Of a stretch of DNA of 64,000 nucleotides, positions 1-64,000 are shown one piece after another. The stretch spans positions 124,001 through 188,000 of the forward strand of contig NZ_BSTL01000012.1 in the NCBI RefSeq assembly GCF_030269485.1. Direction: 5' to 3'. This DNA comes from Actinoplanes sp. NBRC 103695 (lineage in GTDB: Bacteria > Actinomycetota > Actinomycetes > Mycobacteriales > Micromonosporaceae). The translations under genes and the position numbers were made by a program. How positions within the stretch are numbered: position 1 is the first letter of the stretch; each line of letters opens with the position of its first letter. The notes below the pieces were generated by a model. It searched no databases and had not been told where the DNA came from. It saw nothing but the letters and a program-made list of their open reading frames with translations.

Positions 1-2
1 TG

Positions 3-92
3 GTTCGGGACCGGGGCCGCAGCATCAAGGCGTTCAAGGCCGACATCCGGGACGAGGCCGCACTGAGGTCCATCGTGGACAGCGCGGTTTAG
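3..92 (+). pseudogene. Fragment of a short-chain dehydrogenase (SDR), cut by the window edge
   Basis: An open frame enters from the left edge and stops at a TAG at 90-92. The last residues read KAFKADIRDEAALRSIVDSA, which resembles the stretch of an SDR Rossmann fold just after the cofactor-specificity loop (family pattern: A-x-A-D-V-x-D, then a helix ending V-D-x-A). In an intact SDR about 180 more residues would follow, so the stop in mid-fold suggests a truncated remnant. The match is short and the upstream part is not visible, so this is tentative. Confidence 0.35.
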
Positions 93-347
93 GACGTCAG
101 GGGAGCCGGCATTCCCAGCTGAATGGATTGGCGGGATCGTCAGTCCACCCGAAGACGCCGGGACGGTTGGGGTATTGCGTTCGGCAGCCCCTGTTCACGT
201 CGACCGGCTTGATGAAATCGATTGAGAAAGTCCCGAGGCTGCTTCACTGAGGCTAGGCCGGTCAATGCTCACTGAACGGTTCTGGCCGGTTGCGCCAGCG
301 CCGTAGCCTTCGCGGCCGAGCTTTAGCCAGGGAGCCGCGATGGCGGC

Positions 348-1313
348 CTATTCCGTTGTCGGTATGACGACCTGGCTCGACGCCGGGACTCGCATTGCCG
401 TGAGTGTGCGGTCCAGCCGGTTGCCCACCTGGGCGCAGTTGTGCCGGAGGACCTGCAGGAAGTTGGCCAGCACGGGGGATGGGTCGTGGGCCCGGAAGGA
501 CAGGTGCAGGTCGGGGAGCCGGACGGCTGGGGTGATGCGGCAGAAGCGGACGTCGCGGCGGTCGATGCGGCGGATGCCGGACGGTCCCAGGCCCACGCCG
601 GCCTCGCAGGCGGCGAGGCCGACGATGGTGTGGACGTCGCGGGCGCTGATCGCCTCTTCCAGCGACCGGGCGGGGAAGAGTTCGCGGAGGACCGCGGCGA
701 CCCGGGGTTCGCTTTCCGGCGGGCTGATGATGAGCCGGTCGCCGGACAGTTGCTCGATGCCGACCTGACGTTGCCCGGCGAACGGATGGGTCGCGGCAAC
801 GACTGCGACCAGGTCGTCGGTCTTGATTGAGACGGTTACCAGCGTCTCGGCTCCCGGGCCGGTCGGCGCGCCGCGGCCGACGGCGACGTCCAGGGACCCC
901 GCAAGCAGTGCCGACGTGCTTTCCGGGCTGGGCGCTTCGGTCATGCTCAACCGGACCTCGGGATGCGCGCGGCGGAACGGCGCGAGCACCGTGGGCAGGG
1001 GGTCGAGAAGTGCGGAACCAATGAATCCGATACGCAGGCGGCCGGTCTCGCCCCGGGCCGCCCGGCCGGCGTCGACAGCGGCGCCGGTCATCTCCTGCAG
1101 CGCCCGCTCGGCTCGGGCTAGAAACGCGTCGCCGGCGGCGGTGGGGAAGACGCCGCGGGACGTTCGCTCGAACAGCCGCTCACCGACCTCCTTCTCCAGC
1201 GCCGCGATCTGGGTGGACAGAGGGGGCTGCGCGATGCCCAGGGCTGCCGCGGCCCGGCCGAAATGCTGGTGTTCGGCGAGCGCCAGGGCGTACCGAAGGT
1301 GTCGGGCTTCCAT
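348..1313 (-). CDS. LysR-family transcriptional regulator
   Basis: A 321-residue protein of usual LysR length. Residues 1-60 form the winged helix-turn-helix: it opens MEARHLRYALALAEHQHFGR and continues with AQPPLSTQIAALEKEVGERLFER, the classic LysR recognition helix. Residues 90-300 fit the periplasmic-binding-protein-like effector domain (GRLRIGFIGSA opens it). It is transcribed away from the alpha/beta hydrolase-MFS pair starting at 1389, with 75 bp between the starts, the usual arrangement of a LysR activator beside its target. It probably controls that pair and itself; the effector cannot be told from sequence. Confidence 0.9.
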   Translation of the reverse strand: MEARHLRYALALAEHQHFGRAAAALGIAQPPLSTQIAALEKEVGERLFERTSRGVFPTAAGDAFLARAERALQEMTGAAVDAGRAARGETGRLRIGFIGSALLDPLPTVLAPFRRAHPEVRLSMTEAPSPESTSALLAGSLDVAVGRGAPTGPGAETLVTVSIKTDDLVAVVAATHPFAGQRQVGIEQLSGDRLIISPPESEPRVAAVLRELFPARSLEEAISARDVHTIVGLAACEAGVGLGPSGIRRIDRRDVRFCRITPAVRLPDLHLSFRAHDPSPVLANFLQVLRHNCAQVGNRLDRTLTAMRVPASSQVVIPTTE

Positions 1314-1388
1314 ATCTTGAAAGTATCAGGATGGCGTGAGCCATATATGCCAGTGGATAGCAGGGTCAGCTTGCGGTGAGCTGACGAG

Positions 1389-2246
1389 GTGACTGACACC
1401 CTCATCGTTCTCGTTCACGGCGCCTGGCATTCCTCCGTGCACTGGGTCGCCACCCAGCGTGCCCTCACCGGTCTGGGCGTGGCCTCGGCAGCCGTCGACC
1501 TGCCGGGGCACGGAGTGGATGCGCCGGTTCCCTCCGGTTACCTGCGCGCGGGTCAGCCCGGAATCACCACCGAGCGCTCGCCGCTGGCCGACATCAGCAT
1601 GCGAGACAACGTCGACGCGGTGCTGAGCGTGCTGACCCAGGTGCGAAGTCGTTTCCGGCGAGTGGTGCTGGTCGGGCACAGCGCCAGCGGTGGAGTGGTG
1701 TCGGGGGTGGCGGAGGAGGCTCCCGAACTGCTCGACCACCTCATCTACCTGTCCGCATTCGTCCCGGCCGGACGGCCGCGGTTCTTCGACTACCTGGAGT
1801 CGCCGGAGAACGCCACCGCCGTAGGGATCCCGCCGGTGGCCGATCCGGCGATCCTCGGCACGTTCCGGATAAACCCCCTGTCCGACGATCCGGACGTGGT
1901 CGCGACGATCCACCGGTCCCTGCTCGGCTCGTCGAGCGATGACGCGCCCGCGAGCCCGGACACGGATGGGTGGCGGCTGCTGCTGCAACCGGATCTTCCG
2001 CTGGCGATCCCGTCCACCCCGGTGCCCGTGACGGCGGCGCGGTGGGGAAGCATCGCGCGTACCTTCATTCGCTTGACCGGCGATCTGGCGCTGCCGGTAC
2101 TTACGCAGGACCTCATGATTCAGGAAGCCGATGCGGCGATCCCGGACCGCCGGTTCGCGGTCAGGGATCTACCCGGTGGGCACTCACCCTTCGTCACCCG
2201 GCCCGCCGAACTCGCCACCCTCCTCGCCGACATCGCCGCCGCATGA
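1389..2246 (+). CDS. Alpha/beta hydrolase (esterase family)
   Basis: A 285-residue cytoplasmic hydrolase without signal peptide, starting at GTG (GAGGTGACTG context). The N-terminal strand and oxyanion region read LIVLVHGAWHSSVHW, the nucleophile elbow is GHSASGG (Ser near residue 98), and the C-terminal catalytic His lies in GGHSPFVTRPAEL. This HGAWH/GHSxSG pattern is typical of the plant-methylesterase-like and EstC/PytH-like group of bacterial esterases; the substrate is not predictable. Its stop overlaps the start of the downstream exporter (ATGA), so the two are translationally coupled and probably handle one compound: hydrolysis plus export. Likely under the divergent LysR regulator. 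Confidence 0.85.
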   Translation: MTDTLIVLVHGAWHSSVHWVATQRALTGLGVASAAVDLPGHGVDAPVPSGYLRAGQPGITTERSPLADISMRDNVDAVLSVLTQVRSRFRRVVLVGHSASGGVVSGVAEEAPELLDHLIYLSAFVPAGRPRFFDYLESPENATAVGIPPVADPAILGTFRINPLSDDPDVVATIHRSLLGSSSDDAPASPDTDGWRLLLQPDLPLAIPSTPVPVTAARWGSIARTFIRLTGDLALPVLTQDLMIQEADAAIPDRRFAVRDLPGGHSPFVTRPAELATLLADIAAA

Positions 2247-3619
2247 CCGTCGAGTCTCGGCCGGCGCTCGGACGACTGGTGCTCCCGGTGCTGCTGTCCG
2301 GCGTCTTTGTGCAGCTCATCAGCGTGACCGTCATGCAGATCGCGGTGCCGGCGGTGAGCAACGAGCTTGCTGCCGGGTCCGGCGCCGGGCGGCTCGTCCT
2401 GGCCGGCTACACGCTGAGCTACGCCTGCACGCTGATCACCGCGGCGAGGCTGGGGGACCGGTACGGGTACCGGAGGATCTTCGTGCTCGGCCTGGTGGTG
2501 TTCCTGGCGGGCGCCGTGACCGGGGCGGCGGCGCCGAACGTGGCGGTGCTGATCGGCGCTCGTCTCGTCCAGGGGCTGGGCAGCGGGCTGATGGCTCCGC
2601 AGATCCTCTCCATCATCCAGATCGCCTTCCCGCCGGGACGCCGCGCGCGCGTGATGAGTGCCTACGGCGGGACGATGGCGATCGCTTCGCTGGCCGGGCC
2701 GCTGCTCGGCGGGGTCGTTCTGGATGCCGATGTGTACGGCCTGGGCTGGCGGGCCGCGATGCTGCTGGCGGTTCCGGTCGCCGTGGCGGCGCTCGTGCTC
2801 AGCCCGGTCCTGCCGGGCGGGGCCGCCGCCGATACTGAGACGCGCATCGACCCAGCCGGCGTGGCTTTGAGCCTCGCCGGGCTGGCGCTGCTCGTGCTGC
2901 CGCTGACCCTCGGCCAGGACGCCGGTTGGCCGCCGTGGGCCGGGGCGATGGGATTGACCGGGCTGGCCCTGCTGGCCGTCTTCGCCTGGTATCAGCGGAG
3001 GGCGAGGAATCCACTCGTGCACCCCGCCGCCCTGGCCACTCGCGCTACGCGCCGCGGTGTTGCCCTGGTGCTCCTGTTCAACGCCGGCGTTCCGTCCTTC
3101 ACTCTCGTTCTTTCTCTGTACGCGCAGCAGGTGCTCGGCCGGGACGCGCTGGCGGCGGCCCTGCTGATGGTGCCGTTCGCCGGCGGCGCACTGGTGGGCA
3201 GCCTGGGAGCCGGTCGGGTGCGGCGGAGGCTGGGCAAGGCAGCGCTGACGATCTCGGCCCTCGTGTTCGGCCTGATCGCGATCCCGGTCGCGGTGACGCT
3301 GGGTGAACCGGGCCGTGAGTGGGCGCTGTGGGCGTCGTTGGTGCTGGGCGGAATGGCCTTCGGCGTGTTCACCGCACAGGTGTTCACCGAGGTGTTGTCC
3401 GGGGTGCCGGAGGCGGCGGTCAGCTCGGTCTCGGGCCTGCTGCCCACCGCGCAGCAGATCGGCGGCACCCTGGGGGTGGCGATGATCGGCGTGGTGTCCG
3501 GGAACGACCTGACCAAGGCGATGGCCTATCAGCTGGTCATCCTCCTGCTGGCCGCGCTGCTGGCCGATCGACGCGATGCCGGGCGGAGAACGGCCCGCGA
3601 GGCAACCCTGCTGCCCTGA
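2243..3619 (+). CDS. MFS transporter, drug:H+ antiporter-like
   Basis: A membrane protein of 458 residues; I chose the ATG at 2243 because it overlaps the upstream stop as ATGA and starts just before the first membrane helix (LVLPVLLSGVFVQLISVTVM). The MFS motif A between helices 2 and 3 reads GDRYGYRRIF, and the helix 4 region RLVQGLGSGLMAPQ followed by GPLLGG resembles motif C of antiporters. The overall layout fits the DHA2/EmrB-type drug exporters, though it is on the short side for 14 helices. Substrate unknown; a role in resistance or export of the hydrolase product is inferred from the coupling. Confidence 0.85.
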   Translation: MTVESRPALGRLVLPVLLSGVFVQLISVTVMQIAVPAVSNELAAGSGAGRLVLAGYTLSYACTLITAARLGDRYGYRRIFVLGLVVFLAGAVTGAAAPNVAVLIGARLVQGLGSGLMAPQILSIIQIAFPPGRRARVMSAYGGTMAIASLAGPLLGGVVLDADVYGLGWRAAMLLAVPVAVAALVLSPVLPGGAAADTETRIDPAGVALSLAGLALLVLPLTLGQDAGWPPWAGAMGLTGLALLAVFAWYQRRARNPLVHPAALATRATRRGVALVLLFNAGVPSFTLVLSLYAQQVLGRDALAAALLMVPFAGGALVGSLGAGRVRRRLGKAALTISALVFGLIAIPVAVTLGEPGREWALWASLVLGGMAFGVFTAQVFTEVLSGVPEAAVSSVSGLLPTAQQIGGTLGVAMIGVVSGNDLTKAMAYQLVILLLAALLADRRDAGRRTAREATLLP

Positions 3620-3677
3620 AGGACGATCGCTGATCCTCAACGCGCATTGCCGCGCAGCCGCTCGGTAACCTGTCGCG

Positions 3678-4028
3678 ATGGTGGTCGTCGCAAACCTGTT
3701 GGTGCTTTTGGTCGCGCTCATCCACGCGTACATCGTGGTCCTGGAAATGGTGTGGTGGACGACGCCCCGCGGGCAGCGTGCGTTCGGCTTCACGCCGGAG
3801 TTCGCGCAACAGACCCGGGTGCTCGGGCTCAACCAGGGTCTCTACAACGGGTTTCTGGCCGCGGGGCTGGTCTGGGGTTTGGTGGCCGGCAACCGCGGCG
3901 CCGTCATCTTCTTCCTGATCTGTGTCGCCGTCGCCGGGATCGTCGGCGGGATCACTTCCAGTCGCCGGATCCTGCTGGTGCAGACTGTGCCGGCGGCGCT
4001 CGCTCTGATCTTCGTGCTGGCCGCCTGA
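3678..4028 (+). CDS. DUF1304-family small membrane protein
   Basis: A 116-residue protein with four predicted membrane helices. The family hallmarks are visible: a first helix running into HAYIVVLEMVWW, then a conserved loop GFTPEFAQQ, then LGLNQGLYNGFLAAGL, which is the most conserved block in DUF1304 proteins. No enzymatic role is known for this family. It is preceded by a 58-bp gap after the MFS gene on the same strand and could be cotranscribed with it. Confidence 0.85.
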   Translation: MVVVANLLVLLVALIHAYIVVLEMVWWTTPRGQRAFGFTPEFAQQTRVLGLNQGLYNGFLAAGLVWGLVAGNRGAVIFFLICVAVAGIVGGITSSRRILLVQTVPAALALIFVLAA

Positions 4029-4162
4029 CGGCGCGTCTCCTCGCAGAGGGTTGACTCACCGGCCCGGTCCGGTGCCCGAAACGACATACGACTCCTCCCC
4101 TCGTGGCGAACCGGATAACTTGGCTCGGCCGCGACGGTTCAGCGACGGGGGAGGGGAACGCT

Positions 4163-4609
4163 GTGGATCCCGCAGGTTTGCCGCAGCTACCGCCGGTGGC
4201 GGCGGTGCCGCTGGTGCGCACCGACTTCTCCGACGACGAGGCCTGGACCGTGACCAGTCGTGAGGTCACCGGCATCCACCTTCTGTCGCACGGCGACGTC
4301 GCCCGGGCGTACGTCGACCCGGTCGACGACACCGGGTTCGACGGGCTGACCGCGGAACAGCTGTGCCGTCTGGTGCCGCCCGGCCGCGAGTGGTCGCTGC
4401 TGCTCGTCGCTGACCGGACCGCAATGAGCTCCGTGGAGCATCACGTGCTGGTCGTCGATCTCGATGAGGACACCCTCGGCCGCACTTTCCGTGCCGTGCC
4501 GGAGGCGATCCCGGATGTCGAAACCAACCTTTCGATAGGGAACATGGACTGGGAGGACTTCGCGAACTCCGCTGACGACGACGGAGTTTTCCGTCCTCTG
4601 TGGGGCTGA
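4163..4609 (+). CDS. DUF6924-like protein of unknown function
   Basis: A 148-residue soluble acidic protein. A longer frame opens at 4103, but a very strong ribosome-binding site (GGGGGAGGGG, 4147-4156) lies correctly spaced before the GTG at 4163, so that start is preferred. Recognisable blocks are PLVRTDFSDDEAWT near the N-terminus, a YVDPVDDTGFDGLTAEQL stretch, HHVLVVDLDED in the middle, and LSIGNMDWEDFANSADDDGV near the end. I recognise this pattern from actinobacterial proteins annotated DUF6924; no function is established. Isolated, with decayed genes downstream. Confidence 0.75.
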   Translation: MDPAGLPQLPPVAAVPLVRTDFSDDEAWTVTSREVTGIHLLSHGDVARAYVDPVDDTGFDGLTAEQLCRLVPPGREWSLLLVADRTAMSSVEHHVLVVDLDEDTLGRTFRAVPEAIPDVETNLSIGNMDWEDFANSADDDGVFRPLWG

Positions 4610-4633
4610 GCAGAGGTCAACCCCCTGCGGGCG

Positions 4634-4707
4634 TCAAGGGCCGAGGGTGCGGGTGATGCGCTCGGTGATCTCCAGGAGCTGGCGGTGCTGGGCCTCGGAG
4701 AGGGCTG
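4634..4707 (-). pseudogene. C-terminal fragment resembling a MarR-family regulator
   Basis: On the minus strand a short frame ends at a TGA (4634-4636) and reads ALSEAQHRQLLEITERITRT just before it. A helix of the type L-S/T-x-x-Q-R-x-x-L-L-x-x-L-x-R closes many MarR-family proteins. Nothing of the winged helix remains upstream, because the reading passes straight into the dioxygenase remnant. The assignment rests on about 24 residues. Confidence 0.35.
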
Positions 4708-4725
4708 CCAGCACCTAATAGTCGA

Positions 4726-4999
4726 AGTGGCGACGCCGACAACGTCTACTCCGGCATCGACACCAGCGACTTCGCACCCCTCAACATCCCGAACGACTCC
4801 ACCGGGATCCCCGCCGACAACCTCCGGGCCACGGTCATCGCCGACGCGGACGGGCGCCACGAGTTCCGCACCGTGATGCGTCCCCGCGGCCGCGGTCAAG
4901 GCCACCGTTCTTCGTGACGATCCCGCCGGTTACACCGCCCAGGGACTCGACCGGCCCTATCGCGCCCTTACCTACGACTACGTCCTCCGTCCCGCGTAG
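4726..4999 (+). pseudogene. Decayed intradiol ring-cleavage dioxygenase
   Basis: Two segments in different frames carry the signature of catechol or hydroxyquinol 1,2-dioxygenase-type enzymes. Segment one (4729-4881) reads GDADNVYSGIDTSDFAPLNI, later DNLRATVIADADGRHEFRTV, which matches the region where these enzymes have W-x-A/C-D-A-D-G-x-Y and F-R-T-V. Segment two (4892-4999, shifted frame) reads AVKATVLRDDPAGY and then RPYRALTYDYVLRPA before the TAG, the typical C-terminus. About 50 residues that would carry the iron-binding His ligands are missing between them. Start, N-terminal helical domain and iron site are lost, so no product is expected. Confidence 0.6.
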
Positions 5000-5113
5000 G
5001 CCGGAACCGGCCAGGCAGACCGGCCTTCGGACCGGCCGGCCGGGCACCGAGTCTGCCCCTCTGACCCGGGGCCAAGGCGGCGGACGGCTCACTGCCGGCA
5101 ACGCTCGTACCGT

Positions 5114-5135
5114 CTAATGGCCAATTGGCTATTAG
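5114..5135. promoter_or_regulatory. 22-bp palindromic operator upstream of the hemerythrin gene
   Basis: The sequence CTAATGGCCAATTGGC (5114-5129) continues as TATTAG, giving a near-perfect 22-bp palindrome with one mismatched pair. It ends 17 bp before the hemerythrin start codon, where a bound dimeric repressor would block transcription or translation. MarR- and TetR-type repressors bind sites of this size; a possible MarR fragment lies 400 bp upstream. That this is an operator is inferred from symmetry and position. Confidence 0.55.
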
Positions 5136-5152
5136 GTGACCAAGGAGTAGTC

Positions 5153-5794
5153 ATGACCTCTACCATGCCGGACTCGGCGGCGATCGCCGAGACGCGACTG
5201 CTGCACAAGATGCATCGAGCCGCGACCTCTCTGCTGGCCGAGGCGGCATCGCGGGAGGACTCCCCGTCCGAGGCACTGGAGGAGTTGCGTGACTTCCTTG
5301 TCGCGGCGTTGGAGCACCACCACGAGAGTGAGGACGACGTGCTGTGGCCGCAGCTGGCGAAGGCCGACCCGGCGATCGGCGCCGCGCTGACGGCGCTCGA
5401 CCCGGAGCACGACGCGCTGGATGCCGCCTTGGACGAGCTCGCGGACGCGCCGATGCAGGACCGGAGCAGGCTGGCCTCGGCGGCGGGGGAGGTGCGCGAC
5501 CTTGTCCACGTGCACCTCGAGCACGAAGAGGCCGTGCTGTTCCCCGCCCTGGCGGCGCACATGTCCGATGAGGAATGGGCCGAGTTCTCCCGGGAGGTGA
5601 TCGCGTCGGCGCCGCCCGTGGCCCCCCATCTCAACATCGGCTTCTTCGACCGCGTGGGAACCCCCGACGAGCTCGCCGTCGTCGCCGCGAACATGCCGCC
5701 GGGCGCGGCCGAAGTCCTGCCTTTCCTGCGCGAGCAGGCCCGCGTCACGATCGAGAGCCTTCAGCCGGCCGCCGAGCGGACGATGAACGCCTGA
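5153..5794 (+). CDS. Hemerythrin HHE-domain protein
   Basis: A 213-residue cytoplasmic protein. The ATG at 5153 is chosen over an in-frame ATG at 5117 because AAGGAG sits 5 bp before it, and the earlier one falls inside the palindrome. Iron-ligand motifs appear in order: HKMHRA (helix 1), LEHHHESEDDVLWPQL (helix 2), DPEHDAL and VHLEHEEAVLFPAL (helices 3 and 4). This is the four-helix HHE cation-binding fold with a di-iron site, implicated in sensing or buffering O2, NO or peroxide. A C-terminal extension of about 70 residues follows the domain. Single gene, probably controlled by the palindrome at 5114. Confidence 0.88.
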   Translation: MTSTMPDSAAIAETRLLHKMHRAATSLLAEAASREDSPSEALEELRDFLVAALEHHHESEDDVLWPQLAKADPAIGAALTALDPEHDALDAALDELADAPMQDRSRLASAAGEVRDLVHVHLEHEEAVLFPALAAHMSDEEWAEFSREVIASAPPVAPHLNIGFFDRVGTPDELAVVAANMPPGAAEVLPFLREQARVTIESLQPAAERTMNA

Positions 5795-6099
5795 CCAAGA
5801 CGCTTGTCACGAGGTTTGCCGGGCCGCAAGTTTCTCGATCTGTCGTGAACCGCGTCGTGCGCCCGCCCGTCGTAGCTCGGGAAGCACCACGTTCGATCGT
5901 GATGTGCGCAGTGGGCGAGAACGGCCTCCGCCGGCCTTTCAGCAGGGGTTTTTCAGACCTGCCAGCAATGCCGTTCGCCGACTTCGGTCACTGCCAAGGG
6001 TGACAGCCGACCCTTCATTGGTACTTGGTACCGGGGCGTCTGAACCTCTCGGCTCTCGCGTTGTAGGGACGGCCGCAAAGCTCTTGCCACCATTGGCTG
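5795..6099. other. Intergenic region with a short inverted repeat
   Basis: These 305 bp hold no convincing gene. A palindrome GGTACTTGGTACC lies at 6020-6032, about 70-110 bp ahead of the sigma-factor start, and could be an operator or part of its promoter. Nothing else stands out. Confidence 0.4.
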
Positions 6100-6747
6100 G
6101 TGCGAGTCTCTCCGGAATACAACGGTGCGGGTACGGCGCGCGTGATGGACGTCCCGCCGGGGCGGCAGGTCGGCGAGCCCGGCGCGGATGCCGCCGCCCT
6201 GCGCCATCTTCAGCAGATGCATGCGCCGGTGCTGCTCAGCTACCTCACCCGGCTGACCCGTGGTGACGTGCAGCGGGCCGAGGACATCGTGCAGGAGACG
6301 ATGGTGCGGGCCTGGCGGAACATGGACGCACGGAACGTCGACGGACATTGGAACCGGCCGTGGCTGTTCACAGTGGCCAAACACATTTTCATCGATCAGC
6401 GCCGGTCGGCCGAGATCCGGCCACCGGAGGTCCCGGTCGACCACATCGACGCGCACATCGACCCGCACGACGCCATCGGACGGCTGCTCGATGCCCGGGA
6501 GGTGCGGGCCGCGCTCGACTCCCTGCCCGAACGGCTGCGGAGCACCCTGGTCGAGCTCTACTATCGGGATCTCTCCGTGGCCGAGGCGGCTGACGTGCTC
6601 GATGTCCCGGCCGGAACCATCAAGTCACGTACCTTCAACGCCGTCCGGATGCTGCGTGAGGCGCTGATCAGCCGCGGATTCGATTTCGCACCCCGGCCCG
6701 CGGGTGACAAGCCCGGAAACGACGCGGACGATTCCGGGAAACCCTGA
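6100..6747 (+). CDS. ECF-family RNA polymerase sigma factor
   Basis: About 215 residues. Region 2 is visible as LSYLTRLTRGDVQRAEDIVQ with the following ETMVRAWRN, and region 4 as LPERLRSTLVELYYRDLSVA with the helix-turn-helix AAD-VLDVPAGTIKSRTFNA. These are the hallmarks of the SigK/SigL-like ECF group. The start is uncertain: GTG 6100 gives the longest frame, but ATG 6145 (MDVPPGRQ) also precedes the domain. In many actinomycetes such a gene is followed by a zinc-finger anti-sigma gene; here a convergent AraC gene follows at once, so no partner is adjacent. The C-terminal 25 residues are acidic and low-complexity. Confidence 0.88.
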   Translation: MRVSPEYNGAGTARVMDVPPGRQVGEPGADAAALRHLQQMHAPVLLSYLTRLTRGDVQRAEDIVQETMVRAWRNMDARNVDGHWNRPWLFTVAKHIFIDQRRSAEIRPPEVPVDHIDAHIDPHDAIGRLLDAREVRAALDSLPERLRSTLVELYYRDLSVAEAADVLDVPAGTIKSRTFNAVRMLREALISRGFDFAPRPAGDKPGNDADDSGKP

Positions 6748-6767
6748 GCCGCCGCGGCGAGTGATGC

Positions 6768-7652
6768 CTACAGCGAACTGACCCGGCCCGGCTCGCTGAT
6801 GTGCTGGTGGTCGGTGCGGCGTTGCCGGCGGTACGCGCCGGCGGAGATGCCGTACTCGCGTTTGAAGGCGTTGGCGAAGGCGTATGCGGAGCCGTATCCG
6901 CTGCGTCGCGCCACAGCGGACAGGGGAGCATCGGTCGTGCGGAGCAGGCTCGCCGCGGTGGTCAGTCGCCACCAGGTCAGATAGCCGAGCGGAGGCAGCC
7001 CGACCAGGCTGGTGAACCTGCGGGCGAAAGCGGCACGGGACAGGCCCGCCCGCGCGCCCAGTGATGCGACCGTCCACGGATCGGCCGGGTCGTCGTGCAT
7101 CGCACGCAACGATCGCGCGATCGCCTGATCACCCAGGGCGACACACCAACCCGTGTCCTGAAGCTGTGACCGTGTGCTGAACCAGGCACGGATCAGCTGT
7201 ACGAGGAGCACGTCGAGCAACGCGGGCAGAACGGCGTCCTTGCCGGGCGACTGTTCGGTGAGTTCGGTGCGCAGCAGGTCGATCGACGCCTGGAGACCCG
7301 GGTACCGATCCGGGCCGGCGGGCAGGCTCACCACGTCGGGAAGGTCCTCGATGAGCGGGTGCGGACGAGCCTGGTCGAGCCGGTAGGCGCCGCACAGGAT
7401 CTGGGCCGCCTCGTCGGTGGCGTTCTCGAGAATGTGTGCCTCGCCGTGCGGGAAAAGGACGGCGTCCCCGGGTCCCAAGGTCAGGACCGGCTCGGATGAC
7501 CGGACCACCCGGCAACGGCCCGCGGTGACGACGTGGAACCGGGCCCCGTCGAAGGGCTCGAAGTCCATCGTCCAGGACTCGTCCGCCGCCGTCAGCGACG
7601 AGTAGGGCCGGCCGGTCCGCATGGCGGCGATCGCGTCGCTGAGCACGTCCAT
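6768..7652 (-). CDS. AraC-family regulator with N-terminal cupin domain
   Basis: A 294-residue regulator. Residues 20-110 form a cupin-like sensing domain (FHVVTAGRCRVVRSSEP, then LGPGDAVLFPHGEAH). Residues 190-285 carry two helix-turn-helix motifs: WTVASLGARAGLSRAAFARR and LSAVARRSGYGSAYAFANAF with the typical ending FKREYGISAGAYRR. This architecture matches the AraC group with a Cupin_6-type ligand domain. It is last in a three-gene minus-strand unit after the NTF2-like and metallo-beta-lactamase-fold genes (gaps of 35 and 1 bp) and probably regulates that unit, perhaps also the divergent monooxygenase gene. Confidence 0.9.
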   Translation of the reverse strand: MDVLSDAIAAMRTGRPYSSLTAADESWTMDFEPFDGARFHVVTAGRCRVVRSSEPVLTLGPGDAVLFPHGEAHILENATDEAAQILCGAYRLDQARPHPLIEDLPDVVSLPAGPDRYPGLQASIDLLRTELTEQSPGKDAVLPALLDVLLVQLIRAWFSTRSQLQDTGWCVALGDQAIARSLRAMHDDPADPWTVASLGARAGLSRAAFARRFTSLVGLPPLGYLTWWRLTTAASLLRTTDAPLSAVARRSGYGSAYAFANAFKREYGISAGAYRRQRRTDHQHISEPGRVSSL

Positions 7653-7687
7653 GCCGAGATCCCTTCTCGTCGCTTCCCCGGTCGAGG

Positions 7688-8083
7688 TCAGCCGGCCATC
7701 TTGGCGTAGGCGATCGGATTCCCGTAGGCGTCGATGCGGCGGATCTTGTCATCGACGATCAAGAACTTGAAAACATACAGATTTTTGTACGGCCTGCCGG
7801 TGTCCGCCCGCACGAGTTCGCCGCGTCCTTCGGCGAAGACCACCCCGGCCCTCTCGTCGGTGTAGAACTCCAGATCCGCCATCCGGACCGTGGAGAACCG
7901 GGTCATGATCGAGTTCAGGTAGCCCAGTACCGCTGCCTTGCCGTCGAAGACGTTCCACGGCTCCAGGCTGCCGTCCAGCGACATCCGGACGGCTTCGACC
8001 ACGTCGTCGGCCAGCAGCGGCTCAACGAGCTCCGGTGTCTTCTCCTGGAGGGCCCTGAAGTACGTCTCAGCGAGGGAACGCAT
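7688..8083 (-). CDS. NTF2-like / SnoaL-like small protein
   Basis: A 131-residue protein with the alpha+beta cone pattern of the SnoaL/NTF2 superfamily: an N-terminal helix (LAETYFRALQEKTPELVEPL), a GKAAVLGYLNS helix, then paired strands ending FKFLIVDDKIRRIDAYGNP. Members act as small isomerases, cyclases or ligand-binding accessories; none of that can be fixed here. Its start lies 1 bp after the stop of the metallo-hydrolase gene, so it is cotranscribed and may act on the same substrate. Confidence 0.8.
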   Translation of the reverse strand: MRSLAETYFRALQEKTPELVEPLLADDVVEAVRMSLDGSLEPWNVFDGKAAVLGYLNSIMTRFSTVRMADLEFYTDERAGVVFAEGRGELVRADTGRPYKNLYVFKFLIVDDKIRRIDAYGNPIAYAKMAG

Positions 8084-8084
8084 A

Positions 8085-8984
8085 TCAGTTCGCCCACCGC
8101 TTGATCGAGAAGGCCCCGTTCGAGCGGGTCACCTCGGCGGCACCTCCGGCACCCAGGTGCGCCGGCACCACCAGGCTGTTGGTCATGGCCGCCTGCTCGA
8201 GAACGCGTCGCCGGGACCGGGCGGCCTCGGCCTGGTCCTCGCTCAGACAGGTGTCGTGATCGGGCTCGATCATCTGAAGCGGGATGTGCACGATGTCTCC
8301 GACGAACAACGCCCGATCCGTTCCGGACTCGAGTCGCAGCACGGCTGACCCCGGGGTGTGACCGGGGGCCGGATCGAGCGACAGGTTGCCGTCGATGCGG
8401 TGGCTGTCGCCCTCCCAGAGCACCGCCTGACCAGCCTGGACGACGGGAAGGACGCTGTCTTCGAAAGAGGCCTTGCTGTCAGTGGGTGACGCGAACGTCG
8501 ACCGCTGCCCATGGCCGTTGGCGGGGTTCCAGTAGTCGTAGTCGGCCTTACTCATCAGGTATTTCGCGTTGGGGAACGTGGGAACCCACTCCCCGTCGAC
8601 CAGACGGGTGTTCCACCCGACGTGGTCGCCATGCAGGTGGGTGTTGACCACCAGGTCCACGTCCGCCGGTTGCACCCCGAGCGCCTCCAGCTGGGCGAGG
8701 AAGTCACCGTCGCGCCCGTCCAGCAGGGGATGCGTACGCCGTTTGTCGTTGCCCAGACCCGTGTCGACCAGGACCGTGCGGCCGTCGCTCCGCAACACCC
8801 AGGTCTGAAAGTTCGCCTGGTAGTCGCCCGTCGAGGCGTCCAGGAAATCCGGTGCCAGCCAGGACTCGTGCTGTCGCCACAGCTCGTCGGGCACCGAGGG
8901 GAACAGGATGCCGGCGGGGGCGAAGGGGCCGCTCCATTCGATCACCCGAGACACGTCGACATCACCGATACTGAATTCCTTCAT
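8085..8984 (-). CDS. Metallo-beta-lactamase-fold hydrolase
   Basis: About 299 residues. The metal-binding motif NTHLHGDHVGWN (HxHxDH) is intact, with further ligands expected in PAPGHTPGSAVLRL and FVGDIVHIPLQM. An early strand reads TVLVDTGLGNDKRRTHP. This layout is that of the MBL-fold group that includes lactonases of the quorum-quenching type and many uncharacterised hydrolases, so the substrate is open. Starts at ATG 8984 (MKEFSIGDVDV) and GTG/ATG positions upstream are possible; 8984 is closest to the domain. First gene of the MBL-NTF2-AraC unit; its promoter region holds three GAGACG/CGTCTC half-sites. Confidence 0.85.
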   Translation of the reverse strand: MKEFSIGDVDVSRVIEWSGPFAPAGILFPSVPDELWRQHESWLAPDFLDASTGDYQANFQTWVLRSDGRTVLVDTGLGNDKRRTHPLLDGRDGDFLAQLEALGVQPADVDLVVNTHLHGDHVGWNTRLVDGEWVPTFPNAKYLMSKADYDYWNPANGHGQRSTFASPTDSKASFEDSVLPVVQAGQAVLWEGDSHRIDGNLSLDPAPGHTPGSAVLRLESGTDRALFVGDIVHIPLQMIEPDHDTCLSEDQAEAARSRRRVLEQAAMTNSLVVPAHLGAGGAAEVTRSNGAFSIKRWAN

Positions 8985-9006
8985 GCCTTGACCGTACGTT
9001 CGGGTC

Positions 9007-9055
9007 ATGAGACGTGTAATGCTCAGTCGTCTCGCACGATTAATTCATCGTCTCA
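9007..9055. promoter_or_regulatory. Cluster of GAGACG / CGTCTC half-sites between divergent genes
   Basis: In the region between the MBL-fold gene (minus) and the monooxygenase gene (plus), ATGAGACG occurs at 9007-9014, and its complement CGTCTC at 9028-9033 and CGTCTCA at 9049-9055. The first pair forms an inverted repeat with a 13-bp spacer. These could be binding half-sites for the AraC regulator of the neighbouring operon. No proof beyond repetition and position. Confidence 0.4.
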
Positions 9056-9232
9056 GGAGGCTGCTGTCTTGGGTTCACCGTCAAGCGGCTAAAAAAGTGT
9101 GGCGGCCCGCTGACGGCGATGATCGACGCGCGCAGTCCGTCCTGGCAACCGACGCTTGTTCGAGTCCTCTGTCCGCGTACGAAAGGGCAGGCTCCTCGCT
9201 CGCCGGGATCGGTCGCCCTAGCCTCGGCGAAC

Positions 9233-10240
9233 ATGATTGACAACGCAACAATTCGGATCCTTGCTGATAACGCGGCCCTCACCGAGACTCAACGGCGGCC
9301 GGCGGCTGCGAGTCTCGACGCGGTTCGGCAGGCCGGTGGGTTCAGCGGGTACGACGGATCTATCGCGGATCTGACCCACGCCATCGCGGATCTGGCGCGG
9401 GGGTGTCCGTCGACCGCCTGGATCGTGGCCACCTCGACCACCCACAAGATGCTCGCCGAGGGCCTGCCCGAACCGGTGCGGTCGAAACTGCTGGCGGATC
9501 CCGGAGCGATCGCCGCCGGCAACATCATGCCGATCGGCCGTGCGGTCCCGGCCCCGGGGGGCGTCCGGATCTCCGGCCTCTCCGCGAACGTGTCCGGAGC
9601 CGAGGACGCGACGTGGATGAGCTTCGGCGTGCTTCTCGAACAACCCGGCGACCAGCCGCCCCAGGCGATGATGGCCCACATCGAAGCCGCCCAGGTGACG
9701 ATCCAGGACACCTGGCGGGTGGCCGGCATGCGCGGCACCGGCAGCCACACCGTCGTCTTCGAGGACGTGCTGGTTTCCCACGACCACCTCGGACCGCCCC
9801 CTGACCTGCAGAGCGCCGAGTTCACGAAGTACGCGCTCACCGTGCTCGCCACGGTCGTGGGCAGTGCCCGCGGTGCGCTCGATCGGACCTACAATCTTTT
9901 CGAATCGGGCAAGAAGGTCTTCATGACCCCCACCCCGCTGACCGAGTCGCCAGTCGCGCAAGCCTGGCTCGACGAGGTCACCCGGCTGGTGGAGAAGTCC
10001 GAGAACCTCATCGAGGAGATTCTTCGTACGGTCGACGAGCCGCCGGCAACCCACGGCGGTCAGCTGGCCGAGGCCGTCACCGACAGCCTCGCGGCACTGG
10101 ACAAGATGCTCGACCTGAACGGCCTCGGCGGCTTCGCCGAGTCGAACCCGGTGCAGCGCTTCTGGCGCGATGCGACGGTCGCCAGCCGGCACCCACTGCT
10201 CAACCGGTTCTTCGCGTCCCACATGGCCTCTCTCGCCTGA
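9233..10240 (+). CDS. Acyl-CoA-dehydrogenase-fold flavin monooxygenase (HsaA/HpaB-like)
   Basis: A 335-residue protein; the ATG at 9233 is preferred over a frame extending to 9119 because similarity begins here. Block LADLARGCPSTAWIVA and the mid-domain pattern GGVRISGLSANVSGAEDATW, followed by DTWRVAGMRGTGSHTVVFED, are typical of the flavin-dependent hydroxylases related to acyl-CoA dehydrogenases (group D monooxygenases such as HsaA). The C-terminal helical domain ends with RFWRDATVASRHPLLNRFF. It is shorter than the usual 380-400 residues, mostly at the N-terminus. These enzymes need a separate flavin reductase, which is not adjacent. Its divergence from the MBL unit suggests a shared catabolic or detoxification role. 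Confidence 0.75.
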   Translation: MIDNATIRILADNAALTETQRRPAAASLDAVRQAGGFSGYDGSIADLTHAIADLARGCPSTAWIVATSTTHKMLAEGLPEPVRSKLLADPGAIAAGNIMPIGRAVPAPGGVRISGLSANVSGAEDATWMSFGVLLEQPGDQPPQAMMAHIEAAQVTIQDTWRVAGMRGTGSHTVVFEDVLVSHDHLGPPPDLQSAEFTKYALTVLATVVGSARGALDRTYNLFESGKKVFMTPTPLTESPVAQAWLDEVTRLVEKSENLIEEILRTVDEPPATHGGQLAEAVTDSLAALDKMLDLNGLGGFAESNPVQRFWRDATVASRHPLLNRFFASHMASLA

Positions 10241-10256
10241 GGCCGGCGCGGTTTGA

Positions 10257-10283
10257 GCTGGCTGTGCCTGCGGCACGGCCAGC
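10257..10283 (+). terminator. Hairpin after the monooxygenase gene
   Basis: GCTGGCTGTGCC (10257-10268) pairs with GGCACGGCCAGC (10272-10283) over 12 bp with one G-U pair and a 3-nt loop. It starts 17 bp after the stop codon. There is no T tract, as is common for actinomycete terminators. Confidence 0.6.
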
Positions 10284-10406
10284 GACCTTGGTGCCTCCGG
10301 CCCGGCGCGGGACAGCCTCGCAAGAGCCTCACGATTCGACCCGCGCCCCTGGTACGCGCGTACTGGGCGGACTCGGCGGCGAAGATCGCGCCGATACCGT
10401 GCGCCG

Positions 10407-11792
10407 GTGACAATCAAGACTGAAGCAACCCGGGCGGTCAACACTAGTGCCGTTTTCGGCACGGTGCTGGTGGCGGTGTTCGTATCGAATCTTGACCTCT
10501 TCGTCGTCAACGTCGCCATGCCGGAGATCGCCCGGGACTTCGGCGGAACCTCGCTCGTGACGCTGTCCTGGCTGCTCAACGCGTACGCGATCGCCTTCGC
10601 GGCGTTGCTGGTGGTCTTCGGGCGCCTGGCCGACCGGAGTGGCCACCGCCGGGGCTTCATCGCCGGTATCGTCGTCTTCACCGTCGGCTCCCTGCTGTGC
10701 GCGGTGGCGCCCAGCGTGGCCTTCCTGATCGCGGCGCGGGTCGTCCAGGCCGCCGGTGCGGCGGCTCTGCTGCCGACCTCGCTGGCCCTGCTCCTCGCCG
10801 TCACCCCACTGGAACGGCGGGCCGGTGCGGTGCGGGCCTGGAGTGCGTCCGGCGGGGTCGCCGCCGCACTCGGACCGGTGGTCGGCGGCCTGCTGGTCGA
10901 ACTCGACTGGCGGTGGATCTTCGTCATCAACGTCCCGGTGGGAGTGGCGGCGTTGCTGATGAGCCGGAGGGTCCTCCCCGAGATTCGGGGAGAGAAGACC
11001 GGTGTCCGACCGGACCTGCTGGGCGCCGCACTTCTCACGGTCGCCGTCGGCACGCTCGCGCTCGGGCTGGTGCGTTCCAACGACTGGGGCTGGACCTCGC
11101 CACAGGTGGTCGGCAGCTTCGCCGTCACGCTCGTGCTCGGCACCTGGTTCCTGATCCGATCGGCGCGCCATCCGTCGCCGGTCGTCGAGCTCCCGCTGCT
11201 CCGCACCCCGCAGTTCGGTCCCGCCACGATCGCCATGCTGTTGTTCTCGGTGGCCTTCTCGGCCATGGTCCTGTCGGTCGCGCTGTGGGCGCAGAACGGC
11301 TGGGGGTACTCGGCTCTGCGGGCCGGCCTGGCACTGGCCCCCGGTCCGCTCATGGTGCCCCTCCTCGCGATCGCCGCCGGCCCGCTGGTGCGCCGATTCG
11401 GCGCCGGCCCGATCGCTGCCGTGGGCAACGTCGCGCTGGCCGGCGGTTTGGCGCTCTGGATCCTCAACGTCGGTCAGACACCGCGCTACGCGGCCGATCT
11501 CCTGCCCGGCCTGATCCTGGTCGGGATCGGTGTCGGCCTCGCCCTGCCGACCCTCATGGCCGTGGGCAGCAGCGCGCTGCCGCCGGACCGGCTGGCCACC
11601 GGTTCCGGCATCCTCAACACCGGGCGCCAGGTCGGAGCGGTCGTCGGGGTCGCGCTGCTGGTCAGTGTCATCGGCTCGCCGCACACCCGGGCCGAGACGG
11701 TCGACGCCTTCCAGAGCGGTTGGACGGCCACGATCGTCGTCTGTCTCCTCGGTGCGGTCACCGCACTGTTCATCCGCCGTCCGCAGCAGTAG
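10407..11792 (+). CDS. MFS transporter, DHA2 (EmrB/QacA) family
   Basis: A 461-residue membrane protein starting at GTG. Diagnostic motifs: DLFVVNVAMPEIARDF after helix 1 (family motif D1), GRLADRSGHRRGFIAG (motif A), and RVVQAAGAAALLPTSLAL with SASGGVAAALGPVVGGLLVE (motif C of antiporters). The later GSGILNTGRQVGAVVGVALL is the conserved helix 13 stretch of 14-helix DHA2 proteins. Proton-driven export of drugs or metabolites is the family role. The downstream alpha/beta hydrolase gene follows after 19 bp, so the two form an operon that echoes the hydrolase-exporter pair at 1.4-3.6 kb. Confidence 0.88.
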   Translation: MTIKTEATRAVNTSAVFGTVLVAVFVSNLDLFVVNVAMPEIARDFGGTSLVTLSWLLNAYAIAFAALLVVFGRLADRSGHRRGFIAGIVVFTVGSLLCAVAPSVAFLIAARVVQAAGAAALLPTSLALLLAVTPLERRAGAVRAWSASGGVAAALGPVVGGLLVELDWRWIFVINVPVGVAALLMSRRVLPEIRGEKTGVRPDLLGAALLTVAVGTLALGLVRSNDWGWTSPQVVGSFAVTLVLGTWFLIRSARHPSPVVELPLLRTPQFGPATIAMLLFSVAFSAMVLSVALWAQNGWGYSALRAGLALAPGPLMVPLLAIAAGPLVRRFGAGPIAAVGNVALAGGLALWILNVGQTPRYAADLLPGLILVGIGVGLALPTLMAVGSSALPPDRLATGSGILNTGRQVGAVVGVALLVSVIGSPHTRAETVDAFQSGWTATIVVCLLGAVTALFIRRPQQ

Positions 11793-11811
11793 TCGAAAAC
11801 GAGGTAACACC

Positions 11812-12666
11812 ATGGCCACGACACCGTTCCAGAAGGTGACGACCGTCCTGATGCGGACGGCGTTCGGCGCGCTCGAGCGGGTGGCTCCCGGGCCGGGCAG
11901 CGTCCTCGCGACGCGGCTGTGGCTCAGCCCCGCGCACACCTCCCTGCCCGCCCTCGGCGTCTCCGGAGGCCGCAGCTACACCGTGCCGGTCAATGGCGGC
12001 ACCGTGCTGGCCGAGGAGTGGGGCGAGGGTCCCGCGGTCTTCCTGATGCACGGCTGGGGCCGCGCCCGCCGGGACTTCGACGCGTTCGTCCCGGCGCTGG
12101 TGAGTGCCGGCTACCGGGTGGTCGCCTTCGACGCCGCGGGACACGGCGACTCCGCATCCGGACCGCAAGGCGGCCGGCGATCGTTGCTGCCCGAGTTCAT
12201 CGACGCGCTGACCGCCGTGATCGAGCGGTCCGGGCCGGCGTACGGCATCATCGGCCACTCGGCCGGCGGGTCCAGCGCGGCCCGGGCGGTGCTGGACGGT
12301 CTTGTCACCGAGCGGCTGGTGCTCATCGCGCCGATGGGCAACCTGCTCCACTACACCGCTCAGCTCCGGCCGGCGCTGGGCTTCGGCGACCGGATCGACG
12401 CCGGCTTTCATCGGCTGCTGGAGCAACGGTCCGGCCGGCCGCTCACGGACTTCCACGTCGCGGACGCGGCGGCCGGGCGGACGGACCTCCCACCGTTGAT
12501 GGTGGTGCACGACAAGGAGGATCGGCGAAATCCGTACTCCGACGGCGTGGAGATCGCCGAGGCGTGGCCCGGCGCCGAGCTGCGGTCCACGGCCGGCCGA
12601 GGCCATCTCCGGATCCTGCGCGACCTGGCCGTGGTGGACATGGTCGTCGGTTTCCTGAAGGCGTAG
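11812..12666 (+). CDS. Alpha/beta hydrolase
   Basis: A 284-residue hydrolase; ATG 11812 has GAGG upstream and follows the transporter stop closely, so a longer in-frame extension is rejected. Key blocks: oxyanion region VFLMHGWGRARRDF, GHGDSASGP, nucleophile elbow GHSAGGSSAAR (Ser at about residue 147), acid in VHDKEDRRNP and catalytic His in AGRGHLRILRD. It has an amphipathic N-terminal helix but no clear signal peptide. Substrate unknown; the pairing with an exporter suggests modification or detoxification of an exported compound. Confidence 0.85.
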   Translation: MATTPFQKVTTVLMRTAFGALERVAPGPGSVLATRLWLSPAHTSLPALGVSGGRSYTVPVNGGTVLAEEWGEGPAVFLMHGWGRARRDFDAFVPALVSAGYRVVAFDAAGHGDSASGPQGGRRSLLPEFIDALTAVIERSGPAYGIIGHSAGGSSAARAVLDGLVTERLVLIAPMGNLLHYTAQLRPALGFGDRIDAGFHRLLEQRSGRPLTDFHVADAAAGRTDLPPLMVVHDKEDRRNPYSDGVEIAEAWPGAELRSTAGRGHLRILRDLAVVDMVVGFLKA

Positions 12667-12669
12667 ATC

Positions 12670-13296
12670 TCAGATCAGGCCGTTGTGCAACGCATACGCC
12701 ACGGCGTGTGACCGATTGCGCAGCTCGAGTCGCTGGATCATCCTCTGGCTGACGGCCTTGACCGCGCTCGTGGATATCCGGATCCGCCCGGCGATCTCGT
12801 GTGGGCTGTCACCGGCGGCGGTCAGGCGTAGCACGTCGAGTTCCGTCCTGGTGAGGGCCGGGACGGAACTGTTGTCCGGGTGCACGTCACGCCGTACGCG
12901 CTCGATCTGGGTCAGAAGGTCGTTGACCAGACCGGGCGGCATGGCGGGGCCGTTGCGGGAGACGGCGACCGTCAGGTCCACCAGGCGCTCGGCGGTCACC
13001 CCGGTGCGAGACAGGATCGCGACCACCCGGCACTCGAGCGCGGTGAGCACGTCACCGTCGCTGATCACGTCGGTGATCAGGACGACCGGGCAGCCGTCGG
13101 ATGCGAGCCGGCGCAGCGAGGCGGCCACGTCGGTGGTCAGGCCGGCGCAGCAGGCAATACGGACGTCGGCCTTGGTGCGCTCGTGCTCGCCCAGCACGGC
13201 GATTTCCGGACGGATCGTTGCAAAGGCGGCGATGCCCGCGGCGCTGAGCGGATCCGAGGTCAGCAGGTCGACACGTACTTGCTCCACATCGGTCAT
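12670..13296 (-). CDS. LuxR-type regulator with degenerate receiver domain
   Basis: A 208-residue protein with the size and order of a NarL/FixJ response regulator. The C-terminal helix-turn-helix reads LTRTELDVLRLTAAGDSPHE and ISTSAVKAVSQRMIQRLELR, ending NRSHAVAYALHNGLI. The N-terminal 120 residues retain a receiver-like alternation of strands and helices (VDLLTSDPLSAAGIAAF), but the usual acidic pocket and phospho-acceptor Asp context are not recognisable, so it is probably phosphorylation-independent. It diverges from the SARP gene, and the 61-bp gap contains an 11-bp-period CCTTC repeat. A paralogue lies at 31681-32274. Confidence 0.82.
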   Translation of the reverse strand: MTDVEQVRVDLLTSDPLSAAGIAAFATIRPEIAVLGEHERTKADVRIACCAGLTTDVAASLRRLASDGCPVVLITDVISDGDVLTALECRVVAILSRTGVTAERLVDLTVAVSRNGPAMPPGLVNDLLTQIERVRRDVHPDNSSVPALTRTELDVLRLTAAGDSPHEIAGRIRISTSAVKAVSQRMIQRLELRNRSHAVAYALHNGLI

Positions 13297-13309
13297 CGTG
13301 ACGAGGCCG

Positions 13310-13328
13310 CCTTCGGAGAACCTTCAGG
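13310..13328. promoter_or_regulatory. CCTTC direct repeat with 11-bp period (putative SARP box)
   Basis: CCTTCGG at 13310-13316 and CCTTCAGG at 13321-13328 start exactly 11 bp apart, one helical turn, in the gap between the divergent LuxR and SARP genes. SARP regulators are known to bind heptameric direct repeats spaced by 11 bp. A near-identical site lies at 16208, and a related one at 32364-32379. The autoregulatory role is inferred. Confidence 0.55.
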
Positions 13329-13357
13329 CGGGCCCGGCACTGATAGCCTCTGGTCCC

Positions 13358-16246
13358 ATGGCTCTGGACGGACGCTTCGAGTACCGCGTCCTCGGGCCCT
13401 TGGAGACGTCGTTCGGCGGCGTTGTCTTCTCGGTCGGCGGGCCCCGTCATCGTGCGTTGCTGGCGGCGTTGCTGGTCCGGCCCAACACCGTCGTCTCGGC
13501 CGACCGGCTGGCCGAGTCGCTGTGGGAGCAGCCTCGGCCTCGATCCAAGGACCTGATGTACGGCCGGATCTCCGAGATCCGCTTGGCGATGCGCAAGGTC
13601 AGTGGCGGGCCGGTGCCCGATTTCGAGACGCACAGCGCCGGTTATCTGCTCCGGGTCGCGGAGGACGCCCTCGACGCGCAGCGCTTCGAGCGGATGGTCG
13701 CCGGTGGCCTGTCCGCCGCCGCGGCAGATCGGCCCGCCGAGGCGGCTGAGCAGCTCAGTGAGGCACTCGCCCTGTGGCGGGGCCCAGCGCTGCCCGAATT
13801 GGCCCAACTGCCCGAGGCCGCCGCCGAGATCGCGCGGCTGGACGAGTTGCGGATGCGGGCGGTCGAGGCTCGGATCGACGCCTTCATGGCCGTCGACCGG
13901 CATCAGGAGGTGACCGCCGAGCTGGTTGCGCTGGTGGCTCAGCATCCGCTCAACGAAGGCCTCTGGGCTCAGCTCATGCTGGCCCGGTATCGCTCCGGTC
14001 AGGTCGGCGACGCCATCGCTACCTTCGCCGCGGCCCGCCGCCAGCTGACCGAGCAGCTCGGCGTCGAGCCGGGCACGCCGTTACAAGGCCTACACCAGCA
14101 GATTCTGCGGCGTGACCCGGCGTTGACGCCGCGAGCACCGGCCGGGCCCGCACCCCGGTCACCGCTGCGGTCACGGTCCCTGACCAGTTTCGTCGGCCGC
14201 GATCCGGAGCTGGCGACGGTTCGCGAGCTGCTCGGATCGCACCGGCTGGTGACCGTGACCGGCATCGGCGGGGCCGGTAAAAGCCGGCTCGCCATCGAGG
14301 CCGCGGCGCAGGTCGGCGAGGACGACGACTGCCCGGTCTGGCTGGTCGAACTGGTCGCGCTGGCCCAGCCGGATCTGCTGGCCGACGCTGTCGGTGACGC
14401 GCTCGGGCTCCCGTCGCACGGCACCCGGCCCCGCGAGGACCTGATCGAGGAGCATCTGAGTGACAGCCGCGGTCTGCTGATCCTGGACAACTGCGAGCAC
14501 TTGGTGGACACGGTCGCGGGTTTCGCCGTCTGGCTCCTCGCCGCCTGCCCGGGATTTCGCATCCTGGCCACCAGCCGGGAACGGCTCGGGGTGACTGGTG
14601 AGGTCCTGTTGCCGCTGATCGGCCTGGCCCTTCCCGAGGCCGGTGCGGATACGCCGGAGGCCGTCCGGCCGAGTGCCGCGGCCCAGTTGTTCGTCGCGCG
14701 AGCCGTCGCCGTGGATCCGGCCTTCGAGCTGACCTCCGAGACGGCGGGCGCCGTGACCACCATCTGCCGGGAGCTGGACGGCCTGCCCTTGGCGATCGAG
14801 CTGGCGGCCGCGCATGCCAACGCGTTCACCGTGACCGAGATGGCCGACCGCCTCGACGACCGCTTCGCGCTGCTCGGTCAGGGCGACCGGACGGCCGAGC
14901 CTCGGCACCGGACGCTGCACGCCGTGATCGACTGGAGCTACCGGCTCCTCGGTGCCGACGAGCGTCGCCTGCTCGACCGGCTGAGCGTGTTCGCCGGCCG
15001 CTTCGACCTGGCCTGGGCGGAGCAGCTCAGCGCCGATCGGTACGCGCCGGTCCACGTCGCGCGGCTGATCGCCGCGCTGGTCGACAAGTCGTTGCTGCTC
15101 CGGGAGTCGGGCCGGTACCGCATGCTGGAGACACTGCGCGCGTACGGGATGGAGCGGCTGGCCGAGACCGGTGAGCTGGCCTCCGTCCGGGACCGGCACG
15201 CCGCCTTGGTGGCCGGCCTGGCCGATGAGCTGAGCAGCGGTTACCTCGGCAGGGGACGCGGCCGGACAGTGCACTTGCTGGACACGACGATGGAACAGTT
15301 CCGCACCGCGATGGAGTGGACCGTCGCCAACGACGACGCGGAGACGGCCCTGCGCATCGCCTCGGCCCTGACCACCTACTGGCACATCACCGGGCAGTAC
15401 GCGGTGGGCCGCCGGTGGCTGCAGCACGCCTTGAACGCCTGTGGCGAGTCATCGCCGGCCCGGCGGGCCAAGACGTTGAGCGGGCTGGTGGCGCTGGCCT
15501 CGCTGCAGCACGACCTCCCGGCGGCCACGGCCGCCGGCGAGGAGGCCGCGGAGCTGTTCCGGCGCGTCGGTGACGTGCGCGGGTACGGCCTGGTGATGCG
15601 CCGCCTTGCCACCGCGGAAGCGCTCTCCGGCGATCTCGACCGGGCCGAGACGTTCCTGGCCAACGCTGTGGACGCCGCGCGGGAGGCGGAGTCGCCCTGG
15701 CTGCTCGGGTGGGCCAACACCCAGCTCGGCCTGGTCACGTCCTTTCGCGGCGACTGGGAGAGCACGGCGCGGCTGGCCGTCGAGGCGGAGAAGCTGGTGC
15801 TGGACCTCGGCGATCCGGAGGTGCTCGCCTTCGCCTGGCTGCTCCGAGCGGAGTCGGCCCGCAACCTCTCGGGTCCGACCGCTGGCGCCCACTGGCTGCG
15901 CGATGCGCTCCGTCTCCTCAATCAGGTCGCGATGACCTGGAGCATCACCATGGGGCTGCATTACGCATCACTGGTCCTGGCCGATCTCGGCCGGCCGGGG
16001 CGGGAACTGACCGTTCTCTCCGCCGGATACGAGCTGCGCCGCAAGTCCGGTGCCGCCTTCTTCTCCCCGCTCGCCCGGTACCAGGAGAAACGACTCGAGC
16101 AGCTGCGCGTGATTCTGGACACCGAGGAATTCGACGCGCGATGGGAGGCCGGCCGGGCGACCCCGGTCAGCGAGCTCATCGACGAGTTGTGCCGGCAACT
16201 GGAGGCACCTTCGGAAAACCTTCAGGCGGGTACGGAGCCGACCTGA
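13358..16246 (+). CDS. SARP/AfsR-type transcriptional regulator with NB-ARC-like ATPase
   Basis: A 962-residue regulator. Residues 5-100 form the OmpR-like winged helix (YRVLGPLETSFGG at the start, AGYLLRV at the end); residues 105-250 are the bacterial transcriptional activation domain (ALALWRGPALPEL, LGVEPGTPLQGLHQQIL). The STAND ATPase follows, with Walker A GIGGAGKSR near 302-310 and Walker B GLLILDNCEHL; residues 600-962 contain TPR-like helices. The ATG at 13358 is chosen because upstream residues would be antisense to the LuxR gene. Such proteins switch on antibiotic or development genes in actinomycetes. No biosynthetic cluster is obvious nearby. It may bind the CCTTC repeats before and at the end of its own gene. 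Confidence 0.9.
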   Translation: MALDGRFEYRVLGPLETSFGGVVFSVGGPRHRALLAALLVRPNTVVSADRLAESLWEQPRPRSKDLMYGRISEIRLAMRKVSGGPVPDFETHSAGYLLRVAEDALDAQRFERMVAGGLSAAAADRPAEAAEQLSEALALWRGPALPELAQLPEAAAEIARLDELRMRAVEARIDAFMAVDRHQEVTAELVALVAQHPLNEGLWAQLMLARYRSGQVGDAIATFAAARRQLTEQLGVEPGTPLQGLHQQILRRDPALTPRAPAGPAPRSPLRSRSLTSFVGRDPELATVRELLGSHRLVTVTGIGGAGKSRLAIEAAAQVGEDDDCPVWLVELVALAQPDLLADAVGDALGLPSHGTRPREDLIEEHLSDSRGLLILDNCEHLVDTVAGFAVWLLAACPGFRILATSRERLGVTGEVLLPLIGLALPEAGADTPEAVRPSAAAQLFVARAVAVDPAFELTSETAGAVTTICRELDGLPLAIELAAAHANAFTVTEMADRLDDRFALLGQGDRTAEPRHRTLHAVIDWSYRLLGADERRLLDRLSVFAGRFDLAWAEQLSADRYAPVHVARLIAALVDKSLLLRESGRYRMLETLRAYGMERLAETGELASVRDRHAALVAGLADELSSGYLGRGRGRTVHLLDTTMEQFRTAMEWTVANDDAETALRIASALTTYWHITGQYAVGRRWLQHALNACGESSPARRAKTLSGLVALASLQHDLPAATAAGEEAAELFRRVGDVRGYGLVMRRLATAEALSGDLDRAETFLANAVDAAREAESPWLLGWANTQLGLVTSFRGDWESTARLAVEAEKLVLDLGDPEVLAFAWLLRAESARNLSGPTAGAHWLRDALRLLNQVAMTWSITMGLHYASLVLADLGRPGRELTVLSAGYELRRKSGAAFFSPLARYQEKRLEQLRVILDTEEFDARWEAGRATPVSELIDELCRQLEAPSENLQAGTEPT
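16208..16227. promoter_or_regulatory. Second CCTTC direct repeat with 11-bp period
   Basis: CCTTCGG at 16208 and CCTTCAGG at 16219 repeat the site at 13310-13328 almost base for base over about 24 bp. This copy is inside the last codons of the SARP gene and 58 bp before the start of the XRE gene, so it would serve as that gene's upstream activation site. Confidence 0.5.
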
Positions 16247-16284
16247 CGGAGGCGCGCCGACAATACGGGCCGAGGAGGATCTTT

Positions 16285-17097
16285 ATGGATCACGACGGTC
16301 TGGCGAACTTCTTGCGGATCCGGCGCGAAGCGTTGCGGCCGGCTGATGTCGGCCTCGCGGTCGAGGGCCGGCGGCGTACGCCCGGGTTGCGCCGGGAAGA
16401 GGTGGCCGCCCTGGCCGGCATCTCGACCGCCCGGTACGAGCGTCTGGAACGCTCGCGAACCTTGCAGCCGTCGGCGGAGATGCTCGGCGACCTGGCCCGG
16501 GTCCTGCGGCTGGACCGTGAGGAGATCGACACGTTCTTCCGGCTGGCGGGACTGGCCGGAGCCGTACCGGAATCGGGCTACGTCGAACCCGGGCTGATGT
16601 TTCTGCTGGAGGCGCTGTCGGCGATGCCGGCCTGGGTCCTCGACCGGGAACTGACGGTGGTGGAGCAGAATCAGCTCTCCAAGGCGGTGCTGGGCCGGTG
16701 CACGAGGCGGCCGGGCCGGCAGTCCAACCTGGTGTGGCACTGGTTCACGAGCGAGAAGACCCGATCGATGGGTACGCCCGAGCAGCGCGCGGCGGTCGGC
16801 CGGGCGCTGGTCGCCGAACTCCGGGCGCTGGTGGCCTGGCACGGTGCCGACGACACCCTCGGCCGGCTGGCGGCCGACCTGGCCGCGGCCGACGACGAAT
16901 TCGCGCGGCTCTGGGCGACGACGCCGGTCGGCCGGTTCGAGCCGATGTCGCTGACGATCGATCATGGTGCGGTGGGGCGGCTGGAGTTGTACTTCGACAT
17001 GGTGGTCAGCATGTCGTCCGGGCATCGTGTGCTGATGCTGCGCCCGAAGCTCGGCACCCCCACGAGCGAACGCCTGCAGGACCTGCGACTCGACTGA
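16285..17097 (+). CDS. XRE-family regulator with MmyB-like ligand-binding domain
   Basis: A 270-residue protein starting at ATG 16285 behind AGGAGG. Residues 1-80 are the helix-turn-helix with the typical RRTPGLRREEVAALAGIS and ARYERLERSR; residues 100-265 match the MmyB-like domain (PAWVLDRELTVVEQNQLSKA, NLVWHWFTSEKTR, ending HRVLMLRPKLGTP). In this group the second domain resembles a PAS fold that binds a fatty acid or other small ligand. It lies 38 bp after the SARP gene, with a CCTTC repeat in between, so it may be a direct SARP target. Confidence 0.88.
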   Translation: MDHDGLANFLRIRREALRPADVGLAVEGRRRTPGLRREEVAALAGISTARYERLERSRTLQPSAEMLGDLARVLRLDREEIDTFFRLAGLAGAVPESGYVEPGLMFLLEALSAMPAWVLDRELTVVEQNQLSKAVLGRCTRRPGRQSNLVWHWFTSEKTRSMGTPEQRAAVGRALVAELRALVAWHGADDTLGRLAADLAAADDEFARLWATTPVGRFEPMSLTIDHGAVGRLELYFDMVVSMSSGHRVLMLRPKLGTPTSERLQDLRLD

Positions 17098-17192
17098 GTT
17101 GAAGGGCGCGGCGCCGGCGCCGCGTGGCCCCGGATGTGCGCCTGAATGGGCAAAAAGCTTTCGTTACGAAGCAGGCGGCCGACACTCGGATC

Positions 17193-18302
17193 ATGACCGT
17201 CATGAACGTCGTGCGTGGGCACCGGGTTGATGCGCTGATCCGGGCGTGCGAGGGTGCCGCCTCCGAGCTGGCCCTGTTCGAGGCTGTCTCCGATCAGCTG
17301 CGCGAACTGGTCCCGTTCGACGGAGCCGCCTGGTTCGCCACCGATCCGGCCACCCTGCTGGCCGCCGGCGCCGCGCGGGTGGAGAACGTCGAGCGCGGTG
17401 TCTGCGCCACCTACTGGGAACGGGAGTACCTGGTGGAGGACGCTCTGCTGTTCCGGGACGTGGCCCGCAGTTCGCAAGGCGTGGCGACCCTGTTCGACGT
17501 CACCGGCGACCGGCCGGCCGACAGCGCGCGCTATCGCGAATACCTGGCCCCGCAGGGTTACGGCGATGAGCTGCGGGCCGCCTTCCGGCTCGGGAATACG
17601 ACCTGGGGCGTCCTCGACCTGTATCGGGATCGGGTGCGCACCCCCTTCTCGAAGCGTGAACGGGAGCAGATCCAGCAGATCGCGCCGATGGTGGCGCGAG
17701 CGCTGCGCGCCTTCGCGGCCGCGCGGCGTGAGCCGGCGGCGATCGGCGGCGCCGGCACGGCGCTGTTCGACGATCGAGGCGCCCTGATGTCGTTCGACGC
17801 CCAGGCCGGACGACTGTTCGAGGAGATCGGCGGCGGGGGCTGGCAGGCCTTTCCGGCCGCCATGACACCCGTGCGCGCGGTCACGGCACGAGCCACCGCG
17901 GTCCTGCGGGGCCGGGACCGCGGACCGGCCGCCACCCGCCTGCGGTCAGCGGCCGGTCGCTGGATCTCCCTGCGCGCCTCGCACCTGCACGGACCGGACG
18001 GCTCACCCGGGCCGACCGCGGTGACCGTGGAGCCGGCGCGGTCGGAACAGATCGCGCCGATCATGGCAGCGGCCTATGCCCTCACGCCGCGCGAGCAGCA
18101 GGTCACCCGGGCGGTGGCGCGGGGGCTCTCCAGTCACGAGATCGCTGTCGAGCTCTTCCTGTCGCCGCACACGGTGCGGGACTACCTCAAGACCATCTTT
18201 GTGAAGGTCGGCGTGACCAGCCGGGGCGAGCTGGTCGCCACCCTGTTCACCGAGAACCACCGGGACACGGCGCACGAGACTGTCGACCAGGTCGAGTGGT
18301 GA
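17193..18302 (+). CDS. LuxR-family regulator with GAF-like sensor domain
   Basis: About 369 residues, starting at ATG 17193. Residues 30-190 look like a GAF domain (ELVPFDGAAWFATDP at the start, WGVLDLYRDRVRTPFSKRER at the end). The C-terminal helix-turn-helix is clear: ALTPREQQVTRAVARGLSSH, then LFLSPHTVRDYLKTIF and VGVTSRGELVATLF. There is no receiver domain, so activity is probably tuned by a ligand bound to the GAF-like part. The gene ends 93 bp before the Pup-like gene on the same strand; control of that locus is possible but unproven. Confidence 0.87.
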   Translation: MTVMNVVRGHRVDALIRACEGAASELALFEAVSDQLRELVPFDGAAWFATDPATLLAAGAARVENVERGVCATYWEREYLVEDALLFRDVARSSQGVATLFDVTGDRPADSARYREYLAPQGYGDELRAAFRLGNTTWGVLDLYRDRVRTPFSKREREQIQQIAPMVARALRAFAAARREPAAIGGAGTALFDDRGALMSFDAQAGRLFEEIGGGGWQAFPAAMTPVRAVTARATAVLRGRDRGPAATRLRSAAGRWISLRASHLHGPDGSPGPTAVTVEPARSEQIAPIMAAAYALTPREQQVTRAVARGLSSHEIAVELFLSPHTVRDYLKTIFVKVGVTSRGELVATLFTENHRDTAHETVDQVEW

Positions 18303-18346
18303 CTGGGATCCGCGTTCACCGCAACCTCCTTTTTTGAACCGGACCC

Positions 18347-18377
18347 GGCCGGCTGCCGTTGTCAGGGGCAGCCGGCC
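18347..18377 (+). promoter_or_regulatory. 11-bp perfect hairpin in the leader of the Pup-like gene
   Basis: GGCCGGCTGCC (18347-18357) pairs perfectly with GGCAGCCGGCC (18367-18377), loop 9 nt. A run of six T lies just before it (18329-18334). The hairpin ends 6 nt before the ribosome-binding site TGGAGG, so it could be the terminator of the LuxR gene or an attenuator/translation-control element of the Pup-like operon. Confidence 0.6.
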
Positions 18378-18395
18378 GAAATCTGGAGGTAAGAG

Positions 18396-18671
18396 GTGTC
18401 CAGCGAGCAGCAGCATCGTGGCAAGGCGGGACAGGGCAGCGACGCGGCGGAGCCGACGGCGGAGGCGCCGAACGACCCCAGCTCCACCGCGGAGGAAGCG
18501 TCGGAGCGGGCCCAGGCGCTGGTCGACGACATCGACGATGTTCTCGACGAGGCCGACCAGTTGATGCGTGATCACCTGGGCATCGATGCCGACAAGAAGA
18601 TGACTGACCCTGAGGTGGAGAAGGCGATCGCGAGGGCGGTCGCCGGGTTCGTGCAGAAGGGCGGGCAGTAG
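18396..18671 (+). CDS. Pup-like protein (prokaryotic ubiquitin-like modifier family)
   Basis: A 91-residue acidic protein starting at GTG 18396 behind TGGAGG. It has the Pup layout: a disordered hydrophilic N-terminus (MSSEQQHRGKAGQGSD), an acidic helical middle (ALVDDIDDVLDEADQLM; compare the DD-x-DE-I-DDVLEE core of known Pup) and the hallmark tail GFVQKGGQ at the very C-terminus. In Pup the terminal Gln is deamidated by Dop and the resulting Glu ligated to lysines by PafA. Compared with the usual 60-70 residues there is an insert of roughly 20 residues before the tail (HLGIDADKKMTDPEVEK). No dop, pafA or proteasome genes are adjacent. Instead it overlaps an ATP-grasp gene by 1 bp (TAGTG). 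Probably a second, specialised Pup. Confidence 0.75.
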   Translation: MSSEQQHRGKAGQGSDAAEPTAEAPNDPSSTAEEASERAQALVDDIDDVLDEADQLMRDHLGIDADKKMTDPEVEKAIARAVAGFVQKGGQ

Positions 18672-19597
18672 TGGACGGCCGACCGGCCTCCGAGCCGGTC
18701 CTGCTCCTGGGAAGTTTCGGGCTCGGTCTCGACGCGGACTTCGAGGATCAACTGCGCCTGGCGGTCCGGCATGTCTCGTTCCGCAGCATCGAGGACATCG
18801 CCATCCAGGTGATCACCGGGTCCGTGCGCATGACGGAGATCATGGAAGGACGAGATCTGCGTGAGTTCGCCTCCGTTCACATGCTGTCCTATCCGCGAGG
18901 CGCCACGAACCTGCTGAACTCCGTGGCCGACTACCTGAACTCGCAAGGTGTCCGGGGAGTCAACGTCGACATGCTGGATGCGCCGACGAAGTTGTACAAA
19001 TACGTGCGAATGGCGAATCGTGACATTCCAGTGCCCGCGACCACCTACCTTCCGCACGCCCGTCTGCGGAACGCGTTTCCGGAGCTGGCCGAATCGTTCG
19101 ATCTGCCGTTCGTTCTCAAGTCCGTGGCCGGAGGGGCGGGCCGGTCAAGGACGGTGGTCGGCGATGCGAGCACCTTCGACGAGGCCGTCCGCCGGGCCGC
19201 TCGGGAACAGGTGCGCCTGCTGGCGCAGGAACTGGTGCCGGCCGATGCTCATCACCGGCTCGTGGTCTTCGGCGGCCGAGTCCGGGCGGCGCAGGAACTC
19301 GACGAGGCCGAGGAGAGCGATCTGCTCCGCCGGCCTCGATGGGAAGGAGCGCCTTCCCTCCCGCTCGACGAGGTTCCGGAATCGGCCGCCGAACTCGCCG
19401 TTGCCGCCGCACGAGCGATGAAGTACGACCTAGCCGCCGTGCACCTGATCAGAAACTGGACCACAGCACAATGGCAGGTGGTGGACATCTCCGCCGGCCC
19501 GCTCGCCGGCGCCGGTCTTTACGTGGAGGGTGTCAGCACCGCGTACGCCCGGTTTCTGGCTGAGACGACGCGTACCGATCAGCCTCTCCTGGGGTAG
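18671..19597 (+). CDS. ATP-grasp ligase (RimK-like) coupled to the Pup-like gene
   Basis: A 308-residue protein whose GTG start overlaps the Pup-like stop. Residues 1-100 form a pre-ATP-grasp domain (SYPRGATNLLNSVADYLN). ATP-binding elements follow: LDAPTKLYKYVRMA, IPVPATTYLP, Lys150 in LPFVLKSVAGGAGRSR, AQELVP for adenine contact, and HHRLVVFGGRVRAAQEL. The metal-binding segment near the end reads VVDISAGPLAGAG, where many ATP-grasp enzymes have E-x-N; the Asp may substitute. ATP-grasp enzymes join carboxylates to amines through acyl phosphates, as in RimK and the graspetide ligases. The natural guess is that it acts on the Pup-like protein or attaches it to a target; this is inference from coupling. 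Confidence 0.78.
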   Translation: MDGRPASEPVLLLGSFGLGLDADFEDQLRLAVRHVSFRSIEDIAIQVITGSVRMTEIMEGRDLREFASVHMLSYPRGATNLLNSVADYLNSQGVRGVNVDMLDAPTKLYKYVRMANRDIPVPATTYLPHARLRNAFPELAESFDLPFVLKSVAGGAGRSRTVVGDASTFDEAVRRAAREQVRLLAQELVPADAHHRLVVFGGRVRAAQELDEAEESDLLRRPRWEGAPSLPLDEVPESAAELAVAAARAMKYDLAAVHLIRNWTTAQWQVVDISAGPLAGAGLYVEGVSTAYARFLAETTRTDQPLLG

Positions 19598-19781
19598 GTC
19601 CCGGGCCCCGGCCGAGCCGTCTGTGCTGCCGCTGCCGCTGCCGCCGTAAGCCCAAGGCGTCGGCGTCCGGCTGAGGGTTCCACCGACCGCGGCTCTGCGG
19701 AGCCGGCATGACTCGACTCACACCGTGAACCGGAGTGGCATCCACTACGTCAGGTCTGCGTCCAGCGGCGCCAGATGTAGC
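19571..19781. repeat. Dispersed repeat, copy A
   Basis: Two blocks here recur at 27032-27156. Block one (from about 19575: GATCAG, then CTCTCCTGG and GGTCCCGGGCC) covers the end of the ATP-grasp gene and the following bases. Block two (about 19705-19781) contains ACTCACACCGTGAACC and ACGTCAGGTCTG. In this copy about 70 bp are inserted between the blocks, including a short GCTGCC-type tandem. Block two ends about 35 bp before the start of the FAD oxidoreductase gene. Confidence 0.65.
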
Positions 19782-19817
19782 GCCGTCACGTCCAGGTCCT
19801 GAACTGAGGAGTCATTG

Positions 19818-21230
19818 GTGAGCGACAGCACGACCGAGGTCGACTACCTGGTCATCGGCGCCGGGACGGCGGGCATGGCCTTCACCGACACGCTGATCGG
19901 CCATTCGGACCGTACCGTCATGATGGTCGAACGCCGGCACGCCCCGGGAGGGCACTGGAACGACGCCTACCCCTTCGTCCGGCTGCACCAGCCGTCGGCC
20001 TTCTACGGGGTCGACTCGCGGGAACTGGGCAACAACCGGATCGACGAGACCGGCTACAACGCGGGACTGTACGAACGCGCCTCAGGACTCGAGATCCTCG
20101 CCTACTACCGCTCGGTCATGGAGGACCACTTCCGCCTCTTCGGACAGGTGACCTTCCTGCCGATGTCGGACGCGGTAGTGGACCGGGGGAGGGTCGCGGT
20201 GACGTCGCGGCTGACCGGCTCCGTGCGCGAGATCACGGTGCGACGGAAGGTCGTCGATGCCCGCTACCTGGAAGGTGCCATCCCGGCCACGCACCGGCGT
20301 TCCTTCGACGTCGACGACGATGCCCGCTGCATCGCGGTCAACGACCTGGTCCGGGTCGACGAGGCGGCGGACGGCTTCATCGTCCTCGGCGGCGGCAAGA
20401 CGTCCATGGACGCGTGCTTGTGGCTGCTCGACAACGGCGTCGATCCGGACGCGATCACCTGGATCCGGCCGCGCGACGCCTGGTTCCTGCCCCGGGACAC
20501 CGTTCAGCCCCGGGTGAAGGCCGGCGACACCATCATCTCGACCGCGGCGATCGTCGAGGCGGCCGCCTCCGCCGTCTCCGCTCGCGACCTGTTCGAACGT
20601 CTGGAGGCTGCCGGAAGCCTCTCCCGGCTCGACTCCTCGGTCGAGCCGACCATGTACCGCGGTGCCACCGCCAGCCGGTCCGAGCTCGAGGCGCTCCGGC
20701 GGATCACCCGCGTCATCCGGGGCCGCCGGGTCCGGCGCATCGTTCGCGATCGAATTGTCTTCGACGACGGTGACCTCATGACCACCGGTCGTCCGCTGTA
20801 CGTCGACTGCACGGCCTCCGCGCTGTCGGTGCCACCGGTGCGTCCCGTCTTCGAGGACGGCCGGGTCACGATTCAGCCTCTCCTGGCCGGGCTTCCCTCG
20901 TTCAGCGCCGCGCTGACGGGCTACATCGAGGCCACTCGCGAGGACACCGCGGAACAGAACAGGCTCGCACCGCCGAGCCGATACCCAGTCACGGCGAACG
21001 ACTGGATCTCGATCCGCCGCGACGGCATGCTCGCCCTTGCGCGGTGGGCTCAGGTGGACGACGTCCAGAGCTGGGTCCAGCGCACCCGGCTCAACCTGAC
21101 GTCCGGCGCCGAGACGCACATGACGGAGCCGAGGGTGGCCGAGGCGGCGGCGACCACCCGCATGCTGGGCAAGCTCGCGGTGGAGAACCTGACGAAACTC
21201 AGCCTTGATCTCGAACCCGAGGGACGGTAG
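19818..21230 (+). CDS. FAD-dependent oxidoreductase
   Basis: A 470-residue flavoprotein. GTG 19818 is chosen because GAGGAG ends 6 nt before it; the TTG three bases earlier is too close. The N-terminal Rossmann motif reads YLVIGAGTAGMAF with ERRHAPGGHWNDAYPFVRLH next, as in flavin monooxygenase-like proteins; a second nucleotide-binding motif FIVLGGGKTSMDACL lies in the middle, and VDCTAS precedes the last third. The two GxGxxG sites suggest FAD plus NAD(P)H binding. It resembles uncharacterised NAD(P)-binding proteins of actinobacteria. It lies 220 bp after the ATP-grasp gene, with repeat copy A in its leader, so it may or may not be part of the Pup-like operon. Confidence 0.82.
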   Translation: MSDSTTEVDYLVIGAGTAGMAFTDTLIGHSDRTVMMVERRHAPGGHWNDAYPFVRLHQPSAFYGVDSRELGNNRIDETGYNAGLYERASGLEILAYYRSVMEDHFRLFGQVTFLPMSDAVVDRGRVAVTSRLTGSVREITVRRKVVDARYLEGAIPATHRRSFDVDDDARCIAVNDLVRVDEAADGFIVLGGGKTSMDACLWLLDNGVDPDAITWIRPRDAWFLPRDTVQPRVKAGDTIISTAAIVEAAASAVSARDLFERLEAAGSLSRLDSSVEPTMYRGATASRSELEALRRITRVIRGRRVRRIVRDRIVFDDGDLMTTGRPLYVDCTASALSVPPVRPVFEDGRVTIQPLLAGLPSFSAALTGYIEATREDTAEQNRLAPPSRYPVTANDWISIRRDGMLALARWAQVDDVQSWVQRTRLNLTSGAETHMTEPRVAEAAATTRMLGKLAVENLTKLSLDLEPEGR

Positions 21231-21256
21231 CCCGGTCGGTGCGGAACGCTGTGAAA

Positions 21257-21303
21257 GCGGGGCAGGCTCGTCACGGTCGGAGGCGCTGACGAGCCTGCCC
21301 CGC
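21257..21303. terminator. Bidirectional terminator between convergent genes
   Basis: GCGGGGCAGGCTCGTCA (21257-21273) pairs perfectly with its complement at 21287-21303: a 17-bp stem with a 13-nt loop. It lies between the FAD oxidoreductase gene and the convergent SGNH hydrolase gene and can serve both. Confidence 0.85.
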
Positions 21304-21310
21304 CTGTCTG

Positions 21311-22120
21311 TCAGGCGGCCGCGTGCCAGTCGGTCACGATCGTCAGGATGTCGGAGTAGGCCTTATGCCCGGCCGCGTTCGGGTGGAAGGTGTCGTCCAG
21401 GCGCGCGGGGTTGACCCCATTGATCCACGCCGAGGAGCCGCATGCCTCGTGTCCGTTGAAGACAGGCGTCATGTCGACGAAGTAGATTCCCTGCCGGCTG
21501 GTTGCTGTACCGATGCCTTGTGCCATCGCGTCAGCATTGGAGTTCAGCGCCTTCCGCTTGGCCAGACTGACGTCGACGCCGCAGGATCCGGAGAGGGCGA
21601 CGAGTCGCGGGTAGCCCAGGACGACGATCGCCGCGTGCGGTGCTCGCCGCTTGACCTCGGCGTACAGGCCCACCAGATCGTCGACCAGCTGATGGGTCGC
21701 GTAGTACGAACCCAGCTGGGTCGAGACCGAGCACAGGGCGTCGCTGCCGGTCAGGCAGTTCGTGACGGTTGACCGGAAGCCGCCGTCGTTGCCGCCGACG
21801 GTGATGGTGACCAGGGCGGTGCTGTCGTTCAGCGCCGACAGCTGACGGGCTCGCACATCCGCGATCGTCGCGCCGCTGCATGTCACATCGGTCAGCGTGT
21901 AGGTCGAGGCGTGCGCGGCGGCCCAGGTCCGCGGGTAGCTGCGGGGGCTGCGCCGGCAAGGGTCGTTCGCGTCGGACGGGTCGGTGCCCACGCCGGCGGC
22001 GTACGAATCGCCGAGTGCCACATACCGCTTCGTGGCGGCGGCCTGAGCTGGAGCGGACACCACCGCCATGGGGATGAGCGCCATAATCATCATGGCGGCC
22101 GTCGAGACTGCTTTACGCAC
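21311..22120 (-). CDS. Secreted SGNH/GDSL hydrolase
   Basis: A 269-residue protein with a Sec signal peptide (MRKAVSTAAMMIMALIPMAV, cleavage likely after APAQAA). Block I is ALGDSYAAGVG with the nucleophile Ser, block III is VGGNDGG with the oxyanion Asn, and block V is DDTFHPNAAGH with the catalytic Asp/His pair. Six cysteines (for example in DPCRRSPRSYP and LTDVTCSGAT) suggest the three disulfides seen in the Streptomyces extracellular lipase/esterase group. Probably acts outside the cell on lipids or acetyl esters. It diverges from a second SGNH gene at 22309. Confidence 0.9.
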   Translation of the reverse strand: MRKAVSTAAMMIMALIPMAVVSAPAQAAATKRYVALGDSYAAGVGTDPSDANDPCRRSPRSYPRTWAAAHASTYTLTDVTCSGATIADVRARQLSALNDSTALVTITVGGNDGGFRSTVTNCLTGSDALCSVSTQLGSYYATHQLVDDLVGLYAEVKRRAPHAAIVVLGYPRLVALSGSCGVDVSLAKRKALNSNADAMAQGIGTATSRQGIYFVDMTPVFNGHEACGSSAWINGVNPARLDDTFHPNAAGHKAYSDILTIVTDWHAAA

Positions 22121-22308
22121 AGGCTCCCTCTCGTTGAGTGGCGTCTGCCGACGCCAGAGAAAGCGAATCCTAAATCCGTGCCGGAGGGCTGTCGCATCGT
22201 CCCTTTTCGCGCGACGATATTCATCCCGGTGGCGGCCGGCCCACCGCTGACCGCAATTATGGGGGAATTCGTTGACGGCGCGAGGACATATCTCGATACT
22301 CGGTCCCC

Positions 22309-23352
22309 GTGATCATGCAATCGCTTAACAGAATCCTCCTTGCTCTCGCGGCGGCAGGTGCGGTGCTCATTCCGGCCACGGCCGCCACGGCCGCGGCGCC
22401 CAAGGTGACCGTCGACTACGTCGCGCTTGGGGACTCGTACGCCGCCGGAGTCGGTGCGGGAACGGAATCCACCGAGTGCCGGGTCACCCCCGGCGCGTTC
22501 CCGAGGCTGTGGGCGAAATCGGAGAAGGTCGACCTGACGCTCGCCGCGTGCAGTGCGGCGACCTCGGCTGACGTCGCCCGCACCCAGCTCGGCGCGCTCG
22601 ACGCGAAGACCGACCTGGTCAGCGTCACCGTCGGCGCGAACGACGTCGGCCTTACCGACGCGCTGCGCGTCTGCGCGCCCGCGCCGCAGAGCGCGCAGTG
22701 CGCCGCTGCCCTGGCCCGTATCCCGCAGGCGCTGGCGACCACGGTCCCGACCGGTGTCGCCGAACTGCTGACCCAGGTCCGCGCCAAGGCCCCCAAGGCC
22801 AAGTTGGTCGTCACCGGATACCCGCTGCCGTTCGCCGACGTGGCGTCGTGCCCGTCGATGCCTCTGCCGCTCGCCCTGCGTACCACCGGTAACCAGGCGA
22901 TCGCCGCCCTCAACCAGATTCTGGCCGCCCAGGCGGCGGCGGTGAAAGCCTCCTTCGTCGACGTGGCCAAGATCTTCGCCCCGCACGCCCAGTGCACGGC
23001 CCAGCCGTGGCTGGTCGGCGTCGAGGGGCTCGCCGACGAGACGGCGCTGCACCCGACGCTGGCCGGGCAGACCGAGGGATACCTGGCGGCGTTCACCCAG
23101 CAGGCCGGATCGGTCGAGGACATCATCGAGTGGATCGGTGAGCGGGACGGCGCCGCGAGCCCCTCTCCGTCACCGTCGGTTTCACCGTCCAGCACCACGC
23201 CCCCGCCGGTCGCTGACGGCTCGGGCGGCAGCCTGCCGCTCACCGGCCCGGGCGTCGGCACCATCGTGGTCGCCGGGCTGCTGCTCGTCGTCGTCGGCAC
23301 CCTTGGCTATCTCGTGTGGCGCCCGCGGCGCATCAGGACCGTTTCCGAGTAA
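22309..23352 (+). CDS. SGNH/GDSL hydrolase with C-terminal wall/membrane anchor
   Basis: About 347 residues, starting at GTG 22309 or ATG 22315. A signal peptide (LLALAAAGAVLIPATAATAA) precedes block I ALGDSYAAGVGAG; VGANDVG and DETALHPTLAGQ supply the oxyanion Asn and the Asp/His pair. After about residue 285 there is a Ser/Pro-rich linker, then SLPLTGPGVG, a hydrophobic segment IVVAGLLLVVVGTLGYLVW and a basic tail. That is the layout of a sortase substrate with an LPxTG motif (here LPLTG). Its paralogue at 21311 is soluble, so the two may act on similar substrates at different places. Confidence 0.87.
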   Translation: MIMQSLNRILLALAAAGAVLIPATAATAAAPKVTVDYVALGDSYAAGVGAGTESTECRVTPGAFPRLWAKSEKVDLTLAACSAATSADVARTQLGALDAKTDLVSVTVGANDVGLTDALRVCAPAPQSAQCAAALARIPQALATTVPTGVAELLTQVRAKAPKAKLVVTGYPLPFADVASCPSMPLPLALRTTGNQAIAALNQILAAQAAAVKASFVDVAKIFAPHAQCTAQPWLVGVEGLADETALHPTLAGQTEGYLAAFTQQAGSVEDIIEWIGERDGAASPSPSPSVSPSSTTPPPVADGSGGSLPLTGPGVGTIVVAGLLLVVVGTLGYLVWRPRRIRTVSE

Positions 23353-23757
23353 CAAGCGAGCGCACGGTCCCCTCGTCCGGAGTGCGCTCGCGTTTGAAGC
23401 AGGCCGTGTGCGCTGGTCGGGACGCTGGGCGCGGAAGACGGTGGGACTTGCACCGTACTGCCGGCGGAATGCCGCGGCGAATTGTCCGGCGCTGGCGTAC
23501 CCGCACATCTTGGCGATATCGGTGACCGGACGGCCGGTGGTGCTCAATAATTGCGCGGCGGATCGCAGTCGTAGCCGGATCATGTATTGGTACGGAGTCA
23601 GACCGGTCGTCGCCGAGAAGAGGCGAATGAAGTGGAACTTGCTGACCCCCGCGATCGCAGCGAGTTTCACCACCGTTACATTTTTCGCCAGCCGGTCCTG
23701 CATGTAGGCGGTAACCTGCTCGAATTGTTCACCGCTCAGCGGAGATTCGTCAGCCAT
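23182..23757 (-). CDS. AraC-family regulator (DNA-binding domain only), 3' end probably altered
   Basis: A short regulator starting at ATG 23757 (MADESPLSGEQFEQV). Residues 10-110 hold both helix-turn-helix motifs: VVKLAAIAGVSKFHFIRLFS and PVTDIAKMCGYASAGQFAAA, followed by FRRQYGASPTVFR. There is no ligand domain. The frame stays open for another 75 or so residues into the convergent SGNH gene, running through that gene's terminator hairpin (23356-23391); this part is basic and low-complexity and looks like antisense read-through. The original stop was probably lost near 23400. Confidence 0.75.
   Translation of the reverse strand: MADESPLSGEQFEQVTAYMQDRLAKNVTVVKLAAIAGVSKFHFIRLFSATTGLTPYQYMIRLRLRSAAQLLSTTGRPVTDIAKMCGYASAGQFAAAFRRQYGASPTVFRAQRPDQRTRPASNASALRTRGPCARLLLGNGPDAPRAPHEIAKGADDDEQQPGDHDGADARAGERQAAARAVSDRRGRGAGR
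23356..23391. terminator. Terminator of the anchored SGNH hydrolase gene
   Basis: GCGAGCGCAC (23356-23365) pairs perfectly with GTGCGCTCGC (23382-23391), loop 16 nt, followed by GTTT. It begins 4 bp after the stop codon. Confidence 0.75.
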
Positions 23758-23869
23758 CAGAAGAGTGAGGCTAGGAACGAGGCGCTCCGGGCGCCAGCGC
23801 AAGCCGTCCCCTAGAGGCCGACGGACCGCGCGCTTGCCCGGACGGATCACCCTCCCGCCACCCTGGGCC

Positions 23870-25441
23870 CTACAGAGCGAGCCCGAAGGACTGCGCGGCC
23901 GTGCCGTTGCAGCTGAACTGATCGAGCTGAACCTCGTCGGCGGCGGCGCCACCGGGAACGTCGAGGCATTTGCCGCTGAACCTGCCGACGAAGTGGTAAT
24001 TGCCGTCGTTCTCCCGGACGGCCCGCCACTGCTGCCTGCCGTTGTACGGCCAGAGCTGGATCGGCGCGGTGTCGTCCGGCCGCTGGTCGGTGACGTCGAG
24101 ACTCTTGTCGGTGTCGAGCCGGCTGGCGATCCTCAGGTAGCCGCTCCCGGTCGGGACGAGGCGGAACTGCTGGCTCGCGGCCGAGCCGCAGGAGTCCAGC
24201 TGAACGGGCGTACGGTCGGCCGGGACGCCGCCTCGGACATCCACACACTTTCCGCTGCCCTCATTGATCAATCGGTACCAGGTCTGCGGGTCGATCGCGG
24301 ACTTCGCCGGTTGCCCGGCCGTCCGGCTCGGCTGCGCGGCGGACCTCGATGGTGCCGGCCGCGCCGGGCGGTGCTTCGTCGGCGGTGAGGAGACGCTCTC
24401 CCGCGGTGCGTCCGGGGAGGGCTTCAATTCGTCCGCCGGGATCGTGCCGTTCTCGGACTGATTCTCCATGGTGGATGCTTCCGCCATGGGTTCCCACCTT
24501 TCCCGGAGCAGGAGAAACCCCGCCGTGGCGGCGACGAGAAGAGCGACCGCCAGCGCGCCGATCAGTACGGGCTGCTTGGTTCGCCGGGATGACCGCAGTG
24601 GCCGGGTGGGCATCCCTGGATCGGCGGTCAGCACCTTTCGCAACATCCGGTCGGCCGTCTCCGCGTCGGGCCGCCGAGCCGGGTCCCTCTCCAACAGCGC
24701 GCCCAGCACCACGCCCAAGGCCCCGGCCCGGACCGGCGGCCGGTGCGGCTCGCCGGCGGCCAGCGCGGCCAGGGTCGCGACCGGAGACGACTTCGCGTAC
24801 GGCGGTCGGCCCTCGACCGCCGTGTACAGCGTCGCGCCGAGCGACCAGAGGTCGGCGGCCGGCCCGACCGGCTGGTCCAGGGCGCGCTCCGGCGCCAGGT
24901 AGGACGGTGACCCGAGCACCACGCCGGTCGCCGTCATCGAACTGTCGCCGGACAGCAGCGCCAACCCGAAGTCGGTGAGGACCACCCGGCCGTCGAAGCC
25001 CAGCAGAATGTTCGCCGGCTTCACGTCACGGTGCAGCAGCCCGGCCGCATGCGCGGCCCGGAGCGCACCGAGGACGGCCAGCCCGACCTCGGCCCCCTGC
25101 TCCGGAGTCATCGGACCGTCCTCGTCGACGACGTCGAACAGCGACCGTGACGGGATCAGCTCCATCACGATCCACGGCTTGTCCCGTTCGTGGAGCACGT
25201 CGATGACCCGGATCACGTTGGGGTGGTCGATCCGGGCGATCGCGCGAGCCTCCCGCAGCACCCGTTCCCGCAGCCGATCCCGCTCGTGAGCGTTCAGCCC
25301 GGACGGTGGCAGCGTCTCCTTGACGGCGACCTCGCGATCGAGGAGGAGATCGCGGGCCAGCCAGACCCGGCCCATGCCGCCCTCGCCCAGGACCCGCTCC
25401 AGTGCAAAGCGGCCGGCGAGGGTGAAGGGTGCCGTGGACAA
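23870..25441 (-). CDS. Membrane Ser/Thr protein kinase with external ricin-type lectin domain
   Basis: A 523-residue PknB-like receptor kinase. Kinase domain 10-270: glycine loop GEGGMGRVW, Lys41 in VAVKE, HRDVKPAN (Asp139) and DFG (157-159), all intact. A membrane helix spans about 291-313, then a Ser/Pro-rich linker. Residues 385-523 form a beta-trefoil ricin-B-like domain with repeats GSGKCVDVRGG, DKSLDVTDQ and SGKCLDVPGG, each followed by a Q-x-W/F element. The kinase would be inside and the lectin outside, so sugars or wall fragments could be sensed. Divergent from the sugar-binding lipoprotein gene. Other free-standing lectins of this type are encoded at 28.2-29.1 and 33.6-34.2 kb. Confidence 0.92.
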   Translation of the reverse strand: MSTAPFTLAGRFALERVLGEGGMGRVWLARDLLLDREVAVKETLPPSGLNAHERDRLRERVLREARAIARIDHPNVIRVIDVLHERDKPWIVMELIPSRSLFDVVDEDGPMTPEQGAEVGLAVLGALRAAHAAGLLHRDVKPANILLGFDGRVVLTDFGLALLSGDSSMTATGVVLGSPSYLAPERALDQPVGPAADLWSLGATLYTAVEGRPPYAKSSPVATLAALAAGEPHRPPVRAGALGVVLGALLERDPARRPDAETADRMLRKVLTADPGMPTRPLRSSRRTKQPVLIGALAVALLVAATAGFLLLRERWEPMAEASTMENQSENGTIPADELKPSPDAPRESVSSPPTKHRPARPAPSRSAAQPSRTAGQPAKSAIDPQTWYRLINEGSGKCVDVRGGVPADRTPVQLDSCGSAASQQFRLVPTGSGYLRIASRLDTDKSLDVTDQRPDDTAPIQLWPYNGRQQWRAVRENDGNYHFVGRFSGKCLDVPGGAAADEVQLDQFSCNGTAAQSFGLAL

Positions 25442-25606
25442 GGTTTCCTCCGACCTCGGTGCGAGCAGAACAGTTCCCGCCCATAGACGAGTACCGCGGC
25501 GAACGGCTCGATCCGGAGCGCAGATGAGACGGGGATCACACTAGGTGATCATCCTCGGCGGCCATGTCCCGCAAAGGGGACCTACCTCAGGACCTGAGTC
25601 GATCAC

Positions 25607-25621
25607 TATAAGTTGCTTATG
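25607..25621 (+). promoter_or_regulatory. -10 element close to a start codon (possible leaderless promoter)
   Basis: TATAAG at 25607-25612 lies 6 nt before the ATG at 25619, the distance expected between a -10 box and the transcription start. No ribosome-binding site precedes the ATG. The mRNA may therefore begin at the start codon. Confidence 0.45.
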
Positions 25622-26716
25622 GGTAACACAATCGGGTCGCTCGCAATGAACGGGATCCTGGCCATCGCAGGCCTTGGCGGGTGCTCGGACGACAACGATG
25701 CCGATCCGGTCGGCCGGACCGAGTCGGCGGCTCGGGTCAAGATCGGCGTCATCATGCCGGACACCACCTCGTCGCAGCGATGGGCGAGCCAGGACACCCC
25801 CTATCTCAAGGAGGCCTTCGCCGCAGCCGGGGTACCGTCGGACATCCGGAACGCCGAGGGTGACCGGGCTCAGTTCGAGCGGATCGCGGACGACATGATT
25901 GCCGGTGGTGCCAGCGTCCTCATCATCGTCAGCCAGGATTCGCCGACCGGAAAGGCCGTGCTGGACAAGGCCAAGGCCGCCGGGGTGAGGACGATCGATT
26001 ACGACCGGCTGACGCTGAACGGCGGCGCCGACTATCACGTGTCGTTCGACAACGAGGCCGTCGGCCGGCTACAGGCTGTTGGTCTCAAGAAGTGCCTCAA
26101 TGCCAAGCAGTATCGCAACCCGGTCGTCGCGACGCTGAACGGGTCGCCCACCGACAACAACGCCACCCTGTTCAAGGACGGCTACGAGAGCATTCTCCAG
26201 CCTCTCTACGACCGCGCGGAGTACACCAAGGGCCCGGACCAGTGGGTCAAGGACTGGAACGAGGGAGAGGCCACGGCGGTCTTCGACCAGATGCTGACCC
26301 AGCAGCCGCTGATCAGGGGAGTGTTGGCAGCCAACGACGGCCTGGCCGACGCCACGATCGGGGTGCTCAAGTCGCAGGGCCTGAACGGCAGCGTTCCGGT
26401 CACCGGCCAGGACGCCACCGTCAGCGGTCTGCAGAACATCCTGACCGGCGATCAGTGCATGACGGTCTTCAAGGACATCAAGCCGGAGGCGGAGCAGGCG
26501 GCCGCTCTGGCCGTCGCGCTTCATCGGGGCGAGAGGCCCGTTGTCAAGGAGCTGCTGAAGGACCCCGAGTCCGGCGCCTTCGTGCCCTTCGTGAAACTGG
26601 AGCCGACCGCCATCACCCGAGCGAACATCAAGCATGTCTTCGACGTTGGATTCGCCGACCGTGCCGAGGTCTGCTCCGCCAAGTACGTCAGACTCTGCAG
26701 GCAGGCCGGGATCTGA
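25619..26716 (+). CDS. Sugar ABC transporter substrate-binding lipoprotein (XylF-like)
   Basis: About 365 residues; ATG 25619 is preferred to TTG 25613. A short lipoprotein signal ends in AIAGLGGC, so the mature protein is anchored at its Cys. The periplasmic-binding fold is evident: KIGVIMPDTTSSQRWASQD, AGGASVLIIVSQDSPTGKAV, IDYDRLTLNGGADYHVSFDN, and the later GVLAANDGLADATIGVLKSQ and PVTGQDATVSGLQNILTGDQ. This pattern is that of xylose-type (pentose) receptors. No permease or ATPase gene follows, so it must work with a transporter encoded elsewhere or act as a sensor. The divergent lectin kinase is a possible functional partner. Confidence 0.87.
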   Translation: MGNTIGSLAMNGILAIAGLGGCSDDNDADPVGRTESAARVKIGVIMPDTTSSQRWASQDTPYLKEAFAAAGVPSDIRNAEGDRAQFERIADDMIAGGASVLIIVSQDSPTGKAVLDKAKAAGVRTIDYDRLTLNGGADYHVSFDNEAVGRLQAVGLKKCLNAKQYRNPVVATLNGSPTDNNATLFKDGYESILQPLYDRAEYTKGPDQWVKDWNEGEATAVFDQMLTQQPLIRGVLAANDGLADATIGVLKSQGLNGSVPVTGQDATVSGLQNILTGDQCMTVFKDIKPEAEQAAALAVALHRGERPVVKELLKDPESGAFVPFVKLEPTAITRANIKHVFDVGFADRAEVCSAKYVRLCRQAGI

Positions 26717-26812
26717 GTGGGCGACAGTCAAGTCATCGATCGTGCCCGTCACGATCGATCTTGACGACGGCCCCAGCCGCACGCCGCGGTCCAAGGCGAT
26801 CGCCTGTCGGGG

Positions 26813-27097
26813 ATGGCTGCGGGCCTGTGCGCGGTGACCCGATGTCACTGGCTGCGTGATGCGCTCCGTCTCCTTGACCGGGACACCTTCCCGAGAGCGG
26901 TCATGCAGACCATCGACGGCGCCGGGCACACCGTCCTCGACGACAAGCTGGACGAGACCGGCGCCGCCGCCGTCGCGTTCCTCGCCGGGACGGATCTGCC
27001 GGCCAAGGCCTATGTGGCCGGCCGGACGACAGCTTCTGATCAGTCTCTCCTCGGATGGTTCCCGGGCCGGGCCGCTCCCGGTTCGGACATGACCTGA
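26813..27097 (+). pseudogene. Mixed fragment ending in an alpha/beta-hydrolase C-terminus
   Basis: This short frame has no gene-like start. Residues from 26903 read AVMQTIDGAGHTVLDDKLDE and then AVAFLAG, which resembles the catalytic-His segment and last helix of alpha/beta hydrolases. The preceding HWLRDALRLL stretch is shared with the SARP gene at the DNA level (see 26846-26874). The end, from about 27032, is the dispersed repeat. It looks like a join of unrelated scraps in the otherwise gene-free interval 26717-27186. Confidence 0.4.
26846..26874 (+). repeat. 29-bp match to the SARP gene
   Basis: CACTGGCTGCG, one variable base, then GATGCGCTCCGTCTCCT is identical to 15890-15918 inside the TPR region of the SARP gene except for the single variable base. 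The similarity stops abruptly on both sides. It may be a scrap of another SARP-type gene. Confidence 0.45.
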
Positions 27098-27156
27098 CTC
27101 ACACCGTGAACCAGATCATCGCCTCCCACGTCAGGTCTGAGTCCGGGGGCATGAGA
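27032..27156. repeat. Dispersed repeat, copy B
   Basis: Both blocks of copy A (19571-19781) are present and nearly contiguous: TGATCAGTCTCTCCTCGGAT with GGTTCCCGGGCC, then ACTCACACCGTGAACC and CACGTCAGGTCTG with GAGATG at the end. Within it GACCTGA (27091) and TCAGGTC (27131) form an inverted repeat. It ends about 30 bp before the start of the TRIC-type gene, matching the position of copy A before the FAD oxidoreductase gene. Confidence 0.65.
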
Positions 27157-27186
27157 TGGATGCGTCCCCCGCATGGGGAACTGTCG

Positions 27187-28044
27187 ATGTCCTCAGCGGC
27201 ACGGGAAGATCTACGAGAAATGGAACCGAGTCTCATGTCCTTCCTTCTCGATCTGGTCGGCGTTTTCGCATTCGGCGGTTACGGCGCCTTCCGTGCCTTG
27301 CAGGTCCACATGAACGTGTTCGGAGTCTTCGTCTGCGCCGGCCTGGTCGCCATGGGTGGCGGGACCGTCCGAGAGCTCGTGCTCAACGGAACCCCGATCT
27401 ACCTGGTCGACTATCGCTATGTCGCCGTGCTGGGCATCGCGGCGGCCACCGCCGTCACTCTGGCTCGGCATCATGACCGGGTCGATCGGTTCCTCGTCCC
27501 GCTGGATGCCGTGGGACTCGCCGCCTTCGCCCTGTTCGGGGCGAACCGGGCGGCCGAGCAGGGGCTCGGCCTGGGCGGGATGATGCTGTGCGGCGCGCTC
27601 ACCGCGGTCGGGGGTGGCGTCCTCTGCGACCTGCTCACCGGCCGGGCCGCGCAACTCCTCCATACCGACTTCGCCATCGTGCCCACGCTACTGATCTGCG
27701 TTCTCGCTTGGCTGCTGCGCGATGTCCCGGCGCCTCCCGTCGTCACCACGCTGGCCGTCGTGGCCGTCGGGTCGACGATCCGGGTCGTCGCCCTGCGACG
27801 GGGCTGGCGGCTGTGGCGGCCCCGGCCGGCGCCGGTCACGCCGCCGGCGCCCGTCCTGCCGCCGGAACCGGTCCTGCCGCCGGAACCGGCCACGATGGAA
27901 CTGCCCCGGGCCTGGCTGCTGCCGGCCGCCGGCCGCCTCTCGATCAACGCCGCACCGGTGGGGAGGGGAATCTATCGATCCGTGCGGGCCGATGCGCCAG
28001 TGAGGACCTACGGTCCCGGCCAGCGGTACCGAGGTCCATCGTGA
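27187..28044 (+). CDS. TRIC-type (UPF0126) membrane protein with proline-rich tail
   Basis: About 285 residues; ATG 27187 has GGGGAAC upstream, but 27220 and 27235 are also in frame and the last gives the family-like beginning MSFLLDLVGVFAFGGYGAFR. Seven membrane helices are predicted; the two internal repeats each have a glycine-rich kink, VAMGGGTVRELVLNGTPIYL and TAVGGGVLCDLLTGR, which are diagnostic of the trimeric intracellular cation channel family (bacterial members conduct K+ or Na+). Residues from about 215 form a cytosolic tail with repeats PPAPVLPPEPVLPPEP, not part of the usual fold. Confidence 0.85.
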   Translation: MSSAAREDLREMEPSLMSFLLDLVGVFAFGGYGAFRALQVHMNVFGVFVCAGLVAMGGGTVRELVLNGTPIYLVDYRYVAVLGIAAATAVTLARHHDRVDRFLVPLDAVGLAAFALFGANRAAEQGLGLGGMMLCGALTAVGGGVLCDLLTGRAAQLLHTDFAIVPTLLICVLAWLLRDVPAPPVVTTLAVVAVGSTIRVVALRRGWRLWRPRPAPVTPPAPVLPPEPVLPPEPATMELPRAWLLPAAGRLSINAAPVGRGIYRSVRADAPVRTYGPGQRYRGPS

Positions 28045-28080
28045 TGGGACGGGCCGGAGCGTGGTTCATCCGGCTCATAT

Positions 28081-28140
28081 CAAACTGGCTGCGGCCGGAT
28101 TCGAACCCACCGTCTTCGGAACATCGGTGATAGCCCGTCG
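28081..28140 (-). tRNA. tRNA-like 3' remnant (T-arm only)
   Basis: On the minus strand GGTGGGTTCGAATCC is followed by GGCCGCAGCCA, resembling a T-arm with the TTCGAAT loop and a 3' acceptor strand. The matching 5' acceptor (GGCTGCG) and a standard anticodon arm are not found upstream, and the T-stem has one mismatch. It is more likely a fragment, such as one left at an integration site, than a working tRNA. Confidence 0.25.
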
Positions 28141-28229
28141 CCCCTGAGGCATGGATGCCCGGGCAACGTGCGGCTGACATCGTTTTGGAGACGTGGCCCT
28201 GTGCCCGGGGCAGCGGTGACGATGACGTG

Positions 28230-29128
28230 ATGCGCACCCATCTGATCGCGTCTCCAGGCCGTCCTCGGCGATGGCTGCTCGTCATCGGCGCGATGCTCGT
28301 GCTCGTCGCCGGAGCACTCGTCGCGATCGTCGGGGACGCGTTTTCCGGTGGGAGCCAGGCGCACGCGGCCGGCGACCACACGGTCACATTCGTCAACGAC
28401 AGCGGCGAGAAGATCTGGATCGGCAGCACGGTGAACGCCGACGGCTCGCAGAACTTCGGCAGCCTGCCGATCCTCGATCCCGGGCAACGGGCGACGATCA
28501 CGATTCCGGAGTCGGGCGAGCCGGGGCACTGGCGCGGCAGGTTCTTCGCCCGGCAGCAGTGCACCGGCGAGCCGGGCAGCACCTTCCACTGCGCGGTCGG
28601 CGACTGCGGCGACGCCCCCGACCACTGCACGATCAACTCCGAGCGGCCGGCCAGCCTCGCCGAGTTCAACTTCGACCCGGCCGACCAGTGGGGCTCGCCC
28701 TGGTACAACGTCAGCTACGTCAACGCGGTGTCCCTGCCGATCACGATCACTCCCGACGGCATTCCGGCGCCGGCGTCCGGGTCCCAGCAATGCGGGGAGG
28801 CCGGGTGCGCGAACCGATGATCGACGCATGCCCGGAGGCCAACCTGATTCGCGACGCACAGGGAACGCCGCTGAACTGCGTCAACCCGGACCGCGGGACG
28901 CGGAGACCGACTACAGCCGCGCGATCACGGGTGAGTGCCCGAAGGCGTACAGCCGCCCGATGTAGTGGGAGCCCGGCCCAGCAGTGGGTGCTCACGCCCG
29001 CCGGTGACGTGGTGAACCCGCAGGCGGACAAGTGCCTCGACATCCGGGACTGGAATCCGGCCGACGGGGCGGCGGTGCAGATCTGGCAGTGCGCCGGCAC
29101 CGCCAACCAAAAGTGGCGCTGGGCCTGA
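28230..29128 (+). pseudogene. Frameshifted secreted thaumatin-like protein with C-terminal lectin
   Basis: The open part (28230-28820, 196 residues) has an N-terminal membrane/signal segment (WLLVIGAMLVLVAGALVAIV) and a thaumatin-like domain: VTFVNDSGEKIWIGSTVN, CTGEPGSTFHCAVGDCGD, LAEFNFDPADQWGSPWYNVS. After the TGA at 28818-28820 the domain goes on in other frames (DACPEANLIRDAQGTPLNC, then DAETDYSRAITGECPKAYSR), so at least two frameshifts are present. The end (28975-29128) encodes NPQADKCLDIRDWNPADGA and CAGTANQKWRW, nearly the same as the C-terminus of the intact lectin at 33570. It was thus a secreted two-domain protein; only the thaumatin half could still be made. Confidence 0.7.
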
Positions 29129-29185
29129 ACCGAACCTCCTGGATTCTCGTTGCTGTAGGTGCTTGGCAGACACAGGAGGAATCTC

Positions 29186-29566
29186 GTGGACCTCAATCCC
29201 ATGCGCCTGAACGTCCGTGGCCTCGATCTCAACGATGAGGAGCTGGCGGCGGCCTCCCGCAACCTTCAGGACCTGCTCCTCGAACTGGACGTCGACGACG
29301 TCCGGCCGGCGAGCGACGGCCCGGCGCCGGCCGGAGCCAAGGCCGGTGATGCGATCGCGTTCGGCACCCTTCTGGTGACGGTCGCACCACCGCTGGTGAA
29401 AGCCGTCATCGAAGTCGTCGCGTCCTGGCTGCGCCGCCAGCCTCAGGAGATCGAGGTGGAGATCGCCGGAAACAAGATCAAGGGCGTGGTGACGGCGGCC
29501 CAGCGCGACGCGATCGTCGCCGCCTACCTGGCGCAGAACGGTGTGACACCGCCGGCCGGGACCTGA
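29186..29566 (+). CDS. Effector-associated constant component EACC1
   Basis: A 126-residue protein starting at GTG 29186 behind AGGAGG. The N-terminal half is a small alpha+beta element (RLNVRGLDLNDEELAAASRN, ELDVDDVRPAS), then GPAPAGAKAGDAIAFGTLLV with a hydrophobic helix LVTVAPPLVKAVIEVVASWL, then EIEVEIAGNKIKGVVTAAQR. This is the pattern of EACC1, which in multicellular actinobacteria is encoded beside caspase-like or other effectors in predicted NTP-dependent conflict systems. A caspase gene of that type follows 7 bp downstream. EACC1 is thought to link effectors to sensors or membranes; its biochemistry is unknown. Confidence 0.85.
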   Translation: MDLNPMRLNVRGLDLNDEELAAASRNLQDLLLELDVDDVRPASDGPAPAGAKAGDAIAFGTLLVTVAPPLVKAVIEVVASWLRRQPQEIEVEIAGNKIKGVVTAAQRDAIVAAYLAQNGVTPPAGT

Positions 29567-29573
29567 CGCCGGC

Positions 29574-30974
29574 ATGTCCACCAGCACGTCACGGCGCCGG
29601 CGCGCGCTCCTTCTCGCCTGTGACACGTTCACCGATCCGGTCTTCCCGCCGCTGCGTTCACCGAAGCACGACGTCGATGCGCTGGGTGACGTGCTCGCAC
29701 ACGGCACCGAGCCCGAGTACGAGGTGCAGACCATCGTCAACTGCACCTCGCAGGAAGCCGAGCTGGCGATCGAACGGTTCTTCCGGGCCGCGCGCCCGAC
29801 GGACATGAACATCCTGTACTTCTCCTGCCACGGTGTGCAGAACCCGCAGGGTGACCTCTACTTCGTCTTCTCCGACACGGAACAGGAGTTCCTCGGCGCG
29901 ACCGGGCTGTCGGCCCGCTGGGTTCGCGACCGGATTCAGGGCAGCCGCTCCCGTTCCACCGCGGTACTGATCGACTGCTGCTTCAGCGGCGCCTTCCTGC
30001 GCGGCATGCAGGCGAAGGGAACAAGCGTCGTCCACGTCGACGCGCTGATCCAAGACCTGCCCGAGGGCAATGGCGTGGCGGTACTCACGGCATCCGGAGA
30101 GACCGAGTTCAGCCTGGAGGCGGCCGACGAACTGACGACCGCCGCCGCTCGACCGTCCTATTTCACCGCGGAGATCGTCCGAGGCATCGCCACCGGCGCC
30201 GCGGACGTGAGCAACAACGGCACGATCACCGTGGATGAGCTGTACGACTACGTGTACGACCGGATCGTCAGCGGTCCTTCGCCGCAGCGACCTCGCAAGA
30301 TGCAATCAGGCGAGGGCACCCTCACCATCGCCCGCCGGCCGGCCGCGGGATGGCAGAAACAGAAGCCGGCGGCTTCTATCCCGCCGCCGCCGGCACGGAT
30401 CCGGGCCACCGCCACCGTCCGGGTCACGCCCATCGCGGCGCGGGCCGAGACTCCGTCCCGACCGAGCCCGGATTCGGGTGCGGGACGGCCTTTGTCAGGC
30501 CGACGACGGTCCAAGGTGCTGATCGGCATCGTGGTGGCCGCGGTCGCGGCGACGGCCGTCGCCGTTCCGCTGGTCGTCTCCGGCCGCCCCGAGGCCGGTA
30601 ACGCGGTGACGAACCCGGCGACGATCAGCGGCGAGCCCGCGCCACAATATGAACCGTCGTGCCGCCCGGAGACGGTCAAGGCCGCCGAGCAGGCCGGATA
30701 CACCGGTTCGCTGGTCATGGCCCTGCACCTGCGGACCGCGCAGTCAGACGTCTACATCTGTCGCGACACCAAGAACCGCTTCGCCTACCACGCGAGCACC
30801 GACCCTGACGAGTGGGTCGAGGGCCGGACGGCTCTCTTCCTGACCGATGTCGAGGTCCGAACGGACGACTTCCTGGCGACCGCCGCCAACGGAACCACGT
30901 TCTCGGTGAACGCGGAACGGCTGATCATCGGTCACACGGACGGCGAAGAGGAAACGCAGACGGCCAAACCGTGA
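29574..30974 (+). CDS. Membrane-anchored caspase-like protease, EACC1-associated type
   Basis: A 466-residue protein. Residues 8-235 are a caspase/metacaspase (C14) domain: RALLLACDTFTDP, the catalytic His86 in YFSCHGVQNPQGDLYF, and the catalytic Cys136 in VLIDCCFSGAF, all conserved. A Pro/Arg-rich linker (240-312) leads to one membrane helix at about 315-335. Residues 340-466 would lie outside the cell and contain a compact domain with two cysteines (YEPSCRPETVKAAE, SDVYICRDTKNR). Such proteases act as suicide effectors in predicted antiviral or antibacterial responses. The external domain could sense a wall or invader signal, or just anchor; its family is not recognised. Followed by a strong terminator, so EACC1 and caspase form a two-gene operon. 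Confidence 0.88.
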   Translation: MSTSTSRRRRALLLACDTFTDPVFPPLRSPKHDVDALGDVLAHGTEPEYEVQTIVNCTSQEAELAIERFFRAARPTDMNILYFSCHGVQNPQGDLYFVFSDTEQEFLGATGLSARWVRDRIQGSRSRSTAVLIDCCFSGAFLRGMQAKGTSVVHVDALIQDLPEGNGVAVLTASGETEFSLEAADELTTAAARPSYFTAEIVRGIATGAADVSNNGTITVDELYDYVYDRIVSGPSPQRPRKMQSGEGTLTIARRPAAGWQKQKPAASIPPPPARIRATATVRVTPIAARAETPSRPSPDSGAGRPLSGRRRSKVLIGIVVAAVAATAVAVPLVVSGRPEAGNAVTNPATISGEPAPQYEPSCRPETVKAAEQAGYTGSLVMALHLRTAQSDVYICRDTKNRFAYHASTDPDEWVEGRTALFLTDVEVRTDDFLATAANGTTFSVNAERLIIGHTDGEEETQTAKP

Positions 30975-30980
30975 GAACGC

Positions 30981-31019
30981 AGGACGTCCACCGCCAAACG
31001 CTCCGGCGGTGGACGTCCT
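30981..31019 (+). terminator. Terminator of the EACC1-caspase operon
   Basis: A 15-bp perfect stem: AGGACGTCCACCGCC (30981-30995) and its complement at 31005-31019, loop 9 nt. It starts 7 bp after the caspase stop codon. Confidence 0.85.
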
Positions 31020-31054
31020 CCGAGGTACGGCACACGCCTCAGGTGCGAAAGGCC

Positions 31055-31175
31055 CATCCCGGCCACCCAGCCGGCGATCAGCCCACCGCGGTGGAACCAC
31101 CGGGTGAACAAGCCCAGCACCACCGACGGGCGGTCTGCAGGATGATCACGCCACCGATCAGCTGCAGGTCGTCTG
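31055..31175 (-). pseudogene. Remnant of a sodium:solute symporter
   Basis: Just downstream of the DUF3311 gene the minus strand reads LQLIGGVIILQT and, after a frameshift, SVVLGLFTRWFHRGGLIAGW followed by VAGM. These two pieces are adjacent parts of helix 10-11 of monocarboxylate-type sodium:solute symporters. The N-terminal 400 residues and the C-terminus are missing. DUF3311 proteins are usually encoded right before such a symporter, which fits the order here. Confidence 0.65.
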
Positions 31176-31185
31176 GGTGATGTGC

Positions 31186-31470
31186 TCACTCACCGGCCGA
31201 CCGCCTCTTCGTGGTCATCCGGTAGACCACCGTCGTGGTGGCCACGCTGAGCAGGATGAGCAGGAACTGGATCCAGTAGAAGGCCGGGAATCCCCACAGC
31301 CGGGGTGAGACGATGTTGTAAAGCGGGTTGATCAGCGGCACCACGGCCGGGATCAGCAACAGCCAGTTCCACGGGCTGCGATCCGATCGTGGTACGGGTG
31401 GTTGATACGTAGGTATGCGATTCCTTTGAGCTGTTACGGTTCGATGCCACCCGCGTGATGGCATCGCCAA
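31186..31470 (-). CDS. DUF3311 small membrane protein (symporter accessory type)
   Basis: Up to 94 residues with two membrane helices. The family core NWLLLIPAVVPLINPLYNIV and SPRLWGFPAFYWIQFLLILL is well conserved; the first 25-30 residues are unlike the family, so translation may start further in. DUF3311 proteins are small partners of sodium:solute symporters and are normally cotranscribed with them. The symporter gene here is reduced to a fragment, so this gene is probably an orphan on the way to decay. Confidence 0.75.
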   Translation of the reverse strand: MAMPSRGWHRTVTAQRNRIPTYQPPVPRSDRSPWNWLLLIPAVVPLINPLYNIVSPRLWGFPAFYWIQFLLILLSVATTTVVYRMTTKRRSAGE

Positions 31471-31680
31471 TCAGCGGCGGACCCGGACTGCCGGCCCACG
31501 TGTCGGTTCAGGCGGGCTTCGAGATTCAGGCGCAAGGATCCAGCCGCGGCCGGAAACCGTTCACGGCCGGACCGAAGATGGCGACGGACTGATTCAACGG
31601 CCCGGAAATGACTCGGACCTGTCCATCTGGCCCACCGGCGCGAGTCCGATGAGGGTGTCGCTGCGAGTCCGAAGGCGCGC

Positions 31681-32274
31681 TCAGATACAGCCGTACCGCA
31701 AAGCGTAGGCGACGGCGTGACTGCGATTGCGAAGTTGATGGCGGTCAATGACTCTGGCGAGAATGCGCTTCACCATGCGCTCGGAAAGATGGAGCGCGAC
31801 GGCCACCTCGTGGGTGTTCATGCCGTTCGAGAACAGCGTGAGCAGCCGGATCTCTCGCGCGTCGAGCCGCGGCAGCACGACTCTCGTGCCCTCGTACCGA
31901 ATCGGCGACCTCGGGTGACGGGCGGCACCGGTCACGGCGGCGCCCAGCAATTCCTTGGTCACCTCGGCGGTGGGGACGACCGCGGCGACCCCGCGGTCAC
32001 AGACCTGCTTGTACTCCTGGTCGGTGAGGTCGTCGACGACGAGCACGATGGGTACGCCGGCGCAGGCGGCCAGGTCATCGTGGGTCTGGTCAGTCAACGT
32101 GGCGACGGCGACGACGTGGACCGCGGCGGGCTTCTGGAGGAGGACGCCGTCGTTGCCGTCGAACATGCGCCGCACGCCCTCCGCGGCGATCACGTCCCGG
32201 GCGTGCACCTCGACCCTGATCGCCTGAGGGCTCCTGGACCGGGTGCGTTTCCTGTCGATTGTCTGCACAGCCAT
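31681..32274 (-). CDS. LuxR-type regulator with degenerate receiver domain (paralogue of 12670-13296)
   Basis: A 197-residue protein. The helix-turn-helix reads LDAREIRLLTLFSNGMNTHE and HLSERMVKRILARVIDRHQL, ending RNRSHAVAYALRYGCI, nearly identical to the ending of the LuxR protein encoded at 12670. The N-terminal receiver-like part (RVEVHARDVIAAEGVRRMF, then VPIVLVVDDLTDQEYKQV) lacks a recognisable phospho-acceptor arrangement. It diverges from the SDR gene, and the 173-bp gap contains a GAAGG/CCTTC repeat with 11-bp period, the same configuration as at the first paralogue. Confidence 0.82.
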   Translation of the reverse strand: MAVQTIDRKRTRSRSPQAIRVEVHARDVIAAEGVRRMFDGNDGVLLQKPAAVHVVAVATLTDQTHDDLAACAGVPIVLVVDDLTDQEYKQVCDRGVAAVVPTAEVTKELLGAAVTGAARHPRSPIRYEGTRVVLPRLDAREIRLLTLFSNGMNTHEVAVALHLSERMVKRILARVIDRHQLRNRSHAVAYALRYGCI

Positions 32275-32348
32275 TCGTGTCCACTCGTCCGGCCGACTCC
32301 GACCGCGGCTCCCGCGAGCTCAGTCTGGCGAGAACACTTGCCTACGCA

Positions 32349-32383
32349 CCTTCACGCGCTCGTGAAGGTGCCGTGAAGGTGCC
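32349..32383. promoter_or_regulatory. Third CCTTC/GAAGG repeat with 11-bp period
   Basis: GTGAAGGTGCC occurs twice in direct succession (32362-32372 and 32373-32383), so GAAGG recurs every 11 bp; read on the minus strand this is CCTTC-N6-CCTTC, as at 13310 and 16208. An inverted CACCTTCAC at 32347-32355 adds a further half-site. It lies 75 bp from the LuxR start and 65 bp from the SDR start. Confidence 0.5.
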
Positions 32384-32390
32384 GACCCGG

Positions 32391-32409
32391 TTGTCCGTTC
32401 AGCGGACAA
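32391..32409. promoter_or_regulatory. Palindromic operator upstream of the SDR gene
   Basis: TTGTCCG (32391-32397) and CGGACAA (32403-32409) form a perfect inverted repeat with a 5-bp spacer; a half-site GCGGACGG follows at 32418. IclR-family operators often have this shape, and an IclR fragment lies at the far end of the SDR gene. Confidence 0.5.
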
Positions 32410-32447
32410 TCTCGTGAGCGGACGGAAATCACCGGCACCCTTCCCGC

Positions 32448-33149
32448 ATGACTGAACCGAAGATCGCACTGATCACTGGCGCCGGCCGTGGGCTGGGTGA
32501 AGGCATGGCGCGTCACCTGGCCGAGGCGGGCGTTCAGGTGATCGGCACCAGCCGTGCCGGTGACCAGCCCGGTTTCCTCGCGCTCGACGTCCGGCGGACC
32601 GGCACCTTCCCCGGCTTCGTCGCCGACCTGCGTACGCGGCTCGCCGGCGCGCGCATCGACTATCTGATCAACAACGCCGGGATCGGTGTCTACGCGCCAT
32701 ACCCCGAGACGACGATCGACCAGTTCGACGACCTGGTCGGTGTGAACCTCAAGGGCCCGTACTTCCTGACCCAGAGTCTGCTCCCGCTCATCAGCGACGG
32801 CGGCCGGATCCTCAACGTGACCACCGCGGTGACCCGGGGCGTCGTGCCGGGGATGTCGGCCTATGCGGCGGTGAAGGGCGCCATCGAGGTGCTGACCCGC
32901 TATCAGGCCAAGGAACTGGCCGCCCGGTCCATCCGGGTGAACGCCATCATGGGCGGCGCCGTGGAGACCGACTTCGCCGGTGGCATCATGCGCTCGGACT
33001 ACGTCAAGGACCTGGCCGCACACACCATCACGCAGGGCCGGATCGCCACGGTCGACGACATCACGGCGGCCGTACCCGCGATCCTCTCCGATTCCTTCCA
33101 GTGGGCCACCGGGAGCATCATCGACCTCTCGGGTGGTCAGAGCCTGTGA
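32448..33149 (+). CDS. Short-chain dehydrogenase/reductase
   Basis: A complete 233-residue classical SDR. Cofactor motif ALITGAGRGLGEGMARHL, with TSRAGDQPG after strand 2 suggesting NADP(H); NNAGIGVY marks strand 4; the catalytic YAAVK (Tyr-x-x-x-Lys) is intact and is preceded by VTTAVTRG where the catalytic Ser/Thr sits; the end DSFQWATGSIIDLSGGQS is typical. The substrate is unknown. Two regulatory elements lie upstream: the 11-bp-period repeat shared with the SARP region and an IclR-like palindrome. Confidence 0.9.
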   Translation: MTEPKIALITGAGRGLGEGMARHLAEAGVQVIGTSRAGDQPGFLALDVRRTGTFPGFVADLRTRLAGARIDYLINNAGIGVYAPYPETTIDQFDDLVGVNLKGPYFLTQSLLPLISDGGRILNVTTAVTRGVVPGMSAYAAVKGAIEVLTRYQAKELAARSIRVNAIMGGAVETDFAGGIMRSDYVKDLAAHTITQGRIATVDDITAAVPAILSDSFQWATGSIIDLSGGQSL

Positions 33150-33153
33150 CGGG

Positions 33154-33441
33154 TCAGGCGCTCAGACGACGCCCGAGTTCCGTTGCGGCGCGATGGACCA
33201 GCGCTGCCGCTCTTTCCGCCGGGCGGTCGGCCGACGTGGCGATCTGTAGCGCCGCCGGCTGTGTGCCCGCCAGCCGGATCGGTACGGCGTGGCACGTCAG
33301 CCCCTCGAACAGGTCCTCGTTGTCGACGGCGGCGCCGAACTGCCTGTTCCGCGATCCGGGGACCTGTCCCAGGACGATCCCGGCGGCGGTGTCTGATGGC
33401 ATGGGCGCGCCGGTACGAGCGGCGATCGGCAGGTCGTCGCG
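33154..33441 (-). pseudogene. C-terminal remnant of an IclR-family regulator
   Basis: The minus strand reads RDDLPIAARTGAPMPSDTAA, GIVLGQVPGS and then VDNEDLFEGLTCHAVPIRLA, ending ATELGRRLSA before a stop. These are the effector-domain landmarks of IclR proteins (L-P-x-H/S-x-T-A-x-G, later G-x-x-C-x-A-x-P-V-R). The DNA-binding domain and part of the middle are missing and the upstream sequence is unrelated. It is convergent with the SDR gene and may once have regulated it. Confidence 0.65.
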
Positions 33442-33569
33442 GCCGGAGCGGTCAATTGAACTGAGCCGCGTCCGAGAACACACCCGGCCGGCCCCGGCGG
33501 ACCCGGACGACTCGACCCCCCTTGATCGAGGACATGGACCCGGATCTGAGGTCTTTCCACAATGGGCAC

Positions 33570-34166
33570 ATGACGCGCATCCGTATTCCCGGCGCTCTGC
33601 GTCGTCCATTGGCAACCCTGCTCACCACCGCGGCGGTCCTCCTCGTCGCCGTGGGCTCGCTGGTGATCGTCTCCAGCGACGGCCTCACCGGTGCCGGCCG
33701 GGCCAGCGCCGCCACGAACGATCTCGCTCAGTGGAGCCCCGGCCCCGGTCCGGTGCAGCCATGGCCGTTCCGCAATCTCGTCAGCGACTGGCAGGGCCGG
33801 TGCGTCGACGTGCCCAACGCCGACTTCAACGACGGCGTACATCTGCAGATGTGGGGCTGCGACCACACCTGGGCTCAGGACTGGCATTACGTGATCGACA
33901 GTGATCAGGGTACGTACAAGCTGGAAACCTTGGACTTCGAGTGCATGGACGTGGCCGGGGGTTCAGGGGAGAACGGAACACCGGTACAGATCGTCGGGTG
34001 CAACAACGGTCCCGCCCAGCAGTGGAAGCTGACCGGCGCCGGCGACCTGGTCAACCCACAATCGAACAAGTGCCTGGACATCCGGGACTGGAATCCGCAC
34101 AACGGCGCGGCACTGCAAATCTGGGACTGCGCCGGCACGGCCAACCAGAAGTGGCACTTCGCTTGA
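33570..34166 (+). CDS. Secreted ricin-type beta-trefoil lectin
   Basis: A 198-residue protein; ATG 33570 begins a signal segment (LATLLTTAAVLLVAVGSLVI) with likely cleavage after GRASAAT. The rest is one ricin-B-like domain with three repeats: GRCVDVPNADFNDGVHLQMW, ECMDVAGGSGENGTPVQIVG, NKCLDIRDWNPHNGAALQIW, with Q-x-W elements (AQDWHY, AQQWKL, NQKWHF). No catalytic domain is attached, so it probably binds sugars outside the cell. N- and C-termini match those of the broken thaumatin-lectin gene at 28230, which suggests a common ancestor. Confidence 0.87.
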   Translation: MTRIRIPGALRRPLATLLTTAAVLLVAVGSLVIVSSDGLTGAGRASAATNDLAQWSPGPGPVQPWPFRNLVSDWQGRCVDVPNADFNDGVHLQMWGCDHTWAQDWHYVIDSDQGTYKLETLDFECMDVAGGSGENGTPVQIVGCNNGPAQQWKLTGAGDLVNPQSNKCLDIRDWNPHNGAALQIWDCAGTANQKWHFA

Positions 34167-34253
34167 CCTCGAGCCGGCCCAGCCTGACCGACCGCACTGC
34201 TCGTGAATCCGGCGTACGTGATCATTATGTAACAGAAGGTCTTCATAGTTAGC

Positions 34254-37200
34254 GTGTTCGATCCCATGATCAACCGCGAGGTTCCGTTGTCACTGCTTCG
34301 CCTGCGTGGATTCGGGCTGGTCGCGTTGACCATCAGCTCGGTCGCGATCGTTCCAGCGGCCGCCCGAGCGGCCATGTCCGCGCCACCGTCCCGGCCGGTG
34401 AACACGGTCACCTTGATCACCGGTGACAAGGTGACGGTCGCCCCCGACGGTGGCGTCCAGGTGCGTGACCCGAAGGGCGATCTCGCCGGGCACGTGACGA
34501 ACGTCAAGGACGGCGACACGTACGTCTACCCGCACGACGCTTTCCCGTATCTGGCTACCGGCCGACTCGACGAGGACCTGTTCAACGTCACCGAGCTGGT
34601 GGCCGACGGTTACGACGATGCGCACAGCTCCGGCGTACCGCTGATCGTCACCTACAACGACCCGGCAGCCACCGCTCGTGCCGCACTGACCGGGGCCACC
34701 GACGTCCGGCCGTTGACGAGCATCGGCGGCGCCGCCATGACCGCGGACCGTTCCGGCCGGTTCCTGGCCTCCGCGATCGGCGCCCGATCAGCCCGCGCGG
34801 TGAAGAAGATCTGGCTCGATGACAAGGCGAGGGCCGACCTGGCCGAGAGCACCGCGCAGATCGGCGCCCCCGAGGTTTGGCAGAAGGGCAACGTCGGCGC
34901 CGGTGTCGACGTGGCCGTTCTGGACACCGGTATCGACACTTCCCACCCGGACCTGATCGGGCCGGTGTCCGCGACAACGTCCTTCGTGCCCGGTGAGTCG
35001 GTTGAGGACGGCCTGGGCCACGGCACGCATGTGGCGTCCACGATCGTCGGCAATGGCGCTGCGTCGGGTGGCCGGGAGCGCGGGGTCGCGCCGGGCGCAC
35101 GCCTGCACGTCGGCAAGGTGCTCGACGACGAAGGCTTCGGCCAGTATTCGTGGATCATCAGCGGCATGGAGTGGGCGGCCCGCGACCAGCACGCCCGCGT
35201 CATCAACCTCAGCCTCGGCGGCGACGCGACCGACGGTACGGACCCGATGAGTGTGGCCGTGAACCAGCTCAGCGAGGAGACCGGCGCGCTGTTCGTCATC
35301 GCCGCCGGCAACGCGGGCCCTAGCACGTTCACCGTGGGCGCGCCGGGCGCGGCCGACACGGCGCTCACCGTCGGTGCCGTGGACAGCCACGATGCGCTCG
35401 CTTCCTTCTCGAGTCAGGGTCCGCGGCTCGGCAACCGCTCGGTCAAGCCCGACCTGACCGCACCCGGCGTGGACATCCTTGCCGCCCGTTCTCGCCTCAG
35501 CGCCCTCGGCGAGGGGCCATACCTGTCGCTGAGCGGCACGTCGATGGCGACGCCGCACGTCTCCGGCGCCGCGGCGCTGGTCGCCGCCGCGCATCCCGGG
35601 CTCAGCGGCCAGCAGCTCAAGGACGCCCTGGTCAGCACCACCAAGGCCACTCCGGGCACGAACGCCTACCAGGGTGGGACCGGCCGGCTCGACGTGGCGT
35701 CGACGGCGAGCGCCACGGTCTTCGCGACGGGCTCGGTCAACTTCGGCTATCCGCCCTATCCCACCGCGCCTACGGGGCCGGTCGGCCGGGACATCACCTA
35801 CACCAACATCGGCGCGGCTCCGGTCACGCTCGACCTGGACTCCTCCCTCGACCTGATCACCCTGTCGGCGCAGCGGATCACAGTCCCGGCCCATGGCACC
35901 GCCACGGTGACCGCGACGACATCGTTCGACCGGGTGCCGGGCGACCAGGCCTTCGCCGGCTACGTGACCGCGACGGGCGGGTTGCGTACCTCGGTCGGCG
36001 GTGGACGGGAAGGCGTACGCCGTCAGCTCGCGCTGCGTACCCGCGACCGGAATGGCCAGCCGCTCACCGGCGCGGTCGTCGTGTTGAGCCGTGACCGGAC
36101 GGTCATTCAGATGATCGACGAGACGGGTGCGCTCGACCTGCGGCTGCCCGAGGGCACGTACACCGCTTATCTGACCGCCGACGTCGAGGGGACCCACGGG
36201 CCGAGGTCGCAGGGTCTGGCCATCCTCCCGGTGACCGGCATCCAGCTGAACGGCGACCGCACAGTGGTCTTCGACGTGGCCAAGGCCCGCCGGTTGACCG
36301 CTACCACCCCGCAGCCGTCGACGGTGATCGCGTCTCGGTTCACGCTGATCCGCGACATCACCGGCAACCCGTGGATGGACGCGTGGTATCCGGGACCGCA
36401 GTACGACAGCGTCTGGGTGCTGCCGACGGGCAAGGTCCCGGACGGCACGTTGACCGCGTCGGCCCGCTGGCGGCTCGCCCAGCCGGCGTTGACCGTCGCC
36501 GGCTACGACGACCTGCGCGTGCAGCAGGGCACAACGCCGATACCGGCCGGCGTGCGCAACCTCGACGCGGTTCTGGGTGGCGTCGTACGCGGCAAGGCCC
36601 TGGTCGTCCGGGTCGGCGGCCCTACCTCGATCCAGGACCAGGCGGCCGCCGCGGCGTCGGCGGGAGCCCGGCTGCTCCTGGTCGTCAACGACGGTGTCGG
36701 GCGCCTCGAGCCCTGGCCGGGCTCGGTCTGGATGCCGTCCGACCCGCCACCGGTCACCGTCGCCACCCTCACCCACGACGAGGGCGAGGACCTGATCGCT
36801 CGCATCGAGCGCGAGCGCCGCGTACGGCTGGACGTCACCTCTCACCCCGTCACCGAGTACGCCTACGACCTGGTCCACGACTACGTCGGCCGGGTGCCGC
36901 AAGACCTGTCCTACCGGGCCACGCCGGAGAAACTCGCCCGGGTCGACATGTCGTTCGACAACTGGCGTACGGGGCGCGCGCTCGATCAGCGGTACGAGAT
37001 CGACACGCTCGGGTTGACGACGTACCTGGACTACGCCGAGGCTCCGGCCCGCGGCGTACGCACGGACTGGGTGACGGCCGGGAAGAAGTGGATCTCGAAC
37101 GTGATGATCCCGGGGGAGCAGGCCCAGCGCACCGCTCCGACCGCGTACCGGGCCGGTTCGGTCCACCCGCAACGGTGGTTCGGCCCGGTGCAACGGCCCC

Positions 37201-37862
37201 GCCTGGTGGACAACCCGGACGGCCTCAACGTCTTCCGCCAGGACGACGGCTGGTTCTTCGCCGCCGTTCCGGGCTGGGGCGACTCGGGCACCGCGCACGC
37301 GGGCAACACCGATGACAACCCGGACGTCGACAACCGGCTGGCCCTCTACCAGGGCGACACGGTGGTGGGTTCCGCCGACCGGTCGAACACGCTGCTGGCC
37401 GCCGGCCCGCTGCCGGCCGAGCCGCTCACCTACCGCCTGGTGTCGGAGAACAACCGGGACGCGTGGGCCGGGCCCTACTCGACCAGCACGCGCACCGAGT
37501 GGTCGTTCACCTCCGGTGCCGTGAAGCCCGGCACGGTTGACTCCCCGCCGCTGATCCAGCTGGACTACGACGTGGACACCGACCGGGACGGCCGGGCGAA
37601 ACGAACCTTCGACCTGACGATCGCCGCATCCACCCTGAGCACGGCGACCAACCCAGGAATCGTACGGAGCATCACGCTCGACGTCTCGTACGACGACGGC
37701 GCCACCTGGCACCGAGCCGACGTGCGCCCGCGAGTGAAGGGCTGGAGCACCCGGATCTCCGCCCCGCGCGCGGCCCAGTTCGTCACGCTGCGCACCTGCG
37801 CTCGTGACACCCGGGGCAACACCGTCGAACAGCGCATCACGCGAGGTTTCGGCCTGCGGTGA
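34254..37862 (+). CDS. Large secreted subtilisin-like (S8) protease
   Basis: About 1202 residues, starting at GTG 34254 or ATG 34266, with a signal peptide (LVALTISSVAIVPAAARA). Residues 45-185 look like a propeptide. The catalytic triad is intact: Asp224 in VAVLDTGIDTSHPDL, His256 in GLGHGTHVAST, Ser430 in SGTSMATPHVSGAAAL, with the oxyanion Asn353 in AAGNAGPS. After residue 490 come about 700 residues of beta-rich domains typical of the large streptomycete subtilases (a PA-like insert may lie near RVGGPTSIQDQAAAAASAGA). It acts outside the cell on proteins. A small hairpin (GCGGTGA/TCACCGC, 37856-37872) spans its stop. Confidence 0.92.
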   Translation: MFDPMINREVPLSLLRLRGFGLVALTISSVAIVPAAARAAMSAPPSRPVNTVTLITGDKVTVAPDGGVQVRDPKGDLAGHVTNVKDGDTYVYPHDAFPYLATGRLDEDLFNVTELVADGYDDAHSSGVPLIVTYNDPAATARAALTGATDVRPLTSIGGAAMTADRSGRFLASAIGARSARAVKKIWLDDKARADLAESTAQIGAPEVWQKGNVGAGVDVAVLDTGIDTSHPDLIGPVSATTSFVPGESVEDGLGHGTHVASTIVGNGAASGGRERGVAPGARLHVGKVLDDEGFGQYSWIISGMEWAARDQHARVINLSLGGDATDGTDPMSVAVNQLSEETGALFVIAAGNAGPSTFTVGAPGAADTALTVGAVDSHDALASFSSQGPRLGNRSVKPDLTAPGVDILAARSRLSALGEGPYLSLSGTSMATPHVSGAAALVAAAHPGLSGQQLKDALVSTTKATPGTNAYQGGTGRLDVASTASATVFATGSVNFGYPPYPTAPTGPVGRDITYTNIGAAPVTLDLDSSLDLITLSAQRITVPAHGTATVTATTSFDRVPGDQAFAGYVTATGGLRTSVGGGREGVRRQLALRTRDRNGQPLTGAVVVLSRDRTVIQMIDETGALDLRLPEGTYTAYLTADVEGTHGPRSQGLAILPVTGIQLNGDRTVVFDVAKARRLTATTPQPSTVIASRFTLIRDITGNPWMDAWYPGPQYDSVWVLPTGKVPDGTLTASARWRLAQPALTVAGYDDLRVQQGTTPIPAGVRNLDAVLGGVVRGKALVVRVGGPTSIQDQAAAAASAGARLLLVVNDGVGRLEPWPGSVWMPSDPPPVTVATLTHDEGEDLIARIERERRVRLDVTSHPVTEYAYDLVHDYVGRVPQDLSYRATPEKLARVDMSFDNWRTGRALDQRYEIDTLGLTTYLDYAEAPARGVRTDWVTAGKKWISNVMIPGEQAQRTAPTAYRAGSVHPQRWFGPVQRPRLVDNPDGLNVFRQDDGWFFAAVPGWGDSGTAHAGNTDDNPDVDNRLALYQGDTVVGSADRSNTLLAAGPLPAEPLTYRLVSENNRDAWAGPYSTSTRTEWSFTSGAVKPGTVDSPPLIQLDYDVDTDRDGRAKRTFDLTIAASTLSTATNPGIVRSITLDVSYDDGATWHRADVRPRVKGWSTRISAPRAAQFVTLRTCARDTRGNTVEQRITRGFGLR

Positions 37863-37900
37863 GTCTCACCGCCGACGAGGATGGCGCGTTCGAGGCCCGG

Positions 37901-38854
37901 CTAGTGGATCTGGGAGGTTACGACCTCCCGGAGCCAGCTGCCGTACGCGGTGAAGACGCGGGCACGCACGTCGGATCGGGAAAGGACGAGGTCGTGCACG
38001 GCGTGCTCGAAACGAAGCACACGTACGTCGGCGCCGAGTCCGCCTGACCATTGGACGATGTCCGCCACGTTCAGAATCACGTCCGCGGTCCGTGCGGCGG
38101 CCGCTGAGCCATGGGCGCCGGGGCTGAGGCCCGACGCTCCGACGAGAATCGGGACGTCGATCGTGAGGCCGGCCTGGACCTTCTCCTGAGCTGTGCGGAA
38201 AGCGCGGATCATCGCGGCCCGGACGGGAAAACCGTCCACTGGCTTCCACGCGAGATTGAAGTTCCACTCACCACCGAAATCGACGTGCAAGCTCTTCACG
38301 TACGCCGGATCCAGCCCCGGCTTGACCGTGACGCGTGGTGCGAGAGGCGCGAGTGCGGAGATGGCGTCCGCGATCGGGCGGCGCACCACCCACGGTTCGT
38401 TGAGCTCAAAGAAGGGGCTGTTGAGGATGAGCCCGTCGATGACGTGGTCGCCCTTGCGGGCCTCCGCCCAGATCGGCGTGATCAGGCCTCCGGTCGAGTG
38501 CGCGTTGATCACCAGCGTGTGGTGGCCGTCGCGCTCGCGGATCAGCTCGACGGCGCGATCGATATCCGGGAAGTAGTCACTGACGTCCCGCATGAAGTTC
38601 GGGGTCTGGTGCGACAGCAGACTCCGGCCGTGCTTCCGTAGGTCCAGCGCATAGAAGTCCCATCCCTGGTCAACGAAAAAGCCAGCCAGGTGGAGCTGGA
38701 AGAAGTAGTCGGCCAGACCATGTACGTAGAGCACCGCCCGGCCGCCGGCGTGACCGCTCCGGTGCCGGACCAAGGTGGCCACGACCCGACCTTCATCATC
38801 GCTGCCCAGCTCGAGCGTCTCTGGTTCGAAGCCCGCTCCCAGAACGTCCAACAT
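37901..38854 (-). CDS. Alpha/beta hydrolase, serine aminopeptidase/lysophospholipase (S33) type
   Basis: About 317 residues. ATG 38854 (MLDVLGAGFEPETLEL) is chosen because AAGGAA lies 7 nt upstream; the frame further up looks unrelated. Landmarks: AVLYVHGLADYFFQLHLAGF, DLRKHGRSLL, the nucleophile elbow VINAHSTGGLI (Ser in HSTGG instead of GHSMGG), and the catalytic His in FEHAVHDLVLSRSD. The DLRKHGRS/HSTGG pattern belongs to the monoglyceride-lipase-like branch. Soluble, no signal peptide. Convergent with the subtilase gene. Confidence 0.83.
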   Translation of the reverse strand: MLDVLGAGFEPETLELGSDDEGRVVATLVRHRSGHAGGRAVLYVHGLADYFFQLHLAGFFVDQGWDFYALDLRKHGRSLLSHQTPNFMRDVSDYFPDIDRAVELIRERDGHHTLVINAHSTGGLITPIWAEARKGDHVIDGLILNSPFFELNEPWVVRRPIADAISALAPLAPRVTVKPGLDPAYVKSLHVDFGGEWNFNLAWKPVDGFPVRAAMIRAFRTAQEKVQAGLTIDVPILVGASGLSPGAHGSAAAARTADVILNVADIVQWSGGLGADVRVLRFEHAVHDLVLSRSDVRARVFTAYGSWLREVVTSQIH

Positions 38855-39033
38855 TTCGTGGTTCCTTCCCACCGCCGACGAGGCCACCACGCGACTGTGC
38901 ATGGTCCACCCGGACCCCCCACCGATCTCGGCTATCGCCTGACCGGGAGCCCCGACAGCGAGGACGCGAAAACAGGTGCCGAGGTTCACGGAGCCGACCC
39001 GGTGAAAGGGCGCGCGTGCAAGTGCCGGGTCGG

Positions 39034-40026
39034 TCAGCGGTATCCGTACAGGGTGATCAGGCCGTTGAAATCACCCAGTCCGAGGGTGCGCATCCGCGTG
39101 TCGCACCGGAAGGCTCGCGGGGCCATCGTCAGGTTTTCGTGCCCTTCGGACGGATGGCCGAGGCCGAAGGTGTGGCCGCGCTCGTGAGTCGTGACCCCCT
39201 CGAGGTCGTATGCGTCGCCGTTGTTCGGGCAGCTTCCCGAGCCGTTCCACCACACGAAGTTGTAGTTGGCGACCATGTCCGACGTGGTGACCACCCGATG
39301 CGGAAACGGTTCCTCACGGAAGACCGACCAGGTGCACGTGCTCGCCAGGACGTCGCTTGTCGCGTTGCCCCAGCCGGTGATGCTCCAGGCGTCCTCGGCC
39401 GTGCACTTGTTCTCCGGTGCGTTGATGTTCGGCCCGACACCGACCTGGCCGCCGTACGTGTGATTGACGTTGGGCTGGCCACCGAACCCACAGTCGTTGT
39501 TCCCGACCGTGATATGGCGAGTGCCGTTGATCAGCGCGGCCTCAGCGTCGGGATCGGACAGCCCGGACCGTTGCACACCGGCCGGGGCGTAGTACCAGTA
39601 GAAGTTGCCGCCGCTGAAGTAGTCATAGTTGAGCAGAGTATTGGCGTCGTCTGCACAGGCGGGCAGGGCGTCCTGAACGGCTGCATGTGTCCCGACCGGC
39701 TCGGTCGTGGTCGCTACGGTGACAGTGCCGTCCAGAGCGGTGTCGATCGCGAGTGTCTCTTCGCCCTCGAGACTCAGCACGTTCGCCGTAACGCCGTGGC
39801 CGGGACGGGGAATCACCGCGGCGACCTTGGCGCCTCGGATCGTCCGGCCCGGCACGGCGCAGGCGCCGGCCACGATCCGTTTCGGAAGACTGGACGCCTG
39901 GAGCTCGCCGCTGGGGCAGGCCGCGCGAGGCTGCGCTTGGGATGCTCCAGGCAGGGCGACGATGGCCGCGATGCTCACGACGGTGGCGGCCGCCGCGGAC
40001 ACCAGCGGACGTACATTGATCTTCAT
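39034..40026 (-). CDS. Secreted zinc metalloprotease (metzincin type)
   Basis: A 330-residue protein with a signal peptide (VSAAAATVVSIAAIVALPG, cleavage near SQAQ). The zinc site is HERGHTFGLGH at 281-291 (HExxHxxGxxH), followed by a Met-turn candidate NLTMAPRA about 10 residues later, so it is a metzincin of the M10/M12 type. The N-terminal 150 residues are probably a propeptide or extra domain. Several cysteine pairs suggest disulfides. ATG 40026 is preferred to an upstream in-frame start at 40056. It lies between a hydrolase and an LLM gene on the same strand but with gaps, so it is likely monocistronic. Confidence 0.87.
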   Translation of the reverse strand: MKINVRPLVSAAAATVVSIAAIVALPGASQAQPRAACPSGELQASSLPKRIVAGACAVPGRTIRGAKVAAVIPRPGHGVTANVLSLEGEETLAIDTALDGTVTVATTTEPVGTHAAVQDALPACADDANTLLNYDYFSGGNFYWYYAPAGVQRSGLSDPDAEAALINGTRHITVGNNDCGFGGQPNVNHTYGGQVGVGPNINAPENKCTAEDAWSITGWGNATSDVLASTCTWSVFREEPFPHRVVTTSDMVANYNFVWWNGSGSCPNNGDAYDLEGVTTHERGHTFGLGHPSEGHENLTMAPRAFRCDTRMRTLGLGDFNGLITLYGYR

Positions 40027-40235
40027 GGATCTGAACCTTAGGCGGATCGGACTCACGCCAGGTCCGGCGCGAGCACATCTGCCCTTTCGGACACGGCGCT
40101 GACGCCGCTGGGGCGCAGAACTGTGGGCCGGAAACCTTCATCAGGACCGCTGGAGCGCCCGCGCGGCGTTGGCCGGACGGCTGATGAAGTCATACGGTCC
40201 GGCGGCAGCCCGGCCGGCGGCCGCCGGATGTCCGC

Positions 40236-41087
40236 TCAGAGGACGATGTCGGCCAGCCGGGCGACGTCGTCGATGTCGTCGGTGCCCACGCTGAGGATCA
40301 CCTCGTCCGCGCCGAGGTCGGTGTACTGCTTGATCAAGTCGGTGATCGCGCCGGGCGTGGTGCACACGGCGTCCAGGGCCACCCGCTGAAAAGCACCCGC
40401 GGCCGCGTAGTAGTCACCGACCGAGAAAAGGGTCCGATCGACGTCGCCGACCGCTACGTAGGCACAGCCGATGAGCCGAGGCTCGCCGTCCCGCCCGGCC
40501 GCACGCCACGCTGCTCGGGCGCCGGCGAACGCCTCGGCCGCCATGGCCGGCGGCACCGTGGCACCGATGTATCCCTCGCCGTACTTGGCCATACGCCGCA
40601 TGGCGATGGGGCTGAAGGCGCCGAACATCAGCGGGACCCGCCGGGTGCCCTGCGGGACGGCCGGGTTTTCCCCGCCGCCGACCGGCTGCCCGTCCCACAC
40701 CGACAGATACTCCTCCAGGTCCCGGTCCAGCCGGGCGCCCCGGTCGCGCGGCCCGTGGCCGTACGCCACGAAGTCGTCCTCCCGCAGGCCGACTCCGATA
40801 CCCATGGTGAACCGGCCGCCGGAGACACCGTCGATCGACGCCGCCTCCTTGGCCAGGAGCACCCCCGGCCAGGTGGTCGCGAGGATGACGTCCGAGAGCA
40901 ACCCGATGGTCGAGGTCGCGCCGGCCGCCGAGGCCAGGGCCACGGTGTCCATCACCCCCGGGTACGCGATCCGGCCGATCGTGCCGAGCGATGAGAAGCC
41001 CGCCTCCTCGGCCTGGCGGGCCCAGACCGGAATGACGTCCGGCCGGACGTCGCGAACTTGATTGGGCAATGCGATGCCGGTCCGCAT
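40236..41087 (-). CDS. LLM-class (F420- or FMN-dependent) oxidoreductase
   Basis: A 283-residue TIM-barrel protein of the luciferase-like family. Typical blocks: MRTGIALPNQVRDVRPDVIP at the start, WARQAEEAGFSSLGTIGRIA, ATSTIGLLSDVILATTWPGV, KEAASIDGVSGGRFTMGIGV and GLREDDFVAYG. In actinomycetes many such proteins use F420. Substrate not predictable. The neighbouring DNA on the right is a mobile-element remnant, so the gene sits at the edge of the decayed region. Confidence 0.87.
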   Translation of the reverse strand: MRTGIALPNQVRDVRPDVIPVWARQAEEAGFSSLGTIGRIAYPGVMDTVALASAAGATSTIGLLSDVILATTWPGVLLAKEAASIDGVSGGRFTMGIGVGLREDDFVAYGHGPRDRGARLDRDLEEYLSVWDGQPVGGGENPAVPQGTRRVPLMFGAFSPIAMRRMAKYGEGYIGATVPPAMAAEAFAGARAAWRAAGRDGEPRLIGCAYVAVGDVDRTLFSVGDYYAAAGAFQRVALDAVCTTPGAITDLIKQYTDLGADEVILSVGTDDIDDVARLADIVL

Positions 41088-41139
41088 GGGTGAGCTCCTC
41101 AGCTATGTCTCGAGGGGTGAGCCTGCTCCCGCAGAGACT

Positions 41140-41301
41140 CCTGCGGACTCAGTCGGGTTCACGGTTCCGGCGGTGATACACGCCACCAGGCGGCGGGAAC
41201 ATCACGGGGTGATGACCCGCCTCGGAGGATCCGGCCCACCGGGGTGGCCAGAGCGCGATCACCATGCCCGCCACGAAGGTGGTCGGTGAGCGGAGTACGG
41301 C
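41140..41301 (+). ncRNA. Possible bridge-RNA region at the left end of an IS110 remnant
   Basis: IS110-group elements encode a bridge RNA in the non-coding left end, before the transposase gene. Here about 160 bp precede a transposase fragment and contain potential hairpins: GGCCCACC with GGTGGCC (41233-41249) and CCGCCAC-GAAG-GTGG-T-CGG (41268-41286). The element boundary and RNA ends cannot be fixed by eye, so this is a candidate only. Confidence 0.3.
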
Positions 41302-41500
41302 GTGTTCCTCGGCTTGGACGTGGGCAAGAGCTACCACCACGCGGTCGGGCTTGGCCCCGGACGGCGAGCGGCTACACCACGCGCCGCTGCCCAATACCGA
41401 GGCACGACTGCGAGCTTGCCGGCCTGCGCGAGGTCGATCGAGTGTCCTGGATTCGTGCCAGGAGTCGCTGATGCTCGTCCGGCGCGCGGCCCAGAGCGGC
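41302..41500 (+). pseudogene. IS110-family transposase, N-terminal remnant
   Basis: The frame from GTG 41302 reads VFLGLDVGKSYHHAVGL, the conserved start of IS110 transposases (the first catalytic Asp of the DEDD domain lies in LDVGK). After a frameshift near 41352 it goes on as LAPDGERLHHAPLPNTEARL, also typical. Beyond about 41470 the similarity ends and a lipoprotein gene begins. Only about 50 of 400 residues survive, so it is inactive. Confidence 0.7.
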
Positions 41501-41512
41501 AAGGTCATCGAC

Positions 41513-42115
41513 ATGAACCGACTTCTGGCAATTCCGGTGATCGTCAGCGCTTTCGTTCTCTCGACCGCCTGCTCGGGTATCCAGCCGAGCGCCGCGCCGG
41601 CCGCCGCCGCGCGGACAGAATCGGCCGCACCGACGGACACCGACGACTCGGTTGACCAGGATGAGAAGACCGAGGACGCCCCGGCGCCGGCGGTGAAGAA
41701 GACCAAGACGGCTGCGCACGCCGGGACCGGCAAGTCCACCAAGCGCACCAGCGAGCGCGAAGGCGACGGCGACGCCACCTTCCCGATCAGCCCCGGAAGC
41801 CACCTGGTCCTGCTGCACAGCTACAACAGCGCCAAGCACACCGCGGTTATCGAGCCTGCCACGTTTACCAAGGACGGCAGCGCGGTCAACGGCGACGGCA
41901 GCCGGTATACCCTGCCCGTCAACTCCTCGCCCAAGATCTTCTCGACCAACGGCGGCAACCCGGACTGCATGGATGGCAGCGGCTTCAAGACCACCGGCAG
42001 CTGCATGGCCGACGTCGCCTGGCTGAAGCAGCAGCTCGGGCACGGCGGTTTCCCAGTCACCATTGCCAACACCGGCGACTTCATCTACGAGATCGCCGAG
42101 CAGTACCGGCCCTGA
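41513..42115 (+). CDS. Lipoprotein of unknown function
   Basis: A 200-residue protein starting at ATG 41513 with a lipoprotein signal (LLAIPVIVSAFVLSTAC; lipobox STAC). Residues 25-95 are a charged, low-complexity linker (Asp/Glu/Lys/Ala). The globular part runs from about 98: HLVLLHSYNSAKHTAVIEPA, DGSRYTLPVNSSPKIFSTNG, GNPDCMDGSGFKTTGSCMAD and LGHGGFPVTIANTGDFIYEI, with a likely disulfide between the two Cys. I do not recognise the family. It is surrounded by mobile-element fragments. Confidence 0.65.
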   Translation: MNRLLAIPVIVSAFVLSTACSGIQPSAAPAAAARTESAAPTDTDDSVDQDEKTEDAPAPAVKKTKTAAHAGTGKSTKRTSEREGDGDATFPISPGSHLVLLHSYNSAKHTAVIEPATFTKDGSAVNGDGSRYTLPVNSSPKIFSTNGGNPDCMDGSGFKTTGSCMADVAWLKQQLGHGGFPVTIANTGDFIYEIAEQYRP

Positions 42116-42126
42116 AGCGTCCCCTA

Positions 42127-42265
42127 CTCCGTTGCTGTGGCTCGGGTAGGCGTGGATGTTCCCGGCGACGGCCGAGGGATGTAGCCCGTGTCGGGCAGCG
42201 AGGTCTACCTCGGCCGGGGACTCGCCCGCATGGGGCCGGCGCTGACCCCGCCCGATCGGGGTGTT
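42127..42265 (-). pseudogene. Fragment of a pyridine-nucleotide-disulfide oxidoreductase
   Basis: The minus strand reads HAGESPAEVDLAARHGLHPS and then AVAGNIHAYPSHSNGV. In mercuric reductase- and lipoamide dehydrogenase-like proteins the dimerisation domain has A-G-E-x-x-x-E followed by A-x-x-x-G-L and the conserved H-A/P-Y/H-P-T. Only about 45 residues remain; both sides are unrelated. Confidence 0.4.
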
Positions 42266-42595
42266 ACCGGTAGCCGTGTACTGGCGCACAAACTCACCGC
42301 GATCACCCAGTTCGGCAAGACCCACCAGGCCATCGACGCCGCCCGCCATCCCGGCCTGACCGACCGGATTCCGGTCGTCTATATCACTGTCCCGCCAACA
42401 GCGACACCCCGGATGGTCGCGGCTGAGTTCGCCCGGTTCCTCGGCCTGCCGGTCACCCACCGGGCGAAATCACCGACATCATCGAGGCCGTCTGCGGCGT
42501 CGCGGTAGATGCCCGCGTCACGGTCATGGCCGTCGACGAGATCCACAAACTGGCCCTGGCCACCCGCAACGGGGCCGAGGTCTCCGACGTATCCG
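42266..42595 (+). pseudogene. Frameshifted TniB-like AAA ATPase of a transposition module
   Basis: Two frames give pieces of an AAA ATPase: IPVVYITVPPTATPRMVAAE with FARFLGLPVT, then, after a frameshift near 42467, ITDIIEAVCGVAVDARVTVM with the Walker B VMAVDEIHKLALATRNGAEV. The upstream part, where Walker A should be, has degenerated (QFGKTHQ). ATPases of this kind accompany DDE transposases in TniA/TniB-type elements of actinomycetes. The C-terminal third is lost, and 42596-42855 holds nothing I can identify. Confidence 0.6.
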
Positions 42596-42855
42596 CGCGC
42601 CACCTCACGCGCCGTACCCCAGCAGGGGCATTCGAGTGTGTACGGACGCACCAAGCACGCCGCGCGGCGGGTGCCCGCTGAATACAGTGAGCGCACCAGC
42701 GGCGGGAGGTATTCGTGCGACGAGATCGCGCTCGCAGGCGAGGCAGCGTATCTCCAAGATCCCATATTCGTGCCAGGTAGCTCGCCCACATCGAATCTGG
42801 GCGCGATGAGTCGGGAAGCTGTTACTCGACGACGTTGACAGAGAGAGAAGACCCG

Positions 42856-43350
42856 ATGCGTACTGGAATTGCCCGTTGGAGCCTATCGACTGCCATGCTC
42901 GCCGCTGCGGGGTTGGCACTGGCCGCCTGCGCGCCCAGCAACGCGACCTCGAGCGCCGAAGCTCCCACCAATTCGTCCGTCTCCACGAGTTCCGCGCAGC
43001 CGAGCAGCAAACCCGATGCCGAGAGCAACCAAGCCTCCGCGCCTGCCAAACCGTCGGGCACACCCAAAAAGGCCGGCGTCAGCTGCACCAACCAAATCAA
43101 CTATGCCAACGACTCAAGGACTAACGCCGAGATCAACACCATCGGCGAGGACACCGGCTACTGCCCCCCAATCTCCACGTCCACCGAGAGCAACCAAACC
43201 GAAACGTCGGGCACACCCAAAAAGGCCGGCGTCAGCTGCACCAACCAAATCAACTATGCCAACGACTCAAGGACCAACGCCGAGATCAACACCATCGGCG
43301 AGGACACCGGCTACTGCCCCCCAATCTCCACGTCCGCCGAAAGCAACTGA
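42856..43350 (+). CDS. Small lipoprotein with two nearly identical 51-codon repeats
   Basis: A 164-residue protein starting at ATG 42856. The signal ends in GLALAACAPS (lipobox LAAC), followed by a Ser/Thr-rich linker (NATSSAEAPTNSSVSTSSAQ). Residues 67-164 are two copies of one unit: SGTPKKAGVSCTNQINYAND, SRTNAEINTIGEDTGYCPPI, STS-x-ESN. Each unit has two cysteines that could pair. No family is recognised. The linker would hold the repeats away from the membrane, suggesting surface binding or adhesion. The repeats differ at only about three bases, so the duplication is recent. Confidence 0.72.
   Translation: MRTGIARWSLSTAMLAAAGLALAACAPSNATSSAEAPTNSSVSTSSAQPSSKPDAESNQASAPAKPSGTPKKAGVSCTNQINYANDSRTNAEINTIGEDTGYCPPISTSTESNQTETSGTPKKAGVSCTNQINYANDSRTNAEINTIGEDTGYCPPISTSAESN
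43054..43350 (+). repeat. In-frame tandem duplication, 153-bp period
   Basis: Unit one starts at 43054 and unit two at 43207; both begin TCGGGCACACCCAAAAAGGC. Over roughly 144 aligned bases I see three differences. The period is a multiple of three, so unit number can change without breaking the lipoprotein gene. Confidence 0.88.
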
Positions 43351-43385
43351 ACCAACCATCGGGCCGTCGCGTTGCGGGTCTGACA

Positions 43386-43930
43386 TCAACCTCGTCGAGG
43401 TCCGGGCCCGCACACGCAGAACCCGATCCTGGTTCGCCACCTTGTCGATGACCAGCGAAGGCGGATGAGGAACAAAGTTTTGATCAAGTTGGAGAGCACC
43501 GGCGCCAACATCCCGCGGCGTGACGGACCACACGGGACCGAGTGCCCGTCCAGCCCGCCACCGGCCAGGGCAAGGACGGCGGCCACCGCCGCGGCGACAG
43601 CCAGGCGGGTCCGGCGGCGGAGTCTGGTGACGTGGGCGATCGCCTGATCGGCCCAGCCGACCGGGTTTGGGCGGGCGACCGGATCGGCGCTCAGCATCAG
43701 GGCCAGGTGACCGGCGAGCCGGTGCCCACGCCGCACGCGCAAGTTTTTGATCCTGGCTTTCAGAAGGCGCCGGGCCTCGTCGAGGTCGCTGGGCGTGGCT
43801 TCGCCGACCAGGCAGAAGTAGGCCGCCGCGCCGAGGCTATGCAGGTCGCTCTGCAGCAGATGCACCTGATCGCGCCAGCGCTGCCGCCGTCGAGTCCCGG
43901 TCCAAGCAGCTCGAACTGGTTGGGGTTGTC
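43386..43930 (-). pseudogene. Ser/Thr protein kinase remnant
   Basis: The minus strand first reads NPNQFELLGPGLDGGSAG (like a glycine loop region), then after a large deletion and frame change QSDLHSLGAAAYFCLVGEAT and LSADPVARP, with a following membrane-helix candidate LAVAAAVAAVLALAGGG. The second part matches the end of a kinase C-lobe (S-D-x-Y/H-S-L-G) plus the anchor. All catalytic motifs between them are missing. A region downstream to 43386 stays open but shows nothing. Confidence 0.55.
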
Positions 43931-43959
43931 GGGCCGGACCGACGAAGAAACCGGCCGGC

Positions 43960-44304
43960 CTACGGCGCCGTGCTGGGGTCGGGCGACGGCAGCACCGCGC
44001 TTCCCAGCAGGCCGATGCCGACCCAGAAGAACAGGATGACCGCGGGCGTCAGGCCCAGGTAGCCCATCGTCAGGCCGGCGATCGCCATTCCCCGTCCGGA
44101 GCGCATGTTGTCCCTCGTTTCCGCGAGGGCCTTGTGCCCGACGATCACCGCGGCGATGCACGGGATGCCGAGCAGGCACCATCCGACGAGCACCCCGAAA
44201 ATGCCCGTCACCAGCGCGCAAATTGCCCAGCCCGACGATTCGCCGTAGGGCTGTCCGTACGGCTGCGGGGGCTCGAAGCCTCGCGTCTCGTCCGGGTCTG
44301 ACAT
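43960..44304 (-). CDS. DUF4190 membrane protein
   Basis: A 114-residue protein starting at ATG 44304 behind GGAG. A short Pro/Gln/Tyr-rich N-terminus (PPQPYGQPYG) is followed by two membrane helices: WAICALVTGIFGVLVGWCLL and GLTMGYLGLTPAVILFFWVG, with the conserved loop GHKALAETRDNMRSGRGMAI between them. This pattern is the DUF4190 family, common in actinomycetes and of unknown role. Divergent from the GH25 gene. Confidence 0.85.
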   Translation of the reverse strand: MSDPDETRGFEPPQPYGQPYGESSGWAICALVTGIFGVLVGWCLLGIPCIAAVIVGHKALAETRDNMRSGRGMAIAGLTMGYLGLTPAVILFFWVGIGLLGSAVLPSPDPSTAP

Positions 44305-44442
44305 CACCGAGCTCCGTGCCGGGCCGGTGGCGGGCTGATATCGCGGCCGGGCACCAGCCCGGAACTCGGCCGCAACATGCCCAACCGGCGAAGAGGCACC
44401 GGCGTCATGGGTCGAACGGACCGAACGGTATGTCCGTTTTCT

Positions 44443-44488
44443 GACCGCCTTGATCAAAGGCGGTCAACCCTGGTCAACGCCGATCAAT
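44443..44488. promoter_or_regulatory. Inverted repeat and 10-bp phased GRTCAA array upstream of the lysozyme gene
   Basis: GACCGCCTT (44443-44451) and AAGGCGGTC (44457-44465) form a 9-bp inverted repeat with a 5-nt loop. Overlapping it, the motif G(A/G)TCAA recurs with a strict 10-bp period at 44452, 44462, 44472 and 44482 (GATCAAAGGC, GGTCAACCCT, GGTCAACGCC, GATCAATGCC). Four sites on one DNA face suggest cooperative binding of a regulator. The array ends about 110 bp before the start codon. Confidence 0.55.
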
Positions 44489-44598
44489 GCCTTCCGACGT
44501 GGCTGTTTCGGCGATCGTCGACCTTCAGGCCTCGTTTTCGCGCCGAGTCGCGTCCTTTTCTGGTGCTAGCTTTCTGGCAGCCGAAAGAAAGGAAGACA

Positions 44599-45651
44599 AT
44601 GGCGAGAAGGAATATCTTACGAACGGGTATTTTCCTTTCCGTTGTTATGGCGTCCGCTCTTATCAATGCTGGACCGGCGTCGGCGGCAACGCAGACGCAA
44701 GGAATTGACGTCTCGCATCACCAGAGTGATCGGGGCGCCATTTCATGGGGGCAGGTGCGGAGCGCCGGACAGCGGTTCGTCTACGTCAAGGCCACCGAGG
44801 GATATTCGTACTCCGACCCGGCGTACCGCGCCAACCGGGACGGGGCGGCCGCCGCCGGGCTGCTGCACGGGGCCTACCACTTCGCCCGGCCCGACTCGGG
44901 AGCCGGCGATGCCCTCGCGGAGGCGGAGCAGTTCGTCGGCGTGGTGGGGCGTTCGCTGACCGGGCAGCTTCCGCCCGTGCTCGACCTGGAGGACGACGGT
45001 GGCCTCTCCTCGGCCGCGCTGATCACCTGGACCAGGACGTTCCTCGGCGAGGTCGAGCGGCTGACCGGGCGCGTTCCGGTCATCTACACCTCGCCGTCGT
45101 TCTGGCGTACCGAGCTGGCGGACTCGCACGCCTTCACCCGCCATCCGCTGTGGATCGCGCACTACACGACCGGTGCTCCGAGCATCCCGGGCGGCTGGGC
45201 GGCTTACACGTTCTGGCAGAACACGAACGCGTACTCCGTCTCCGGGATCACCGGGGCGGTCGACCACAACTTCTTCAACGGCACGGTGGCGGAGCTGCAG
45301 GCTCTGGCCGGTGGCGGGGCGAGTAATCCGTACACCCCGGGTGAGGTCTGCGGCGACGGCTACACCGTCATCGACCAGGCCGCGCTCGGCGGTTCGTCGG
45401 GCACCGTCTACCTGCTCTACAACGCCGGCAACCAGGCCAACTGCGTCACCACGATCAAACGCACCAACATCGGTACGGCCTCCGCCACGAAGGCGTACCT
45501 CGAGGTTCAAGGCAGGTCCCGGGTCACCGACAGCGGGAGCTTCGCCTACTACGCCGGACCCGTCCGAGCCGAGGCCGGCAACACCTGCGTCAAGTGGGGT
45601 GGCGCCGTCGGCGCCAACGCCTACGACAGCCCGTTCGAACACTGCGGCTGA
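44599..45651 (+). CDS. Secreted GH25 lysozyme with C-terminal accessory domain
   Basis: A 350-residue protein starting at ATG 44599 behind AAGGAAG. Signal peptide MARRNILRTGIFLSVVMASA with cleavage near GPASAA. The GH25 muramidase domain (32-235) shows TQGIDVSHHQ (Asp37), FVYVKATEGYSYSDP, AGLLHGAYHFARPDS and PPVLDLEDDGG (Asp129, Glu131), the catalytic acidic residues. Residues 243-350 form a domain shared with the next protein: NPYTPGEVCGDGYTVIDQAA, GTVYLLYNAG and KWGGAVGANAYDSPFEHCG at the very end. It cuts peptidoglycan; the extra domain may bind the wall. Forms an operon with the M23 peptidase gene 26 bp downstream. Confidence 0.93.
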   Translation: MARRNILRTGIFLSVVMASALINAGPASAATQTQGIDVSHHQSDRGAISWGQVRSAGQRFVYVKATEGYSYSDPAYRANRDGAAAAGLLHGAYHFARPDSGAGDALAEAEQFVGVVGRSLTGQLPPVLDLEDDGGLSSAALITWTRTFLGEVERLTGRVPVIYTSPSFWRTELADSHAFTRHPLWIAHYTTGAPSIPGGWAAYTFWQNTNAYSVSGITGAVDHNFFNGTVAELQALAGGGASNPYTPGEVCGDGYTVIDQAALGGSSGTVYLLYNAGNQANCVTTIKRTNIGTASATKAYLEVQGRSRVTDSGSFAYYAGPVRAEAGNTCVKWGGAVGANAYDSPFEHCG

Positions 45652-45677
45652 CAACCCAACCAGGAGGAGACAGCAAG

Positions 45678-46574
45678 ATGAGACTCAGAGATCGGCTACT
45701 GGCCGTCGCGGCGGCTGCGGTCGCGGTCGTCGGCAGCATCACGGTGCTGCCCGGCGCGGCTCAGGCGGCAGGGCCCCGTCCGGCCTTCCAGCTCCCGTTC
45801 GACTGCGGGACGACCTGGACCGGCGACTCGAACAACAGCAGCGCCCACGAGTCGTACGAGATCGACTTCAACCGCGGGTCGGGCTCGGACGACCTCGGTG
45901 ACAACGTCCGCGCGTCGGCCAACGGCACCGTGATCACCTCGGCGCACCAGGGCTCGGCCAACGGCTACGGCAACCTGGTCGTCATCGACCACGGTGGCGG
46001 CTGGCGGTCCTACTACGCCCACCTGCGGGTTCGCTCGGTGTCCGTCGGCGCCTCGGTCGGCCGGGGGCAGAAGATCGGCGAGGTCGGCAACACCACCCGG
46101 CCCGGCAGCAGCCTCTCCCCGCACCTGCACTACGAGGTCCGCACCACCGACTCGTCGTACCCGTCGAACATCGAGAGGGCCTACTTCAACGGCTCGGTCT
46201 TCGGCTACACGAACCAGACGCTGACCTCGCGCAACGGTTGCAGCGGCTCGGGCAACCCGTACACCCCGGTCGAGGTCTGCGGCGACGGCTACTCCGTCAT
46301 CGACCAGAAGGGCCTGACCGGCGGGACCGTCTACCTGCTCTACAACGGTGACAACGGCAGGAACTGCGTCACCACGATCAAGTCCTCCAACGTCGGTGAG
46401 GCCTCGTCCGTCAAGGCGTACCTGGAGGTCCAGGGCAAGTCCCGGGTCACCGATTCCGGCTCCTTCTCCTACTACGCCGGACCCGTCCGGGCGGCGGCCG
46501 AGAACACCTGCGTCAAGTGGGGCGGCGCCGTCGGTGGATCGACCTACGACAGCCCCTTCGAGCACTGTGGCTGA
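45678..46574 (+). CDS. Secreted M23-family peptidoglycan endopeptidase with shared C-terminal domain
   Basis: A 298-residue protein starting at ATG 45678 behind AGGAGGAG. Signal peptide LLAVAAAAVAVVGSITVLPG. The LytM-type catalytic domain (40-180) has metal ligands His57 and Asp63 in SAHESYEIDFNRG and His151 in SPHLHYEV (His149 catalytic), plus YYAHL (His115). Residues 192-298 repeat the C-terminal domain of the upstream lysozyme (NPYTPVEVCGDGYSVIDQKG, ending KWGGAVGGSTYDSPFEHCG). It would cut peptide bridges where the lysozyme cuts glycan, so the two are complementary. A strong terminator follows. Confidence 0.93.
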   Translation: MRLRDRLLAVAAAAVAVVGSITVLPGAAQAAGPRPAFQLPFDCGTTWTGDSNNSSAHESYEIDFNRGSGSDDLGDNVRASANGTVITSAHQGSANGYGNLVVIDHGGGWRSYYAHLRVRSVSVGASVGRGQKIGEVGNTTRPGSSLSPHLHYEVRTTDSSYPSNIERAYFNGSVFGYTNQTLTSRNGCSGSGNPYTPVEVCGDGYSVIDQKGLTGGTVYLLYNGDNGRNCVTTIKSSNVGEASSVKAYLEVQGKSRVTDSGSFSYYAGPVRAAAENTCVKWGGAVGGSTYDSPFEHCG

Positions 46575-46619
46575 CCCTTTGAACTCGGCGGCTGAGTAGC
46601 GTCCGAGTAGCGGCTCGTC

Positions 46620-46656
46620 ATTCCGGCAAAGCCCCCGCCTGGGGCTTTGCCGGAAT
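46620..46656 (+). terminator. Terminator of the lysozyme-endopeptidase operon
   Basis: ATTCCGGCAAAGCCCC (46620-46635) pairs perfectly over 16 bp with 46641-46656; loop of 5 nt (CGCCT). It begins 46 bp after the M23 stop. Confidence 0.9.
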
Positions 46657-46748
46657 CAGTAATGGAGCGCCCGGCCCGGACCTTGACGCCATTCGGGCCG
46701 TGCGGCCAGGCTTCTGCCCCGACAGGTCGATATCGGGGGAGGTCGATG

Positions 46749-47849
46749 ATGGCTCGGCGGGAACGGCTGCTCGATCCGGAGACGGACCAACTGCACAAGT
46801 TCGCGCACGACCTACGGCAGGTGCGGACGGCGGCTGGCAACCCGACCTATCGGGTGCTGGCCAAACGCGCCGGGTACAGCGCGACCAGCCTGTCGGACGC
46901 GGCGCGCGGGGTACGCATCCCGACGCTGGAGGTGGTACTCGCGTACGTCGGCGCCTGCGACGGTGATCGCGAACTCTGGACCCAGCGGTGGCACGCGTTG
47001 TTCACCGCGGAGGAGGCCGAGCCTGAGGTCCGGGAGAGCGTGCAGGATCCGCCGCGCAAGAGGCGGACCAGGCTGCTCGCTCTCGCCGCGGTCGTCCTCG
47101 TCGCCGCGGCGATCGCGGTCACCGTCGTCCTCCAGCAGCCCGGCCGGGCGGCCGCCTGCCCCAAGCTGAGCGGGCGGTCGCTGTTCACCGGCGAGACCTA
47201 CGGCGCCGGCGTTCTCGCGTACGACGCGGCGTCGACGACCGCGCCGGTGGCCCAGACCATCGCGGAGAACTGCGTGCTCGGCTTCACGGGTTACTGCGTG
47301 GGGGAGAAGCAGACCGACGCCACCGCGCACACACCGGACGTGCGCTGGTTCATTCTCACCGACGGCTCGATGGTCCCGTCCGGGCGGATCCACGGCAACC
47401 CGCCGCGCACCGTCGGCCCGACGAGATGCCGGGGCGACCGGCCGCCGCCGGAGAGTCTGACGGTGTCGATCACCGCCGATCCACTGGATCCGGAAAGCAT
47501 CACCGCGACGGCCAGCGGCGTGCACGTCGACATCGTCGGCTTCGCCGAGCAGTGGGTCGACGAGACGGGGAAGGGCATCGGCGAGAAACCGTGGCGCCAG
47601 ACCGGTTTCACCGACGAGGACAACTTCCGCGCCTCCTGGAGCAGTGCCGCCGCGCCCGCCACGGGCGCCAGCCAACGGGTGATCATGGCGGTGGCCTGCC
47701 TGGGCGGCAGCGCGCCCAGCGCGGCGATGCACCTGGCCGCGGCCACCAGCACCGGCTCGGTCCAGCACCTGGACCAGCAGAAACTGTCCCCCGACGCGTC
47801 CGCCGCCGGCGCGATGACCGCCTGCCGCTACCCGAAGAAGACGACCTGA
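46749..47849 (+). CDS. Membrane-anchored XRE-type protein with external domain
   Basis: About 366 residues; ATG 46749 has GGGGGAGG at a good distance (46746 is the alternative). Residues 10-90 are a helix-turn-helix of the XRE type: TYRVLAKRAGYSATSLSDAA, RGVRIPTLEVVLAYVGACDG and ELWTQRW. After a basic stretch (PPRKRRTRL) comes one membrane helix, LLALAAVVLVAAAIAVTVVL, then about 230 residues outside with several Cys, including CPKLSGRSLFTGETYGAGVL and ENCVLGFTGYCVGEKQTD. This layout (DNA-binding inside, sensor outside) is frequent in actinomycetes. It follows the cell-wall hydrolases and may tie their expression to an external signal, but that is inference. Confidence 0.8.
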   Translation: MARRERLLDPETDQLHKFAHDLRQVRTAAGNPTYRVLAKRAGYSATSLSDAARGVRIPTLEVVLAYVGACDGDRELWTQRWHALFTAEEAEPEVRESVQDPPRKRRTRLLALAAVVLVAAAIAVTVVLQQPGRAAACPKLSGRSLFTGETYGAGVLAYDAASTTAPVAQTIAENCVLGFTGYCVGEKQTDATAHTPDVRWFILTDGSMVPSGRIHGNPPRTVGPTRCRGDRPPPESLTVSITADPLDPESITATASGVHVDIVGFAEQWVDETGKGIGEKPWRQTGFTDEDNFRASWSSAAAPATGASQRVIMAVACLGGSAPSAAMHLAAATSTGSVQHLDQQKLSPDASAAGAMTACRYPKKTT

Positions 47850-47920
47850 CGGCCGGTGCTGTTGTCCAGCTGCTCGCGGATGATGTCGGCGTGACCCGCG
47901 TGCCGGTCGGCCTCCTCGGA
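47828..47920 (-). pseudogene. C-terminal fragment of a DinB/DUF664-type protein
   Basis: On the minus strand a frame ending with TAG (47828-47830) contains EEADRHAGHADIIREQLD. This is the conserved last helix of DinB-like thiol transferases (R-H-x-G-H-A-D-x-x-R-E-x-x-D). The rest of the protein is missing; the fragment is squeezed between and partly under the neighbouring genes. Confidence 0.5.
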
Positions 47921-47938
47921 CGGCGGCCGGCGGCCGTC

Positions 47939-49690
47939 CTAGAACTTCAGCGCGGCGCGACCCCCGACCATCGGCAGCTGGATGGAGCTGCTGGTCGGCC
48001 GCACCGAGATCCGCGTGCCGGGCAACGGCCGCAAGGTGTAGTCGTAGTCGGTGGAGAGCACCACCACGCCGAGGCGGTGACCGGACGCGAAGGTGTGGTC
48101 CTGCGGCTGCATGTCCCAGTTCAAGCGGTAGGTCTTGCCGGGAGTGACCGGCGACGACCGGGTGAGCGATCCGCGGTTCTGCGGGTCGATCCAGCCACGG
48201 GTGACGATGACGGGATCCGTTCCGGCGGGGCCGTAGTCGACCAGCAACGCGGTCAGGTTGGCGGCCGTGCGGTTGTCGATGCTGACGTCGAGCGTGACCC
48301 GCGGCGTGCCGCTGAGCCGGGCCGCGGTGCGCAACGCCGGCGTCAGGTAGGCCAGGGAGTTGCCGGACGGCTGCAGCAGCTCCTCCGCGACCACGTCGCG
48401 GCCCCTGTCGACGAAGGTGTCCGTCCGGGGCTTGCCCACCGCCAGCGGCAGGGTGGCCGGCGCCGAACCGGGGACCGGCCAGGCCGACGTCGTCCCGGTC
48501 ACCGCCGCGTCGGCGTCCTCGAAGGTGACCGGCGCCTCGTCCTCGATGCCGCTGTCGACGTCGTAGATGTAGTGGTCGATCCAGCGGCGCATCGCCGGGA
48601 AGAACTGGGGCGCGTTCGCCGATCCGTGGCCGCCGTCGTAGAGCCACAGCTTGCGGTCGACGCCGTGCCGGCCGAGCGCGTCCCACAGCTGGAGGCCCTG
48701 CTTGGTCTTGACGTTCCAGTCGCGCATGCCCTGCACGATGAACACGCTGGCCTCGATGTTGCCGGCCTTCGACGCGTAGTCACGTGACGCCCAGAATGCG
48801 GAGTAGTCGCCGGTGACGCGGTCCTGCTCGCGGGTCAGCCGGTCCATGGCGGCCGCGCAGAGCTCCGGATTCTCCCGGGTCAGGACGACCCGGGCGTGGA
48901 TGTCGACGTCCTCGCCCTGCCATTCGTACGGCGCCACGACCAGCCCGTTGGCGCGGTACTCGTCGTACCAGCTGGAGACCGCCGACATCGGGATGACGGT
49001 CTTCAGGGCGGAGCGGCCGGTGACGGCGGCGGCCAGCGGCAGAGTGCCGTTGTACGAGACGCCGTACATCCCCACGGAGTGCGCCGACCAGTGTGCCGAC
49101 ACCACCTTCCCGGCCGCGTCGTAGGCCCGGCCGGACCCGCCGAGCCAGTCGATCACCGCGCGCGTCGCCGCCGCCTCGTGCGGGCCGCCGGCGTCCGGGC
49201 AGCCGGTGGACCGCGCGGTGCCCAGGCTCTCCATCGTGATCATGGCGTAGCCCCGCCGGACGAAGTACTCCCAGAGACCCTCCTCGGGGTAGCCCTGCTC
49301 GTCGTCCCCCGCGCGGGCGACGGCTGCCCTCTTCCTCTTCTGTGGCAGCCCGTCGACATCCACCGAGTGGTACGGCACGTCCACGAAGTCGCCCATGTAC
49401 GGCGTGGCGATCATCAGCGCCCCGGATCGAAGTCCCGCGGTCTCGGTCTCGCCCGGCCGGGTGACATCCAGGTGTACCCGGTCCCGCGTCCCGTCCCCGT
49501 CGCTGTCCAGCGGAACCTCGACCCAGATCTCCTCATTGATCGCCTGGCCGTAGTCGAAGACCGGCTGGGTCGCGCCGTCCCTCACCACGATCGTCGCCGG
49601 CCCGTCGGCCGCCCAGGCCGGCATGCCGGCGACGGTGACCGGTATGCCGATGCCGACGGCCGCCACGGCGGCCATCACTGCGTGTCGCAT
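47939..49690 (-). CDS. Secreted CocE/NonD-type (S15-like) hydrolase
   Basis: A 583-residue protein starting at ATG 49690 behind GGAGG, with a signal peptide (AVMAAVAAVGIGIPVTVAGM). The fold is that of X-Pro dipeptidyl-peptidase and cocaine esterase: WVEVPLDSDGDGTRDRVHLD at the start, nucleophile elbow VGMYGVSYNGTLPLAAA, catalytic Asp in FIVQGMRDWNVKTKQ, His in YDGGHGSANAP, and the C-terminal jelly-roll domain (VTLDVSIDNRTAANLTALLV, HRLGVVVLSTDYDY). The insert typical of the dipeptidyl-peptidase branch (YDEYRANGLVV) is present, so an Xaa-Pro dipeptidyl-peptidase outside the cell is the best guess. Confidence 0.88.
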   Translation of the reverse strand: MRHAVMAAVAAVGIGIPVTVAGMPAWAADGPATIVVRDGATQPVFDYGQAINEEIWVEVPLDSDGDGTRDRVHLDVTRPGETETAGLRSGALMIATPYMGDFVDVPYHSVDVDGLPQKRKRAAVARAGDDEQGYPEEGLWEYFVRRGYAMITMESLGTARSTGCPDAGGPHEAAATRAVIDWLGGSGRAYDAAGKVVSAHWSAHSVGMYGVSYNGTLPLAAAVTGRSALKTVIPMSAVSSWYDEYRANGLVVAPYEWQGEDVDIHARVVLTRENPELCAAAMDRLTREQDRVTGDYSAFWASRDYASKAGNIEASVFIVQGMRDWNVKTKQGLQLWDALGRHGVDRKLWLYDGGHGSANAPQFFPAMRRWIDHYIYDVDSGIEDEAPVTFEDADAAVTGTTSAWPVPGSAPATLPLAVGKPRTDTFVDRGRDVVAEELLQPSGNSLAYLTPALRTAARLSGTPRVTLDVSIDNRTAANLTALLVDYGPAGTDPVIVTRGWIDPQNRGSLTRSSPVTPGKTYRLNWDMQPQDHTFASGHRLGVVVLSTDYDYTLRPLPGTRISVRPTSSSIQLPMVGGRAALKF

Positions 49691-49781
49691 TCGTCCTCCA
49701 CGGAGAGCGGGACATGTCCTCAGTGGAAGACGCGGCTGAACGCCCGGGCGTGGCACGGAGGACGCGACGAATCCCGCACGG

Positions 49782-50405
49782 TCAGCCGGAGATCACACCG
49801 ATGACGATGGCGATGGTGGCGGTGTTGTAAAGGAAGGAGAGGATCGAGTGGGCCAGGATCTGCGAGCGGATCGCTGAGCTTTGGGTCTCGACGTCGGAGA
49901 CCGAGAACGTGGTGCCGATGGTGAACGCGAAGTAGCTGAACTCCACGAACGTGGGGGCCTCGGTGTTGGGGAAGGCCAGGGGGCGTTCGGCTTCGGGCGC
50001 CCGGTAGTAGCTCTTCGCATAGCGCTCGGCGTACCCGAAGTGCAGGATCGCCCAGGCGAGCAGGACGCAGGGAACGCCGGCGGCGGAGCTGAGGAACTTG
50101 TCGTCCTCGTTCTCGCTCAGCACGATGGCGAAGCCCGAGCCGATGCCCACCGCGCTGGTGAGGACGGTGAAGAGCAGGCCGTACCCGCCGCCGATGCCGC
50201 GGGTGAGCCACTCCATCCGGGTGCCGTGCTTGCTCCGGCGCAGGCGGGTGACGCGGATGGCCAGGTAGAGCACCGCCAGCACCCCCCACAGCGCGGTCCA
50301 CAGGAAGGTGCCGATGGTGGTCGGCGCCACGAAGATCATGATGCCGCACAGGATGAGGAGCGCCTCGATGGTGCGGGAGGCGTACAGGGTCGCTTTGCCG
50401 GTCAT
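49782..50405 (-). CDS. DUF1345 integral membrane protein
   Basis: A 207-residue protein with five or so membrane helices. The diagnostic region is EFSYFAFTIGTTFSVSDVET with the following HSILSFLYNTATIAIVIGVI, which is the conserved C-terminal block of DUF1345 proteins and resembles a pore-like segment; an acidic patch ENEDDKF precedes helix 3. Function unknown. It starts at ATG 50405, 65 bp from the divergent HxlR gene, and could be controlled by it. Confidence 0.85.
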   Translation of the reverse strand: MTGKATLYASRTIEALLILCGIMIFVAPTTIGTFLWTALWGVLAVLYLAIRVTRLRRSKHGTRMEWLTRGIGGGYGLLFTVLTSAVGIGSGFAIVLSENEDDKFLSSAAGVPCVLLAWAILHFGYAERYAKSYYRAPEAERPLAFPNTEAPTFVEFSYFAFTIGTTFSVSDVETQSSAIRSQILAHSILSFLYNTATIAIVIGVISG

Positions 50406-50470
50406 GCCCGGGACAACGGGCGGCGAGCGGTGATCTTCAAACCGGTGTCCGGTCGGCTAGCGTCGCCGGC

Positions 50471-51121
50471 ATGGGCGGGAAGATTCGGCTCGAGGACCGG
50501 GAGTGCCCGCTGTCCACGGCGCTCAGCTACGTCGGTGAGTGGTGGACGCTGCTGATCCTGCACGACTGCTTCGACGGGTACTCCCGGTTCGACGAGTTCC
50601 AGGCCAACGTCGGGCTGTCGTCGAGCATGCTGACCAGCCGGCTGTGGTCGCTGGTCGAGCGGGGCATCCTGGAGCGCCGTGCCTACCAGGAGCGGCCGGT
50701 GCGGTACGAGTACGTGCTCACCGAATTCGGCCGGTCGCTGCGCCCGGTGCTGGTGGCGATGGCCGCCTGGCGCAACGCGCAACTGGCGCCGGAGGAACGG
50801 GCGATGATCCTGATCGACGCGGACACCGGGCGCGAGGTCGAGCCGGTCGTGGTCGACGCCGCCACGGGCGAGCGCGTCGACACGACCAGCACGTGTTCAC
50901 CGCGGGCCCGGCGGCCGGACCGATCATGCGGGAGCGGTACGCACCCGGTGCCGCGCGACGGCGCCAGGGGGCGGAACTTCCCGGCTGATCCAAAGACCTG
51001 GACCCGGCAGCGTAACCGGACGACGTTCCGGAAGAACGAACGTTCTTTCCCTTTGTTACGCGGCGTCCGCCTCGACGGGGTCAGGCGGGAACGGCTGCTC
51101 GGGCGATCGCCCAGGCGGTGA
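50471..51121 (+). CDS. HxlR-family regulator with frameshifted C-terminus
   Basis: The first 135 residues are a normal HxlR winged helix: CPLSTALSYVGEWWTLLILH, SRFDEFQANVGLSSSMLTSR, LERRAYQERPVRYEYVLTEF and PVVVDAATGERVD. The natural ending is visible in another frame from about 50885: HDQHVFTAGPAAGPIMRERY, with a stop at 50986-50988. In the given sequence translation stays in the wrong frame and runs to 51121, adding some 75 odd basic residues and overlapping the GGDEF-EAL gene by 41 bp. Either a recent frameshift or a sequencing error. DNA binding should be intact. Divergent from the DUF1345 gene. Confidence 0.78.
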   Translation: MGGKIRLEDRECPLSTALSYVGEWWTLLILHDCFDGYSRFDEFQANVGLSSSMLTSRLWSLVERGILERRAYQERPVRYEYVLTEFGRSLRPVLVAMAAWRNAQLAPEERAMILIDADTGREVEPVVVDAATGERVDTTSTCSPRARRPDRSCGSGTHPVPRDGARGRNFPADPKTWTRQRNRTTFRKNERSFPLLRGVRLDGVRRERLLGRSPRR

Positions 51122-53030
51122 GGTCGTCGGCCGGCAGCGGGCGGCAGAAGAGGTAGCCCTGGGCCGCCTCGCAGCCGATCTCGTCGAGGATCGGGACCGT
51201 GTCGGCGTGCTCGACGCCCTCGACCACGACCTGGAGGCCGCAGGCGTGTGCCAGGTCGGCGATCGCGGCGACGATGGCCCGGCCGCTGCCCTCCTGCTCG
51301 ATGCGGGCGGTGAAGCGGCGGTCGATCTTCAGCTCGTCCAGGGGCATCTGCTGCAGGTAGCTCATCGACGAGTAGCCGGTGCCGAAGTCGTCGATCGAGA
51401 CCCGGACGCCCAGCACACGCAGCTCCGCCAGGATCGAGGCGGCGCGCTCGGGGTCGGTGATCACCATGCTCTCGGTGATCTCTACGGTCAGCTCGCCGGG
51501 GCGGGTGTCGTAGCGGTCCATCAGCTCGGCGACGTGCGCGGGGAAGCCGAGGTCGTGCAGGCAGTCGGCGCCGGCGTTGACCGCGACCGGCATGGTCAGG
51601 CCGGCCGTGCGCCAGGCCCGCATCTGCTCCATCGCGGTGGAGAGCACCACGTCGGTGAGCGGGCGGATCAGGCCGTTCTGCTCGGCCACCGGGATGAACT
51701 GGTCCGGGCCGAGCAGGCCGCGGATCGGGTGCCGCCAGCGGACCAGGGCCTCCACGCCGGTCGGGGAACCGTCGGAGACCCGGACCTTGGGCTGGTAGTG
51801 CACCTCGAGCTCGCCGCCCTCGATGGCCTGGCGCAGCTCGGCGCCGGCCGCCAGTCGCTCGGTGGTGTTCTCGTCGTGCCGCGGGTCGTAGAGGGCGACG
51901 CCGAGGCGGTTGCGTTTGGCCGCGTACATCGCGACGTCGGCGTGCTGGAGCAGCTCGGCGGCGTTGCCGCTGGCCATCGGGTAGAGCGAGGCGCCGATGC
52001 TGGCGCTCACGTCGACGAGGAAGCCGTCCAGGTCGACGGGGCGGCAGAGCTGGTCGAGGATGCGCCGGCCGACCTTCATCAGGTCCTCGGTCGAGCTGAC
52101 GTCGGGCAGCACCACCGCGAATTCGTCGCCGCCCAGGCGCGCCACCGTGTCCTCGTCGCGGGCCGACTCGGACAACCGGGACGCCACCTCCTGGATCAAC
52201 CGGTCGCCGGCCAGGTGGCCGAGCGTGTCGTTGACCTCCTTGAAGTGGTTCAGGTCGAGCAGTAGCAGGCCGGTGCCGGCGCCCGGGCGGGCGGTGGTCG
52301 CCACCGCCTCGTCCAGCCGTTCGAGGAGCAGGCTGCGGTTGGCGACGCCGGTGAGGCTGTCGTGCATGGCCTGGTAGCGGCTCTCGCGGGCCTGCCGCTC
52401 GGTGCTCTTCTGGTACGCCAGCAGCACCACCGCGCAGAACCCCACGAGCAGCAGGTCCACCACGGACATCACCTCGACCGCCAGCAACACCGCCTCGTTG
52501 TCCTCCTGGGCCTGTTTGAGGAGCCCGCTCATCTCCAGGTTGTTCCGGGCGATGTTCACCGACGCCTGCTTGCGCAGGGCGGAGGCGCTGAGGGCGGCCA
52601 GCTTGGCGTCCTCCTCCATCCGTACGCGATCGCCGTGCTTCTGGGCGTCCACCAGGTCGCGCAGCGTGTAGCTGTAGCCGCCGTAGGTGTTCTGCAGGGC
52701 CTGCGCCTGGAACGAGTCGGACGGGCCGCCGTGCGCGTGCAGCCAGCGCAGGTTCTCCTCGGCCGAGCCGATCGAGGAGATCAGCGGGCCACGGCCGGAC
52801 GCGCTGTCCGCCCGGACGAAGTCGACGAGCTGCTCGTACTCGATGCCGATCCGCAGGTAAACCTGACTCCACTGCTGGGTGACCTGCTCCGCGGCGGCGA
52901 TCTTGGCGGTGGCCTGCGCGGTGTTGCGGCTGCTGTACAGGGCGAGGCCGGCGAGCAGGGTGAGACCTGCGGCGAGCGCGGCGATGGCCGTTCGAGCCAC
53001 CGCTCTGCGCTGCATCCAGGTCGCTCGCAC
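51081..53030 (-). CDS. Membrane GGDEF-EAL protein (cyclic-di-GMP turnover)
   Basis: About 649 residues, starting at GTG 53030 behind GAGGGGGA. Two membrane helices (about 12-32 and 185-205) flank an external sensor of about 150 residues without recognised family. The GGDEF domain (215-385) keeps the active site RLGGDEFAV and looks catalytically competent; the EAL domain (395-640) keeps EALVRW, VNAGADCLHDLGF, EITESMV and DDFGTGYSS. Some EAL residues deviate (NAGAD for the usual N-x-S), so phosphodiesterase activity is likely but not certain. It controls c-di-GMP, which in this lineage affects development and pili. Divergent from a sugar-binding lipoprotein gene. Confidence 0.92.
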   Translation of the reverse strand: MRATWMQRRAVARTAIAALAAGLTLLAGLALYSSRNTAQATAKIAAAEQVTQQWSQVYLRIGIEYEQLVDFVRADSASGRGPLISSIGSAEENLRWLHAHGGPSDSFQAQALQNTYGGYSYTLRDLVDAQKHGDRVRMEEDAKLAALSASALRKQASVNIARNNLEMSGLLKQAQEDNEAVLLAVEVMSVVDLLLVGFCAVVLLAYQKSTERQARESRYQAMHDSLTGVANRSLLLERLDEAVATTARPGAGTGLLLLDLNHFKEVNDTLGHLAGDRLIQEVASRLSESARDEDTVARLGGDEFAVVLPDVSSTEDLMKVGRRILDQLCRPVDLDGFLVDVSASIGASLYPMASGNAAELLQHADVAMYAAKRNRLGVALYDPRHDENTTERLAAGAELRQAIEGGELEVHYQPKVRVSDGSPTGVEALVRWRHPIRGLLGPDQFIPVAEQNGLIRPLTDVVLSTAMEQMRAWRTAGLTMPVAVNAGADCLHDLGFPAHVAELMDRYDTRPGELTVEITESMVITDPERAASILAELRVLGVRVSIDDFGTGYSSMSYLQQMPLDELKIDRRFTARIEQEGSGRAIVAAIADLAHACGLQVVVEGVEHADTVPILDEIGCEAAQGYLFCRPLPADDLTAWAIARAAVPA

Positions 53031-53150
53031 TCTGTCGGTCCCCCTCGTTCGCCGTGGATCCGTCGCCTCAACTTCGGCCGGGTTGACCTGGGCTTGAGGT
53101 TCGTCACCAAAACGCTGGAGGCCGGACGCGCCCGTGCCGAAGAAGAAGGC

Positions 53151-54200
53151 ATGGTGCCGACCCGCAAGATCGTGGTGGCTGTGACAGTCGTGACGCTCGT
53201 GCTCTCGCTGGGTGGGTGCACCCTGCGCCGTGACATCCAGAACCCGGCCGTCGGCTTCCTGACCGCGGACGCCGGCGTCGGCTACGTCCGCGAGATGACG
53301 GCCGGTTTCGCCGTCGCCGTGGCCGAGTCGGGCGGGGTACGGCACACCGAGGCCGGCCCGCCGATCGGCGACACCGCCCGACAGATGAGCATGCTCCAGG
53401 AACTGCACGGCCACGCCCGCAACGGGATCGCCGTGTTCACCTGGTATCCGGAACTGCTGGCCGGGACGATGGCGGACACCGAGCAGAGCGGCACACCGGT
53501 GATCGCCGTGCACACACCGCCCGCGCCCGGCTCCGAGGTCACGCTCTACGTCGGCAACGACAACTTCGCGATGGGCGAGCTGCTGGCCGATCAGATCGCC
53601 GCGCTGCTACCCCCGGCGGCCGACGGCATGGTGGTGCTCGGCACCTCGGTGCCCGGGGCGGAAGCCCTCGACCAGCGCATCGCCGGCCTGCGCTCGCGGC
53701 TGCCGCTGGTGCGCCCGAAGGTCCGGCTGCTCGGGCCGTTCGACACCAAGCAGGACCCGGCGGCCAACATGAAGTCGTGGCAGCTGATGGTGGAGGCGAA
53801 CCCGGGGGCGGTGGCGTTCGTCGGCACCGGGGACAGCGACGCCCGCAACCTGGCCCGGCTGCGCGGCCAGGCCACCCGGCCGTGGATCGGCGCCGGATTC
53901 GGGCTGGACGACATCTCGGTGCGTGCGGTCCAGCGCGGCGACTACGCGCTGGTGTCGCCGGAGACGTTCGTTCAGGGCGCGGTCGCGGGGCATCTGCAGG
54001 CCGGGTACGCCAAGCGCAGCCTCACCCTGCCGTCCGGATGGGTCGTCACCCCGGCGCTGCCGATCACCCGGTCGAACGCCGCGGATATCCTGGCCCGGCA
54101 GTCCTCGACCAAGTCCCGCGCGGAGGCGGCCCAGCTGGTCGTACGCGAGATCGTCACGCACCTCAGCGACCACCTGCTGCCTCTCGCCGACGCACGTTAG
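53151..54200 (+). CDS. Periplasmic-binding-protein-like lipoprotein (sugar-binding type)
   Basis: A 349-residue lipoprotein starting at ATG 53151; signal IVVAVTVVTLVLSLGGC with lipobox LGGC. The fold follows type I periplasmic binding proteins: VGYVREMTAGFAVAVAESGG, ARNGIAVFTWYPELLAGTMA, GTPVIAVHTPPAPGSEVTLY, VGNDNFAMGELLADQIAALL and EANPGAVAFVGTGDSDARNL. No permease or ATPase is adjacent. Because it diverges from the GGDEF-EAL gene (120-bp gap), it may feed a signal to that membrane protein, a known theme for orphan binding proteins. Convergent with a second binding protein across a shared hairpin. Confidence 0.78.
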   Translation: MVPTRKIVVAVTVVTLVLSLGGCTLRRDIQNPAVGFLTADAGVGYVREMTAGFAVAVAESGGVRHTEAGPPIGDTARQMSMLQELHGHARNGIAVFTWYPELLAGTMADTEQSGTPVIAVHTPPAPGSEVTLYVGNDNFAMGELLADQIAALLPPAADGMVVLGTSVPGAEALDQRIAGLRSRLPLVRPKVRLLGPFDTKQDPAANMKSWQLMVEANPGAVAFVGTGDSDARNLARLRGQATRPWIGAGFGLDDISVRAVQRGDYALVSPETFVQGAVAGHLQAGYAKRSLTLPSGWVVTPALPITRSNAADILARQSSTKSRAEAAQLVVREIVTHLSDHLLPLADAR

Positions 54201-54258
54201 GTCGTGTCTCGTGGGCCACGCCGCGGCCCTGGCTGAATGAACCACGAGACACGACCTA
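54198..54258. terminator. Bidirectional terminator containing both stop codons
   Basis: TAGGTCGTGTCTCGTGG (54198-54214) is repeated as its exact complement at 54242-54258: a 17-bp stem with a 27-nt loop. The TAG stop of the plus-strand gene (54198-54200) and that of the minus-strand gene (complement of 54256-54258) are the outermost bases of the stem. Confidence 0.85.
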
Positions 54259-55527
54259 TCCGGTGATGACGCCCTTGCTCGCGGCCAGCTTGCGGCCGCC
54301 GTCGACGGCGTCGCGCCAGGCGGCCGCCGCGGTGGTGCCGCCGGACTCCAGCTTCTCCAGCTGGGTGATGAAGATCTGCTCGATGGCGAAGTCGGACGGC
54401 GCCTCGTAGGAGAGCTTGGCCTTGCCGGCCGAGGTGGCGAAGACCGGCGTGGTGCGCTGCCCGCCGAAGAACGGGTCGGGCGCCTGCAGCTCGGGCATCT
54501 GGTACGCGGCCGGTGCGGACGGGAACAGTTTGGCGCCGGCGAACATCTTGGCCTGGTTCTCCGGCGACAGCAGCCACTGGATCACCTCGAAGGCGGTCTC
54601 GTGGTCGTCGCCCTTCGCCGGGATGGACAGGAACGAGCCACCCTGGTTGGCGCCGTCCGCGCAGCCGTTGGCGACCCGCCACTTCCCGGCCGACTTGGCG
54701 CACGAGCTGGCGAGGTCCTGGGACAGCCAGGCCGGGCCGGTGTCGCTGGCGACCTTACCGGCCTCGTACGCGGGGAACCGCTTGTCGGAGGCGTTGGGGA
54801 TCCCGGCGCTGATGCCCATTCCCATCGACTCGACCGCCAGGTCCCAGGCGGTGCGCACCGTGTCGGTGTCGCCGATGTAGCTGTTCGACTCGCTGACGTA
54901 GCGCCGGTTGCTCTGCCCTATGCAGCTGGAGAAGAGGTCGGCGGCGTTGCAGAAGAGCCGGACCGAGGGCACCTTCCTGACCAGCTTCCGGCCGAAGTCG
55001 AGGTAGGCGTGCCAGTCCTTGATCGCGACTGCGACGTCGTCGGGTTCGGCGGCCAGCCCGGCCTTCTGGAACACGTCGTGCCGGTAGAACAGCGCGGTCG
55101 GGCCGGTGTCGATCGGGAAGCCGACCAGCCGGTTGTCCAGCGTGCTGCCCTGCTGCCACTTCCAGTCCAGGTAGTTGTCCTGGAGCTCGCGGGCGCCCAG
55201 CGTGTTCAGGTCGACGAACAGGTCGGCGCGGGGGAGCACGGCGCTCATGTCCTCGCCCTTGATGCCGGCGATGTCCGGTACGCCGGAGCCGTCGAGCACG
55301 GGGGAGAGCTGGTCCTGGTAGTTCCCCTCGAGCGTGGTGACGGTCAGCTTGGTCTTCGACGCGAAATGCTGCACCGCCTGGGTGACCATGGCGGCGTCGA
55401 GCCCGCCGGGCCAGATCCACATGGACGTGCTGCCGTTGCTCGTGCCGGCCTTGTCGCCGTCTCCGCACGCGCTGAGCCCGGCCGCCGCGACGACGGCGCC
55501 GAGCAGGGTCCGGCGCTGGACTCTCAC
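54256..55527 (-). CDS. Extracellular solute-binding lipoprotein (family 1)
   Basis: A 423-residue protein starting at GTG 55527 behind AGGAGG. Signal with twin-arginine-like start VRVQRRTLLGAVVAAAGLSA and lipobox LSAC. Family landmarks: PVLDGSGVPDIAGIKGEDMS, GFPIDTGPTALFYRHDVFQK, KDWHAYLDFGRKL, FPAYEAGKVASDTGPAWLSQ and GGSFLSIPAKGDDHETAFEV. These belong to carbohydrate-type ABC binding proteins (MalE/UgpB class). The transporter subunits are not in the window. The beta-propeller gene lies upstream on the same strand with an 85-bp gap. Confidence 0.87.
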   Translation of the reverse strand: MRVQRRTLLGAVVAAAGLSACGDGDKAGTSNGSTSMWIWPGGLDAAMVTQAVQHFASKTKLTVTTLEGNYQDQLSPVLDGSGVPDIAGIKGEDMSAVLPRADLFVDLNTLGARELQDNYLDWKWQQGSTLDNRLVGFPIDTGPTALFYRHDVFQKAGLAAEPDDVAVAIKDWHAYLDFGRKLVRKVPSVRLFCNAADLFSSCIGQSNRRYVSESNSYIGDTDTVRTAWDLAVESMGMGISAGIPNASDKRFPAYEAGKVASDTGPAWLSQDLASSCAKSAGKWRVANGCADGANQGGSFLSIPAKGDDHETAFEVIQWLLSPENQAKMFAGAKLFPSAPAAYQMPELQAPDPFFGGQRTTPVFATSAGKAKLSYEAPSDFAIEQIFITQLEKLESGGTTAAAAWRDAVDGGRKLAASKGVITG

Positions 55528-55612
55528 GGTCGATGACCTCCTGGTTGAGCTAACCGGGTGAAAAGCTAGCAAAAGAGGCGTACGTCGCGCCGGGGTTCCG
55601 CCGATTTGGTGG

Positions 55613-56944
55613 TCACCGGTGCGGAATGCGCCAGACCAGCGTCGGGCCGTTGATGGTGGGACAGGCCAGGTAGTCGTCACGCGGCTCGCAGCCGAACGGC
55701 GCGGCGACCGGCACCACGCCGACCGGGCGGACCCGGCCCTGGTCGTGGGTCTGGACCCAGGTCCAGCCGGGCGCCTCGGTGTCCGGGTGTAGCAGCAGGT
55801 CACCGGCCCAGACCGTGGCGCCGAGGCGTTGCAGCAGCCGGCCGGTCCGCTGGTCGCGCAGGGTGACCTCGGGCGTCTCCTGGTCGTCGCCGGCCAGCAC
55901 GGTGTGCCCGTCGAAGCGGAAGGCGAACGCCAGGCTGTCGTTCGTCCAGAGCGGGGCCCCGGTACCCGGATCGACCGCGCTGACGCCGACCGCGGACGGG
56001 TCGCCGAGGGCGCTGATCCCGGGCACCGCGCCGGCCACGCACCATACCTCGCCGCAGTCCTCGGCCAGCCCGGTCGGCCCGGACGTGCGTTCCCACAGCC
56101 GGGCGAACGGCACCAGCGAGAACGCGGTCATCGACGCCTGCCCGCCGGTCTTGCTCCGCAGCACCAGCCGGTTGTCGCCGACCGTGCCGAGCAGCGACCC
56201 CCCGACGTCCGGGAAACGCGCCGGATTCAGCGGCCCGCCGAGGTTGCCGGTGGACAACTCGGCGCCGGTGGCGAAGTCGATCACCCGGACCGCGCCGGCG
56301 GCGTCGGCCAGCACGATGCGCTCGGCTCCGCCGAGCGGCACCAGCTGCGGTCCGAAGTAGACCCGCGTGCCGATGGTCCGGGTCCAGATCGTTCCTCCGG
56401 TACGCGGGTCGGCCAGCCGCAGCGCCGGTCCCTCGGCCTGGTCGGTGGTGAACAGCACGCCGGCGCCGTCGATGGTGATCGCCGCGGTGTTCACCTCGTT
56501 GCTCGTCCACAGCACCCGGCCGGTGGCGGCGTCCAGGAAGCTGATCCGCGGGTCGGTGCCGGACCGGGCCATCAGCACCCCGGACGCGTCGTCGATCACC
56601 AGATTCTGTACGCCCTGCGGCAGCGCGACCGCCCACACCTCGTGCCCGGTGAGCAGGTCGTACCGGCGTACCGCGGACTCGCTGTTGGGGTTGCTCCCGT
56701 AGTGGGCGGTGTAGAGCGTGTCCCGGCCGAGCTCGAAGGCCGCCGCCGCGGTGCCTCCCGCGGCCAGCACCTGACGCAGAAGCGGCCGAGGCGCCGTGGA
56801 GGCGGCCAGCCCGGCCAGCACGAGGACGGCCAAGATCACGGCGAGCAACGGGCGCGGCGCAAACTGTCGCAACCCGCCGACCGGGGACCGGACCCGCTCC
56901 GGTGGCGGGGCCGTGTCCAGGTCGATGAGGGGAATGCCCGCCAT
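55613..56944 (-). CDS. Membrane-anchored PQQ-like beta-propeller protein
   Basis: A 443-residue protein starting at ATG 56944 (GTG 56950 is possible). One membrane helix, PLLAVILAVLVLAGLAAS (about 33-52), puts the rest outside. The propeller blades show the repeated pattern DLLTGHEVWAVALPQGVQNL, DAATGRVLWTSNEV, DPRTGGTIWTRTIG, VDPGTGAPLWTNDSL and DQRTGRLLQRLGA: T-G-x-x-x-W strands as in PQQ enzyme repeats. There is no sign of a catalytic site, so it is probably a scaffold or sensor. A likely disulfide joins EDCGEVWCVAG. Divergent from the GntR gene. Confidence 0.8.
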   Translation of the reverse strand: MAGIPLIDLDTAPPPERVRSPVGGLRQFAPRPLLAVILAVLVLAGLAASTAPRPLLRQVLAAGGTAAAAFELGRDTLYTAHYGSNPNSESAVRRYDLLTGHEVWAVALPQGVQNLVIDDASGVLMARSGTDPRISFLDAATGRVLWTSNEVNTAAITIDGAGVLFTTDQAEGPALRLADPRTGGTIWTRTIGTRVYFGPQLVPLGGAERIVLADAAGAVRVIDFATGAELSTGNLGGPLNPARFPDVGGSLLGTVGDNRLVLRSKTGGQASMTAFSLVPFARLWERTSGPTGLAEDCGEVWCVAGAVPGISALGDPSAVGVSAVDPGTGAPLWTNDSLAFAFRFDGHTVLAGDDQETPEVTLRDQRTGRLLQRLGATVWAGDLLLHPDTEAPGWTWVQTHDQGRVRPVGVVPVAAPFGCEPRDDYLACPTINGPTLVWRIPHR

Positions 56945-57004
56945 GGTCACATTCTGCGCCTGCCCCGGCCGCGAGGGGTAGGTCACGGTGAGTAGGCTTA
57001 CCGT

Positions 57005-57652
57005 ATGTCTTATGCGGTGCCGCCGACGAGAACGGCGGCCGTCGTCCGGCAGCTGCGCAACGAGATCGTCTCCGGCGAGTTGCCCCCCGGCACGCTGATC
57101 AAGGACGCCGAACTGGCCGCCCGCCTGGGCGTCAGCATCACGCCGGTGCGTGAGGCGATCGCCCAGCTCTCCGTCGAGGGTCTGATCGACATCGCGCCGA
57201 ACCGGACCCGGCACGTCACCAAGGTGACCCAGAAGAACGCGCTCGAACTGGTCGACGTGATGAGCGTGCTGGCCTGCGCGGGCTTCGAGTGGGGCGTGGA
57301 CAACCTGACCGAGACCCACCTCGACATGCTGCGCCAGCGGCAGAAGGAGTTCGTCGAGGCGCTCGCCGCCGGCAACGTGCTGGCGGCCGGTGCGGCCGGC
57401 GCCGACTTCAGCACGACGGTGATCCTGGCCAGCGGCAACCGCGAGCTCCAGTCGATGGTCGACCTGGTCGTCGCCCGGACGATGCGGATCCTCGCGATGT
57501 CCGCCGAGAGCAACCTGTGGAGCACCTGGATCGAGGGCCACGACGCGATCCTGGAACTGCTCGAAGCGGGCGACCGGGCCGGTGCGGTGGCCCGCTACAA
57601 GCAGATCTACATCGACTACCGGGCGAAGGTCGAGCAGGAGCTCTTCGACTAG
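57005..57652 (+). CDS. GntR-family regulator (FadR/FCD-like)
   Basis: A 215-residue regulator. Winged helix at 8-75: AAVVRQLRNEIVSGELPPGT, LIKDAELAARLGVSITPVRE and AIAQLSVEGLIDIAPNRTR. Residues 80-210 form the all-helical effector domain (LVDVMSVLACAGFEWGVDNL, EGHDAILELLEAGDRAGAVA with the metal-binding-type His). Its stop overlaps the stop of the convergent LLM gene. Target may be the divergent propeller gene or its own. Confidence 0.88.
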   Translation: MSYAVPPTRTAAVVRQLRNEIVSGELPPGTLIKDAELAARLGVSITPVREAIAQLSVEGLIDIAPNRTRHVTKVTQKNALELVDVMSVLACAGFEWGVDNLTETHLDMLRQRQKEFVEALAAGNVLAAGAAGADFSTTVILASGNRELQSMVDLVVARTMRILAMSAESNLWSTWIEGHDAILELLEAGDRAGAVARYKQIYIDYRAKVEQELFD

Positions 57653-58539
57653 TTCTTCAACGCCTCGAGCAGGGCCGGCAGGTGGTCCAAGGAGCTGCGG
57701 CGCAGGGCGTACCGGGTGATGCCCCAGCGCCGCTCGTGCTCGCGGATCCGCCCGGCGATCTCCTCGATCGTGCCGACCATCAGGAACGGAACCCGCAGCA
57801 GCTCGTCGATGCTGAGCCCGGTGTCGTTCAGGTCCTTGAGGGCCGCCTCGGGATCGTCGGTGATCTCGAACTTCTGCACCAGCGCCTCGAGCACCTTGCC
57901 GCGCAACGGCGCCACGTGCTCGTCGATCTGGTCGAGCGCCCAGCGGACGTCGTGGTTGCGACCGTCGGCCAGCGTCCTGCCGAGCCCGGACAGTCCGACG
58001 ATGTCGGCCTCCTCGGCGGCCCAGCGCAGCAGCCGGGAGTTGCCCCCGCCGAAGAGCAGCGGGATCTTCTCCTGCACCGGGCGGGGCTGGTCCAGCTTGG
58101 CGCCGAACATCCGCAGCTCCTCGGTGTCCACTGTGACCTCGTCGCCGGTGAGCAGCCGCCGGGTCGCCTCGGCCACCGCGATGCACCGGTCGACGCGGCC
58201 ACGCACGTCCGGCCGGGTCTGCCCGACCCACCGCCACTCGTTCGGGTTGTGCCCGGCCCCGATGCCGAGCAGCGCCCGGCCGCCGGAGACGACGTCCAGC
58301 GTCGCCACGTCGGCGGCCAGCAGCATCGGCTCGCGGACGCCGGCGTTCACGACGTACGCGCCGAGTTTGATCGTGGTTGTCACCGCGGCCGCCGCGGCCA
58401 GCGCGACGTGCGGCGCCGCGCAGATGCCCGGATGGTCCGGGGTGAGCAGCGTGTCGAAGCCGTTGGCCTCGGCCTTGCGTGCGGTCTCGATCCACTCGGC
58501 GGCGTTCAGCGGTACGGCCTGGAAGGCGAAAGCGGTCAT
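57649..58539 (-). CDS. LLM-class F420-dependent oxidoreductase
   Basis: A 296-residue luciferase-like TIM barrel starting at ATG 58539 (a GTG nine bases earlier is possible). Blocks: TAFAFQAVPLNAAEWIETAR, KAEANGFDTLLTPDHPGICA, TTIKLGAYVVNAGVREPMLL, LDVVSGGRALLGIGAGHNPN, and IPLLFGGGNSRLLRWAAEEA. It resembles the actinobacterial group of F420-binding LLM proteins of about this length. Substrate unknown. Last-base overlap with the convergent GntR gene. Confidence 0.88.
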   Translation of the reverse strand: MTAFAFQAVPLNAAEWIETARKAEANGFDTLLTPDHPGICAAPHVALAAAAAVTTTIKLGAYVVNAGVREPMLLAADVATLDVVSGGRALLGIGAGHNPNEWRWVGQTRPDVRGRVDRCIAVAEATRRLLTGDEVTVDTEELRMFGAKLDQPRPVQEKIPLLFGGGNSRLLRWAAEEADIVGLSGLGRTLADGRNHDVRWALDQIDEHVAPLRGKVLEALVQKFEITDDPEAALKDLNDTGLSIDELLRVPFLMVGTIEEIAGRIREHERRWGITRYALRRSSLDHLPALLEALKN

Positions 58540-58582
58540 GGGACGCACCCTGCCCTCCGCGATCCAGGACCGTAACCCGTGT

Positions 58583-59323
58583 TCACGACCAGCGGAAGAA
58601 CTTCACGGCGCCGTAGGAGAAGATCCCGAGGTACGCCAGCAGCGCGATCACACACTGCGGCGGCGGCCAGTCGCCGACCGAGGCGGCCTGGATGGCGGCC
58701 TGCCCGGCGCCGACCGGGGTGAGCTCGCCGATCCGCTGCAGCCACCCCGGCATCGCCTCCCGCGGAGTCCACAGCCCGGCGAAGAACATCAGCGGGAAGA
58801 ACAGCGCCATCCCGATGCCGTTCGCGGCCTTGCCGCTCGGCGCGACCGCCGCCACGAAGAGCCCGATCGCGAACACCGCCGCCGCGCAGAGCAGGAACGA
58901 GACAAGGTAGACGAACGGGCTGCGGGGGAAGGACACGTCGAACGCGATCCGGCCGACCAGCAGCGCCAGCAGACCGGCGCCGATCGAGGTCAGTGCGGCC
59001 GTGGTGACCTGTGCCCCGAGCATCATGACCGGGGACGCCGGGGTGGTGGCCATCCGGCGCAGCACCCCGCGCTCCCGGTAGGTGCCGAGGATCTGCGGCA
59101 TCCCCTGCAGGCCGAGCGAGGCGATCGACAGGACCAGCGCGATCGGCACGTACAGGTCGATCACCCGCAGGCCGCCGATCTCCGGGCTGGGCTCGCGCAT
59201 CACCGGGATGCTGCCCAGGATGGCGACCAGCAGCGCCGGGAAGAGCAGGCCGAAGAAGGCGAGCACGGGCTCACGCAGCAGCAGCCGGAACTCGGAGACG
59301 GTGAGTTTGGTGAAGGCATGCAT
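58583..59323 (-). CDS. ABC-2 type exporter permease
   Basis: A 246-residue membrane protein with six helices. The typical ABC-2 features are the N-terminal amphipathic helix before LAFFGLLFPALLVAILGSI, LGTYRERGVLRRMATTPASP (the conserved coupling-like loop E-R-x-x-G-x-L-x-R-L/M) and MALFFPLMFFAGLWTPREAM (the conserved F-x-S/A-G-x-x-x-P segment). It follows the ATPase gene after 11 bp on the same strand and pairs with it as the membrane half of a drug- or lipid-type exporter. Confidence 0.9.
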   Translation of the reverse strand: MHAFTKLTVSEFRLLLREPVLAFFGLLFPALLVAILGSIPVMREPSPEIGGLRVIDLYVPIALVLSIASLGLQGMPQILGTYRERGVLRRMATTPASPVMMLGAQVTTAALTSIGAGLLALLVGRIAFDVSFPRSPFVYLVSFLLCAAAVFAIGLFVAAVAPSGKAANGIGMALFFPLMFFAGLWTPREAMPGWLQRIGELTPVGAGQAAIQAASVGDWPPPQCVIALLAYLGIFSYGAVKFFRWS

Positions 59324-59334
59324 GACGTGTCCTC

Positions 59335-60237
59335 TCAGTCCTCGGCCGGGCGGCCGGTGAGCTGGACGAACGCGTCGTCCAGGCTGGCCTGCTCCAGGCG
59401 CAGGTCGGCGGCGATGATCTGGTGGGTGGCGAGCACGCTGGTCACGGCCTGCAGCAGCCCGCCGGTGCCGATCACCTCGACGGACGGGCCGTGCCGGCGC
59501 ACCTCGCGCACCTCCGGCAGGTCGGTCAGCAGTTTCTCGTTCAGCGGCGCCGACGGGCGGAACCGGATGCGCTGCTCGGTGGAGACCCGCGCGACCAGCC
59601 CGGCCGGCGTGTCCAGGGCGATCACCGTGCCGTGGTCGATCACCGCGATCCGGTCGCAGAGCCGCTCGGCCTCCTCCATGAAGTGGGTGACCAGCAGAAC
59701 CGTGACGCCGCGGTCGCGGATGCCCTCGATCAGGTCCCAGGTGTCCCGCCGGGACTGCGGGTCCAGGCCGGTGGTCAGCTCGTCGAGGATCGCCACCTCC
59801 GGGCGCCCGATCAGGGCGAGCGCGATGGAGAGCCGCTGCTTCTGGCCGCCGGAGAGCTTGCCGAACTTGGTCTTCAGCTTCTCGCCCAGGCCGAGGTCGC
59901 GGACCAGCTCGTGCCAGTCGATCGGGTCGGGGTAGAAGGCGCTGAACAGCTCGAGGGCCTCGCGGACGGTCATCCGGTCGGGCAGCTCGGACTCCTGCAG
60001 CTGCACCCCGACCAGCCGGCGCAGCGCCGGGTCCGCGGGCTTGCGGCCGAGCACGTCGATGGTGCCGCCGTCCGGCTTACGCAGACCGGCGATCGCCTCT
60101 ACCGTGGTGCTCTTCCCGGCGCCGTTCGGGCCCAGGATGCCGAAGATCTCGCCGCGCTCCACGGAGAACGTCACATCGGCGGCGGCGACGGTCGCCCCGT
60201 ATTCCTTGCGGAAGTTTCTGACATCGATGACTGGCAT
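59335..60237 (-). CDS. ABC transporter ATP-binding protein (ABC-2 exporter)
   Basis: A 300-residue ATPase; ATG 60237 (MPVIDVRNFRKEYG) is chosen as the domain start. Walker A GILGPNGAGKSTTVEAIAGL, Q-loop VGVQLQESELPDRM, signature KLSGGQKQRLSIALAL, Walker B VAILDELTTGLDPQSRR, H-loop LLVTHFMEEAERLCDR: all intact (Glu in DEL rather than DEP). The C-terminal extension (VIALDTPAGLVARVSTEQRI and on) is that of the DrrA/NatA-type exporters. Works with the permease at 58583. Confidence 0.93.
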   Translation of the reverse strand: MPVIDVRNFRKEYGATVAAADVTFSVERGEIFGILGPNGAGKSTTVEAIAGLRKPDGGTIDVLGRKPADPALRRLVGVQLQESELPDRMTVREALELFSAFYPDPIDWHELVRDLGLGEKLKTKFGKLSGGQKQRLSIALALIGRPEVAILDELTTGLDPQSRRDTWDLIEGIRDRGVTVLLVTHFMEEAERLCDRIAVIDHGTVIALDTPAGLVARVSTEQRIRFRPSAPLNEKLLTDLPEVREVRRHGPSVEVIGTGGLLQAVTSVLATHQIIAADLRLEQASLDDAFVQLTGRPAED

Positions 60238-60295
60238 GCGTCCAGCCTCGTGGCGCGCACACCGGGTTCCATCAACCAGCGGCAGGCGGCCGCGG

Positions 60296-60508
60296 TCAAC
60301 CGATCGGTGGATGGGCATCGATCAGCTGGTCGCGATCCACACCCGCGTCGTGCAGGATTCGCTCCACCGAGCTGATCGAGAGCCAGTCGACGACCTCGTC
60401 GCCGTGCACCACCCGGTACCAGCGGGCGCGTCCACGTCGGACGATCTCCACCCGCCAGGCGCCGTCGGGGGTCTGCATGGCCCCCTCGACCACGCCGCCG
60501 GACGCCAT
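60296..60508 (-). CDS. Small protein at the end of the pilus operon
   Basis: A 70-residue soluble protein whose ATG overlaps the stop of the prepilin gene by 1 bp (TGATG), so it is translated with it. Sequence blocks: MQTPDGAWRVEIVRRGRARW, YRVVHGDEVVDWLSISSVER, ILHDAGVDRDQLID. It reads like two short strands, a beta hairpin and a helix. I do not recognise a family. The coupling implies a role in pilus assembly or its regulation. Confidence 0.7.
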   Translation of the reverse strand: MASGGVVEGAMQTPDGAWRVEIVRRGRARWYRVVHGDEVVDWLSISSVERILHDAGVDRDQLIDAHPPIG

Positions 60509-61149
60509 CAGGCCGGCTTGACGCAGCTGTAGTCGTTGGTGGCGTCCGCGCCCGCGGTGTTCACCGCGGTGAACTTCAGCTTGTACTCGCGGCGGGCGTT
60601 CTTCGTGGAAAGGCCGATGGTGCTGACCACATTCATCTTGAGCCGGTCGAAGTTGCTCGACGCGCCGTCGTCGGCGGTGCCGCTCGGAATGCGCTCGAAC
60701 GGGGTGCTGCCCGCGGTGAACGGCACCAGGCTCGTGGCCACCGCGCCGGTGGACTTCTCGTAGGTCTCGCCCTGCTTCGGCTTGCGGACCCACTGCGTAC
60801 GCATCATGGTGCCGCCGCCGGTCGGCAGGGTCAGCTCGACGCAGAGCTGCCTGTTGTTGGCGTCCGGCACCACGTAGGTGACCGCGTAGTCGCCGCCCGA
60901 CGTGTAGGGGACGTTGACCCGGTAGGCGTACCGGATCTCGCGGTCCATCTTCTGGAAGGCCGTGGCCAGCTGGGTCTGCGCGACCGCGGCGGCCTCCGCC
61001 CGGTTCGCCGACTGGTACATGCTCAGGAAGCCCTGGCTGGCGATCGCCATGACGGTGGACATGATGGCCGCGCCGACCATGACCTCGATCATGGAGAAGC
61101 CGGCGTCGTCCCGGCGGCGGCGGACCAGACGCCCGATGCATGCGATCAC
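60508..61149 (-). CDS. Prepilin-like protein (minor pilin, PilW/PulJ-like)
   Basis: A 213-residue protein with a type IV prepilin leader: a basic N-terminus (LVRRRRDDAG) then the processing site G/FSMIEVMVGAAIMSTVMAI, with Glu at position 5 of the mature part as the prepilin peptidase requires. The rest is a pilin-like globular domain (FQKMDREIRYAYRVNVPYTS; Cys pair LCVEL and YSCVKPA). The D-R-E-I-R-x-A pattern after helix 1 resembles the PilW/PulJ minor pilins. Third of the prepilin/assembly genes in this operon. Confidence 0.82.
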   Translation of the reverse strand: MIACIGRLVRRRRDDAGFSMIEVMVGAAIMSTVMAIASQGFLSMYQSANRAEAAAVAQTQLATAFQKMDREIRYAYRVNVPYTSGGDYAVTYVVPDANNRQLCVELTLPTGGGTMMRTQWVRKPKQGETYEKSTGAVATSLVPFTAGSTPFERIPSGTADDGASSNFDRLKMNVVSTIGLSTKNARREYKLKFTAVNTAGADATNDYSCVKPA

Positions 61150-61164
61150 GGTGTTGTCCCTCGG

Positions 61165-61632
61165 TCAGAAGATCGGGTCGGACTTGGTGGTGCTGTTGCT
61201 GATCTGTGTCTTCATCGCGAAGACACAGCCGGCGGCCAAGCAGCCCCCGGCCCGGAAGGTGACCTTCAGCTCGGGCTGCAGAACCTTCGTCCAGGTGGCC
61301 TCGGCGGACGGAGCCCCGACACAGGGGCTGCTGCTGGACGCGTCGACGCAGTCCCATTCGACGGTGTAAACGACGTTGTTGAGCGTGGCGGTGTCGGTGC
61401 GGTGCGCGTTGATGTACGCGACGACATCCGAGCCCGGCATCTGCCGCACCGTCTCCATCTCGCTGTTCGCGACCTGGACGGCGGCCTGCTTCTGGCCCTG
61501 CAGGTCCACGGTCCTCATCGACTGGATGAAGAACGCCGTGGCGCCGGCCAGCACGACCGCGATCACGGCTATGCCGGTGATCACCTCGACGATCGTGAAG
61601 CCGTCGTCCTTCTTGCGGGTTCGTCTGCGCAT
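61165..61632 (-). CDS. Prepilin-like protein (minor pilin, PilV/GspI-like)
   Basis: A 155-residue protein. Leader MRRRTRKKDDG with the cleavage site before FTIVEVITGIAVIAVVLAGA (Glu5 present), then a short globular domain with four cysteines: VYTVEWDCVDASSSSPC, FRAGGCLAAGCVFAMK. Size and the S-E-M-E-T-V-R-Q-M segment after the helix resemble PilV/GspI-type minor pilins. It lies 15 bp upstream of the next prepilin gene and 11 bp after the pilO-like gene. Confidence 0.82.
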   Translation of the reverse strand: MRRRTRKKDDGFTIVEVITGIAVIAVVLAGATAFFIQSMRTVDLQGQKQAAVQVANSEMETVRQMPGSDVVAYINAHRTDTATLNNVVYTVEWDCVDASSSSPCVGAPSAEATWTKVLQPELKVTFRAGGCLAAGCVFAMKTQISNSTTKSDPIF

Positions 61633-61643
61633 CGCGGGCTCCA

Positions 61644-62258
61644 CTACTTGCTCGGCGTGGTGGTGGCGATCGACGGAGCACCCTGCCCCGCCGGAACCGC
61701 GACGAAGGCCACGAGGGACAGGTTGATCGTCGGCTGCCCGGTGTTTTCGGCACCTTCCGTGCTGACCTGAGTGGTCATCGCCGCCGAATTGATCAGCACC
61801 GCCCGGGGCTGCGACTGCTGGAGCTGGGTGAGGAACGTGCCCAGGTTCTCCGCGCTGCCCTCCAGCGTCAGGTTGATCGGCAGGGCGTAGACGTTGGGCA
61901 GGTCCTTCTGCACCGACGCGCCGTTCACGACCACGCCGCCCACGGTCACGTCCAGGTCGTCGCCGGACTTCTGGAGCTGGCGCAGCAGGTCCGGCACCCC
62001 GGAGTCGGCCGGCAGGGCGCGCTGGCTGACCTTCAGCGCCGCGCGGTACTGCGGCAGCTTCGACTTCTGCTTCTCCAGCTCGGCGATCCGCTTGTTCAGC
62101 ATGGTGATCTGGATCTCGGTGTCCTCGGCCTGCCGCCGGACGTCGGAGGCCTCCGCGTACTTCGGGTTGATCAGGAAGAACCAGCTGATCAGCGCCAGCG
62201 CGACGATCACGGCGGCGCCGCCGATCATCCACAGCCGGTCGGCGTGACGGGCACCCAT
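61644..62258 (-). CDS. pilO: Type IV pilus inner-membrane protein PilO
   Basis: A 204-residue protein: short cytoplasmic N-terminus, one membrane helix (WMIGGAAVIVALALISWFFL), a coiled-coil (TEIQITMLNKRIAELEKQKS) and an external ferredoxin-like domain (VPDLLRQLQKSGDDLDVTVG, LPINLTLEGSAENLGTFLTQ). This is the PilO layout. It dimerises with PilN and links the PilM platform to the pilin-feeding side. Its start overlaps the pilN stop by 1 bp. Confidence 0.85.
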   Translation of the reverse strand: MGARHADRLWMIGGAAVIVALALISWFFLINPKYAEASDVRRQAEDTEIQITMLNKRIAELEKQKSKLPQYRAALKVSQRALPADSGVPDLLRQLQKSGDDLDVTVGGVVVNGASVQKDLPNVYALPINLTLEGSAENLGTFLTQLQQSQPRAVLINSAAMTTQVSTEGAENTGQPTINLSLVAFVAVPAGQGAPSIATTTPSK

Positions 62259-62968
62259 CAGTTGCCTCCGGTCTTGCACTTGGTGGTGAACCGGCCGCAC
62301 AGCGCCTCGGAGGTGAAGTCCACGGTGATGATGAAGTCCACCGTCTTGTCCTTCTGCTGGACCACACTGCTCACGTACGGGTTGGCCAGGGTATTGATGT
62401 CGTTGAGCGAGTCGATGAACTTGGCCACCGACGGCTTGTCGGGTGCCGAGCCGGTGAGCGTGATCGTCCCGACCGACGCGGCGCCGCTGGTGCTGGGCAG
62501 CGTGGTGGTCGTCGCGGCGGTGCCGGTGTTCGCCGTCAGCGTGGCGCTGATGCCCTCGACGGTCGCGTCGCTGTCGGCGGCGGTGTCGCGCACCGTGTCG
62601 AGCAGGGCCGCCCACCGCAGGTCGTACTTCATCAGCGTGCTCAGCTGCTTGGTGATGGCGGCGTTCTCGCTCTGCGTGTTCACCACGTCGCCGTAGCTCG
62701 TCTGCTTGCGCTGCAGCCGGGCCTGCTCGGCGGTGATCGTCTCCAGCTCCGCGTTGGCGTCGCTGGTGCCCTTGTCGGCGACCAGGTACCAGCCGACCAG
62801 GGCGAGCACGACCAGACCGACGACGGCGAGCACCCAGCCGCGGGTCTTGCGGGCGCGGCGGGCCGCCGTCACCTCCTCGGGCAGCAGATCGGCGGTGATC
62901 GTGAGCACCCTGGTGACCTGCTGCGGTGACAGCGCCGGGTCCAGGGGCATCAGGGTGGTCTGCGCCAT
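62258..62968 (-). CDS. pilN: Type IV pilus inner-membrane protein PilN
   Basis: A 236-residue protein. The cytoplasmic N-terminus is about 43 residues (MAQTTLMPLDPALSPQQVTR), where PilN binds PilM; then a membrane helix (GWVLAVVGLVVLALVGWYLV), a coiled-coil and a ferredoxin-like domain (LMKYDLRWAALLDTVRDTAA, SVAKFIDSLNDINTLANPYV). A low-complexity Thr/Ala linker splits the outer domain. It overlaps pilM by 1 bp, so synthesis of the three subunits is coupled. Confidence 0.85.
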   Translation of the reverse strand: MAQTTLMPLDPALSPQQVTRVLTITADLLPEEVTAARRARKTRGWVLAVVGLVVLALVGWYLVADKGTSDANAELETITAEQARLQRKQTSYGDVVNTQSENAAITKQLSTLMKYDLRWAALLDTVRDTAADSDATVEGISATLTANTGTAATTTTLPSTSGAASVGTITLTGSAPDKPSVAKFIDSLNDINTLANPYVSSVVQQKDKTVDFIITVDFTSEALCGRFTTKCKTGGN

Positions 62969-63993
62969 CAGGCTGCCGCTCCCAGGGTCAGGCCGATCGA
63001 CACGGCGGCCGACGGCACGAAACTGTCGAAGCCACGCTGGCGGGCCTTGCGCGTGTCGCGCAGGCGGCCGGCGCTGTCGGCGTACATCACGGCGACGTTG
63101 AGCTGTTGCTGGAGGTGCTCGGGGAGGCCGGGCATCAGCGCGCTGCCGCCGCACAGCGAGATCCGGGTGACCTGCTTCTGCCGTTCGCCCGAGGCCAGGT
63201 AGGTGAACGAGCTGCGCAGCTCGTTCACCAGCGGCCGGATCGCGTCGCTCGCCGCGGTCGCGGTGTCCGGGCGGCCGTCGCCGTGCAGACCGAAGCGGCA
63301 CTTGAGGACCTCGGCCTCCGGCACCGGGATGCCCAGCCGGGTGGCCATGCTGTCGGTGACCTCGTGGCCGCCGCGCGGCACGGTACGCACGATCAGCGGC
63401 TCGCCGTCCGCGTGCACCACCACGCTGGTCACCTCGGCGCCGATGTCGACGATCGCTTCGACCTGGGCGTCCAGCCGGGAGGCGGCGCGCAGCAGGGCGA
63501 AGGAGGCCAGGTCGACGCCGACCACGTGCAGGCCGGCCTTCTCGACGGCCAGCACCGCGCCCAGCACGGCGTCCTTGGGGATGGCGATGAGCAGCCCGCG
63601 TACGGTCGGGTTGGTCCCCGGGTCCTCCAGCGGGTGGAAGTCGAGCACCGACCGCTCGACGGCCAGCGGCAGCGCGTCGCGCACCTGGAACGGCAGCGAC
63701 TTCTGCATCTCCTTGGGCGGCAGGTTGGACACCGACATCTCGCGGACCACGAGCTGCGGGTTCGTCACGCCGACCATGACCTTCTTGGTGTCGAACTTGC
63801 ACGCCGCCCAGAGCTGCTTGAGGGCGGTGGTGACGACGACCTGGTCCTGGACGATGCCGCCCTGCACGGTGCCCGGCGGGAGCGGCACCTGCCCGAAGTT
63901 GGTCAGGGTGTGCTCGTCCTTGGCGCGGCGGACCTCGACCGCGCGGATGGACGACGAGCCGATGTCCAGCCCGATCGGAGTGATGCCAGCCAT
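62968..63993 (-). CDS. pilM: Type IV pilus assembly ATPase-fold protein PilM
   Basis: A 341-residue actin-like protein. Phosphate-1 motif IGLDIGSSSIRAVEVRR, phosphate-2 AIVDIGAEVTSVVVHADGEP and adenosine motif ISLCGGSALMPGLPEHLQQQ are all present, as are the PilM-typical SLPFQVRDALPLAVERSVLD and VPRGGHEVTDSMATRLGIP. It binds the N-terminus of PilN on the cytoplasmic side of the pilus machine. The ATG at 63993 is 7 bp from the window edge; the operon probably begins upstream (pilB, pilT, pilC and prepilin peptidase genes are expected there). Confidence 0.93.
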   Translation of the reverse strand: MAGITPIGLDIGSSSIRAVEVRRAKDEHTLTNFGQVPLPPGTVQGGIVQDQVVVTTALKQLWAACKFDTKKVMVGVTNPQLVVREMSVSNLPPKEMQKSLPFQVRDALPLAVERSVLDFHPLEDPGTNPTVRGLLIAIPKDAVLGAVLAVEKAGLHVVGVDLASFALLRAASRLDAQVEAIVDIGAEVTSVVVHADGEPLIVRTVPRGGHEVTDSMATRLGIPVPEAEVLKCRFGLHGDGRPDTATAASDAIRPLVNELRSSFTYLASGERQKQVTRISLCGGSALMPGLPEHLQQQLNVAVMYADSAGRLRDTRKARQRGFDSFVPSAAVSIGLTLGAAA

Positions 63994-64000
63994 CGGTTCC

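Follow-up and report, generated by a model that had tools for sequence, protein, structure and literature searches.

The window, that is, the whole stretch of 64,000 nucleotides of Actinoplanes sp. NBRC 103695 that was analysed, carries a gene for a Pup-like protein directly followed by a gene for an ATP-grasp protein, and this pairing is conserved outside proteasome loci. The cassette formed by the two genes occurs in some soil actinobacteria and is rare and mobile. As judged from alignments, its small protein is a Pup paralogue that keeps helix 1, helix 2 and the tail of Pup and has in addition an insert between the helices. Our best explanation, which we put forward tentatively, is that the cassette may be a two-gene, self-contained mobile unit in which the ATP-grasp partner would form an amide bond on the Pup that belongs to it, most likely at the C-terminal Gln or Glu.

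An earlier note on this DNA had placed two coupled open reading frames here, and both were found where it placed them. The features referred to below, all on the forward strand, are as follows.

18346..18378, + strand: perfect 12-nt inverted repeat with a loop of 9 nt, between the LuxR-type and the Pup-like genes; putative operator or mRNA hairpin
18385..18390, + strand: GGAGGT, Shine-Dalgarno-like, ahead of the GTG start of the Pup-like gene (from the sequence)
18396..18671, + strand: Pup-like protein (Pup paralogue), 91 aa (Pfam PF05639, 34.4 bits; 31 aligned Pup-like proteins)
18531..18545, + strand: IDDVL codons, core of Pup helix 1 (sequence and alignments; canonical helix limits from an excerpt of PMC8599861)
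18552..18629 (approximate), + strand: insert of about 24 residues that separates Pup helix 1 from helix 2 (from motif spacing)
18648..18668, + strand: codons of the FVQKGGQ tail (from the sequence; conserved in relatives)
18669..18673, + strand: TAGTG, in which the stop of the Pup-like gene and the GTG start of the ATP-grasp gene overlap (from the sequence)
18671..19597, + strand: RimK/LysX-like ATP-grasp protein, 308 aa (TIGR00768 below cut-off; AlphaFold2 model and Foldseek)
19118..19120, + strand: codon of K150, counterpart of RimK K141, presumably the ATP lysine (alignment; 13 of 13 proteins)
19442..19444, + strand: codon of H258, which aligns with RimK D248, presumably a metal ligand (alignment)
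19484..19492, + strand: codons of D272-I-S274, which align with RimK E260-V-N262, presumably metal ligands (alignment)

The 91-residue protein, which the earlier note had recognised as Pup-like, ends in FVQKGGQ and lies above the gathering score of the Pfam family PF05639 (34.4 vs 27 bits, E 4.2e-8); other cassette copies reach 31.3 bits (L005) and 59.1 bits (L013), and the record of the shorter L013 copy names it ubiquitin-like protein Pup. The equivalog cut-off of the NCBIfam Pup model TIGR03687 was missed (18.2 vs 41.45 bits), with an alignment covering tail residues 82-91 only. The C-terminus of the window protein, GGQ, is of the GG[Q/E] form by which Pup is recognised; a neighbourhood with dop, proteasome genes and pafA, by which pup genes are also recognised, was not found around the window gene. 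The 91-aa sequence has no cysteines. According to the excerpt of PMC8599861, canonical Pup bound to Dop has helix 1 at residues 44-53, helix 2 at residues 57-64 and the terminal Gln at position 71. Between the motifs ID.[VL]L and [FY]VQKGGQ there are 10 residues in canonical Pup and 17 in the S. anthocyanicus type, the insert of which is only 7 residues long. The corresponding spacing is 34 in the window protein, which places its extra residues between the two helices.

An alignment was made of 31 Pup-like proteins (the window protein, P0001 and P0012-P0040). Most positions conserved in at least 90% of them belong to helix 1, the insert or the tail, Q5 being the exception; the D, E, T and K residues conserved within the insert or next to it are D55, T58, E61, K66, D71, D76 and K82. 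The terminal residues are kept in 30 (Q88), 29 (G90), 30 (G91) and 29 (Q92) of the 31 sequences. A GG[Q/E] end is present in 27 of the 30 long-insert proteins (26 GGQ, one GGE), the remaining three ending in DGQ, SGQ and, in P0039, PQR, and all seven proteins of the S. anthocyanicus type end in GGQ. The GGE end is that of the relative P0015; it also occurs in the ordinary Pups P0054, P0057, P0061 and P0064 among those listed, and these ends fit Glu as the working form. The tail of P0039 departs after KGF, perhaps through a frameshift or because the copy is decayed or misread. P0048, a metagenomic Pup-like protein of 86 residues that ends in GGE and has another kind of insert, may represent a third subtype.

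The partner of the Pup-like protein has, weakly but clearly, a divergent ATP-grasp fold of RimK/LysX type according to family models and a predicted structure, in agreement with the RimK-like assignment of the earlier note. Its score against TIGR00768, the RimK alpha-L-glutamate ligase family, is 41.9 bits for a cut-off of 143.4, its LysX_arch (NCBIfam) score of 25.8 bits is also below cut-off, and the protein reaches the curated cut-off of none of the Pfam and NCBIfam families listed for it. With the Pfam RimK model the window copy scores 17.7 bits, below the threshold of 21, and the L013 copy 56.6, above it. The AlphaFold2 model (pLDDT 74.2) has Foldseek matches that include RimK, LysX, ArgX:LysW, PsnB, PruB and synapsin, some of them solved with a small protein or peptide substrate (RimK-RpsF, ArgX and LysX/ArgX-LysW, PsnB-precursor). 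Whole-length superpositions are loose (TM 0.50 and rmsd 15.7 for the best match). For the C-terminal part, RimK, LysX and many D-Ala ligases are tied at Z 14.1 in VIA-align, and thus the fold does not fix the reaction.

The metal site was compared in 13 ATP-grasp proteins, those of the seven distinct loci described below and P0003-P0008. We take K141 of RimK to be its ATP lysine and D248, E260 and N262 to be its metal ligands. The equivalent of K141 is present in all 13 proteins. The aspartate of D248 is kept in none of them (H in 9, N in 2, Y and R in one each), the E260 position is occupied by D in 11, E in one and N in one, and the N262 position by S in 10 and N in 3. The motif V-V-D-I-S, to which the earlier note had drawn attention in the window protein, is present, and its guess that the variation marks a special subfamily agrees with the changes at this site in 13 of 13 proteins. 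In the L016 copy (9956-10918, attributed to S. oryzae) the motif is N-V-S, with neither of the usual acidic metal ligands left. R replaces K107, presumably the first ATP lysine, in four of the 13, and D62, R76, K150, T265 and W268 are invariant in all. Going by the aligned residues, a degenerate metal site in all 13 counts against ordinary ATP-grasp catalysis.

A two-protein structure model was calculated from the L005 read-through chain with an alignment of 25 rows, which contained 20 of the 29 Pup-like proteins P0012-P0040 and a shortened window row and left out the six rows that were ATP-grasp only. No usable complex was obtained (pLDDT 39.7, pTM 0.24); the Pup part has two predicted helices, with block means of pLDDT of at most 61.

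The pair was found at seven distinct loci, the window and six in Streptomycetaceae, and the Pup-like gene is directly upstream of the ATP-grasp gene in 7 of 7, with identities between the ATP-grasp proteins down to 30%. All six were found from the ATP-grasp side. Four of them are L004 of Streptomyces iranensis, L005 of S. griseorubiginosus, L006 of Streptantibioticus parmotrematis and L016, attributed to S. oryzae. The others are on linear plasmids, two of S. chartreusis (L012 and L018) and two of S. anthocyanicus (L013 and L019), each like pair being counted once. The stop and start codons in the window share one base at 18671 (TAG at 18669-18671, then GTG), as expected from the TAGTG coupling proposed in the earlier note. 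This spacing of -1 nt compares with 3 nt in five loci and 2 nt in L013, the last value assuming an in-frame GTG ahead of the annotated start. The stop codon of the Pup-like gene is TAG in all seven loci. The canonical pup of the same genome as the window also stops with TAG; the TAG of the cassettes may thus be inherited, and we rejected it as a special signal. Stop-codon read-through to a fusion was likewise rejected as a general feature: the two genes are in frame 0 in five of seven loci, and this is not so in the window and L013. When the search was made from the Pup side at 1e-12, three of 394 genomes of the family of G489 matched (G489, G668 and G1086), all of them carriers of the ATP-grasp gene, and two plasmid searches with Pup queries returned two records each, these four being the ones in which the ATP-grasp gene is present. 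The doubt raised in the earlier note that the pairing might not be conserved in relatives is thereby removed, the pair being present in 7 of 7 distinct loci outside proteasome loci.

The cassette Pup is not the only one in its genome, as the earlier note had feared it could be. On contig C30 of the Actinoplanes sp. NBRC 103695 assembly (10.8 Mb, 180 contigs), a different contig from that of the cassette, there is a full mpa-dop-pup-prcB-prcA-pafA locus. It consists of a proteasomal ATPase, a Pup-ligase-family gene, Pup (71 residues, 103 bits), two proteasome subunits and a second Pup-ligase-family gene, the gene names being assigned by order. This complete locus elsewhere in the genome rules out a relocated canonical pup. 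One canonical pup and two Pup-ligase-family genes were also found in each of four other carriers (G489, G668, G1041 and G1086, taken as the genomes of L005, L016, L004 and L006, respectively), which makes 5 of 5 carrier genomes examined. When these four whole genomes were searched with Pfam, only the canonical pup reached E 0.001 and the cassette copies did not; a plain family search therefore misses these four.

The surroundings of the cassette vary, and a mobile-element gene lies beside it in five of the seven loci. In S. iranensis (L004:8744-14097) it is the cargo of a Tn3-type element bounded by an inverted repeat of 37 nt with 86% identity at 8744-8780 and 14061-14097, the longest among the 15 pairs listed. 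Inside the repeat are a resolvase (8787-9635), the cassette (9722-10942), a Tn3 transposase domain (11586-13634) and a DUF4158 piece, the transposase being seen as two ORFs. None of 413 matching plasmid records covers 80% of the element, and in the 15 plasmid records among the matches listed it is the transposase part that is matched. A DUF4158 piece is also found just ahead of the Pup gene in L019. A tyrosine recombinase comes just after the cassette in L013, an ISAs1-type transposase in L012, and other transposase ORFs in L006 and L016. The window and L005 have no mobile-element gene next to the cassette among the ORFs scanned. The GC content of the cassette is below that of its surroundings in 7 of 7 loci (0.59-0.67 vs 0.65-0.69). 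A phage origin was rejected, with no match in 50,697 phage records and, in viral contigs, 45 stretches that matched a pattern, none of them a relative. A known defence system was rejected too, the four proteins given to PADLOC having no match.

We compared all ORFs of at least 70 aa all against all, over the whole window and about 10-15 kb on each side at the other six loci, and only the cassette itself was common to all seven. ABC-transporter ATPases are found in L004, L012 and L013, and in the window 40 kb away; a 398-aa protein is shared by L004 and L005; transposases are shared by L012 with L016, L006 and L005; and there are single regulator-like pairs. We judged these partially shared neighbours to be generic. 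A LuxR-type regulator with a GAF domain (window 17124-18302) is directly ahead of the cassette and has no counterpart in the other loci; most of its length aligns to the NCBIfam model BagY/FevT, with a score below cut-off (285.5 vs 700 bits). After the cassette, at 19815-21230 of the window, there is a divergent NAD(P)/FAD-binding oxidoreductase with weak matches, also without counterpart elsewhere in the loci. The inverted repeat at 18346-18378 is just upstream of the ribosome-binding site of the Pup-like gene, with no T run after it. The 12-nt repeat was not found ahead of any other copy; different short repeats are present there in L004, L013 and L016, and none in L005, L006 and L012.

Both genes are under purifying selection in the four Streptomycetaceae locus pairs compared: dN/dS is about 0.19-0.33 in the Pup-like gene and about 0.19-0.27 in its partner. 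Distances between loci, measured pairwise on one protein, are correlated with those measured on the other (r 0.972, 1 of 5000 permutations; r 0.962, 44 of 5000, when L013 is left out), and such matching is expected anyway for adjacent genes moving together. Searches from the ATP-grasp side, in genome samples that overlap, matched one of 300 genomes of the family of the window (its own genome; single-protein query), three of 394 of its class (own genome included), two of 392 of the genus of G489 and one of 396 of the phylum of the window (own genome). In the protein database there are at least seven ATP-grasp relatives, one of them 99% identical, and at least 54 Pup proteins by profile search (30 long-insert, seven of the S. 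anthocyanicus type and 17 others), both searches having scored about 8,000 candidates that share most words.

By analogy, the cassette may work like LysW/LysX or like pupylation. With pupylation (Pup, Dop, PafA) it shares helix 1, helix 2, the VQKGG[Q/E] tail and the Pfam Pup family, and the canonical genes are present in the five carrier genomes tested. It differs in that an insert of about 24 (or 7) residues separates the helices, in its position away from dop, pafA and proteasome genes, and in having an ATP-grasp partner rather than an enzyme of glutamine-synthetase fold. RimK, the glutamate ligase of ribosomal protein S6, acts on the C-terminus of a small protein, and its ATP-grasp fold and K141 are kept in the cassette partner; the partner nevertheless scores below the cut-off, has D248, E260 and N262 mostly replaced, and shows no link to S6. 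The pairs LysX-LysW, PsnB-PsnA2 and RimK-S6 are precedents for ATP-grasp enzymes of this kind acting on a small protein or peptide. The S. anthocyanicus type is without most of the insert and yet keeps its partner, so the shared target of the partner should be helix 1 and/or helix 2 together with the tail. The strictest feature shared in this region is QKGG[Q/E], and the best reading of it would be deamidation by Dop followed by amide-bond formation by the partner at the terminal Glu. Host Dop would convert the terminal Gln to Glu, a step that the GGE-encoding relative would make unnecessary. The partner would recognise helix 1 and the tail of its own Pup, activate the terminal carboxylate with ATP and join it to an amine, which may be a protein lysine or a small molecule. 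Its action would then resemble that of LysX on LysW, or that of PafA on Pup, with an enzyme of another fold taking the place of PafA. A more specific form of this reading, a second Pup-derived conjugation system in which the cassette's own ATP-grasp ligase, not PafA, joins the terminal Glu to lysines or small amines, we consider possible but doubtful.

Conservation of the tail is equally well explained by the Dop, PafA and Mpa of the host. In the main rival reading the paralogue would be used by the host enzymes and the partner would be an ATP-binding pseudo-enzyme that holds, guards or delivers it, possibly as an adaptor, decoy or antagonist of host pupylation. A non-catalytic partner seems rather unlikely to us, and it is a serious candidate on the strength of the aligned metal site, where the RimK ligands are changed in 13 of 13 proteins and the ATP lysine is kept. 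The helices and tail bound by Dop and PafA are both kept, hosts have Pup-ligase-family genes in 5 of 5 cases, and the Foldseek matches include synapsin, an ATP-grasp protein for which no catalytic activity is known. The ATP-grasp gene is, however, under purifying selection in the four pairs compared, which together with the five residues invariant in 13 of 13 (D62, R76, K150, T265 and W268) speaks for an active partner, and loss of D248 alone need not kill catalysis: the first ligand position of carbamoyl-phosphate synthetase is not an acid. That the small protein could be a substrate for peptide modification, as in graspetide systems (e.g. PsnA/PsnB; microviridin is another example), we regard as improbable. 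The partner would then cross-link or decorate acidic and lysine residues of the insert, with the Pup parts as leader or handle. A small precursor gene followed at tight spacing by an ATP-grasp gene, PsnB and PruB among the fold matches, and the D, E, T and K residues conserved within the insert or next to it would agree with this. Against it, the S. anthocyanicus type keeps the ATP-grasp gene without most of the insert, and a modified peptide would not need to keep the GGQ tail, whereas the cassette substrate is a Pup paralogue with precisely this tail kept. No protease, transporter or export gene is common to all seven loci, and no known maturase or graspetide model is among the NCBIfam matches at E<=1.

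It is still less probable, in our opinion, that the tail Glu is an amino-group carrier, which would carry and protect a small amine during its conversion by other enzymes, the part that LysW plays in the synthesis of lysine and arginine. The likeness to LysW-LysX/ArgX lies in a small acidic protein with C-terminal Glu or Gln beside a RimK/LysX-type ATP-grasp protein, in LysX and ArgX (with LysW) among the fold matches and in the sub-cut-off LysX_arch score. LysW, however, has a cysteine zinc motif, for which the cassette Pup has no cysteines, the metal site of the partner is changed, and a carrier pathway requires additional enzymes and a peptidase for release, none of which is common to the seven loci (they could lie elsewhere). 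The absence of shared pathway genes favours a self-contained tag over a carrier pathway. Least probable of all, we would say, is an addiction unit resembling toxin-antitoxin pairs, in which a labile Pup-like protein, readable by the proteasome ATPase, would restrain the ATP-grasp partner. Its place as cargo inside the L004 Tn3-type transposon and on the linear plasmids (L012/L018, L013/L019) would suit such a unit, as would the order with the small gene first. But neither protein matches a PADLOC model, we know of no toxin of ATP-grasp fold, and a strictly kept GGQ tail should not be needed.

No description of a Pup/ATP-grasp pair was found in the open-licence literature, and an earlier mention may exist; in the excerpt of PMC3511204, ATP-grasp occurs once, in the reference list. 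Pupylation is described with a single ligase and a single depupylating amidase in the excerpt of PMC12288473. If conjugation by the cassette is true, one cell would have two Pup-type tags and two unrelated ligase folds, the second tag being spread by transposons and plasmids. If the partner is non-catalytic, the cassette would represent a new type of mobile regulator acting on the proteasome pathway of the host. A second Pup that is conserved and has a partner other than PafA would give a compact, mobile and testable system, and it would show that Pup, like ubiquitin, has diversified into several tags served by different enzymes.
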